Shown: positions 1 through 36,644 of the stretch, one piece after another
Numbering within the stretch: the first letter of the stretch is position 1
Layout: each line of letters begins with the position of its first letter
DNA from: Solobacterium sp.
GTDB taxonomy: Bacteria; Bacillota_I; Bacilli_A; Erysipelotrichales; Erysipelotrichaceae
Length of the DNA: 36,644 nt
Direction of reading: 5' to 3'
Assembly: GCA_017515505.1 (NCBI GenBank)
Contig: JAFWFT010000021.1
Location: 1 to 36,644, forward strand
Program-made: the position numbers and the translations under genes
The notes under the pieces: model-generated
What the model was told of the DNA's origin: nothing
The model's input: only the letters and a program-made list of their open reading frames with translations
Databases searched by the model: none

Positions 1-225
1 AACGATAATAAAAATATTGAGTTTAGAGGTTTATTTTCTGAAGAAGGTGGACGTTTCTACCATGAAGAAAACTGGAATACGATTATGTACGTAGAAAAAG
101 AAGACTTAGGTGATTTACCAGAGGGATATTTCTGGGTTGATTTCCATACATTAAATACACTCATTCAATTTAATAACTGTTTAAACATTCAATTACGAAA
201 TCTTATTTCCATCTTAGATATTTAG
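1..225 (+). CDS. NDP-hexose 2,3-dehydratase-like protein, C-terminal fragment
   Basis: The frame is open from the left edge to a TAG stop and encodes the last 74 residues of a protein whose start lies outside the window. It contains EEGGRFYHEEN, then a WVDFHTLNTL stretch and LNIQLRNLISIL at the end. This order resembles the repeated domain of the NDP-hexose 2,3-dehydratase family (EGGRFYH... W..L..L ... N.Q.R.LL), which makes deoxysugar nucleotides. The family match is from memory of the motif only. The next gene starts 9 bases after the stop, so it is probably co-transcribed with the aldo/keto reductase. A deoxysugar role is inference; with only one domain visible the true substrate is unknown. 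Confidence 0.6.
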   Translation, partial: NDNKNIEFRGLFSEEGGRFYHEENWNTIMYVEKEDLGDLPEGYFWVDFHTLNTLIQFNNCLNIQLRNLISILDI

Positions 226-234
226 GAGAGATTT

Positions 235-1083
235 ATGGAATATTTTACACTGAATAATGGGGTGAAGATGCCTATGTTAGGTTTTGGAACCTCCAATTTA
301 AAAGGCATTGAATGTCAAAACGCTGTGAAAGAAGCGATTCTAGTTGGCTATCGACACATTGATACCGCAAGTTCCTACTACAATGAAAAAGCAGTGGGTA
401 GAGGCATCAAGGAAAGTGGCATCAATCGAGAAGAATTATTCATTACGGTTAAGGTGTGGCCTTCACATTATGAAGAAGCACGTAAATCGATTGAAGACTC
501 TTTTCGTCGTCTTCAAATTGAATACGCGGATATGGCTATTGTGCATCATCCTTGTGGTAATTATGATGCATGTTATCAAACCTTTGAAGAACTCTATCAT
601 GAAGGAAAGATTAAATCCATTGGTTTATCTAATTTCTCTATTCCTCAAATTCAACATTTCTTAGATAATTATGAAATTAAACCTACTTTAGTTACGGTTG
701 AATCACATCCTTATAACTCGCAATATATTCTTCAAGAATACTTAGAAAAATATAATATAGTCTTGGAAGCTTGGTATCCACTAGGACATGGAGATAAAAA
801 ACTAATTAATGAACCAGTTATATTAGAACTTAGTAAGAAATATCATAAGTCCCCTGTTCAGATTCTATTGCGCTGGCATATTCAGATGGATCATTCTGTT
901 TTACCTTCTTCTAAGAATCTAGAACACATCAAAGATAACTTTTCTATATTTGACTTCACAATTGAAAGAGAAGATATGGCTAAGATTGCGCATTTAAATA
1001 ATAACCAATCTTATAAAGTATTCGATGATGAAATGTGGAATAAATTCTTAGATTGGCATCCCGATTTCGATGATCAAGAATAA
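235..1083 (+). CDS. Aldo/keto reductase
   Basis: A 282-residue NAD(P)H-dependent oxidoreductase of the aldo/keto reductase superfamily, normal length for the short bacterial (2,5-diketogluconate reductase-like) members. The catalytic tetrad is visible: Asp43 and Tyr48 in HIDTASSYYNE, Lys73 in TVKVW and His104 in VHHPCG. The family motif GLSNFS lies in the middle, and the C-terminal LPSSKN segment corresponds to the cofactor phosphate-binding region. It starts at ATG with GGAG a few bases upstream, directly after the dehydratase-like fragment, and is followed 16 bases later by the metallophosphatase, so the three probably form one operon. The substrate cannot be deduced; sugar-derived aldehydes or ketones are possible because of the upstream neighbour. 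Confidence 0.92.
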   Translation: MEYFTLNNGVKMPMLGFGTSNLKGIECQNAVKEAILVGYRHIDTASSYYNEKAVGRGIKESGINREELFITVKVWPSHYEEARKSIEDSFRRLQIEYADMAIVHHPCGNYDACYQTFEELYHEGKIKSIGLSNFSIPQIQHFLDNYEIKPTLVTVESHPYNSQYILQEYLEKYNIVLEAWYPLGHGDKKLINEPVILELSKKYHKSPVQILLRWHIQMDHSVLPSSKNLEHIKDNFSIFDFTIEREDMAKIAHLNNNQSYKVFDDEMWNKFLDWHPDFDDQE

Positions 1084-1099
1084 TTAGGAGATTATTAAA

Positions 1100-2560
1100 A
1101 TGGCTAGAAAAAAAATAACACTATTGCATTCAAATGATATGCATGGCGATTTTTTACCAAAGGAAATAAATGGTATTTCTACAGGAGGATTATCTCGTCT
1201 AAGCGCCTATATCAAAAAAACTCGCTCTGAAGAAAAGAATACAATATATTCCATCGCAGGTGATATGTTTAGAGGTTCGATTATCGATTCTGAATATATG
1301 GGTCTATCTACAATTGAATTAATTAATGTATTAGAACCTGATATCGCAACAATTGGTAATCATGAGGTCGATTATGGATTAGCACACTTATTGTTTTTAG
1401 AAAAGTGTGCAACTTTTCCTATTATCAACGCAAACATGTTTGTTACCATGAATAATGCTAGACTGTTTACTCCTTTCTACAATATTGAAGTTGATGGCAT
1501 ACGGATTCTATTTATTGGCATTCTCACAGAAGAGGTACTTGCATCAACAAAACAAGAAAAAATAATTGGAACTTTCGTAGATATTGAGGAAGCAGCAAAA
1601 GAAATTGGCATCATCTGCGACAATTATCGCACAAAGAATACGGATATAACCGTTTTACTAACGCATATCGGAATTGAAGAAGATCGAAAACTCGCATCCT
1701 TATTAAGTAAAGATTTTGGAGTTAACATGATTATTGGTGGTCATTCACATACATTGATGGATGAGATGGAAATTGTAAATGACATCCCTATCGTTCAAGC
1801 AGGTACAGGTACTAGTATTATTGGACGTTTTGATATTCTATATGACACTTGGAGCAAAAAAATCGTCAAATTGGATTGGAGATGTGACGAAATCAATGAA
1901 CACACTATTGGCAATGATGATGTTATGGATCAAATCTTATCTCATTATCAACATCAAACAGACATTAAATACAAACGCATTGTTTCACATCTCCAAAGAG
2001 AATTAACGCATCCAGCAAGAAATCAAGAAACAGAGATGGGAAATCTATATGCAGATATGTTACAGGATGAAAGTAGTTTTGACATTATGTTTATGGGCTC
2101 AGGCTCCATTCGTAAGCAAAGTATCGGACCCATTATTGATTATCAAACACTAATTGAAAATACTCCATTTGATGATTCATTATGGATGGTAAAGGTTCGT
2201 GGGGATCAATTGCGAAGAATGATACAATTCATTTTACGAGATGAAGCTTGGGAAGGTCATACAGAATTCTATCAATTTTCGAAAGGTTTCAAAATCACAT
2301 ATCGGAAAAGTACACACACAATTGAAAAACTGCAATTAAATGGAAAAGATATTCATGATGGGGAGTCGTATTTGATTGCACTACAAAACTATCATTATGT
2401 CAATTTTGATGAGTTTCTTGGCGTTCCACTAGAAGAAGTAAAGAGCAATATGAAACCTAAGGTAATCGCAACTTCCGTCAATAATATCTTTGAAGAATAT
2501 CTAGCAACACATCATGGATTAGATGCGCATGTGGAAGGTAGAATTGAAATAATTGAATAA
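1100..2560 (+). CDS. 5'-nucleotidase / 2',3'-cyclic phosphodiesterase family metallophosphatase
   Basis: A 486-residue two-domain enzyme of the UshA/YunD type. The N-terminal calcineurin-like metallophosphoesterase domain shows metal ligands in order: HSNDMHG (Asp13, His15), GDMFRG (Asp55), IGNHEVDYG (Asn87, His88), a THIG segment and GGHSHT. The C-terminal half is the 5'-nucleotidase substrate domain, with GNLYADM, MGSGSIR and NTPFDDSL. There is no signal peptide or anchor, so unlike secreted UshA it should be cytoplasmic, as in Bacillus YunD. It starts at ATG with GGAG upstream and follows the reductase by 16 bases. It ends at a bidirectional terminator shared with groEL. Exact substrate (nucleotide or other phosphate ester) is not determinable. 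Confidence 0.88.
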   Translation: MARKKITLLHSNDMHGDFLPKEINGISTGGLSRLSAYIKKTRSEEKNTIYSIAGDMFRGSIIDSEYMGLSTIELINVLEPDIATIGNHEVDYGLAHLLFLEKCATFPIINANMFVTMNNARLFTPFYNIEVDGIRILFIGILTEEVLASTKQEKIIGTFVDIEEAAKEIGIICDNYRTKNTDITVLLTHIGIEEDRKLASLLSKDFGVNMIIGGHSHTLMDEMEIVNDIPIVQAGTGTSIIGRFDILYDTWSKKIVKLDWRCDEINEHTIGNDDVMDQILSHYQHQTDIKYKRIVSHLQRELTHPARNQETEMGNLYADMLQDESSFDIMFMGSGSIRKQSIGPIIDYQTLIENTPFDDSLWMVKVRGDQLRRMIQFILRDEAWEGHTEFYQFSKGFKITYRKSTHTIEKLQLNGKDIHDGESYLIALQNYHYVNFDEFLGVPLEEVKSNMKPKVIATSVNNIFEEYLATHHGLDAHVEGRIEIIE

Positions 2561-2597
2561 AAAAAGTTGTAACTGACATAGCAGATACAACTCTTTT
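2558..2597. terminator. Bidirectional intrinsic terminator
   Basis: Between the convergent metallophosphatase and groEL genes lies a hairpin with arms AGTTGTA (2565-2571) and TACAACT (2586-2592), extended inside by CTG/CAG after one mismatch. The minus side is followed by eight T residues and the plus side by CTTTTC, so it should end both transcripts, groESL most strongly. Confidence 0.8.
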
Positions 2598-2608
2598 CAC
2601 ACACTAGT

Positions 2609-4225
<1,617 letters not shown>

Positions 4226-4238
4226 TCATTCCTTCTTT

Positions 4239-4528
4239 CTATTTGCCTGTAACGACCGCAAGAATATCTTCTGCGCTAATTAATAGGTATTCTTTCTTAT
4301 CTATTGTAATTTCAGTACCGGAATACTTCTTATAGATGACTTTTTCTCCTTTTTTAAGGTCAATCTTAACAACTTTTCCATCCTCTACTTTACCTGGTCC
4401 TACTTCTATCACAACACCCATAGATGGTGCTTCTTTTGCTTCACCAGTTGTAAGAATAATTCCAGACTTTGTTTTGACTTCTTCTTTACATTTTCTAATA
4501 CAACATAATCATGTAATGGTTTTAACAT
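4239..4528 (-). pseudogene. groS: Co-chaperonin GroES, interrupted by a one-base frameshift
   Basis: The gene starts at ATG 4526-4528 behind a GGAGG site and reads MLKPLHDYVVLEN in frame. The frame then runs off and stops early. Dropping to the other frame from about 4482-4490 gives EEVKTKSGIILTTGEAKEAP, followed by the conserved GVVIEVGPGK and ending [15 protein letters not shown]. The total span of 290 bases is one short of 97 codons, so a single base is missing, most simply an A in the AAGAAGAAG stretch. The remaining downstream open frame of 60 residues (4239-4421) lacks the N-terminal strand and would not make a normal heptamer. GroES is generally essential, so a sequencing or assembly error is a strong alternative to a real mutation. 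Confidence 0.85.
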
Positions 4529-4541
4529 ATATAAGCCTCCT

Positions 4542-4568
4542 TTAGCACTCTTAGCCATTAATTGCTAA
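4542..4568 (-). promoter_or_regulatory. CIRCE operator (HrcA binding site)
   Basis: The inverted repeat TTAGCACTC, nine-base spacer, AATTGCTAA matches the CIRCE consensus (TTAGCACTC-N9-GAGTGCTAA) in all nine bases of one arm and seven of nine in the other. It lies 14 bases before the groES start, as expected for HrcA repression of groESL. Confidence 0.92.
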
Positions 4569-4575
4569 CATGAAT

Positions 4576-4603
4576 ATTGTAGCACATTGTTATGGAGTGT
4601 CAA
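4576..4603 (-). promoter_or_regulatory. groESL sigma-A promoter
   Basis: On the minus strand TTGACA (4598-4603) and TACAAT (4576-4581) are separated by 16 bases. The start of transcription would fall next to or inside the CIRCE element, the normal arrangement for HrcA control. Confidence 0.7.
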
Positions 4604-4635
4604 ATGAAAGAAATCATATCAATCAATACATAAAC

Positions 4636-4644
4636 TGCTATAAT
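4636..4644 (+). promoter_or_regulatory. Extended -10 promoter of the GT39-like gene
   Basis: TGC-TATAAT (TG at 4636-4637, TATAAT at 4639-4644) ends only 12 bases before the ATG at 4657. No clear -35 box and no Shine-Dalgarno sequence are present. Transcription should begin about 4-6 bases before the ATG, giving an almost leaderless mRNA. Confidence 0.6.
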
Positions 4645-4656
4645 ATTTATTAGTTT

Positions 4657-6609
4657 ATGATACGTGATTTTAGTTTAAAAATAACCCAAAATACAGAACT
4701 CTTTTCATTACTTATCATTATTTTATTTTTTAGTTTTGTAACCTATTTTATATTTAGTCGCATGAAGGAAAAAGAAAAGAAAGAGGATAAAGATTTTCTA
4801 AAGGATTCTCTTCTTCCTTCTTCTAAAAAGACTACGTATTCAAAAAAAGATTATTATTATATTGTTTTATTAACTGGAATTTATGCAATTGTATCTGGTT
4901 GGATGTTAGGAAACCCCACGTTTCCAAACACTACCTGGCAACCTTCCACAACTCCACAAACCATCATCTTAGAACTGCCTGAACAAACTGCCTTTGATAC
5001 AATCTATTTGGTGTATGGAGAAGGTGATAATAATCACGCAACAGATTATCAAATCGGTTTTCATAATCTAAAACTAGAAGGTTCACAAACCTTACAATCT
5101 TGGGAAGAAATTAGTACCTTAGATGATGGAAGTATTTATCAATATACGATGATTGATGGAGTGTATAACTATAAATTTATTCGAATTACTTCTACTAATC
5201 TTTTAGATACAATTAGTGAGATTGGATTTGTATCAAATGAAAGATTCTTACCTATTCAAGTCTATGAAGATGATTATAAAGATAGTATTTATCCTGCTAC
5301 TCTTCTTATAGATGAACAAGCAAAACTTGTCTATCAACCAACGTATTATGATCAAGGTTTTTTTGATGAAATCTATCATCCTAGAAACGCATGGGAAATC
5401 TACAACCAACAATATATGTATGCGCATGTCCATCCATTATTTGGAACCAGTATAATGGCTTTCTTTATGATGATTTTTGGATGCACTCCATTTGGGTGGA
5501 GATTTGGAGGATGGCTTTTTGGAGTATTCCTTGTTCCTTTATTCTATTGTTTAATTAAACTCCTATTTAAGAAAACAAAATTTGCATTTCTTGGAACATT
5601 ATATTTATGTATCGAATTCATGCATCTAACCACCAGTCGTATTGGAACCTTAGAACCCTATAGTGTGTTCTTTATCTTGCTTATGTATTTCTTTATGCTG
5701 AAGTATGATCAAACTAATATTTATGATACTCCTCTAAAAAAGAGAATACTCTATTTATTCTTATGTGGATTAACAATGGCATTGGGTTTCGCCACAAAGT
5801 GGACCGCATGTTATAGTGCGATTGGTCTTGCAATAATATTCTTTGTACATTTATATCGGCAATATAAAGTTACCAAGAATCTTCAAACATATATAAACGA
5901 TCATCCCGAGCTTGATGAAGAAAAGATTATCAAATACAAGAAAATCTATCATCAATTCTATAATGAACTTCCAAACTTATTCTTATTATGTGTTTTATTC
6001 TTCATTTTGATTCCTGTTATCGTTTATTTCTTAGCGTATACGATTACACCTGTTTGGAGGGAAGGATATTCCATTCAGAATGTCATTAATCAAACAATTG
6101 GGATCTATGACTATCATGCACATCTTGAAGCAACGCACCCATATCAAAGCACTTGGTATCAGTGGTTATTAGACTTACGACCCACTTGGTATTATATCGG
6201 TAATGATCAATACGCACATACAATTGCGTGTTTCACACATCCTTTATTAACTTGGTTAGGACTCATCACAATCATCTACACATGCATTGATTTTATAGCA
6301 GAAAGAAATCATCAAGCATTTATTATTTTAGTTGGATACTTAACTGCGTTACTCCCTTGGGTTTTCTTAGTATCCCGCTGTGTCTTTTCGTATCATTTCT
6401 ATCCAACAAGTTTCTTTATGATATTATCCATTGTTTATTTCTTTGATAAATTTCAAAAGCGTTTTCCAGCGTTTATAACATTTATTAAACTATTCACGAT
6501 TGTTTCAATTATTGTTTTTATCCTATACTTACCTGTTTTAACAGGTTGGGGAACCACTTGGGATTATGTACACGCATTGGAGATTTTTGGTTCATGGTAC
6601 TTTGGATAA
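4657..6609 (+). CDS. PMT/GT39-like membrane glycosyltransferase with luminal beta-rich insert
   Basis: A 650-residue polytopic membrane protein. One membrane segment lies near the N-terminus (about 17-34), then a charged cytoplasmic stretch, a second segment (about 67-83) and an extracellular-looking region (about 95-200) that reads like a discoidin/F5-8-type beta domain. The catalytic loop signature FFDEIYHPRNAWE follows, with Asp237-Glu238, then HPLFGT, GATKWTACY-like GFATKWTACY and many further helices. These are hallmarks of the protein O-mannosyltransferase (GT-C, GT39) family, which transfers a sugar from a polyprenyl-phosphate carrier outside the membrane. Acceptor and sugar are unknown. 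Its end overlaps the next gene by 16 bases, so the two are translationally coupled. Confidence 0.82.
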   Translation: MIRDFSLKITQNTELFSLLIIILFFSFVTYFIFSRMKEKEKKEDKDFLKDSLLPSSKKTTYSKKDYYYIVLLTGIYAIVSGWMLGNPTFPNTTWQPSTTPQTIILELPEQTAFDTIYLVYGEGDNNHATDYQIGFHNLKLEGSQTLQSWEEISTLDDGSIYQYTMIDGVYNYKFIRITSTNLLDTISEIGFVSNERFLPIQVYEDDYKDSIYPATLLIDEQAKLVYQPTYYDQGFFDEIYHPRNAWEIYNQQYMYAHVHPLFGTSIMAFFMMIFGCTPFGWRFGGWLFGVFLVPLFYCLIKLLFKKTKFAFLGTLYLCIEFMHLTTSRIGTLEPYSVFFILLMYFFMLKYDQTNIYDTPLKKRILYLFLCGLTMALGFATKWTACYSAIGLAIIFFVHLYRQYKVTKNLQTYINDHPELDEEKIIKYKKIYHQFYNELPNLFLLCVLFFILIPVIVYFLAYTITPVWREGYSIQNVINQTIGIYDYHAHLEATHPYQSTWYQWLLDLRPTWYYIGNDQYAHTIACFTHPLLTWLGLITIIYTCIDFIAERNHQAFIILVGYLTALLPWVFLVSRCVFSYHFYPTSFFMILSIVYFFDKFQKRFPAFITFIKLFTIVSIIVFILYLPVLTGWGTTWDYVHALEIFGSWYFG

Positions 6610-8282
6610 AAAAGAATAAAGTATATTTGATACTATCTCTAGGATTCTCTCTTCTTTTCCTTTTTCCATATCTCTTACAAGATTTTGTGAATATTGAACA
6701 TGATACCTTTTTCCATCTATCTAGAATTGAAGGTTATGCAGGAGCCCTCTCCAATGGGAAAACTTTTCCTACCATCTATCCATATAAGAATAATAACTTT
6801 GGCTATGCATCTGGTTTATTCTATTGTGATTTATTCTTAATACTTCCTTCCCTACTCTATCTACTGAATGTTCCGCTATCAATTTGTTATGTATGTGGTT
6901 TATTTCTTTATACCTATTTCGCTTGTTTAACAATGTTTTGTTTATTAAAGAGGTTCACAAAAGATCTTTTCGTTCAAATTGTTGTATGTTTTGGATATAT
7001 GTTTGCGAATTACCATATAACCAATGTTTATGTTCGAGGTTCTTTAGGGGAAGTGATCGCAATGATTTTTATCCCCATAATTATCACTGGACTCTATGAT
7101 ATTTATGAAGATCATAAGCTGAATCACCTCTATGTATTCGGCTTAACTGGTTTAGCTTTAAGTCATAATATCAGTTTTCTATTTGGTGTAATGATTGTTG
7201 TCATTTATTCTTTCTGTTTCTTAAAAAAGATACAGAAAGATCAGATTTTATATGTATTCAAAGAAACAGGTTGGGCATTTTTATTTACCCTTTTCTTTAT
7301 TCTTCCTATCATCGAACAAACGCAATATCAAACTTTATTTGTGAATCATGAAATGAGTGCCAATATTTTATCTTCGTATACAATTCCATTATGGAAGTAT
7401 TTCGCAAATACAACTATATTTGGATTTGGAGAAAAAACACTTGAGGCAAGTCAAAGTATGCTTGTGAATCCTGGATACTTCCTATCTTTTCTACCTCTTG
7501 GTTACTTTTTAATTCCAAAGAAAAATAAGAACCTTTTTACAGATGTCAGTTTCTTATTAGGATATTTCTTTTATCTTATCGGCTCCGATTTCATTCCATG
7601 GCAATATCTAAATGCTTTCGCAATTATTCAATTTCCATGGCGTAATATTGGAATTTCAATGATTCTTATGCCTATCTCTTGTGTAGTTGTATTAGATGGA
7701 ATCAAAATGAAACAAAAAGATCTATTATTAACAATTCTATTAATTGTCTTAGGACTTGAAGCATTCTATCACGTATCTCCCGTCTTGAGTCGAACATTTG
7801 GAATTACCTCTAAAACGAGTTATACCGATATTACGGAAGGCCGATTGACCGATCCATACTATGGAAACTCTTTCTTCAAACGAGTAGAACTCGCTTCTGC
7901 AAATTATCTGCCAGTAAACTCTCCTGACTTCAGAACCTATTCAACACAAATTAAAGATTCAAATAAGAATGATTTAAATGTTCCCTATGAAAAGAATTAC
8001 CAAACCTTAACCTTTTCTTTAGATGAAAGATATATCAATCAAGAAATCATTCTTCCTATTACAAGTTATAAAGGTTATCAAGTTTATTATCAAAACGATA
8101 AGCTTCCTACTTATACATCTGATAACGGGATGGTTGCATTCGTCGCTAAAGAAAAAGGAAATTATCATTGTACATATGTTGGAACAACCTTCCAACACAT
8201 TACTCGAATCATTTCCTTCACTTCATTTGTCTTATTCATTGTTTTAATGATTAAGAATACATTAGTTTCCTCCACCAAATAA
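6594..8282 (+). CDS. Polytopic membrane protein, PTPS-related / YfhO-like GT-C type
   Basis: About 562 residues from the ATG at 6594, which has GGAG 11 bases upstream. An earlier in-frame start exists only inside the upstream gene. The first helix is followed by DTFFHLSRIEG and a TIYPYKNNNFGYASGLFY loop, then roughly ten more membrane segments and a C-terminal extracellular part of about 130 residues with a final helix. The pattern (acidic residues and His after the first helix, then a YP....G...F loop) resembles the membrane family named 6-pyruvoyl-tetrahydropterin-synthase-related (PF10131) and other GT-C proteins. The pterin name is historical. Coupled to the GT39-like gene, it probably works on the same lipid-linked glycan. 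Its last 21 bases overlap the convergent small membrane gene. Confidence 0.65.
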   Translation: MVLWIKKNKVYLILSLGFSLLFLFPYLLQDFVNIEHDTFFHLSRIEGYAGALSNGKTFPTIYPYKNNNFGYASGLFYCDLFLILPSLLYLLNVPLSICYVCGLFLYTYFACLTMFCLLKRFTKDLFVQIVVCFGYMFANYHITNVYVRGSLGEVIAMIFIPIIITGLYDIYEDHKLNHLYVFGLTGLALSHNISFLFGVMIVVIYSFCFLKKIQKDQILYVFKETGWAFLFTLFFILPIIEQTQYQTLFVNHEMSANILSSYTIPLWKYFANTTIFGFGEKTLEASQSMLVNPGYFLSFLPLGYFLIPKKNKNLFTDVSFLLGYFFYLIGSDFIPWQYLNAFAIIQFPWRNIGISMILMPISCVVVLDGIKMKQKDLLLTILLIVLGLEAFYHVSPVLSRTFGITSKTSYTDITEGRLTDPYYGNSFFKRVELASANYLPVNSPDFRTYSTQIKDSNKNDLNVPYEKNYQTLTFSLDERYINQEIILPITSYKGYQVYYQNDKLPTYTSDNGMVAFVAKEKGNYHCTYVGTTFQHITRIISFTSFVLFIVLMIKNTLVSSTK

Positions 8283-8597
8283 TCCATCAAAGAATTGTGA
8301 ATATTCTTGAATTTGTTCAATCGCTTCTTGATATCCAGAGAAATCTTGATTGTTGATGATTTCTTGAATGTTTTGATATTGTTCTGTAATGCTTTCGATT
8401 TGTTGCATGGCATGTTGATAGGATTCATACATTTTAATGAGATTTGGCACTATACGCATGAGTAAAACTCCAACAACCACAGCCACAATAATCCATAAGA
8501 CTATTTTTATTTTCCGATTTCGATCTCTTTTTCTTTTATCTTCTAACAACTCTAATAATAGTTCATGGTCTGTTTTATCAAATTGCTGAGCCCCCAT
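8262..8597 (-). CDS. Small single-pass membrane protein, unknown function
   Basis: A 111-residue protein starting at ATG with GGAGG 9 bases upstream. The N-terminal third is highly charged (LLELLEDKRKRDRNRK), followed by one membrane helix (about 32-52). A glutamine-rich amphipathic, probably coiled-coil, region follows (about 56-100), and the protein ends FFDGLFGGGN. I do not recognise the family. It lies 69 bases after the AlkP-superfamily membrane enzyme on the same strand and could be its last partner gene. The tail overlaps the opposite-strand membrane gene by 21 bases. Confidence 0.75.
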   Translation of the reverse strand: MGAQQFDKTDHELLLELLEDKRKRDRNRKIKIVLWIIVAVVVGVLLMRIVPNLIKMYESYQHAMQQIESITEQYQNIQEIINNQDFSGYQEAIEQIQEYSQFFDGLFGGGN

Positions 8598-8666
8598 AAC
8601 GATTTCCTCCTATTTTTTTTGAAAGTGTTTTTTCTCAATCATATAATCAAGTACTCTACGGCTTTG

Positions 8667-10640
8667 TTATTTCTCACTCTCTAAAATATATTCTACACCA
8701 GTGGGTATTAAAGTTGACTCATCGCTTGCATATCCCTCTTGGTAATATTCATAAAGTTTACGCTCATCCGCATATGCATACACAATAAACCTTCTTCTGC
8801 GCTTTTCATCCTCTTTTGCATCAAAGATGTCCTTTGACTCCTTACCTTCTAAAAGTCTTTGATATGCCACCTGTAAATCATCGTATGAGATTGGTTGTTT
8901 CGATATAATTAGAGAATCATGCTTTTCTTGGATTCCTTTCACAAATAGAACCGGATTCTCTCTTCCTAAAAAGCCTTCTTCATCTGGCACATATCCATGA
9001 TCTGCCATGATGATAATCGCAGAATCATCATAAACATCTGCCTCTTTTAGCCTTTCCATATACTCTTTCACAATTGTCATCGAACATTTGATACTCAGTT
9101 CATATGAACCTTCCGAGATTGGAATCGTATTCACTTGCTCATCATATTGAAATGGAACATGTGCACCATCAATATGAATAAAACAGAAACACTTTTCATC
9201 AACTGTTTCAATATCTCTTGTTTTCAGTGCATGATAGAAATCTGCATTGGATGAAAAGAATGCATCTCCATCCGCTTCTTCTCGATTCTTCAATACCGAA
9301 ATCATCCCCGGGTCAGCAAATACCCTTTTTAATGGATATGGCGCATATAAGAACCATACATATCTTCCATTTGTACGTGCAAACTCAAAGATATTCTTGA
9401 TATGATATCGTCCTCTTTGGATATTCGAGAAGCGGAAAACATGATCACTATCATATGTTAAATCTGCTTCATACATCCCTAAGTCATAAGATCGATTTTC
9501 TAATGTTTTTAGTAATTCAGATTCATCCATCGCTTTTGTCTCAAATGAAATGAAATCTTCTTGATTCTCGTTCCATATTCCAGTAAGAATAAATGGAATC
9601 GAATATTTCGTAAAAGGATATGCTGCAACCGTATCTGGATAAAAGGTAAAATCACTAAATATTTCTTTATACTCTTGTCTTTCCCCTTCAATTAATTGAT
9701 GAACCTTTTCCGCATCGACAGCATCGATGATGAAAATGATAAAGTTCTGATTTGTTGAATATGTAAATAGATTCTCTTTACTCACCACAACTGGACGTTT
9801 TGTAAAGAATCCATTAGAAATAATTCCATTTAATAAAAGTGTGATTACGCATACACAAATTAATAGTATCGATATCGCATTCGACAAAAAGACAAAGACA
9901 TTTTTATTTAGCTTAATAAAGGAATATGAAACTAGAACAATGACAATTGTCCATACCACAATGGATGATAAGGATCCAAATGAAAAAGTATTCCATTGAA
10001 ATGTGCTCCCATCCAAATGAGGCAAATCACTGAGTAAGAAATTTCCTTGGATGAAAGAAGCTATTAACAATATCAGTGCAACACAAATTCCAAATAAATA
10101 TACTTTCTCATGTATTTTCTTACTGATTAAGAAAACAATGATACCAACTATCAAACCAACCACAAACATCAATAGGATGGTTGGTAGTATTGCGTATAAA
10201 TCATATCGGAATTCATGTATATTTGTGAAATATAACTGTAATGGTGCATAAAACATCCATAAACAACTTAACGCTATACTGATGAGTATTCCACTTTTTA
10301 AACTGATTGGATGACTAGAAGTAGATGTTTTTTTGAAAAATGCCTTTTCTTCAATATATTGACTCTTTTCTTTATCACTTCCATGATAAAGATCATTTCC
10401 TTCTTCAACTTTATCCCCACTAAAATCAAGATGATATTTTTTCTCTAAGAACCTTTTGATTTTCCGCCAGTATAATCCAATAAAAGTTCCTAACGCAATT
10501 GCCATTCCTGCAATTGTTTGTATCGCATAAGTCATAACAGAAGGATCAACATATGCTTCTATTCTTTTTGTCGACATCAAGAAAAAACAACAAATAAAAT
10601 ATAGATACTTAATTATTCTCTTCATGACGTTTTTTCCCAT
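8667..10640 (-). CDS. Membrane-anchored AlkP-superfamily (sulfatase/phosphoglycerol transferase-like) enzyme
   Basis: A 657-residue protein. The N-terminus has a signal-like helix, then AYVDPSVMTYAIQ and a second helix, resembling the short 'YxDPGTGSxxxQ' membrane module seen beside surface-polymer enzymes. Five or six further helices follow (about 115-275). The C-terminal extracytoplasmic catalytic domain has alkaline-phosphatase-superfamily features: FIIDAVD (Asp306), a putative Thr nucleophile (Thr344) in PFTKYSIPF, HIDGAHVPF (His489, His494) and ADHGYVPD (Asp547, His548). Relatives include LtaS and EptA-type phospho-alcohol transferases, so it may add or remove a phospho-group on a surface polymer. 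The start at 10640 overlaps the upstream fusion gene by 32 bases; Met at 10625 is an alternative. Confidence 0.75.
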   Translation of the reverse strand: MGKNVMKRIIKYLYFICCFFLMSTKRIEAYVDPSVMTYAIQTIAGMAIALGTFIGLYWRKIKRFLEKKYHLDFSGDKVEEGNDLYHGSDKEKSQYIEEKAFFKKTSTSSHPISLKSGILISIALSCLWMFYAPLQLYFTNIHEFRYDLYAILPTILLMFVVGLIVGIIVFLISKKIHEKVYLFGICVALILLIASFIQGNFLLSDLPHLDGSTFQWNTFSFGSLSSIVVWTIVIVLVSYSFIKLNKNVFVFLSNAISILLICVCVITLLLNGIISNGFFTKRPVVVSKENLFTYSTNQNFIIFIIDAVDAEKVHQLIEGERQEYKEIFSDFTFYPDTVAAYPFTKYSIPFILTGIWNENQEDFISFETKAMDESELLKTLENRSYDLGMYEADLTYDSDHVFRFSNIQRGRYHIKNIFEFARTNGRYVWFLYAPYPLKRVFADPGMISVLKNREEADGDAFFSSNADFYHALKTRDIETVDEKCFCFIHIDGAHVPFQYDEQVNTIPISEGSYELSIKCSMTIVKEYMERLKEADVYDDSAIIIMADHGYVPDEEGFLGRENPVLFVKGIQEKHDSLIISKQPISYDDLQVAYQRLLEGKESKDIFDAKEDEKRRRRFIVYAYADERKLYEYYQEGYASDESTLIPTGVEYILESEK

Positions 10641-12681
10641 TACATCTTTCTAATACACGACTTGCGATATAGTCCCCTCCAATATGACTACTTTCATTTA
10701 GATGGTAGACTTCTTCATGAACAAGTTGTTCAATAACATCATGATATGACTCTGCGTTTTCAATTAGTTCTTTTATACTTTCATAGGTTTTATCTAGATG
10801 TTCTAAATCCAAAGATTTTCCAACAATATTTCGAATCCGAATATTAAATGGTTCAACCTGAATATCTTTATAATCAGGATTCATTACTTTCATTGGAGTA
10901 TCAATGAATAATACTGGTTTACAGGTTGTAAATGCATATTCAACGGCAATATCTGACCAGTCAGAGATTAGTGCATCTGCCTCAAAAACGGTACTATTAG
11001 AACTAAAATCAGTTTGAATGATGATTTCTGGATTATTTTGATATTTAGTTTTAAGTGATTCCATCTTTTCTGGCATTAACCGTACTTGTTGAGGATGTGG
11101 ACGCACAATGATTTGATATTCATGCCCTTTTAGATTATCTAATAAATCTTCTAAGCATAAATCTACGATGTTATCTTTCTGCCAAGAAGGCGCAATAAGA
11201 ATCGTTTTCTTCGCATTCTTTGTATCGAGTTTTGCGTAGGATTCCCTCATCTCATCTAATAGTGGATACCCACATTCCACAATGGTCTTTTTTGGTAAAT
11301 GATAATACTCTTCTTGGGCAAGAATCTCTTCTTTTTGATTCTTTGCAGAAACAAAGACAGTATCAAAATGATCAAGTGCACCTTTACGATAAAGCAAATT
11401 GACTGACCCTATCCCATGTTGCACATTAATATACTCAATATCTTTACGTACATAACTTCTTTTAATTTGATATGTTTCTAAATCAGGCATTGTCATAACA
11501 ACAATATCTGCATCCATCTTCATCATCAACGTAATTAACGTAGTGGAATCAATATAATATGGTTTAATTTGCTCTACCTTCTTTGCGATTTCAAAGATTT
11601 GATCATTTGGATCACTTGTAATATAGTGAATCGGAATATTTGTATACTCTAATAGATATTCGATAAAACCTTTAAAATACTTGTAGAAACCACTACCTTC
11701 CGAATAAAATACGAGATGCTTATTATTAATAGAAAAAAACCGATTATAATCATTTTTAACACGTTTCGTGTCAATCTTCTCTTTTTTTGAGTTTCCTTCT
11801 AATTCATTTAAAGTTTGTTTTGTTGCATTTAACGCTTCAAAGTCAATGTGCTTCTTTGGATCAGCCATTAAGTTACATATATATTGAATTAAAATCGCTA
11901 ACAAATTACTCGCAACCCAATATAAACCAACCCCAGCAGGAACAAAATAACCTAAGTACAAAGATAGAGCAATCGAAAAAATCATCATTCCATACTTATT
12001 AAATGTCGTTTGCTCACTTTGTAGGACATTCATACGATTTTGTGCAAAAGCTAATAACCAGGCACTAATACCTGCATAAATTGGTACAAGTAATGCTTTT
12101 CCTTTATGAATAGCCGCAATCCAACTTAAATCATATCCCAAGAAATACATATCTAATTTTTGAACTTCATTTAAAGTTTCTTGTTGAATAATATCTTTAT
12201 ATGTATCAATACCATGAATCTTTTGAATATCATTAATCGTACTTAATTCAACATAATTATTATTAGGATTAATCGTTTCATTTAAAGAAACAGCACGTTC
12301 AATCATTGCGCTTCTTTCGCTTTGTGGAATCTGAAGAATATATTCCATGGGATGATAAATAACTTCAACAACACCCATTAATAAAACAATTTGAATGATT
12401 AAAGGAATTAAAGATCCTAATGGATTGTATTTATTCTTTTTATAAAGCTTTGTTTGTTCATCCGCAATGGCATCTTTATCTCCAAAAAAATCAATTTTTA
12501 TTTGATTAATTGCAGGATACATTTTTACCATTTTGATTGAGTTCAATTGAAGCCAATAAGATAGAGGAAACAAAAAGATTTTGGTAATAACAGTAAAAAG
12601 AACGATAGCTCCTCCATAGTTTCCTATCATTCTATAGCAAATATTCATAATGTAGCCAAAAAGCAACGCTAAATACTTCAT
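10609..12681 (-). CDS. Fusion: YidC/Oxa1 insertase domain + CDP-glycerol glycerophosphotransferase domain
   Basis: Start chosen at ATG 12679-12681 because AGAGGG lies 4 bases upstream; an in-frame TTG at 12732 has no site. Of 690 residues, about 1-275 form a YidC/Oxa1-type membrane module: NYGGAIVLFTVITKIFLFPLS with a basic residue (Lys34) at the usual groove-Arg position, a charged cytoplasmic loop (KMYPAINQIK...LYKKNKYNPLG) and later helices ending with GVGLYWVASNL. After a charged linker (about 285-320) comes a TagB/TagF-like domain (about 320-680, PF04464 type) with QHGIGS (421-426), APSW, RPHP (527-530) and SDWSD (573-577), the two His being the usual active-site positions. It should sit in the membrane with the transferase in the cytoplasm, using a CDP-alcohol donor. 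I know of no standard protein with this domain order. Confidence 0.85.
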   Translation of the reverse strand: MKYLALLFGYIMNICYRMIGNYGGAIVLFTVITKIFLFPLSYWLQLNSIKMVKMYPAINQIKIDFFGDKDAIADEQTKLYKKNKYNPLGSLIPLIIQIVLLMGVVEVIYHPMEYILQIPQSERSAMIERAVSLNETINPNNNYVELSTINDIQKIHGIDTYKDIIQQETLNEVQKLDMYFLGYDLSWIAAIHKGKALLVPIYAGISAWLLAFAQNRMNVLQSEQTTFNKYGMMIFSIALSLYLGYFVPAGVGLYWVASNLLAILIQYICNLMADPKKHIDFEALNATKQTLNELEGNSKKEKIDTKRVKNDYNRFFSINNKHLVFYSEGSGFYKYFKGFIEYLLEYTNIPIHYITSDPNDQIFEIAKKVEQIKPYYIDSTTLITLMMKMDADIVVMTMPDLETYQIKRSYVRKDIEYINVQHGIGSVNLLYRKGALDHFDTVFVSAKNQKEEILAQEEYYHLPKKTIVECGYPLLDEMRESYAKLDTKNAKKTILIAPSWQKDNIVDLCLEDLLDNLKGHEYQIIVRPHPQQVRLMPEKMESLKTKYQNNPEIIIQTDFSSNSTVFEADALISDWSDIAVEYAFTTCKPVLFIDTPMKVMNPDYKDIQVEPFNIRIRNIVGKSLDLEHLDKTYESIKELIENAESYHDVIEQLVHEEVYHLNESSHIGGDYIASRVLERCNGKKRHEENN

Positions 12682-12694
12682 ATAACCCTCTACT

Positions 12695-12723
12695 ATTCTA
12701 TACGAAAGCCAATACAATGACAA
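12695..12723 (-). promoter_or_regulatory. Possible promoter before the YidC-glycerophosphotransferase fusion
   Basis: TTGTCA (12718-12723) and TAGAAT (12695-12700) are 17 bases apart, each one base from consensus. The predicted start of transcription would fall within the AGAGGG site, so the promoter may be chance or give a very short leader. Confidence 0.35.
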
Positions 12724-12728
12724 CTTAA

Positions 12729-12918
12729 TCAAAGAGATGATAGTTGCTTTGTATCATACAAATATTGATACTTCTGTAGTTGATAGTAAAAAGTAAAACC
12801 GATTGCATCATTTCCCTTAAAGATTGGCTCAATACGATTAATCTGTGCTTCTTGAATATGAAGTTGATGAGCGACATCTTTGATGATTTGTGATTTTGTA
12901 TCTGTTATATAACTATAA
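12729..12918 (-). pseudogene. Frameshifted tail of the LicC-like gene, resembling the start of a choline-kinase-type domain
   Basis: Directly after the LicC-like open frame, the next frame over encodes DYSYITDTKSQIIKDVAHQL, then INRIEPIFKGNDAIGFTF and a TGA stop at 12729-12731. This fits the linker and first strands seen in natural fusions of LicC-type nucleotidyltransferases to aminoglycoside/choline-kinase-type phosphotransferases (...D.SYI.NT.S.I...I.PIKKG.TN.SF). The span 12729-13594 is one base short of a whole number of codons, so restoring one base (in TTGATTATAG) would give a 288-residue protein. The kinase part stops after about 55 residues, so it is truncated in any case. The match is from memory and needs a profile search. 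Confidence 0.55.
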
Positions 12919-13594
12919 TCAATCTTCTTAATTCATCGATTGAATCAAATTCATAAATACAATTAGGTTCATACCGTCTAATTTTCATAGGAAGTTCATC
13001 AATATGATCAATATAAATCGATTCCCATAGTTTCGAATATGTCTCCGGATGATTATAAACCTTATCTAGAACAGATAAAAACTTCCTCGAAAAATCCTTG
13101 GACCAAAATGTATGACCTAACATAACCCAAGAATCATGCCCTCCAATTGTCACCTTTTGAATCACATCATTCGAATCTACTTCAACACACCATTCCTTTG
13201 TTGCTCCATCCACAAATACCGTTGAATAGAAAGAATCATCAACTTCTGGTTCAAATGGATTAACAGAATAATAGTTATCAGAAGAACAAACATAGGAATT
13301 ATTTAAGTATTCTCTAGCCGCATGAATCGAAGAATGATTATTGCGAATATAAAAATCATTGTTATGAACAAGAATTACTCCAAACATATCTTTTAGATAT
13401 GAAAGCATTTCATGTTTATAACCCGTCACGACTACAATCTCTTGAATACCTTTTTCTTGAAGTTGTCTGATTTGTCTTTCGATTAGGATTTCCCCTTTTA
13501 CAGATACGAGACACTTCGGTATTTCATGAGAAAGTGGTGAGAAGCGAGAAGAGACTCCCGCCGCCATAATAATTGCGTTATCAACCTTTACCAT
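12905..13594 (-). CDS. licC: LicC-like CTP:phosphocholine (phospho-alcohol) cytidylyltransferase
   Basis: A 229-residue nucleotidyltransferase. The nucleotide-binding start is IIMAAGVSSRFSPL followed by PKCLV (the G-x-G-x-R...PK signature), then ERQIRQLQEKGI, VVVTGYKHEML, SSDNYYSVNPF and the late segments STVFV..ATKEWCVEV, MLGHTFW and IYEFDSIDELRRL. The order and spacing match pneumococcal LicC, also about 229 residues, which makes CDP-choline for decorating teichoic acid. The true substrate could be another phospho-alcohol. It starts 2 bases after the pheT stop, so it is read from the pheST transcript, and it precedes the glycerophosphotransferase fusion that should use a CDP-alcohol. The last residues (LIIVI) are probably out of frame; see the adjoining tail. 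Confidence 0.8.
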   Translation of the reverse strand: MVKVDNAIIMAAGVSSRFSPLSHEIPKCLVSVKGEILIERQIRQLQEKGIQEIVVVTGYKHEMLSYLKDMFGVILVHNNDFYIRNNHSSIHAAREYLNNSYVCSSDNYYSVNPFEPEVDDSFYSTVFVDGATKEWCVEVDSNDVIQKVTIGGHDSWVMLGHTFWSKDFSRKFLSVLDKVYNHPETYSKLWESIYIDHIDELPMKIRRYEPNCIYEFDSIDELRRLIIVI

Positions 13595-13596
13595 TT

Positions 13597-15987
13597 TTAT
13601 GAACGTAACTGTGCTTTCACTTTCGATTCTAAGTTCTTTAGAACCGCATTATGACTTTCTTGTATTTCATTATCGGTTAATGTATGGTCACTTGCTTGAT
13701 AGATGATGCGTAAGGCAACAGACTTATATCCTTCTTCCACATGCTCTCCTTCATAGATATCAAAGATTTCAGTAGATTGAATCATCTTACTACCTGCTTT
13801 ATGAATCGCATCAAGGATTTCTTTCGCACTCACTTCTTTCTTGACCACAAAGGCAATATCTCTTGAAACACTTGGATAACGTTCTAATGGTTTAAAGCGT
13901 ACTTTACTTGCCTTAGAAGCGAGTAATCCATCAAGTGATAATTCTGCGTATAGAACATGATTTAAATCAAACTTTTTCGCATATTCTGGGTGAATCTCTC
14001 CAAATACACCTAAACAAGTCTTATCGAGCCATACTTCCGCACTACGATAAGGATGGAAGTGTTCTGTATCCTTGGAATTCGGATTGATATGAACTCTTCC
14101 TTCTTGATATCCACATTTTTCTAAGAAAGAAATAATCATGCCTTTCAATGTATAGAAATCAGCGATGAGAGTTTGTTTATGAAGAGGGTCATCTTGGAGT
14201 TTTCCATCTAATAGGATTGCTAAACGTTCTTCTTCATCCCCTTCAGCATATACCTTAGAAATCTCATAGAAATGATTATTCGAACTTTGGTGTGCCTCAT
14301 TATATTGTGCACATTCTAAAACACTATTCATTAAGCTTGTACGAACATATTTACGTGCTTCACTCATAGGCATTGCTAAAGCAACTGCTTTACCTAGTGG
14401 TAAGAGTGCATTTTCAATATACGCATCATTCACTAATGTATATGTAATAATCTCATGAAGATTAAAACTACACATGATTTCTCTTGTTTTACGACGTAAA
14501 CGTTGGATTGGAGATAGTTGTCCAACCGTTGCGCTCATCAATGGCAGCGTCGTTTCTAAAGAATCAAAACCGATTAAACGAATGACTTCTTCATCAATAT
14601 CCGCACTTCTTTCAATATCCGTACGATAACTAGGAATGTGACAAGTTATTTCTTCCCCATTGACTTCTGGTTTGAAATCTAAAGCAGATAATACATCTGT
14701 GACTTGGTCCATAGAAAAGTTCGTTCCCAACAATTCATTACAATGACTTAATGTTTCCTTCACAACCTTAGGTTCGTAATCTTTCTTTCCAACAATGATT
14801 GTTTCTTCGAAGCCATCAGCTTCCGCATATTCTTTTAAAAGCTGAACCGAACGATCCATCGCTTTTTGCATTGCGAGAGGTTCTACACCTTTTGTGAAGT
14901 GTTGTGCAGCTTCCGTGATTAAGTTTAGGCGAAGCGATGTCTTACGAATAGAAACTGCATCAAAGTTTGCAGCTTCAATGAAAATCCCTTTTGTATTTTC
15001 ATCAATCATACTTTCTTCACCACCCATAATACCCGCAATGCCAGTTGCTTCACCACCGGTGGTAATTAAGATATCTCCTTTTTGAATTTCAAATTCTTCA
15101 CCATCTAAAGCGACCATCTTCATTTCTCGATCATCCACGACCGTAATATCACCCTTAGGTAATTTAGAATAATCATAATAGTGTAATGGTTGTCCTGTTT
15201 CTAACATCACAAAGTTTGAAATATCTACTACATTATTAATGGAATTAATACCTGCTGCATGAAGATAGTTCACCATCCATTTTGGAGTTGGACCAACCTT
15301 TACATGATTGACGACTTTCCCATAGAAAGTCGGACACTTTTCCGTTTCTAAAACAACTTTAAAGTTTGTTGGTTCACCAACATGGCTCTTTCCTTCATAA
15401 TCAGGCCAATGAACTTCTTTATGGAGTATAGCACCAACTTCTTTCGCCATATTCCACATCGCATTACAATCTGCACGATTTGGAGTTAAAGAAACATCAA
15501 GAATCGTATCATCTAAACCAAGATACGCAAATACATTTCTTTCTCCAACTGGTGCATCTTCAGGAAGTTCTTCAATGCCAGAAAGTTGAACTTCACTTAA
15601 CCAATGTTTATCAACTCCTAGTTCCATTAACGAACATAGCATTCCATTACTTTCTTGGCCTCGTACTGGTTTAGTTGTAATCTTTCCACCAGGTAGTTCT
15701 GCCCCATTTAATGCGACAATAACCTTTAATCCTTTACGACAGTTTGGCGCCCCACAAACAATCTGTAAGACTTCATCCCCAACACGCGTTTGGGTTACAT
15801 GAAGATGATCACTATCTGGATGATCGACGCATTCTAAGACTTCTCCAATCACCAGGTTTGTGCCCTGTGCCATTGGTTCAACTCCTTCAACTTCTAAACC
15901 GGCAGTTGTCATTTTATCGGCGAGTTCATAAGGAGTAATATCACTTAAATCAATATATTCATTTAACCATTTATAACTTAATTTCAT
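13597..15987 (-). CDS. pheT: Phenylalanyl-tRNA synthetase beta subunit
   Basis: A 796-residue beta chain of the alpha2-beta2 enzyme that charges tRNA-Phe. It opens MKLSYKWLNEYIDLSD, then the EMAP-type tRNA-binding domain (about 40-150, with HPDSDHLHVTQ and IVCGAPNCRKG). The B3/B4 editing domain follows (LTPNRADCNAMWNMAKEVG and NVVDISNFVMLETGQPLHYY), then the B5 domain, the catalytic-like core and the C-terminal FDX-ACB anticodon-arm domain (RYPSVSRDIAFVV to the end). Length is typical for the family. It begins 12 bases after pheS, with AGGGAGG 7 bases before the ATG, and is T-box controlled through pheS. Confidence 0.97.
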   Translation of the reverse strand: MKLSYKWLNEYIDLSDITPYELADKMTTAGLEVEGVEPMAQGTNLVIGEVLECVDHPDSDHLHVTQTRVGDEVLQIVCGAPNCRKGLKVIVALNGAELPGGKITTKPVRGQESNGMLCSLMELGVDKHWLSEVQLSGIEELPEDAPVGERNVFAYLGLDDTILDVSLTPNRADCNAMWNMAKEVGAILHKEVHWPDYEGKSHVGEPTNFKVVLETEKCPTFYGKVVNHVKVGPTPKWMVNYLHAAGINSINNVVDISNFVMLETGQPLHYYDYSKLPKGDITVVDDREMKMVALDGEEFEIQKGDILITTGGEATGIAGIMGGEESMIDENTKGIFIEAANFDAVSIRKTSLRLNLITEAAQHFTKGVEPLAMQKAMDRSVQLLKEYAEADGFEETIIVGKKDYEPKVVKETLSHCNELLGTNFSMDQVTDVLSALDFKPEVNGEEITCHIPSYRTDIERSADIDEEVIRLIGFDSLETTLPLMSATVGQLSPIQRLRRKTREIMCSFNLHEIITYTLVNDAYIENALLPLGKAVALAMPMSEARKYVRTSLMNSVLECAQYNEAHQSSNNHFYEISKVYAEGDEEERLAILLDGKLQDDPLHKQTLIADFYTLKGMIISFLEKCGYQEGRVHINPNSKDTEHFHPYRSAEVWLDKTCLGVFGEIHPEYAKKFDLNHVLYAELSLDGLLASKASKVRFKPLERYPSVSRDIAFVVKKEVSAKEILDAIHKAGSKMIQSTEIFDIYEGEHVEEGYKSVALRIIYQASDHTLTDNEIQESHNAVLKNLESKVKAQLRS

Positions 15988-15999
15988 GATAAACCTCCC

Positions 16000-17037
16000 T
16001 TAGTCAAAGCGATTAAACGTTTCTAAGAAACGTACATCATTAATATAGAAATTTCGAATATCATCAATGCCATACTTTAACATCGCTACTCTTTCTAGAC
16101 CTACTCCAAAAGCAAATCCAGAACACTTACGCGAATCAAACCCATTCATTTCTAAGACTCTTGGATGAACCATCCCAGCACCTAAGATTTCAATCCATCC
16201 ACTTCCCTTACAAACATTACATCCTTTCCCGTTACAAAATGGACAAGATACATCCACTTCAACAGATGGTTCAGTAAATGGGAAGTAACTAGGACGGAAA
16301 CGAACTTGTCTTCCTTCTCCAAACATGACATCAGCCATATACTTTAATGTTCCTTTTAAATCCGCTAAGGTAATATGTTCACCGACCACAAGTCCTTCAC
16401 ATTGCGTGAATTGATGACTATGGGTCGCATCATCATCATCTCTACGATACACTTTGCCAGGACAAATAAGTTTAATCGGAAGTTCGCCATGTGCTTTTTC
16501 CAATTCGCGCATTTGAATGGCAGTTGTGTGCGTTCTTAATAATGTTTCTGGATTAATATAGAATGTATCCTGCATATCTCTAGCCGGATGATCATGTGGA
16601 ATATTAGCTAACTCAAAGTTGTAGTAATCTTTTTCCACTTCAGGTCCTTCCGCAACCTTATATCCCATTCCGACAAATAAATCTTCAATTTCTTGTTGGA
16701 TAAGAATTAAAGGATGGATGGTTCCTAAAGTCATCTTATTTCCAGCTAACGTAATATCGATTTTTTCTTTTTCTAACTTAGAAGAAAGAGCTCCTTTTGA
16801 AAGAACTTCTTGCTTGGCTTCTAAGGCTTTTGTAACTTCATCTTTACAGATATTCACCTTTTGTCCAAACGCAGGTTTTTCTTCCTTACTTAAGTCTCTC
16901 ATTAAAGACATCAACTCCTGAATCTTACCCTTCTTTCCTAGATAAGTAATACGAAGCTGTTGTAAGGATTCGACATTATCTGCCTTTTCAATCTCTGATA
17001 GTGCTTCTTCTTGTACTTGTGTGATCTTTTCAATCAT
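16000..17037 (-). CDS. pheS: Phenylalanyl-tRNA synthetase alpha subunit
   Basis: The catalytic alpha chain, 345 residues when started at ATG 17035-17037, which has AAGGAGG 9 bases upstream. An in-frame Met 11 codons earlier lies inside the T-box terminator region and is rejected. The N-terminal coiled-coil (to about 85) has [12 protein letters not shown]. The class II core has [12 protein letters not shown] (motif 1 area), [28 protein letters not shown] (motif 2), [12 protein letters not shown] and [13 protein letters not shown] (motif 3). The [17 protein letters not shown] cysteine cluster is normal in bacterial PheS. It is the first gene of the T-box operon pheS-pheT-licC. Confidence 0.97.
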
Positions 17038-17057
17038 CTTAAGATCCTCCTTCAAAT

Positions 17058-17277
17058 AAAAAATTCCCACAAATATTGCAGGAACGTAAATTACGCGGTA
17101 CCATCCTGTTTCGTATCCTATCGATACGCACTTAATTCATCTTTAACGCAGATTTACGGAGAGGATTAATCTCGCTGGAAAAGTGAATTCATTGAAGACT
17201 TCTAGAGGAACTTTTCACCAACTGTTCCCTCTCTTACTAGAGCACTTTCAACTACTACTCTTTTCTCATAACACTTT
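17058..17277 (-). promoter_or_regulatory. T-box leader (tRNA-Phe-responsive) of pheST
   Basis: The leader RNA, read on the minus strand, carries GGATGGTACCGCG (17094-17106), the conserved T-box antiterminator sequence that binds the 3' end of uncharged tRNA. Upstream is a long Stem I with GAGAGGGAAC and GGTGAAAAG elements. A UUC codon (17185-17187) in GAAUUCACUUUUCC fits the specifier position and matches phenylalanine. The competing terminator has arms TTCCTGCAA and TTGTGGGAA (17064-17084) and a run of six T. Starved tRNA-Phe should allow read-through into pheS, pheT and the genes behind them. Confidence 0.93.
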
Positions 17278-17283
17278 AAAAGA

Positions 17284-17312
17284 ATTATAATGCAGAAATG
17301 AACTTCTGAAAA
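17284..17312 (-). promoter_or_regulatory. Promoter of the T-box/pheST operon
   Basis: TATAAT (17284-17289) preceded at 17 bases by TTTTCA (17307-17312), four of six bases of the -35 consensus. It is placed just ahead of the T-box Stem I. Confidence 0.6.
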
Positions 17313-17325
17313 CCTTTTTTACATG

Positions 17326-17354
17326 AAAAAAACCAGTATCGCTTATACTGGTTT
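17326..17354 (-). terminator. Terminator after tRNA-Leu
   Basis: A ten-base-pair hairpin (AAACCAGTAT at 17330-17339, ATACTGGTTT at 17345-17354) is followed on the minus strand by seven T residues. It separates the tRNA from the T-box promoter. Confidence 0.88.
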
Positions 17355-17365
17355 AACAAGTATGA

Positions 17366-17452
17366 TGGTGCCGCTGGTCGGACTCGAACCGACATGATAT
17401 TGCTATCGGCAGATTTTGAGTCTACTGCGTCTACCAGTTTCGCCACAGCGGC
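17366..17452 (-). tRNA. tRNA-Leu (CAA anticodon)
   Basis: An 87-base class II tRNA with acceptor arms GCCGCTG and CAGCGGC, D-arm TGGTAGACGCAG, anticodon loop CTCAAAA (anticodon CAA, reads UUG), a variable arm typical of leucine tRNAs, the T-loop GGTTCGAGTCC and an encoded CCA end. Confidence 0.95.
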
Positions 17453-17482
17453 AGTGCTCATTCATTTTATCGTAATGCCATC

Positions 17483-17510
17483 AAAAAAACAAGGAAACCC
17501 ATCCTTGTTT
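17483..17510 (-). terminator. Terminator of the Gate-domain membrane gene
   Basis: Hairpin arms AAACAAGGA (17487-17495) and TCCTTGTTT (17502-17510), followed on the minus strand by seven T residues. The upstream arm overlaps the stop codon of the gene. Confidence 0.85.
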
Positions 17511-18693
17511 AGAATAGTGTAAATAGAACATAGATCCAATGGGCTGAAATACCTGCCACAAGACCCCCAATGGTATGCGATAGAATTGCTTTTCCAATTA
17601 AGTTCTTGCAACCTAAACTATCCATCATAGAGGCATGTGTACTCAAATACCCACTCCAACACATACACATTGCTGTAAAGACAGCGATATCCGATACACC
17701 TACTAAGTGGTTTCTCACTAAGGTTGCAGTAATACTTAAACTTGCTCCTGCTGCACCAAGTGCAGTAACTGGCACACCAATTGCTTCTGGCGATTCAAAA
17801 CCAAATAATGGACGTATGATGAAGTCTGCTTTTTCAGCAAGAAAAGGAAGTAAACGAATTCCTTCATAGGCGCTACCTGTGTAGGCTCCGTTTGCGCTTG
17901 GTCCATTAATCAACATCATCACAAAGGTACAGATAATAAGGACACCTGGAATAATACTGATTCCCATACGAACACCACTATGTCCCCCTTCTAAAATAGC
18001 AGCCATTATACGACTTCCATATCCCCCTGTGCGAATTGGACGCATGTTTTCAGGAATGGTATGTTCATACGATTGTTTCGTAACCATCTCTTCTTCAATT
18101 CCAAATTGCTTCTTTGTGAATCCTAACATTAGTCGAGTACTGACAATACTACCGATAAGAGCTCCTAGTAAGCCAATTAAAACCGCTCCAGCTAAAGGTT
18201 GTCCCAACAAATTTGATAAACTATACATATATGTGCAAACAATCAATCCCATCCCAAAGGCAGTTCCTAGATTTGTTAACGCAAAGAACTGATATTTTTT
18301 GAAAAAGCTTTGAAAGTGATGATCTTCCGCAAGGGTTAAAATTGCGGGATTATCCGATAAGAATGTTGTGATGATTCCTAAGGAAGCGGCACCTGGCAAT
18401 CCATAAATTGGTTTCATGAAAGGTTGTAGAACTTTATCTGCTAGAGACACAAAACCAAACTCTGATAACAAACCAGAAATAGCACCCATAATAACACAGA
18501 CTGCAGTAATATATAAGACCGTATCAATCAGTAATTGATAAGCTGTATTCATCATGGTATTTAGTGCATTCGCAAGCCCCATTTGAATAGCGAAAATCGA
18601 AAAGAATCCAATAAAGAAAATTGGAAAAATAAACGTTTCCAAACTTAAACTTTTAATATAATTACTCTTCGATTGTTTCTCTTGTTGGTCCAT
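17509..18693 (-). CDS. Nucleoside-recognition (Gate) domain membrane protein, CD0519/CD1768-like
   Basis: A 394-residue protein with about nine to ten membrane helices. The segments PIYGLPGAASLGIITTFLSDN and, in the second half, GFESPEAIGVPVTALGAAGA are paired, suggesting the two-half 'Gate' architecture found in nucleoside-transporter-related and spore-maturation proteins. The overall form resembles the Clostridioides CD0519/CD1768 family, whose role is unknown. The start at ATG has AGGA close upstream, but a TATAAT lies only 8 bases before the ATG, so transcription may begin at or next to it. It is a single gene between two terminators. Transport of a small organic solute is a guess from the fold. 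Confidence 0.65.
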   Translation of the reverse strand: MDQQEKQSKSNYIKSLSLETFIFPIFFIGFFSIFAIQMGLANALNTMMNTAYQLLIDTVLYITAVCVIMGAISGLLSEFGFVSLADKVLQPFMKPIYGLPGAASLGIITTFLSDNPAILTLAEDHHFQSFFKKYQFFALTNLGTAFGMGLIVCTYMYSLSNLLGQPLAGAVLIGLLGALIGSIVSTRLMLGFTKKQFGIEEEMVTKQSYEHTIPENMRPIRTGGYGSRIMAAILEGGHSGVRMGISIIPGVLIICTFVMMLINGPSANGAYTGSAYEGIRLLPFLAEKADFIIRPLFGFESPEAIGVPVTALGAAGASLSITATLVRNHLVGVSDIAVFTAMCMCWSGYLSTHASMMDSLGCKNLIGKAILSHTIGGLVAGISAHWIYVLFTLF

Positions 18694-18701
18694 GCATTCC
18701 T

Positions 18702-18707
18702 ATTATA
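18702..18707 (-). promoter_or_regulatory. -10 box immediately before the Gate-domain gene
   Basis: TATAAT lies 8 bases before the ATG at 18693. With a start of transcription 7-9 bases downstream of the box, the mRNA would be leaderless or nearly so. No good -35 box is visible. Confidence 0.4.
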
Positions 18708-18721
18708 TAACATGAAATGCG

Positions 18722-18750
18722 AAAAGAAAGGAGCACTTACTATGTGCTCC
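18722..18750 (-). terminator. Terminator of the ankyrin/EF-G-like operon
   Basis: Hairpin GGAGCAC (18730-18736) and GTGCTCC (18744-18750) with a seven-base loop, followed on the minus strand by a T-rich run TTTCTTTTC, six bases after the EF-G-like stop. Confidence 0.8.
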
Positions 18751-18756
18751 CTCCTC

Positions 18757-20829
18757 TTATGCTTCTTTCTTTTCTTTTGCTTGGGCAATGACACGGTCAG
18801 CAACTTCTTGAGGTGCTGGTTGATAACGATCGAATTGAATTGTAAACTTACCACGACCTTGTGTCATTGAACGAAGCTCTGTTGCGTATGTTAGCATTTC
18901 TGCCATTGGAGCTTCTGCATGGATAACTTGGTCTCCTTCTTCATTGAGTGACATATCCATAATGAGACCTCTACGCTTTGTGATATCTCCCATTAGAGCA
19001 CCGGTATATTCTTCTGGTGCGATAATGGTTAATGAAGAGATAGGTTCTAATAATGCAGGTTTTGCGTTAGGCATTGCTGAATTAAAGGATAAGCGCGCTG
19101 CTTCTTTGAAGGCAGCTTCCTTTGAATCAACTGGGTGATATTTACCATCATAAACCGTTGCTTTAACACCAACGACTTTATATCCAGCTAAAGGCCCACG
19201 TTCCATACAATCTCTTAGACCTTGTTCGACTGGTGGAACATATTGTCTTGGAAGGTTTTCACCTTTTAACTCTTCCGCAAATTCCATGTCTTCACTTTCA
19301 CATGGTTCAAAGCGAATCCATACTTCACCAAATAATCCAGCACCACCATTTTGTTTCTTATAACGGCCTTGTGCTTCTGCTTTACCACGAATTGTTTCAC
19401 GATATTGTACAGTTGGAGGTGCTGTATCAATTTCAACTTTATATTTGGATTTAAGTTTTGAAACAATGAGATCAATATGTTGATCACCCAGTCCATAAAG
19501 AACTTGTTCATGGGTTTCCGCAACTTTATCTAAACGAATCGTATGGTCTTCTGCACACATATTACGAATACCAACAGACATCTTATCTTCATCGGCTTTT
19601 GTCTTTGGCCAGATTGCGTATCCTAAGTTTGGTTCTGGGAATTCAATTGGATCATATTTCACTATTTTAGAATTACTGCATAAAGTATCACAGGTTTGTG
19701 TATTTTGTAGTTTCACAACTGCGCCAATATCCCCTGTAAAGAGCTTTCCAACACCAATTTGGAATTTTCCATTAATAACGTATACTTGGCCAACTTTTTC
19801 CGTTGTTTCTTTATTCGCATTATAGACTTGTGAATCTGAATTTAAGACACCACTCATGACTTTTAAGTAAGAGATTTGACCTACGAATGGGTCGATGATG
19901 GTCTTGAATACAAATGCGGATAGGGCTTCATTTTCATTGGTTTCTAAGTCAATAAGTTCACCCTTATCATTCTTTACTTGAACACGTCCCTTTTCTGCAT
20001 AACTTGGGAAATATTCAGTAATTAAATCCATAAGACGCTCAATCCCCGTTTGTTTATCTGCACTACCACAGTAAACAGGAATAATATCACCACTACGGAC
20101 ACCAATCCGTAATCCTTTTGCGAGTTCATGTTGATCAAAGGTTTCTCCACCAATGAATTTCTCCATGAGTTCATCATCTGTCATCGCAATCGCTTCTGTG
20201 ATTTCACTGTAGTAACCTTCCACTTGTTCTTTTAATTCATCTGGAACTTCTTTTGGTTCATTAGAGTTATCATAGTACCATGCTTTATTACGTAGAATAT
20301 TAACAGAACCAACAACATTTCCATCTTTGATAATTGGAAGTTCAAAAGGAATAACCGATTTCCCAAACTTTGTATGAAGAGCTTGGTAAGCTTCTTCAAA
20401 GGATGCATTTGGATCATCCATTTTATTAATGAAGAAAATGGTAGGTAATTTACGTTTATTCACGGCTTCTTTCCAAGCACGTTCCGTTCCTGCTTCAATT
20501 CCTTCTTTCGCATCGACAACGATTAAGGCATTATCTCCAACTGTTAAACTCGTCACTTCTTCCCCTTCATAATCCATATAACCTGGAGTATCGATAAAGT
20601 TAATCTTCTTATCTTTCCATTCAACAGGTGCTAAGTGACAATAACAGGATAATCCTCTTTTTCCCTCTTCTGCATCAAAGTTTAAAGCGGTTGTGCCATC
20701 ACTTGCTTTTCCATAACGGTCAATTGCTTTTGTAAAATATTGACATGCTTCGATAACAGAACTCTTACCAGCTCCGGAATGTCCTAATACAACGACATTT
20801 CTAACTTCACTTGCTAAATAATCTTTCAT
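18757..20829 (-). CDS. Elongation factor G paralogue (EF-G-like GTPase)
   Basis: A 690-residue translational GTPase with all EF-G domains: G domain (1 to about 270), domain II, and domains III-V ending with a TYATELRSMTQGRG stretch. G motifs are GHSGAGKS (16-23), EEGKRGLS, DTPGYMD (80-86) and NKMD (135-138). Housekeeping EF-G has AHIDAGKTT at the first motif and E..RGITI at the second. The altered forms here match the secondary EF-G branch (FusA2 / EF-G-II type), whose members act in translocation, recycling or unknown steps. It follows the ankyrin gene by 12 bases and has its own terminator, so the two probably work together. A housekeeping fusA is presumably elsewhere. Confidence 0.9.
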   Translation of the reverse strand: MKDYLASEVRNVVVLGHSGAGKSSVIEACQYFTKAIDRYGKASDGTTALNFDAEEGKRGLSCYCHLAPVEWKDKKINFIDTPGYMDYEGEEVTSLTVGDNALIVVDAKEGIEAGTERAWKEAVNKRKLPTIFFINKMDDPNASFEEAYQALHTKFGKSVIPFELPIIKDGNVVGSVNILRNKAWYYDNSNEPKEVPDELKEQVEGYYSEITEAIAMTDDELMEKFIGGETFDQHELAKGLRIGVRSGDIIPVYCGSADKQTGIERLMDLITEYFPSYAEKGRVQVKNDKGELIDLETNENEALSAFVFKTIIDPFVGQISYLKVMSGVLNSDSQVYNANKETTEKVGQVYVINGKFQIGVGKLFTGDIGAVVKLQNTQTCDTLCSNSKIVKYDPIEFPEPNLGYAIWPKTKADEDKMSVGIRNMCAEDHTIRLDKVAETHEQVLYGLGDQHIDLIVSKLKSKYKVEIDTAPPTVQYRETIRGKAEAQGRYKKQNGGAGLFGEVWIRFEPCESEDMEFAEELKGENLPRQYVPPVEQGLRDCMERGPLAGYKVVGVKATVYDGKYHPVDSKEAAFKEAARLSFNSAMPNAKPALLEPISSLTIIAPEEYTGALMGDITKRRGLIMDMSLNEEGDQVIHAEAPMAEMLTYATELRSMTQGRGKFTIQFDRYQPAPQEVADRVIAQAKEKKEA

Positions 20830-20841
20830 TTAGTATTCCCC

Positions 20842-21510
20842 CTATTTCAAGATGTCCTTGAGATCTTCTAAACATTCTTTACGAACATAGTGAATTGCCA
20901 TATTCCCATCAAAGTCTTTGGCACTCTTATCTGCGCCATGTTCTAGTAGGAAGTTCACTAATTCTGGATATCCAATGTAAGCAGCTCTCATGAGTGCTGT
21001 ACATCCACGGCTATCTACCTTATTTATATCTGCGCCATGGTCAACTAAGCATTTAATGACATCTGCTTTATATGCATTGACCGCTTCCATGAGTGCAGTA
21101 CGTCCTTGTTCATCTTGTGCATCTACTTCTGCACCCTTGCTAACAAGGTACTCAACAACGTCTGTTTCTCCTAGAAGTGCAGCACGCATTAATGCAGTAC
21201 GTCCTTTATTATCGTGGGAGTTCACATCTGCACTTGCGTGTTCAAGCATCTTACAAATTGCAAGATGACCCTTTTTGGCAGCTCCCATTAGTGCCGTCTT
21301 ATTGTATTTGTCACGAGCTCTTGTGTCTGCACCATTATCTAATAAATAACGAACAATCTCCTCATGACCACGTTTTGCGCTACGCATCAAAGCCGTTCTG
21401 CCATCGCCATTTGCGATGTTAATGTTCGCGCCTTTTGCAACCATTGAGCAAACTTTTTCAAAGTCTCCTCTTGCTGCTGCATCAAAGAATTCTTGATTTA
21501 CTTGATCCAT
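20842..21510 (-). CDS. Ankyrin-repeat protein
   Basis: A 222-residue soluble protein made almost entirely of about six to seven ankyrin repeats of 33 residues, with repeat boundaries near 4, 36, 69, 102, 135, 168 and a partial one at 201. The repeats share GRTALMRAA...G..DVV.YLV..GA.VDAQD. There is no signal peptide, membrane helix or catalytic domain, so it should act as a cytoplasmic protein-binding scaffold. It starts at ATG with GGAGGAG 6 bases upstream and lies 12 bases before the EF-G-like gene. The partner is unknown; the EF-G-like GTPase or the ribosome are reasonable guesses from the operon. Confidence 0.9.
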   Translation of the reverse strand: MDQVNQEFFDAAARGDFEKVCSMVAKGANINIANGDGRTALMRSAKRGHEEIVRYLLDNGADTRARDKYNKTALMGAAKKGHLAICKMLEHASADVNSHDNKGRTALMRAALLGETDVVEYLVSKGAEVDAQDEQGRTALMEAVNAYKADVIKCLVDHGADINKVDSRGCTALMRAAYIGYPELVNFLLEHGADKSAKDFDGNMAIHYVRKECLEDLKDILK

Positions 21511-21554
21511 AAACTCTCCTCCATTTCTTATTAAAATTTATGGTTTCTAACTTG

Positions 21555-21591
21555 AAATAAAATAAAGGACTACATAAAAGTTATGTAATCC
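21555..21591 (-). terminator. Terminator after the 34-codon small gene; possible attenuator
   Basis: An eleven-base-pair hairpin, GGATTACATAA (81-91 of the 21500s) with TTATGTAGTCC (21567-21577) and a three-base loop, is followed on the minus strand by TTTATTTTATTT. It begins 3 bases after the small ORF and stands between it and the ankyrin gene start at 21510. Confidence 0.8.
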
Positions 21592-21593
21592 AA

Positions 21594-21698
21594 TTAAAAA
21601 CAAGCCAATTGTAACGTATCAACCCCGCCTAAAAGAAGTTCTCCTCTTAAGGCGAATAACTCCTGTACAATGAAAACAGGTGTATTGACTTGAATCAT
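21594..21698 (-). CDS. Small ORF of 34 residues, candidate leader peptide or small protein
   Basis: ATG at 21696-21698 is preceded at a spacing of 9 by GGAG. The product begins MIQVNTPVFIVQEL, contains ALRGELLLGGVD and ends LQLACF before TAA. It is hydrophobic but has no long uninterrupted helix. It has its own promoter (21731-21763) and is followed at once by an intrinsic terminator. Inside the coding RNA, CCTGT/ACAGG and CGCCT/AGGCG can form two hairpins, so the region could equally be a structured regulatory RNA. I do not recognise the peptide. Its place before the ankyrin/EF-G-like operon suggests a leader peptide with attenuation, but an independent small protein is possible. Confidence 0.5.
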   Translation of the reverse strand: MIQVNTPVFIVQELFALRGELLLGGVDTLQLACF

Positions 21699-21730
21699 GA
21701 TCTTCAACTCCAATCTAAACTTGTTTCTTG

Positions 21731-21763
21731 ATTATATTGTATCGTATTCTTATAAATCTTCAA
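21731..21763 (-). promoter_or_regulatory. Promoter of the small ORF / ankyrin-EF-G-like region
   Basis: TTGAAG (21758-21763) and TACAAT (21736-21741) are 16 bases apart; an overlapping TATAAT lies at 21731-21736. The RNA would start about 25-30 bases before the small ORF. No convincing second promoter is seen between the terminator and the ankyrin gene. Confidence 0.5.
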
Positions 21764-21820
21764 TATGGAAACCACATATTTATTCTATTTTTCATATAAT
21801 TTTCATCTGTTTTTTGAAAA

Positions 21821-22504
21821 TTATTTCAAGACTGCATCATACTTCTTATACTGAGGCATATATTTCACCACATACCTATAAAAACGTGAAGAATGATTAC
21901 GTACTAAGAAGTGTATATATTCATGTAGTAAAACATAATCAAGTCCTTCTACTGGATAATGAACTAAACGACTACTCATCTTAATCAGATGTCTATCTGG
22001 ATAACATACTCCCCATCTTGAAGTCATGTATTGAACTTTAATGGTTGGAATTTGAAGATCATGAGCCAAACAAATCTTCCAATCCCATTCTTCTCTTCTC
22101 TCGTTGATTTGATTCTCAACTTCTTGAATCGCATACTTTCGAAATGCTTTTTGAATTCTTTTATCTTCTATTTCTTTTAAATAGAACGTAATAATATCCC
22201 CATCTACGAATACAGAATCTCTAGAAGCTTCTTCATATCGGACATATTTCTTTTCTCCCCAAAGATAAATGACAGGTCCATTCACACCTTCTTTATCAAG
22301 TTCTTTTTTACGCTGTTGCGATTGATAGGTTTTTAAGATCCATCTTTCTTTTTCATGTATAAAAGAACGAATAAAAACTTCACTTGTTCCATATGGACAA
22401 GAAATAATAATCGTATTGTCTTTTAAACGCATATATACATTTCTTAGTCTTGGTTTTTTAATGACTTCAACCGGAAATGTCGTATTACCGATAATTACTT
22501 CCAT
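21821..22504 (-). CDS. YgjP/WSS1-like (DUF45) zinc metallopeptidase
   Basis: A 227-residue protein. The N-terminal half is beta-rich, with KPRLRNVYMRL and the segment ISCPYGTS. The C-terminal half carries the metal site HEYIH (194-198) with a third ligand His204 in RNHSSRFY, preceded by MTSRWGVCYPDRHLIKMSSRL. This is the typical arrangement of the YgjP / M48-like DUF45 family, close to SprT and WSS1 proteases. The N-terminal arginine-rich beta region (PRLRNVYMRLK) is also standard. It starts at ATG without a strong Shine-Dalgarno sequence and is transcribed alone. The bacterial substrate is unknown. Confidence 0.88.
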   Translation of the reverse strand: MEVIIGNTTFPVEVIKKPRLRNVYMRLKDNTIIISCPYGTSEVFIRSFIHEKERWILKTYQSQQRKKELDKEGVNGPVIYLWGEKKYVRYEEASRDSVFVDGDIITFYLKEIEDKRIQKAFRKYAIQEVENQINERREEWDWKICLAHDLQIPTIKVQYMTSRWGVCYPDRHLIKMSSRLVHYPVEGLDYVLLHEYIHFLVRNHSSRFYRYVVKYMPQYKKYDAVLK

Positions 22505-22519
22505 CTTTCTTATTATACC

Positions 22520-22548
22520 TTGCTTTAAGTGATTCTTTACGTTAAAAT
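22520..22548 (+). promoter_or_regulatory. Promoter of tRNA-His
   Basis: TTGCTT (22520-22525) and TAAAAT (22543-22548) are 17 bases apart and 11 bases before the tRNA 5' end. Confidence 0.45.
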
Positions 22549-22559
22549 AGAGTGGCTAT

Positions 22560-22637
22560 GGCGGTCGTGGTGAAGTTGGTTAACACTCTGGATTGTGGCT
22601 CCAGCATTCGTGGGTTCGAGTCCCATCGATCGCCCCA
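22560..22637 (+). tRNA. tRNA-His (GTG anticodon)
   Basis: Acceptor arms GCGGTCG and CGATCGC pair, with the extra G at position -1 (22560) opposite C73, the identity feature of histidine tRNA. The anticodon loop is TTGTGGC (anticodon GTG), the T-loop is GGTTCGAGTCC and CCA is encoded. Confidence 0.95.
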
Positions 22638-22640
22638 TAG

Positions 22641-22676
22641 AAAAAACAATGGTTCTTCTTAAAGAACCATTTTTTT
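22641..22676. terminator. Bidirectional terminator between tRNA-His and the SAF-domain gene
   Basis: A ten-base-pair hairpin, AATGGTTCTT (22648-22657) with AAGAACCATT (22662-22671), has a T run on the plus side (22670-22676) and an A run before it that serves as T run for the minus strand. Confidence 0.88.
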
Positions 22677-23448
22677 ATTCATCATAATCAATATCAATTT
22701 CTTCTTTGAAGACTATTTGTTCAATCTCTTCTTCCTGCTCAAGATAATGAATGGCATTAGAGTCAACAACACGTTTTGCCTCTATATTAGAGTCATATGT
22801 TTTACTAGAAGCCACCAGTTTAATATCTCCTCTTTTTTCTGCCATATTTAATAGTTCTACATCCTCAACTTGGATTGCTAAAACGGCTAGATATGGTGTC
22901 TTTGTGCTATCAGGATCATCTAAGTTAAGCCCTTGATAGTCTTTGATTGCGATGAGGCGTACATTCTCAAGAAGTGCTCCTGAAATTACACTTGCATCCT
23001 TTTCAACAAAAGATGCATAGATATCCACACGCTGTCCTGGAACTAAAGGTCCTCCTAATTTAGCTAAATCCACTTCTAAGGAATAGGCAGCTTGCCCTTC
23101 TTTCAGCTCTGTTGTCGGACTATCTGGCAGTTCTTCTTTATTAAATACCATTGTTTTATAGAATAAAGAACCTGCAGGTATCTTTCCTTGAATATCCGTA
23201 TACTTTCCAAGCAAGTCTTCTTTACTGGTAAAGCAATCCGATAAAACATAATGTTTGGGAACCTCTACTTCTAATAAGTCCGTATCCATAATCATTGAAC
23301 GTGGTGGAATATCCCTGCTTGCGATATACGTTTTCATGAGATGCATTTCTTTTTTTACACAAACCTTAAACGCAAACGTGCATAATGCGAGTAATAGCGA
23401 AGCCAATAAGACCACACTAATACTCTTAATAAGAATTGTTTTATTCAT
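22675..23448 (-). CDS. SAF-domain (CpaB/RcpC-like) membrane protein
   Basis: 257 residues from ATG 23446-23448, which has AAGGAGGAG upstream; an earlier in-frame Met lacks a site. One membrane helix (about 5-27) is followed by an extracytoplasmic SAF domain: YIASRDIPPRSMIMDTDL, then GKIPAGSLFYKTMV. Next is a region matching the CpaB/RcpC family of Flp-pilus assembly proteins (GQAAYSLEVDLAKLGGPLVPGQRVDIYA and DVELLNMAEKRGDIKLV), and the tail is very acidic (EEEIEQIVFKEEIDIDYDE). CpaB normally belongs to a tad/flp cluster, but none is in this window, so its partners must be elsewhere or it has another role. Confidence 0.82.
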   Translation of the reverse strand: MNKTILIKSISVVLLASLLLALCTFAFKVCVKKEMHLMKTYIASRDIPPRSMIMDTDLLEVEVPKHYVLSDCFTSKEDLLGKYTDIQGKIPAGSLFYKTMVFNKEELPDSPTTELKEGQAAYSLEVDLAKLGGPLVPGQRVDIYASFVEKDASVISGALLENVRLIAIKDYQGLNLDDPDSTKTPYLAVLAIQVEDVELLNMAEKRGDIKLVASSKTYDSNIEAKRVVDSNAIHYLEQEEEIEQIVFKEEIDIDYDE

Positions 23449-23497
23449 CTTCTCCTCCTTCAAACAATATATTCGCAAAAAGAGGAAGATTCCTTAC

Positions 23498-23525
23498 ATA
23501 AAAAAGCCCTACATTTTGTAGGGCT
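23498..23525 (-). terminator. Terminator of the rnf operon
   Basis: Hairpin AGCCCTACA (23505-23513) and TGTAGGGCT (23517-23525) with a three-base loop, followed on the minus strand by TTTTTTATG. It lies 12 bases after the rnfB stop and confirms that the short rnfB is the end of the operon. Confidence 0.9.
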
Positions 23526-23537
23526 ATATATACTACT

Positions 23538-23816
23538 CTAATTAGCAGGATGATCCGCTAAATATTGTTTGATTTGTTCTCTAGCTTCTGGCTTACTAGG
23601 TTTACATTTCTCAACATCTGCACTACCTTCTGCTAAAGCATCAGCCATACCAGAACATCCAGGATAGCCACATCCTCCACAGTTATATCCAGGTAGCATC
23701 GCTAGTAAGTCTTCGGCACGATGATCTGGTTCAACATAGAATGCTTTCGAAGCAAATCCTAAAATTAAACCACATACAGCACCTAAAGCTAACATCATTA
23801 ATAATGCCTTTACCAT
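23538..23816 (-). CDS. rnfB: Short RnfB: membrane anchor plus one Fe-S segment
   Basis: A 92-residue protein. A membrane helix (about 3-22) is followed by the RnfB N-terminal iron-sulfur region, AMLPGYNCGGCGYPGCSGMADALAEG, with Cys46, Cys49, Cys54 and Cys71. Usual RnfB proteins go on for 100-200 more residues with two or more ferredoxin-type 4Fe-4S clusters, which carry electrons in from ferredoxin. None of that is present: the gene ends in TAG and a terminator follows. It is the last gene of the rnf operon, 2 bases behind the small Cys protein. Either another ferredoxin supplies the missing clusters or this Rnf takes electrons differently. Confidence 0.88.
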   Translation of the reverse strand: MVKALLMMLALGAVCGLILGFASKAFYVEPDHRAEDLLAMLPGYNCGGCGYPGCSGMADALAEGSADVEKCKPSKPEAREQIKQYLADHPAN

Positions 23817-23818
23817 AA

Positions 23819-23995
23819 TTACTCTTCTCCTTTATTCTTATTACGAACCATACAGGATTGAATCCCACACGCATCACAATTCACTTTTAGGTTTTCACAC
23901 CCTTCAGGAACTGGTGTTTTTTTATTGAGGGTTGAACCTATCACATAGAGGATAATCAAACCTAATACGATCCCAATCGCATAAAGTATTTTCAT
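23819..23995 (-). CDS. Tiny membrane protein with CxxCx4C motif, in rnf operon
   Basis: 58 residues from ATG 23993-23995, starting 1 base after the rnfA stop; the upstream in-frame start lies inside rnfA. One membrane helix (about 3-20) is followed by EGCENLKVNCDACGIQSC, with Cys33, Cys40, Cys43 and Cys48, and a lysine-rich tail. The CxxCx4C spacing equals the first three cysteines of the neighbouring RnfB (CGGCGYPGC). It is also like small Cys-rich membrane proteins annotated beside FeoB. Position between rnfA and rnfB suggests a subunit or electron-relay partner of the complex. Function unproven. Confidence 0.7.
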   Translation of the reverse strand: MKILYAIGIVLGLIILYVIGSTLNKKTPVPEGCENLKVNCDACGIQSCMVRNKNKGEE

Positions 23996-23996
23996 C

Positions 23997-24578
23997 TTAT
24001 ACGAGACCTGCAAATGCACCAAAGGCAATTGCCATAATAGCCGCTACCACTAACGCAATTGGATTCCCTTTGAATGCTTCTGGTACATCTGCACTATCGA
24101 GACGTTCACGAATTGTCGCAAAGATTACAAGCATCAGCATAAATCCAGCTGGAACACCGATTGAATTAACAATCGTTTCAACAAGTGTGTATTTTTGTGT
24201 AATGTTATCTAATGCAACATATAATACAGCACAGTTGGTTGTGATTAATGGCAGATAAATACCTAATGATTTATAGAGAGATGGCGAAGTCTTCTTCACA
24301 AACATTTCTACAAATTGAACAAAGGAAGCAATTAGTAGGATGAAACAGATGAGTTTCATATATTCAAGTCCTAGTGGTACTAATGCATAGTAGTAAAGAA
24401 ACCAAGAGAATACACTCGCACCAAAGATAACGAAGATAACCGCTAGTCCCATTCCTACCGCGGAACTTAGTTTGGTCGATACACCCATGAATGGGCAGAT
24501 TCCTAAGAACTTCGATAAGATGATATTGTTAATTAGCATTCCGCTAATAAAGATTGTAAATAGGCTACTTAAACTCAT
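23997..24578 (-). CDS. rnfA: Rnf complex membrane subunit RnfA
   Basis: A 193-residue integral membrane protein with six helices, typical length. The conserved segments NNIILSKFLGICPFMGVS near the start and TTNCAVLYVAL in the middle match RnfA/NqrE, the subunit that with RnfE forms the membrane core binding an iron-sulfur cluster through the paired Cys residues (GICPF and TNCAV). It starts at ATG overlapping the rnfE TGA stop (ATGA), with AGGAGG upstream, so translation is coupled. Confidence 0.96.
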   Translation of the reverse strand: MSLSSLFTIFISGMLINNIILSKFLGICPFMGVSTKLSSAVGMGLAVIFVIFGASVFSWFLYYYALVPLGLEYMKLICFILLIASFVQFVEMFVKKTSPSLYKSLGIYLPLITTNCAVLYVALDNITQKYTLVETIVNSIGVPAGFMLMLVIFATIRERLDSADVPEAFKGNPIALVVAAIMAIAFGAFAGLV

Positions 24579-25249
24579 GCTTGTGCCTCCTTAGCTTTTT
24601 GTTTTGCTACTTCTTTCTTATCGTTTGCGTTTTTATAAGCAGTTACTGCTGCTGCTAAAATAGCGAATGTTAAGAATGCCCCTGTTTGTTGGGTAAAGAT
24701 TCCAATCTCATATCCTTCTGGAATTAAACGTAATGAGAAGATTTCTGCATTCGTCATAGGATTGGACATTGATAGAACACCTGTCCCCAATAATTGGCGA
24801 ATGAAACTCATCGCAATTAAACTGAAGGTATAAGATAAACCCATCATTAATCCATCTTTTGCGGAATCCAAAACATTGTTTTTACTAGCATATGCCTCTG
24901 CTCTACCAAGGATAATACAGTTCACAACAATCAAGTCGATAAAGGCACCTAAGGCAGAGAATAATTGCGGTGTAAATGCTTGCATTAACATTCCGACAAT
25001 TGTAACTAATGAAGCGATAATGACGATATATACAGGAATATGAATTTCGTCTGGTGTAATTGGAGCTAATAGCGATACAACTATATTCGATAATACAAGT
25101 ACCACGATAACAGCGATTCCCATACCAATCGCATTGTTTAGAGTTGTTGTAATGGCTAAACTCGAACAGATACCAAGATATAATCCGAAGACTGGGTTGT
25201 TATATAACATCTCTGACACGAAACTTCTTTTTTGTTTTTTCTCACTCAT
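24575..25249 (-). CDS. rnfE: Rnf complex membrane subunit RnfE
   Basis: A 224-residue protein with six helices, paralogous to RnfA and standard in length. NPVFGLYLGICSSLAIT and LIVVNCIILGRAEAYASKN carry the paired cysteines (GICSS and VNCII) of the RnfA/RnfE core cluster. The C-terminal tail is charged (KKEVAKQKAKEAQA) and cytoplasmic. It starts with GGAGG upstream and ends in TGA within the rnfA start (ATGA), one of the few TGA stops in the window. Confidence 0.96.
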   Translation of the reverse strand: MSEKKQKRSFVSEMLYNNPVFGLYLGICSSLAITTTLNNAIGMGIAVIVVLVLSNIVVSLLAPITPDEIHIPVYIVIIASLVTIVGMLMQAFTPQLFSALGAFIDLIVVNCIILGRAEAYASKNNVLDSAKDGLMMGLSYTFSLIAMSFIRQLLGTGVLSMSNPMTNAEIFSLRLIPEGYEIGIFTQQTGAFLTFAILAAAVTAYKNANDKKEVAKQKAKEAQA

Positions 25250-25261
25250 GTCTTATGCCTC

Positions 25262-26218
25262 CTAATTTCCACTTGCTGCATTTAAGGCAGCTTGTGCCAT
25301 CGCAGCTAAGGACTTACCAGTCCAAGTCGCACCTGTAACAGAATCAATGGAATCATCAAGTGTCTTACCGACAAATTCTTGTTGTTTCTCTTCTGTTGTC
25401 GCTGTATCACCAATGCCTTCTGTATCACCAAATACAGTTAGTGTGTAATTTGTGATAGTCATCGAAGCTAAATCCACTTCAATCTCTGCTTCATTTCTCT
25501 TATACTCATGACCAGAATGAGATGCCATTCCATCTGGATCTAATAAACCAAAGCCACGAGATGTGACATGATACTTCGCAGTTGTTCCATCATTACTCAA
25601 CTCTTCCACTTCACACTTGAATTCTGCATAATCACTATTCAGTGGCAATGGATCTCCCTTAGGAGCTGGAGCAGCTTCTGCAACAGCATTTGGATCATAA
25701 CTAATGTTATTTGCTTCATTGAATAATGCTTTTGCAGCATCAATACCTTGTTGAACAGCTGTTGTTGTAATGGTTGCACCTGTTAAGAGTGGAACAGGAT
25801 CAGAAGACGTTAAACCTTTAATTTGTTCTACATAATCTCCTTCAAATGCACGAGAACCAAATCCACTTGTTTCCCCATGCTCTAATGCGGTATATCCACC
25901 AACAGTCCCATCATTGTTGAATGCGATCAAGAATGTAAAGCCATTGGAGTTATACCCCGTATTCTTAATCTTATAAATCATTCCTTTACCCTCAGCTTCA
26001 TAAACCCCTTGGATTAATCCACTTTCATCTGTAAAGTCTTTGACTTCTTTGAAGGTAGCTCCTGGATAGATGAGTTCTAAGTTTGCTTTTTCATTTTCAA
26101 TCGCAGCCGCTTCAATAATTGGAGCTGTAACTGCATTGACGCCTGCAAGTAAGGTACCACATATTGCACATAGAACACCAAGAAGTAAAACTTTATATAA
26201 TGTACTTTCTTTTTTCAT
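25262..26218 (-). CDS. rnfG: RnfG with two tandem FMN-binding domains
   Basis: 318 residues from ATG 26216-26218, with GGGGGTG upstream. One membrane helix (about 8-30) is followed by an extracytoplasmic FMN-binding domain with GETSGFGSRAF and the flavinylation motif LLTGATIT (Thr149). A linker rich in Ala and Pro (about 178-192) leads to a second FMN-binding domain (about 195-318) with HVTSRGFGLLDPDG, FGDTEGIGD and DSVTGATWTGK (Thr298). Canonical RnfG is about 180-220 residues with one such domain. The second domain is strikingly similar to the C-terminal extension of RnfD next door. ApbE, encoded divergently, should attach FMN to one or both threonines. Confidence 0.93.
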   Translation of the reverse strand: MKKESTLYKVLLLGVLCAICGTLLAGVNAVTAPIIEAAAIENEKANLELIYPGATFKEVKDFTDESGLIQGVYEAEGKGMIYKIKNTGYNSNGFTFLIAFNNDGTVGGYTALEHGETSGFGSRAFEGDYVEQIKGLTSSDPVPLLTGATITTTAVQQGIDAAKALFNEANNISYDPNAVAEAAPAPKGDPLPLNSDYAEFKCEVEELSNDGTTAKYHVTSRGFGLLDPDGMASHSGHEYKRNEAEIEVDLASMTITNYTLTVFGDTEGIGDTATTEEKQQEFVGKTLDDSIDSVTGATWTGKSLAAMAQAALNAASGN

Positions 26219-26231
26219 CTGTTTCACCCCC

Positions 26232-27746
26232 CTAGTTACCAGCTGCAGCATTTAATGCTGCTTGTACCATTGCCGCAACAGATTCACTTGTATAAGTAGC
26301 CGTTGTAACACAATCAATGCTATCGTCTAAAGATTTTCCAATATGACCATTAAGAACACCTTCTTGGGTAGCGATATCGCCAATCCCTTCCGTATCTCCA
26401 AAGTGTGTCAGTTCAATATCTTTCACTGTCATTGTTGTTACATCAACCGTAATATCTGCTTCATTACGAGAGTATTCATGACCCGTATGAGACGCAATTC
26501 CATCTGGATCTAGTAAGCCAAATCCTCTTGCGGTTACATGATAGACAGCAGTTGTTCCATCATTCGAAACCTCTTCTGCTTCTGCTTTATAAGTGGCTAA
26601 GTCTTTCGATAAGCTAATTGGTTCTCCAAAATCAACATCGACATCAAGTGCCACACTACTTCCACTAGCAGAAGGAACACTTCCTTCTTTAACTTCAGCA
26701 ATCGCACCAACTCCCATACCAACAAGTAAGAAGCAACAGCTTCCAATAAGAACCTTCTTTAAGATACTTGATGCATTCTTAATTTGGTTTCCATCAAAGA
26801 TTTTATCTAAGGCTGGTGTCAACATATTCATAATGAGGATGGAGTAAAGTACACCATCAGGCATATTCGAACGAAGACGGAAGATGACCGTAAAGACGGC
26901 TGCTCCAAGTCCAAATAGAATCTTTCCAGGGATGGTTACTGGAGATGTCACAGGATCTGTCACCATGAAGACACCACCGAATAAGACACCACCTGCTAAG
27001 ACATGGAATAACGCATAGTTGAAACCTGCCCCTTTGATTAATCCAATGAGTAATGTCAAGACAAATACACCGCCAATATAGAAGACAGGTAATTGCCAAT
27101 CAATATCTTTACGAACAATTAAGAAGACCATACATAGAAGTAGTAATACTGCACATGTACTACCCATTGTACTAACATATTGTCCTAAGAACATATTGAG
27201 AACACCACCATAGTTCCCCATGATTGCGTTAACATTTTCTGCCGATGTCATCCAACTAAAGGAATTCATCGCAACCGTTGGTGTTGCTCCACTGACTACA
27301 TCCACATTACTTCCTGCAAAGGTGCTCATTAAGACAGCTGCACCAAATGCTGCAGGGTTGAAGATGTTTTGGCCAAATCCACCAAAGACAAGTTTTCCAA
27401 ATAAGATTGCAAGTACCGTACAAATGATTAATCCATAGTAAGAAACATTCACAGATGAGATAAGCGTTAAGATAATCGCTGTTACCCAACCATACGAACT
27501 TGTAATTCCTTCTAGTACATTTTGTTTGGTACAAGCAAACCAGATTGCTTCTGTTGCTAGTGCTGCTACAACAGATGCCACTAACATAATACCCACACGC
27601 ATTGCGACTTCTGTTCCATAGTTCATTGCGTAGTATACACATGCAAAAATAGAAACAGCTAGTAAACAAAGCGTTAAGTCTCTCATGATACTTGAAGTAC
27701 TTTGAGGACTACGATAATGTGGTGCTGGTTTAAAAATAAATTTCAT
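26232..27746 (-). CDS. rnfD: RnfD fused to a C-terminal FMN-binding-like domain
   Basis: A 504-residue protein. Residues 1 to about 350 are normal RnfD: ten membrane helices, PAPHYRSPQS at the start, GGFGQNIFNPAAFG and the covalent-FMN motif DVVSGATPT (Thr155), then FMVTDPVTSPVT. After the last helix comes a Ser/Ala linker and an extra domain (about 380-504): HVTARGFGLLDPDG, HFGDTEGIGD and DCVTTATYTSES. This is a close copy of the second FMN domain of RnfG, but the motif Gly is replaced (TTAT instead of TGAT), so flavinylation there may be lost. Usual RnfD lacks this extension. It starts 16 bases after rnfC. Confidence 0.93.
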   Translation of the reverse strand: MKFIFKPAPHYRSPQSTSSIMRDLTLCLLAVSIFACVYYAMNYGTEVAMRVGIMLVASVVAALATEAIWFACTKQNVLEGITSSYGWVTAIILTLISSVNVSYYGLIICTVLAILFGKLVFGGFGQNIFNPAAFGAAVLMSTFAGSNVDVVSGATPTVAMNSFSWMTSAENVNAIMGNYGGVLNMFLGQYVSTMGSTCAVLLLLCMVFLIVRKDIDWQLPVFYIGGVFVLTLLIGLIKGAGFNYALFHVLAGGVLFGGVFMVTDPVTSPVTIPGKILFGLGAAVFTVIFRLRSNMPDGVLYSILIMNMLTPALDKIFDGNQIKNASSILKKVLIGSCCFLLVGMGVGAIAEVKEGSVPSASGSSVALDVDVDFGEPISLSKDLATYKAEAEEVSNDGTTAVYHVTARGFGLLDPDGIASHTGHEYSRNEADITVDVTTMTVKDIELTHFGDTEGIGDIATQEGVLNGHIGKSLDDSIDCVTTATYTSESVAAMVQAALNAAAGN

Positions 27747-27762
27747 TTTACCGATCCCCTTT

Positions 27763-29046
27763 CTACTTCTTTAACGCCATATAGCGCTTCGCTCTACGAA
27801 CACCTTCCGTAACATCAATCTTAGATGGGCAAATGTAACTACACATACCACATTCAATACAAGCGTTCACATCAAGTTTCACAAGCGTATCAATATCTTT
27901 AATCTTTTCTGCGGAATTAATACGGACAGGTTCTAGTCCAGATGGACATGTTTCTGTACATTTACCACAACGTAAACATTTTACTTCTTTAACTGGTTTA
28001 TATTCTAAAACGGTTAGCCCATTGACTGGTGCCCCAATCACAAATTGATCATTTGGAATGGAATTCCCCATCATAGGTCCTCCAGCGATAAGTTTTACTT
28101 CTTCCGCTGCATATCCACCACAAGCTTCCACAACATCATGTGCAGGTGTACCGATTGTTACCACCACGTTATGTGGTTCTTTTACACCATCACCAGATAC
28201 TGTTACATATTTTTCTCTTAGTGGCATTCCGTTAACTAATGCATCTGCAAGCGCAATCGCAGTCGAAGCATTATTAAGAATACATCCTGCTTCAATTGGT
28301 AAACGATCATATCGTTTCCCAGTTAATAAGAGAACTAATGTTCTTTCCCAACCAGCAGGATAAATATCCGGAACGGTACGAATTTCAACATTGGTACCTT
28401 CAAATGTCTTCTTGAGTTCCGCAATTAAATCTTTCTTATCCTCTTTAACAGCAACACAACCCTTTTTCGCTTTTGATAATTTCAATAGCGCAAGTGTTCC
28501 TGTTTTGAGTAGTGATAAATTCTCCATCATATTCTTATAATCAGCTGTTAAGTATGGTTCACACTCAACCCCATTAATGATGAATAAATCTACATTCTCA
28601 GGATTCGTAAACTTTGCATACGTTGGGAAACCTGCCCCACCAAGGCCAAGCATTCCCGCATTCTTTACGAATTCGAGTAACTCCTCATGACTAGCACTTT
28701 CATAATCTAATGTGCCAAATGGCTTATCTACTGTATTTTGGTGATCATTTTCAATCTTGATATGATCCACATTCTTAAGTGTGGTCGCCATACGTTTTTC
28801 AATCGCTACGACTTTACCTGACACCGGAGAATATACAGGTAGATAAAAATGGTCATTTCGTTCTGCAATTTTTGTCCCTACTTTCACCGTGTCTCCTACA
28901 CTGACCAAAGGTGTACAAGGCGCATTTCCATTAATTAATGGAATCCAAACAACATCTGGATTTGTTAACGTCACAATTTCCTTATGCGCTGTCAAATCCT
29001 TATGTCCATCTAGATGGTGATGCATCGGACCTGTTAAAAATGACAT
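27763..29046 (-). CDS. rnfC: RnfC, NADH-binding iron-sulfur subunit
   Basis: A 427-residue peripheral subunit and the first gene of the operon. The N-terminal part has the biotinyl-lipoyl-like barrel region (GHKDLTAHKEIV, PVYSPVSGKVVAIEKR), then the Nqo1-type NADH/FMN domain with LGLGGAGFPTYAKF, INGVECEPYLTADYK and a GGPMMGNSIP segment. Two 4Fe-4S motifs follow at the C-terminus: CLRCGKCTETCP (357-368) and CIECGMCSYICP (396-407). Length agrees with compact Firmicute RnfC proteins. It connects NAD to the ion-pumping Rnf complex. It starts at ATG with GAGGAG about 13 bases upstream. Confidence 0.96.
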   Translation of the reverse strand: MSFLTGPMHHHLDGHKDLTAHKEIVTLTNPDVVWIPLINGNAPCTPLVSVGDTVKVGTKIAERNDHFYLPVYSPVSGKVVAIEKRMATTLKNVDHIKIENDHQNTVDKPFGTLDYESASHEELLEFVKNAGMLGLGGAGFPTYAKFTNPENVDLFIINGVECEPYLTADYKNMMENLSLLKTGTLALLKLSKAKKGCVAVKEDKKDLIAELKKTFEGTNVEIRTVPDIYPAGWERTLVLLLTGKRYDRLPIEAGCILNNASTAIALADALVNGMPLREKYVTVSGDGVKEPHNVVVTIGTPAHDVVEACGGYAAEEVKLIAGGPMMGNSIPNDQFVIGAPVNGLTVLEYKPVKEVKCLRCGKCTETCPSGLEPVRINSAEKIKDIDTLVKLDVNACIECGMCSYICPSKIDVTEGVRRAKRYMALKK

Positions 29047-29112
29047 AATTCTATCCGTCTCCTCTACCGATATAAGATTATATCATAAATACTATATATA
29101 TATTTATATAAA

Positions 29113-29121
29113 TGTTATAAT
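29113..29121 (+). promoter_or_regulatory. Extended -10 promoter of apbE
   Basis: TGT-TATAAT (29113-29121) ends 10 bases before the apbE ATG at 29132, in a very AT-rich divergent region shared with rnfC. No Shine-Dalgarno sequence lies between, so the transcript should be leaderless or have a leader of about 2-5 bases. Confidence 0.6.
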
Positions 29122-29131
29122 CTTAAACGAT

Positions 29132-30256
29132 ATGAGAAAACTATTTATTGTAGGTCTTGTGAGTTGTTTATTAGGAGGTTGTACAACCCCAAATACACCA
29201 GCCCCAACTCCAGAAGTTACTTTAAAAAGTAATACCTGTATTGATTGTGGATTTGATACATTCTTTTCTTTACGTGGTTTTCCACTTGAACAAGATGAGT
29301 TTGACCAAATCTTTCAAACAAGTTCTGCGTTATTTAAAAAATATAATGATTTATTTGATATATATTATGATCATGAGAATGTGAATTCCTTACGTGTCAT
29401 TAACCAAAATGCAGGAAAAGAAGCCGTTAAAGTTGAACCTGAAATCATTGAGATGTTGAAAAAAGCCAAAGAGTTCTATGATTTATCCAATGGTGAATTT
29501 GATATTACAATGGGTGCCCTTCTTAAAATATGGCATGAATATCGTACGGAAGGGATTCTTTTAAATGAAGATGGCGAATACGGCCATCTTCCTCCACAAG
29601 AAAAATTAGAAGATGCAGCCCAATATCGTGGATGGGAATATATTGAGATTGACGAAGAAAAGAGTACTGTCTATATCACGGATGAACATGTTTCTCTTGA
29701 TGTTGGTGGAATTGCGAAAGGATTTGCGGCGGAACAAATTGCCCTCTATTTAGAAAAAGAAGGATATCATACAGGTGCCGTAAACGCTGGTGGAAACAAT
29801 CGTACATTAGGTCCTAAACCAGATGGAACCCCATGGCGTGTTGGCATTCAAGACCCTAAATCCCCTGATTCGATTGTTGTCGTCGAATATGAAGGGATTG
29901 GTTCCTTCGTCACAAGTGGAGATTATGAACGAAATTATATCGCTGAAGATGAACAACATTATCATCACATCATCGACCCTTCCACACTTTATCCCGCTCG
30001 TCATTGGCACTCGGTTTCTGTCTTTACCACAAACTCCACTGCTGCAGACTGTATTACCACAACCTTATTTACCCTCTCTTATGAAGATGGCATAGAATTT
30101 ATTAAAAAATACAAAGCAGTTCATCCAGATGAAACATTAGAAGCTGTTTGGATTACAGATACCGACAAAAAAATAAATTCCACACATACCTTCACAAAAG
30201 ATGATCAACTTATCATTTATACCGAAGGATTAGATAATAGGATTACGCTTAAGTAA
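29132..30256 (+). CDS. apbE: ApbE: FAD:protein FMN transferase lipoprotein
   Basis: A 374-residue secreted lipoprotein with signal helix MRKLFIVGLVSCLLGG and lipobox LGGC (Cys17). The ApbE fold is shown by FDTFFSLRG, NGEFDITMGALLKIW, SLDVGGIAKGFAAEQ, AVNAGGNNRTLG and HHIIDPSTLYPARHW...STAADCITTTLFTL. The enzyme transfers FMN from FAD to threonine in [ST]GAT motifs of target proteins. It is divergent from the rnf operon, whose RnfD and RnfG contain three intact motifs of this type, and acts on the outer face of the membrane where they lie. Length is normal. A terminator overlaps its stop codon. Confidence 0.95.
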   Translation: MRKLFIVGLVSCLLGGCTTPNTPAPTPEVTLKSNTCIDCGFDTFFSLRGFPLEQDEFDQIFQTSSALFKKYNDLFDIYYDHENVNSLRVINQNAGKEAVKVEPEIIEMLKKAKEFYDLSNGEFDITMGALLKIWHEYRTEGILLNEDGEYGHLPPQEKLEDAAQYRGWEYIEIDEEKSTVYITDEHVSLDVGGIAKGFAAEQIALYLEKEGYHTGAVNAGGNNRTLGPKPDGTPWRVGIQDPKSPDSIVVVEYEGIGSFVTSGDYERNYIAEDEQHYHHIIDPSTLYPARHWHSVSVFTTNSTAADCITTTLFTLSYEDGIEFIKKYKAVHPDETLEAVWITDTDKKINSTHTFTKDDQLIIYTEGLDNRITLK

Positions 30257-30266
30257 TCCTTCTTTT
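30239..30266 (+). terminator. Terminator overlapping the apbE stop codon
   Basis: Hairpin AGGATTAC (30239-30246) and GTAATCCT (30253-30260) with a short loop, followed by TCTTTT. The TAA stop (30254-30256) lies in the downstream arm. Confidence 0.75.
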
Positions 30267-30284
30267 ATGAATGTATGAAGGGAT

Positions 30285-30322
30285 TAAGAAAACCTTCGTC
30301 CCTATAGGAACGAAGGTCTTTT
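30285..30322. terminator. Bidirectional terminator between apbE and the PrsW-family gene
   Basis: Hairpin ACCTTCGT (30292-30299) and ACGAAGGT (30310-30317) with inner CCTATAGG. It is followed by CTTTTATT on the plus strand and TTTTCTTAA on the minus strand, so it should close both converging transcripts. Confidence 0.82.
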
Positions 30323-30323
30323 A

Positions 30324-31052
30324 TTAATCAAGAGGTTTTAAATACTTTTCTTTCTTTTTGACAGTAAAGAAGAATACAATCATTACAATAAAGATGATAA
30401 CAGCTAGGATTGCTAGATTAACGGATAAGAATGGAGCATATTCACCTAACGTTAAGAATTCTTCAGATAGACCAAAGTCATATGCCCCATGAATGATCCA
30501 CGCAATGAGGAAGCCAAGCACCGCATACCATTTCTTTCCTTTCACTTTCGCAAGACCATAGAACCATCCTTCAATAAATCCGAGTCCACCATGGAATGTC
30601 ATTACCCCACGTACAAGTATTTGAATCACATCCGCTCCTACAACATATAGAATCGATTCTAATAAACCAAAACATAAACCAATCGTTGTCATGAAGATAA
30701 TCATATCAAGCCATGTGTATTTATATTCCATCTTCTTAATAGAAGAATAGAATTGGAATGTCTTTACGAGTTCTTCCGATAAAGCTAATACAATAAATGT
30801 ATGATATGCCGCAAATAGAAGTGGATATGAATCTGGTCCTTTGAGTAAGAATCCTAATCCACCTTCAATAACAGCAAATAAAGCAGAACACGCAATCACA
30901 AGTAGAATTGTTATAAATCCTTTTTTAAGAACTATTTTATATGCATTGTCATATGTCTCATCATGTTGTAATCCAATCCGTTTCTTAAACCATAACAACA
31001 AGAAAACAGTAGGAAGAAAACTGATGAGTGCAGCCCCAATAATTAATACCAT
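30324..31052 (-). CDS. PrsW-family glutamic-type intramembrane protease
   Basis: A 242-residue protein with about eight membrane helices. Family marks are in order: LALSEELVKTFQF (Glu93-Glu94), FGLLESILYV (Glu132), FHGGLGFIEGWFYG (His154) and WIIHGAYDF (His188), the pattern of the PrsW/M82 peptidases, where the paired Glu and His residues form the active site. In Bacillus PrsW cuts an anti-sigma factor. An ECF sigma factor with a membrane partner is encoded about 2 kb away, but no direct link is shown. The start has a GGGGGG run 8 bases upstream of ATG. Confidence 0.85.
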   Translation of the reverse strand: MVLIIGAALISFLPTVFLLLWFKKRIGLQHDETYDNAYKIVLKKGFITILLVIACSALFAVIEGGLGFLLKGPDSYPLLFAAYHTFIVLALSEELVKTFQFYSSIKKMEYKYTWLDMIIFMTTIGLCFGLLESILYVVGADVIQILVRGVMTFHGGLGFIEGWFYGLAKVKGKKWYAVLGFLIAWIIHGAYDFGLSEEFLTLGEYAPFLSVNLAILAVIIFIVMIVFFFTVKKKEKYLKPLD

Positions 31053-31118
31053 TTTGTTATTCCCCCCTTATTTCTCTACCGATTATAGTGCAATTCTTTT
31101 CATCAATCAATTTATATT

Positions 31119-31128
31119 TGTGTACAAT
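31119..31128 (+). promoter_or_regulatory. -10 promoter element of the DUF554 gene
   Basis: TACAAT (31123-31128), preceded by TGTG, ends 6 bases before the ATG at 31135. Transcription at the usual distance would start on the A of the ATG. There is no Shine-Dalgarno sequence. Confidence 0.55.
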
Positions 31129-31134
31129 AATACT

Positions 31135-31860
31135 ATGAGAGGTTTAGGAACTTTAATCAATACCCTCGCAATTCTATTGGGAGGCTTATTAGGAAATCTT
31201 ACGGGGAAACTCTTTAAAGAAGAACAACTCTCTTCCCTTAGTAAAACTTGTGGGATTGGAGTGCTTTTCATTGCGATTGCAGGTGCGATGGAAGGCATGT
31301 TGAAGATTGATCAAGGAAATCTAATCAGTAGTAAAGCAATGCTTATTGTATTGTGTTTAATCCTTGGAACGATTCTTGGTGAACTTTTCCATATCGAAGA
31401 AGGTTTTGAAACCTTTGGTGAATGGCTAAAAAAGAAAACAGGAAACAGGAAAGATACACAATTTGTGGATGCCTTTGTGACTGCGTCTTTAACAGTATGT
31501 ATTGGCGCAATGGCAATTGTGGGTTCCTTACAAGATGGTTTAACAGGCAATTACTCAACGCTTGCGGTAAAGTCTGTTCTCGACTTTGTGATTATTGCGG
31601 TGATGGCTTCCTCTTTAGGAAAAGGCGCAACCTTTTCTTGTATCCCTGTTTTTCTACTAGAAGGTGGAATCACATTGCTTGCCCAACTCATTTCACCACT
31701 CATGAGTGAACTAGCGATTTCTTATATCTCACTTGTAGGTTCTATTTTAATCTTCTGTGTTGGTATTAATTTGGTATGGAGAAAGACCATCAAAGTCGCA
31801 AATATGTTACCAGCGATACTCTTCGCAATGATTGCAGCGTATCTACCATGGGGGTTTTAA
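31135..31860 (+). CDS. DUF554 membrane protein (YdfK/YqgA family)
   Basis: 241 residues from ATG 31135-31137; a longer open frame exists upstream but lies across the divergent promoter region. The protein has about seven membrane helices. MRGLGTLINTLAILLGGLLG, LFIAIAGAMEGM, GTILGELFHIEEGFE and FVTASLTVCIGAMAIVGSLQDGL are signatures of the DUF554 family, whose role is unknown (possibly a transporter). No ribosome-binding site is visible, and the -10 box lies so close that the mRNA is probably leaderless. It is followed at 1 base by the next gene. Confidence 0.88.
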   Translation: MRGLGTLINTLAILLGGLLGNLTGKLFKEEQLSSLSKTCGIGVLFIAIAGAMEGMLKIDQGNLISSKAMLIVLCLILGTILGELFHIEEGFETFGEWLKKKTGNRKDTQFVDAFVTASLTVCIGAMAIVGSLQDGLTGNYSTLAVKSVLDFVIIAVMASSLGKGATFSCIPVFLLEGGITLLAQLISPLMSELAISYISLVGSILIFCVGINLVWRKTIKVANMLPAILFAMIAAYLPWGF

Positions 31861-31861
31861 T

Positions 31862-32269
31862 ATGATCAACAAAATTGATGAGCTCTTACAAATGCCCTAT
31901 TGGATTATTGATATTCTTCCTAAGCAAGTTAAAGAAAACAGTCCTGGACAATACTTTAAGGTTGAAAAGTATTTCTTATCTTCAAAACACTTTCATAAAA
32001 TTAAACAAAAACATATTAACTTCATCTTGAAACTAAACTGTTATAAAGATATTTCTATCAATGAAAGTGAAATAATCAATCCTCTACCAGAAGTAATTGA
32101 AAAAGAAATGAAGAATCACTATTTATATCTTATGATGGATAACGCAATGATTTTATCCGAACCAGATGACACGCACTTAACTCTCTTTAATCCAAGTGAA
32201 GAATTATTAGAACTTGTAAAAGAGATTTCATTAAGTGAAGGCTTATATGTTTGGAAACCTACTATTTAA
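31862..32269 (+). CDS. Conserved protein of unknown function
   Basis: 135 residues from ATG 31862-31864, with GGGGG 8 bases upstream; an earlier in-frame Met lies in the DUF554 gene. It opens MINKIDELLQMPYWIIDILP, then SPGQYFKVEKYFLSSKHFHKIKQKHINF, and ends with a helical segment (SEELLELVKEISLSEGLYVWKP). There is no membrane helix. I recall similar short proteins with the MPYWIIDILPKQV opening in Firmicutes but know no function. It forms an operon with DUF554 and the interrupted methyltransferase. Confidence 0.75.
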   Translation: MINKIDELLQMPYWIIDILPKQVKENSPGQYFKVEKYFLSSKHFHKIKQKHINFILKLNCYKDISINESEIINPLPEVIEKEMKNHYLYLMMDNAMILSEPDDTHLTLFNPSEELLELVKEISLSEGLYVWKPTI

Positions 32270-32272
32270 TTT

Positions 32273-32938
32273 ATGAAACTATTAACAGAAGCTCTATTTA
32301 AATTTGGTCTTGGGATTCTACTTGTAGGATGTTTACTATTCATTCCGGCAGGTTCTTTTCATTGGTTTCATGGATGGCTCTTTATGGCTCTTCTTTTTAT
32401 CCCTATGTTTTTTGCGGGTATCATTATGTATGTGAAGGCTCCCGATCTACTTCGCTCACGCTTAAACGCAAAAGAAAAAGAATCTACCCAACAAGATGTC
32501 ATTAAATATAGTGGAATAATGTTTTTAGCTATGTTTATTGTCGCAGGTCTCAATGAACGTTTTCATTGAATGTCTTTCCCACATAGCATTGTCCTACTTG
32601 GTTGTATCCTTTTCTTACTGTCCTATCTATTATTTGGAGAAGTATTACGAGAGAATGCATATCTATCAAGAACGATAGAAGTACAAGAGAATCAAAAAGT
32701 CATTGATACAGGTCTTTATGGGATTGTTCGTCATCCTATTTATTTTGCGACTGTATTCTTATTCATAAGTATGCCCCTAATATTAAATTCCCCTATTTCT
32801 TTTCTTATCATGTTAGTTTATATCCCAATTATTATTCAACGACTTAAGAATGAAGAAGAAGTATTAGAAAAAGAATTAAATGGTTATTCTGAATATAAGA
32901 AAAAAGTTAAATATCGTTTAATACCATTTATTTACTAA
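32273..32938 (+). pseudogene. Isoprenylcysteine carboxyl methyltransferase (ICMT)-family gene interrupted by TGA
   Basis: Two halves in one frame are separated only by TGA at 32567-32569. The first half (98 residues, three or four helices) ends AGLNERFH. The second begins MSFPHSIVLLG and carries the methyltransferase signature GLYGIVRHPIYFATV, then NEEEVLEKELNGYSEY and VKYRLIPFIY. Family members have a Trp just after the ..RF(G/H) segment, so a TGG to TGA change is the simplest explanation. Since ATG follows the TGA directly, termination-reinitiation could still make two pieces. It starts 3 bases after the preceding stop without a clear ribosome-binding site. In bacteria this family methylates varied small or lipid substrates; the substrate is not known here. 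Confidence 0.8.
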
Positions 32939-32950
32939 AATACAGATAAT
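32846..32950 (+). repeat. Direct repeat copy A (3' end of ICMT-like gene and flank)
   Basis: These 105 bases match 36398-36502 with about 10 differences and no gap, through the stop codon and a further 12 identical bases (AATACAGATAAT). The pair brackets the sigma factor/ABC module. Confidence 0.9.
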
Positions 32951-33030
32951 TATTAAGAAATATTTCGTACTTTCTAATAGCAAATTCAATAATAAAAGTT
33001 TATATGCATTACACAAGGTAGATTCATAAT

Positions 33031-33063
33031 GAATGAACATTTTTGTGTTTGCATTCTTTTTTT
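33031..33063 (+). terminator. Terminator after the ICMT-like gene
   Basis: GAATGAACA (33031-33039) pairs with TGTTTGCATTC (33046-33056), allowing a two-base bulge, followed by seven T residues. It isolates the downstream sigma-factor operon from read-through. Confidence 0.7.
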
Positions 33064-33138
33064 ATCGAATGATTATAGGATTTTTATCGCACAAATGTTA
33101 CTCTTTAAACGTTATGTATATTGAGGAGGAAATAATCC

Positions 33139-33606
33139 ATGGATTTAAATGAACAGTACGACAAACTCCTCAGGTACTGCTATATGAAAACAAAAGATCG
33201 CTTCCTTGCAGAAGATATCGTGCAAGAAACTTTTCTTAAGTTTTGGAAAAGCCATTCCTATGAAGATACTGGTAAAGAAATGGCATATCTCTATACAATA
33301 GCTAGAAATCTATGCATGGATGAATTTCGAAAGAATACAATGTTGGATATTGATGCATATCCAAATCTCTTTTCTTGTGAAAGTTTGAAATCGGAGAATG
33401 TGATTGATCGTATTGCGATAGAAGATGCTTTGGAACAACTTACAGAAGAATTAAGAGAAATCATAGTAATGCGATATGTGAGTGATATGTCTGTTGCAGA
33501 TATAGGGAAAGTAATGGGCATATCTAGGTTTTCAGTTAATAGAAGATTAAAAGAAGGACTAAGAATATTGAGAAAAATATTGGAAGGAGAATATCGTGAT
33601 GAATGA
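33139..33606 (+). CDS. ECF-type RNA polymerase sigma factor
   Basis: A 155-residue sigma-70-family protein with only regions 2 and 4. Region 2 spans about 5-70, with RFLAEDIVQETFLKFWKSH and MAYLYTIARNLCMDEFRK. Region 4 spans about 98-150, with ALEQLTEELREIIVMRYVSDMSVADIGKVMGISRFSVNRRLKEGL, a helix-turn-helix. It starts at ATG with GAGGAGG about 9 bases upstream and ends in TGA, overlapping the next gene by 8 bases, which implies translational coupling. It probably drives its own operon (membrane protein and ABC transporter). I could not pick out a convincing ECF promoter in the 75 bases after the upstream terminator. Confidence 0.93.
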   Translation: MDLNEQYDKLLRYCYMKTKDRFLAEDIVQETFLKFWKSHSYEDTGKEMAYLYTIARNLCMDEFRKNTMLDIDAYPNLFSCESLKSENVIDRIAIEDALEQLTEELREIIVMRYVSDMSVADIGKVMGISRFSVNRRLKEGLRILRKILEGEYRDE

Positions 33607-34312
33607 TAAAGAGTTAAGAATGCTATTGAAAGATAGCTATGTATTACCTGAAACAGAAAAAAGAAAACTATTTATTCGAAAATATGAAAAACGTTCCCCA
33701 CAACTTTTTAGCATCATCAAAATGGAGTTTCGATATATGGGGTTGAAAAGCATCCTTACAGGTGCAGTTTTGATTGCCCTTATGCTTATAGCAACTAGAA
33801 CAGCTGACACAGATATCGTGTGGTCCATATCTTCCTTTGTTCCAGCATGTGCGCTAATTCCAATGATTCTTTTATCTCGTTCAGAGCGATATGGAATGGA
33901 AGAACTAGAAGCAGTTAGCCGATTTTCTTTACGATTTATTCGCATCGTACGCCTATTCATCTTAGGATTTTTCAGTATGGTTTTATTATTGTCTTTAGGC
34001 ATTATCCTTTGGGTTACGAAAATTGCTTCCGTTATGGACAATATGGTGCTGATTGTATTTCCTTATCTTGTTAGCACCTATGGTGCCATGCTGATAACAA
34101 GAAAATGGCATGGCAAAGAAAACATTTTTGGAGTGCTTGCAGTTTGCTCTTTTTGTGGACTTTTACCAAATGTGATAAAAACCTTTCAACAAAGCACGCA
34201 ATCATCAAACTTTATTTTTCTCATGCTTCTTGCAATCCTACTTGGAGCAGTAATAAGAGAATGCATTCTATATGTTAAAGAAAGTGAGAATTTATCATGG
34301 AACTTATATTAG
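33599..34312 (+). CDS. Membrane protein, possible anti-sigma or ABC-associated partner
   Basis: 237 residues from ATG 33599-33601, chosen because GGAAGGAG lies 9 bases upstream; a GTG 3 bases earlier is possible. A short cytoplasmic N-terminal part (about 1-45: DKELRMLLKDSYVLPETEKRK) is followed by six membrane helices. I do not recognise a named family. Its position directly behind and overlapping an ECF sigma factor is typical of anti-sigma factors. The polytopic form and the following ABC genes also suit a permease-like subunit. It overlaps the ATPase gene by 16 bases. Confidence 0.75.
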   Translation: MNDKELRMLLKDSYVLPETEKRKLFIRKYEKRSPQLFSIIKMEFRYMGLKSILTGAVLIALMLIATRTADTDIVWSISSFVPACALIPMILLSRSERYGMEELEAVSRFSLRFIRIVRLFILGFFSMVLLLSLGIILWVTKIASVMDNMVLIVFPYLVSTYGAMLITRKWHGKENIFGVLAVCSFCGLLPNVIKTFQQSTQSSNFIFLMLLAILLGAVIRECILYVKESENLSWNLY

Positions 34313-35013
34313 ATCAGGTGACAAAAAACTATTCAAATACCACTGTGGTTAATCAAATTAGCATCAATTTTGAGCCAGGCGTAACTGGCCTACTTGGAGC
34401 AAACGGCGCTGGTAAAACGACGCTTATGAGAATGATTTGCGGAATTTTAAAGCCAACAAGTGGAAAGATTACCTTTCAATTTGAAAATGATATGTTGAAT
34501 ACAGCAGAAGAAATGTATAGAGATGCCCTTGGATATTTGCCTCAGGATTTTGGATACTATCCTAGTTTTACAGGAAAAGAATTCCTAATGTATATGGCAG
34601 CGCTAAAAGGAATCGAAAAACATGCAGCTAAAAGAAAATGCAAAGAACTTCTCAATGTTGTGAATTTGGAGGTGGTAGCAAACAAAAAAATCAAAACTTA
34701 TTCCGGAGGTATGAAACAACGACTCGGAATAGCACAAGCCATATTAAACAATCCAAAGATTCTAGTTTTGGATGAACCAACATCCGGACTGGATCCGAAA
34801 GAAAGAGTGAAATTTCGAAATATGATTGCCGAGCTAGGCAAAGATTCTATCGTCATTTTTTCAACGCACATCGTATCTGATGTAGAACATATTGCGGATC
34901 GAATTATCATGATGAAAGAAGGAAGCATCATTTTCGACGGTAAAGCGAGAGATAATCAAGGCGACTTGGAAATGTTTTACCTACAAGCATTTGGAGGAGA
35001 AGAGAATGAATAA
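34297..35013 (+). CDS. ABC transporter ATP-binding protein
   Basis: A 238-residue ATPase. Walker A is GANGAGKT (34-41), the Q-loop is at Gln83 (LPQDFGYYPSFTG), the signature is YSGGMKQR (135-142), Walker B is LVLDEP (156-161) with a D-loop SGLDPKER, and the H-loop His is in FSTHIVSD. This is the single-domain type that pairs with ABC-2 permeases in drug, bacteriocin or lantibiotic resistance exporters. It overlaps both neighbouring genes and is part of the sigma factor operon. Confidence 0.95.
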   Translation: MELILDQVTKNYSNTTVVNQISINFEPGVTGLLGANGAGKTTLMRMICGILKPTSGKITFQFENDMLNTAEEMYRDALGYLPQDFGYYPSFTGKEFLMYMAALKGIEKHAAKRKCKELLNVVNLEVVANKKIKTYSGGMKQRLGIAQAILNNPKILVLDEPTSGLDPKERVKFRNMIAELGKDSIVIFSTHIVSDVEHIADRIIMMKEGSIIFDGKARDNQGDLEMFYLQAFGGEENE

Positions 35014-36190
35014 TTTTTCTTTACTATATAGATTAGAAATACGAAAGATCTTATCAAAGAAATCCGTATGGATTGCTATGGCCATTAGCATGGTACTTAT
35101 TTTGATGATGGGTTTTGCTAATATGTCAATGGATGGACATAGAGATTATGTGAAAAAACAAAAAGAACTCTTGTGTATGATTTCTGGAAATTCTATCGAT
35201 GATGCTTTTCTGGAGGAATTCAAAAACGAAATGAAAATGCAGATTGATAATAATCCCACATTTTTTGATAAACTTGCCGCATATGATTCTGGAGCAGTAT
35301 ATCAAAATGCAGCAAGTCAAATCGGTAAAGCAGCGCTATACAATTATTTGTGTGATGTTGTACATGATAGAGAAAAAGTGGCTACATTAACCTCAGATGA
35401 ATTCTATAAAGCAATGAGAGAAAATATCATTCATGATGGCATTCAACTTGGCTCATCTGACGAAGAACTCAATACATGGCTTAAAATCTATGATGAAATA
35501 GAAAAACCCATAGTTTATTCCTATGCTCTAGCATATCTTAATATACTAAATGTTCTATACATCATTGGGTGGACACTTATTCTTAATATATCCCTTGCCC
35601 TAGCAGGCACTTTTGCGGATGAAAAAAGCTATCGTACAGATGCTATGATTCTCTCTACTAAAAATGGTCATCTTCCAGTTTGCGTAGCGAAAATTGCAGC
35701 TAGTATCACGATTGCAATTATACAGTCTATTATTTTGATAGGTCTTTGTTTGATTGAGATGTTCTTATTTTATGGAACAACAGGATGGAATGGAGTAATC
35801 CAAAATGTGATCCCTTCATCTCCATGGAGTATTACGATTGGAACCATGATTCTAATCTACATAATGCTAGCATTGGTGGTTAGTATTCTATTTTCTATAA
35901 CTAATATGCTGATTTCGCTTCTAACAAAGTCTGATGTTGCCACTATGGCGATTCATGCCGCCTTTATCTTTATCGGACTATTTAATATGCCAGGTAAGCC
36001 AGGCTTCATCTATAAGTTATGGCAACTAAGACCCACTATGCTTTTATATTCCGCAACTTTTTGTAATACTTTTCGCTATGGAAGCATGAATAATGTAGAA
36101 GCATCTATTTTGATTTATAGCATATGCATAATTATATTTATTACAATTCTTTTAAACACATATAAAAGGTCGCAGGTGGATAGTAGGTAA
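35006..36190 (+). CDS. ABC-2-type transporter permease
   Basis: 394 residues from ATG 35006-35008, which has GGAGGAG 6 bases upstream; the earlier in-frame TTG is inside the ATPase gene. The N-terminus (LLYRLEIRKILSKKSVWIAM) leads into a first helix, then a large extracellular domain (about 45-175) and five further helices, the usual ABC-2 permease layout. The central segment LAGTFADEKSYRTDAMILST is the conserved cytoplasmic coupling region before the second helix group. It should form the export channel with the adjacent ATPase. Cargo is unknown. Confidence 0.85.
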   Translation: MNNFSLLYRLEIRKILSKKSVWIAMAISMVLILMMGFANMSMDGHRDYVKKQKELLCMISGNSIDDAFLEEFKNEMKMQIDNNPTFFDKLAAYDSGAVYQNAASQIGKAALYNYLCDVVHDREKVATLTSDEFYKAMRENIIHDGIQLGSSDEELNTWLKIYDEIEKPIVYSYALAYLNILNVLYIIGWTLILNISLALAGTFADEKSYRTDAMILSTKNGHLPVCVAKIAASITIAIIQSIILIGLCLIEMFLFYGTTGWNGVIQNVIPSSPWSITIGTMILIYIMLALVVSILFSITNMLISLLTKSDVATMAIHAAFIFIGLFNMPGKPGFIYKLWQLRPTMLLYSATFCNTFRYGSMNNVEASILIYSICIIIFITILLNTYKRSQVDSR

Positions 36191-36217
36191 TATCATCTAG
36201 AAGATGAATAATAACCA

Positions 36218-36254
36218 AAAACGGTTCTGTATTAAGGATCGTTTATTTCTTTTG
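36218..36254 (+). terminator. Terminator of the sigma factor/ABC operon
   Basis: Hairpin AACGGTTC (36220-36227) and GGATCGTT (36236-36243), eight pairs including two G-U, followed by TATTTCTTTT. It lies 30 bases after the permease stop. Confidence 0.6.
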
Positions 36255-36378
36255 GTTGTTGAAACGAACTTACTACGCGAATCCATATCAATAAAAGTAT
36301 AAGTTTGACTGCGTAAATTTAGGTATGCTTCATATATTAAATTCCCTATCTCTTTAATTAATATGATTTTTTATAATA

Positions 36379-36490
36379 CAATTATTATTAATAGAATAAG
36401 AATTAAGAAGAAGTCTTAGAAAAAGAGTTATCTGGTTATTCAGAGTATAAGGAAAAAGTAAAATATCGTTTAATACCATTTATTTATTAA
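36379..36490 (+). pseudogene. Remnant of a second ICMT-like methyltransferase gene (3' end only)
   Basis: The frame ending at TAA 36488-36490 encodes EEVLEKELSGYSEYKEKV and then KYRLIPFIY, nearly the same as the end of the ICMT-like gene at 32938. An upstream in-frame TAA (36404-36406) replaces a Glu codon, and homology fades before about 36379, so nothing functional remains. Most base differences from copy A are at third codon positions, which suggests it came from a diverged functional gene and not a fresh duplicate. The stretch from 36191 to 36378 holds only the terminator. Confidence 0.8.
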
Positions 36491-36502
36491 AATACAGATA
36501 AT
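36398..36502 (+). repeat. Direct repeat copy B
   Basis: Partner of 32846-32950 at an offset of 3552 bases, about 90 percent identical and including 12 identical bases beyond the stop codon. Confidence 0.9.
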
Positions 36503-36524
36503 GATTGAATCGTTATTATATAAT

Positions 36525-36644
36525 TTAGGATTTAATTAAAATCTTTTTCATTGTTATCGTAAACTTCTCTTTTAAGAATTTCTTATAGAGGAAAGAGATA
36601 ATAACTATAACAAAGAATAGGATGATGGATTGTATAAATACAGA
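36525..36644 (-). CDS. C-terminal end of a membrane protein, cut by the right edge
   Basis: On the minus strand the frame is open from the window edge to TAA at 36525-36527 and encodes 39 residues. A hydrophobic helix (SIILFFVIVIISFLY) is followed by a lysine-rich cytoplasmic tail (KKFLKEKFTITMKKILIKS). The hydrophobic helix followed by positive residues is typical of the last membrane segment of a polytopic protein. The family cannot be told. It converges on the methyltransferase remnant. Confidence 0.55.
   Translation of the reverse strand, partial: SVFIQSIILFFVIVIISFLYKKFLKEKFTITMKKILIKS

Follow-up and report, generated by a model that had tools for sequence, protein, structure and literature searches.

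A conserved fusion of a YidC core with a TagF-fold transferase and its adjoining membrane helix

A YidC/Oxa1 membrane-insertase core and a TagF-fold phosphotransferase are joined in one protein encoded in the window, which is the whole stretch of 36,644 nucleotides from Solobacterium sp. analysed here. The fusion is real, and nearly always beside it lies an undescribed small membrane helix, the DPS element, which the initial annotation had missed. The join is kept in dozens of species, the active sites are intact and the DPS helix adjoins the fusion; together, these observations point to an unrecognised machine for making and moving choline-like or phosphonate-like cell-surface decorations. 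As one possible and still tentative reading, we propose that the YidC-TagF protein and the DPS helix act as a flippase-transferase, in which a lipid-linked phospho-amino-alcohol would be made inside the cell, pass through the YidC groove and reach an external sulfatase-fold transferase that sometimes belongs to the same chain.

Table 1 Features of the fusion locus in the window (positions are those of the window).
Feature	Position	Strand	Description
Sulfatase-fold transferase gene	8667..10640	(-)	Next gene, 32-base overlap with the fusion; PF00884 E 3.8e-6
DPS element (AYVDPSVMTYAIQTIAGMAIALGTFIGLYWRK)	10431..10574	(-)	N-terminal part of the sulfatase-fold gene in the window
YidC-transferase fusion gene	10609..12681	(-)	Single open frame of 690 aa, from the ATG at 12681 to the stop at 10609
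TagF-fold phosphotransferase domain	10612..11751	(-)	Residues 311–690; PF04464 match and fold match
YidC/Oxa1 core domain	11839..12681	(-)	Residues 1–281; PF02096 match and fold match
LicC-like cytidylyltransferase gene	12729..13594	(-)	Just upstream of the fusion; best PDB match LicC 1jyk

A YidC core and a TagF-fold domain in one frame

The initial annotation had described one uninterrupted frame joining a YidC-like module to a TagB/TagF-like transferase, and this is what we observed. Residues 22–270 match PF02096 (E 7.2e-30, 104.5 bits, curated cut-off 35) and residues 315–593 match PF04464 (E 5.2e-16, 59 bits, cut-off 22.1), a family that was also matched at E ≤ 0.01 by 30 of 31 fusion relatives tested. 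An AlphaFold2 model of the fusion has a mean pLDDT of 93 and a pTM of 0.62, with an uncertain orientation of the domains. In fold comparisons of this model, the five-TM YidC core is present in residues 1–281 (B. halodurans YidC, 3wo7: Z 19.1, rmsd 2.4 Å over 200 residues), and the best fold match of the transferase domain is TagF (3l7l, Z 21.8), with TarL also matched (8va1, Z 20.7). Similarity to the TagF and TarL structures is at the level of the fold only, with 17–19% identity, and a PDB search with a profile of 31 transferase domains returned no TagF chains at E ≤ 10.

Species genomes were scanned by pattern, which gave 159 relatives, and the best 80 were kept. Nearly all of these 80 matched across both halves (L103 only over residues 176–686), and since they come from other genomes, isolates included, an assembly chimera was ruled out; isolates carrying the fusion include NK3D112, NC2008 and 1XD42-76. 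The join is supported as an evolutionarily stable family, with 42–71% identity in the 60 relatives that were aligned. Mean pairwise identity is 51% for the YidC half and 53% for the transferase half, suggesting that the two halves are equally constrained.

The host is a gut or rumen bacterium, represented by a MAG that is 71% complete. No other fusions were found in the 'family' and 'order' genome samples, which first suggested a misbinned contig; this was countered by the PheT neighbour, 66–80% identical in most of 12 sampled genus genomes (30% in one), and by the presence of the fusion in 20 of 60 genomes of the genus, about one third. The contig thus fits the genus, and the fusion gene is accessory. 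Plasmids yielded only YidC-like matches (26–28%), and viral contigs a single contig with a C-terminal match. Our literature search found no paper on a YidC-transferase fusion, a weak absence given that subscription papers lay mostly outside the search.

Residue conservation, counted over 61 aligned sequences, bears out the earlier claim that both halves are intact, with the basic groove residue and both transferase histidines kept. Position K34 (codon 12582–12580) is lysine in 60 sequences and arginine in one, and aligns gap-free (profile 4 = chain 336) to position 366 of E. coli YidC, the groove arginine R366 (PMC8920935), while Y254 and W255, which correspond to E. coli Y516 and Y517, are invariant. 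In the transferase domain, H422 (codon 11418–11416) and H529 (codon 11097–11095) are present in all 61 sequences, the latter within an invariant R527-P528-H529-P530, and D574-W575-S576 is likewise invariant. Of the two active-site motifs initially annotated, QHG and RPHP, the second holds throughout, and the first holds for its histidine but not for Q421, which occurs in only 8 of the 61 sequences, proline being commonest.

In the tree, the YidC domains of the fusions group into a single clade, separate from housekeeping YidC (SH-aLRT 99). In a distant YidC clade the fusion partner is a sulfatase only; at three of six loci a separate PF04464-like gene lies close by. An apparent stand-alone relative of the fused YidC, at locus L183, is followed by a DDE transposase in place of the enzyme half, and we read it as a broken copy. 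A separate YidC accompanies the fusion in 14 of 16 fusion genomes, which makes a role of the fusion as a general insertase unlikely.

TagF-type enzymes, being peripheral, have to be attached to the membrane, and the YidC core could serve as a mere anchor or docking platform, with lipid-linked glycan precursors being decorated in the cytoplasm and leaving the cell through an ordinary flippase or ABC transporter. Other export genes do occur at some loci; L183, for example, has a Wzt-type ABC ATPase as well as a glycosyltransferase. An anchor would have no use for the groove, yet the groove residues are kept throughout the family, among them K34, a position held by Q or N in most housekeeping YidC of the window's family; moreover, the YidC and enzyme halves are equally well conserved, and YidC modules are also fused to sulfatase-fold enzymes. 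We consider an anchoring role unlikely on these grounds, and favour a groove that takes part in transfer.

The sulfatase-fold neighbour and the DPS helix

The gene overlapping the end of the fusion, likewise overlooked in the initial annotation, encodes a signal helix and the DPS helix, followed by five TM segments and an extracytoplasmic domain with the Thr nucleophile T344. The protein model (pLDDT 87.5) shows a helix at 33–69, five TM helices at 115–274 and an ectodomain, and its fold matches MCR-1, PbgA and EptA, while LtaS was matched in a profile search (1.3e-8). The catalytic residues D306, D547 and H548 are present in 43 of 43 sequences and T344 in 42 of 43. The neighbour is, as predicted from sequence and model, a transferase of the LtaS/EptA superfamily, with a putative phospho transfer from a lipid donor. 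Such a gene is present in 56 of 81 fusion loci (none was seen in the flanks of the other 25), and in five of the 81 its domain is fused to the YidC-transferase on either side, in the order YidC-GPT-sulfatase at L063, L067, L087 and L100, and in the order sulfatase-YidC-GPT at L086, as also at L175 outside the 81. Whichever order the domains take, TM counts put the sulfatase on the outer side of the membrane and the transferase on the inner side.

The DPS element, a signal-peptide/helix element with the consensus AYIDPSVMTYxIQAxAG, adjoins the fusion in 75 of 81 loci, and we name it here. At most other loci it is a separate small ORF on the same strand, with a median gap of 4 nt. None of the four members scanned has a Pfam match above cut-off. 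Within the genus, the element occurs in 20 of 20 genomes with the fusion versus 1 of 40 without (Fisher p 5e-15). In one genome, G118, DPS-sulfatase genes occur without a nearby fusion, the sole exception found to this co-occurrence.

The helix resembles a YidC substrate in its short N-tail, which holds an invariant Asp, and in its single TM segment followed by positive charges. Acidic N-tails and the groove arginine are important in B. subtilis YidC (PMC8920935), and the frequent proximity of helix and fusion would also suit a YidC core that serves as private insertase or chaperone for the DPS helix and the five-TM sulfatase-fold enzyme, the complex assembling at the site of insertion. Against this, the housekeeping YidC found in 14 of 16 fusion genomes could do the insertion, and in most DPS copies the bare N-tail is replaced by a segment like a signal peptide; we regard a private insertase as rather doubtful, and retain the reading of the helix as a possible partner in transfer.

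Donor genes at the fusion loci

The cytidylyltransferase gene beside the fusion shows full-length similarity to LicC (E 1.3e-42 over residues 6–225), and its LicC-like core is intact. Its frame breaks at about 12923, and the listed ORF (12905–13594, 229 aa) is without a C-terminal stretch of about 65 aa; this tail, read in another frame, is similar to the end of an unbroken relative, L032. A third point absent from the initial annotation concerns the donors: across the family, a donor pathway could be read at 33 loci and leads to CDP-choline, a CDP-ethanolamine-like compound or CMP-aminoethylphosphonate, not to CDP-glycerol, while the flanks of 31 of the 81 loci showed no donor gene. The donor genes include choline kinase-cytidylyltransferase fusions and BCCT transporters, PEP mutase/Ppd/PhnW, and cytidylyltransferase-CobD-like fusions. 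NTP_transf_3 was the commonest family (19 of 107) in a broad neighbour scan. On the transferase tree, the choline, CobD-like and AEP labels switch at least 12 times, which would fit relaxed donor preference or gene exchange and leaves the substrate unproven.

The initial reading as a glycerophosphotransferase partnering a growing phosphopolymer was not supported, given the nature of these donors and a relation to TagF in the PDB that is one of fold and not of sequence. A genuine TagF-like polymerase making a teichoic acid of the glycerol-phosphate type, whose chain the YidC groove would hold or export and the LtaS-like enzyme attach or modify, is favoured by the PF04464 match above cut-off, the TagF fold and the LtaS match of the partner, but is quite improbable, because the transferase domain has no sequence-level TagF match and the families shown by the broad neighbour scan did not include CDP-glycerol synthase (TagD), in contrast to the repeated occurrence of LicC/PntC-type cytidylyltransferases, choline kinases and enzymes of phosphonate synthesis.

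Two known pathways share the predicted donor chemistry. The lic system (LicA-LicC-LicD) of Streptococcus and Haemophilus likewise uses a choline kinase and a LicC-type cytidylyltransferase to make CDP-choline for the surface; the fusion system differs by its TagF-fold, YidC-fused transferase, the external sulfatase-fold transferase and the DPS helix, and the window's MAG, at 71% completeness, yielded neither a match to the LicD family (PF04991) nor a choline kinase. The Pnt phosphonate pathway (PEP mutase, Ppd, PhnW, PntC) has the same donor-making genes as 12 fusion loci. CMP-AEP serves cell-surface molecules, and the Pnt neighbours named are LicD-like phosphotransferases or glycosyltransferases, the words CDP-glycerol and insertase being absent from that paper (PMC6697681).

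A proposed route across the membrane

We think it quite possible, if somewhat short of an even chance, that the fusion protein is a transferase acting across the membrane, which would both make and move a small zwitterionic phospho- or phosphono-amino-alcohol group. What the analysis shows is the fusion and its conservation, the retained active sites and groove, the linkage of the components and the rearrangement of their domains; the chemistry and the flipping are what we infer. The group would be phosphocholine in the window, judging from the LicC-like neighbour, and a phosphoethanolamine-like group or 2-aminoethylphosphonate in relatives. By homology, a neighbouring enzyme would make the CDP-activated group in the cytoplasm. 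The TagF-fold domain, at the cytoplasmic face, would then use its two histidines to transfer the phospho-group to a membrane-held lipid or lipid-linked acceptor, and the YidC core may act as a groove-type translocator that passes the charged headgroup through the bilayer. Outside, the Thr nucleophile of the sulfatase-fold enzyme would take up the phospho-group and place it on a surface glycan, in the manner of EptA and LtaS, whose donors are phospholipids. More speculatively, the DPS helix could be a dedicated subunit docking on the YidC core, possibly with its invariant Asp paired with Lys34.

Of two earlier proposals for the groove, binding of a lipid-linked substrate or coupling of membrane protein insertion to polymer attachment, the former fares better: lipid scrambling in vitro is known for E. 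coli YidC, yeast Oxa1 and Get1 (PMC10491306); the present system would provide a natural case for the claim of that study, that insertases are lipid scramblases. If our proposal is true, this would be a new class of envelope machine, in which a protein-insertase fold has become a dedicated translocator of lipids or polymers. To our knowledge, no earlier YidC relative has had a non-protein substrate as its main job. How Gram-positive gut bacteria bring phosphocholine, phosphoethanolamine and phosphonates to their surface is little understood, and the late steps in tailoring the surface with phosphonates have been called enigmatic (PMC6697681). With a conserved gene set in which a TagF-fold enzyme is joined to an insertase fold, and that fold in turn to an external transferase, the question can be put to the test in isolates that grow in culture.

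Each component has recognisable counterparts. With TagF, TagB and TarL (PF04464), the fusion shares the fold, two catalytic His motifs and, as predicted, a cytoplasmic CDP-activated donor, and differs by its YidC core and by nearby donor genes for choline, ethanolamine or AEP instead of glycerol or ribitol. It has the five-TM core, cytoplasmic C1 hairpin and positively charged groove of YidC, Oxa1 and Alb3, from which it is set apart as a separate clade with a C-terminal enzyme, accessory and patchy in distribution and coexisting with a housekeeping YidC. The neighbouring enzyme resembles LtaS, EptA, MCR-1 and PbgA in its five TM helices followed by an extracytoplasmic alkaline-phosphatase-fold domain with a Thr nucleophile, and differs from them by its linkage, sometimes as a fusion, to the YidC-TagF protein and the DPS helix.

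A YidC–TagF fusion family

The gene singled out by the initial annotation, a YidC-type insertase domain joined to a CDP-glycerol glycerophosphotransferase, is indeed a single frame encoding 690 aa, in which both expected Pfam domains, PF02096 (residues 22–270) and PF04464 (315–593), scored far above cut-off; NCBIfam assigned the N-terminal part to yidC_oxa1_cterm. An AlphaFold2 model from 61 homologues (mean pLDDT 93, pTM 0.62) is confident for each half singly, leaving their relative orientation uncertain. Fold comparison matched residues 1–281 to B. halodurans YidC (Z 19.1, rmsd 2.4 Å, 200 residues) and, with Foldseek also run, the C-terminal half to TagF (Z 21.8) and TarL (Z 20.7).

Scanning one genome per species returned 159 relatives, of which the best 80 were kept, nearly all covering both halves (L103 aligned over residues 176–686 only); aligned relatives share 42–71% identity with the window protein. 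The fusion is a family, not an accident, with hosts labelled Erysipelotrichaceae, Lachnospiraceae, Oscillospiraceae and other Bacillota. It is an accessory gene, found in 20 of 60 genomes of the window's genus, 8 of 200 from the family of a Lachnospiraceae isolate, and 0 of 391 other sampled genomes of the window's phylum. In the tree, the fused YidC domains group in a single clade (SH-aLRT 99), separate from stand-alone YidC, which is also present in 14 of 16 fusion genomes, the remaining two being MAGs; in the window's own MAG (71% complete) the fusion is the only YidC seen. A 55%-identical copy (L108) comes from a genome of 0.7 Mb that bears the label Candidatus Saccharibacteria, reflecting either gene transfer or a mislabelled MAG. 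In an Oscillospiraceae/Ruminococcus/Clostridia group (L068, L073, L075, L079, L081, L083, L085), a PGA_cap capsule-synthesis gene is encoded on the opposite strand directly upstream of the fusion.

Judged by conservation, both halves appear functional, with a mean pairwise identity of 51% for the YidC portion and 53% for the enzyme portion. The predicted basic groove residue, K34 (E. coli R366), is K in 60 of 61 sequences and R in the other, while Y254 and W255, counterparts of E. coli Y516 and Y517, are Y and W in all 61. The K34 conservation is notable because most stand-alone YidC of the window's family (e.g. L015, L027, L123, L124) carry Q or N there, in contrast to the groove Arg/Lys described as strictly conserved (PMC8920935). 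A main rival to the lipid-carrier model developed below would make the YidC core a pure anchor. In the transferase half, H422, R527–H529 and D574–S576 are invariant; the proposed QHG motif holds for its histidine (H422), but its Q varies.

The sulfatase-fold gene and the DPS element

The adjacent sulfatase-fold gene was modelled with a signal helix, a DPS helix, five TM helices and an alkaline-phosphatase-fold ectodomain, and its relatives are LtaS and EptA/MCR-1/PbgA. T344, D306, D547 and H548 are invariant or nearly so, a pattern that, going by the family, predicts an enzyme that transfers phospho groups through a Thr nucleophile and is not a sulfatase.

The DPS element (consensus AYIDPSVMTYxIQAxAGVxIAxGAAxGIYWRKAKKK), a small signal-peptide/membrane-helix element, is found next to the fusion gene at 75 of 81 loci. 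At 57 loci it forms its own small same-strand ORF (median gap 4 nt) and, in most others, the N-terminus of the sulfatase-fold gene, as in the window (residues 23–70). Four members scanned matched no Pfam family above cut-off. Among the 60 genus genomes, the element occurs in 20/20 with the fusion versus 1/40 without it (p 5e-15, which is not a clean probability because the genomes are related). Another main rival casts the YidC core as a private insertase for this DPS helix. The DPS gene often has nearby a gene for a small signal peptidase of the S26 type (L082 and 18 other loci), which may process the DPS signal peptide.

Donor genes and a proposed lipid-carrier model

The gene just upstream of the window fusion best matches LicC (1jyk, E 1.3e-42; PntC-AEPT 6pd1, 2.8e-10). 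Its frame is broken, whether really or by assembly error, and continues in another frame with a tail resembling the C-terminal stretch of its relative in L032. Across the 81 loci, a choline kinase domain occurs in 10 (in 7 it shares an ORF with the cytidylyltransferase), genes for phosphonate synthesis (PEP mutase, phosphonopyruvate decarboxylase or PhnW) in 12, a CobD-like aminotransferase domain in 11 and a cytidylyltransferase alone in 16; 31 have no donor gene within reach, and 1 has a BCCT transporter only. The CobD-like domains, fused with cytidylyltransferase in cases examined, would make CDP-ethanolamine, given their threonine-phosphate decarboxylase-like family. In a scan of 107 neighbouring ORFs, from which most sulfatase-fold genes were excluded, NTP_transf_3 was commonest (19), and the CDP-glycerol synthase family was absent among the 25 families listed. 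Across the transferase tree, the donor type changes among these three at least 12 times, as though one could stand in for another. Each supplies an aminoethyl-type phospho or phosphono group, which hints that the transferase acts on that chemotype. The remaining main rival is a teichoic-acid polymerase.

CDP-X, where X is the amino-alcohol-type group, does not pass through the membrane. By analogy with EptA, whose carrier is phosphatidylethanolamine, a lipid carrier that takes up its load inside and gives it off outside would connect cytoplasmic CDP-X to the external sulfatase-fold transferase, and the YidC module would be rightly placed to move the loaded carrier over. Phospholipid scrambling in vitro is documented for E. 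coli YidC, Oxa1 and Get1 (PMC10491306). We infer this carrier-and-translocation scheme as a model.

Rearrangements link the YidC, transferase and sulfatase parts to each other. Single chains run YidC–transferase–sulfatase (L063, L067, L087, L100) or sulfatase–YidC–transferase (L086, L175); by hydropathy, either order leaves the sulfatase part on the outside of the membrane and the transferase on the inside. In a separate, distant YidC clade (L175–L179, L182) the fusion partner is a sulfatase-fold domain, without the transferase, and 3 of these 6 loci (L176, L178, L179) have a stand-alone PF04464-like gene nearby. One Lachnospiraceae MAG holds several copies of this clade.

Coordinates of the fusion, its neighbours and related features
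Feature	Locus	Position	Strand
YidC–TagF fusion	window	12681–10609	-
Sulfatase-fold gene	window	8667–10640	-
Frame break in LicC-like gene	window	12905–12923 (near 12923)	
PMT-like membrane protein	window	4657–6609	+
Large membrane protein	window	6594–8282	+
S26-type signal peptidase	L082	8215–8679	
YidC–sulfatase fusion	L175	11091–13847	
YidC–sulfatase fusion	L178	3439–6405	-
YidC–sulfatase fusion	L179	3143–5908	-
YidC–sulfatase fusion	L176, L177, L182		

A literature search found no paper on a YidC–TagF fusion; the parts are known folds, and what appears new is how they are arranged, together with the DPS element and the association with choline/phosphonate donor genes. Convergent with the operon lie two large membrane proteins, the first of them PMT-like (protein O-mannosyltransferase family), which may be part of surface glycosylation.
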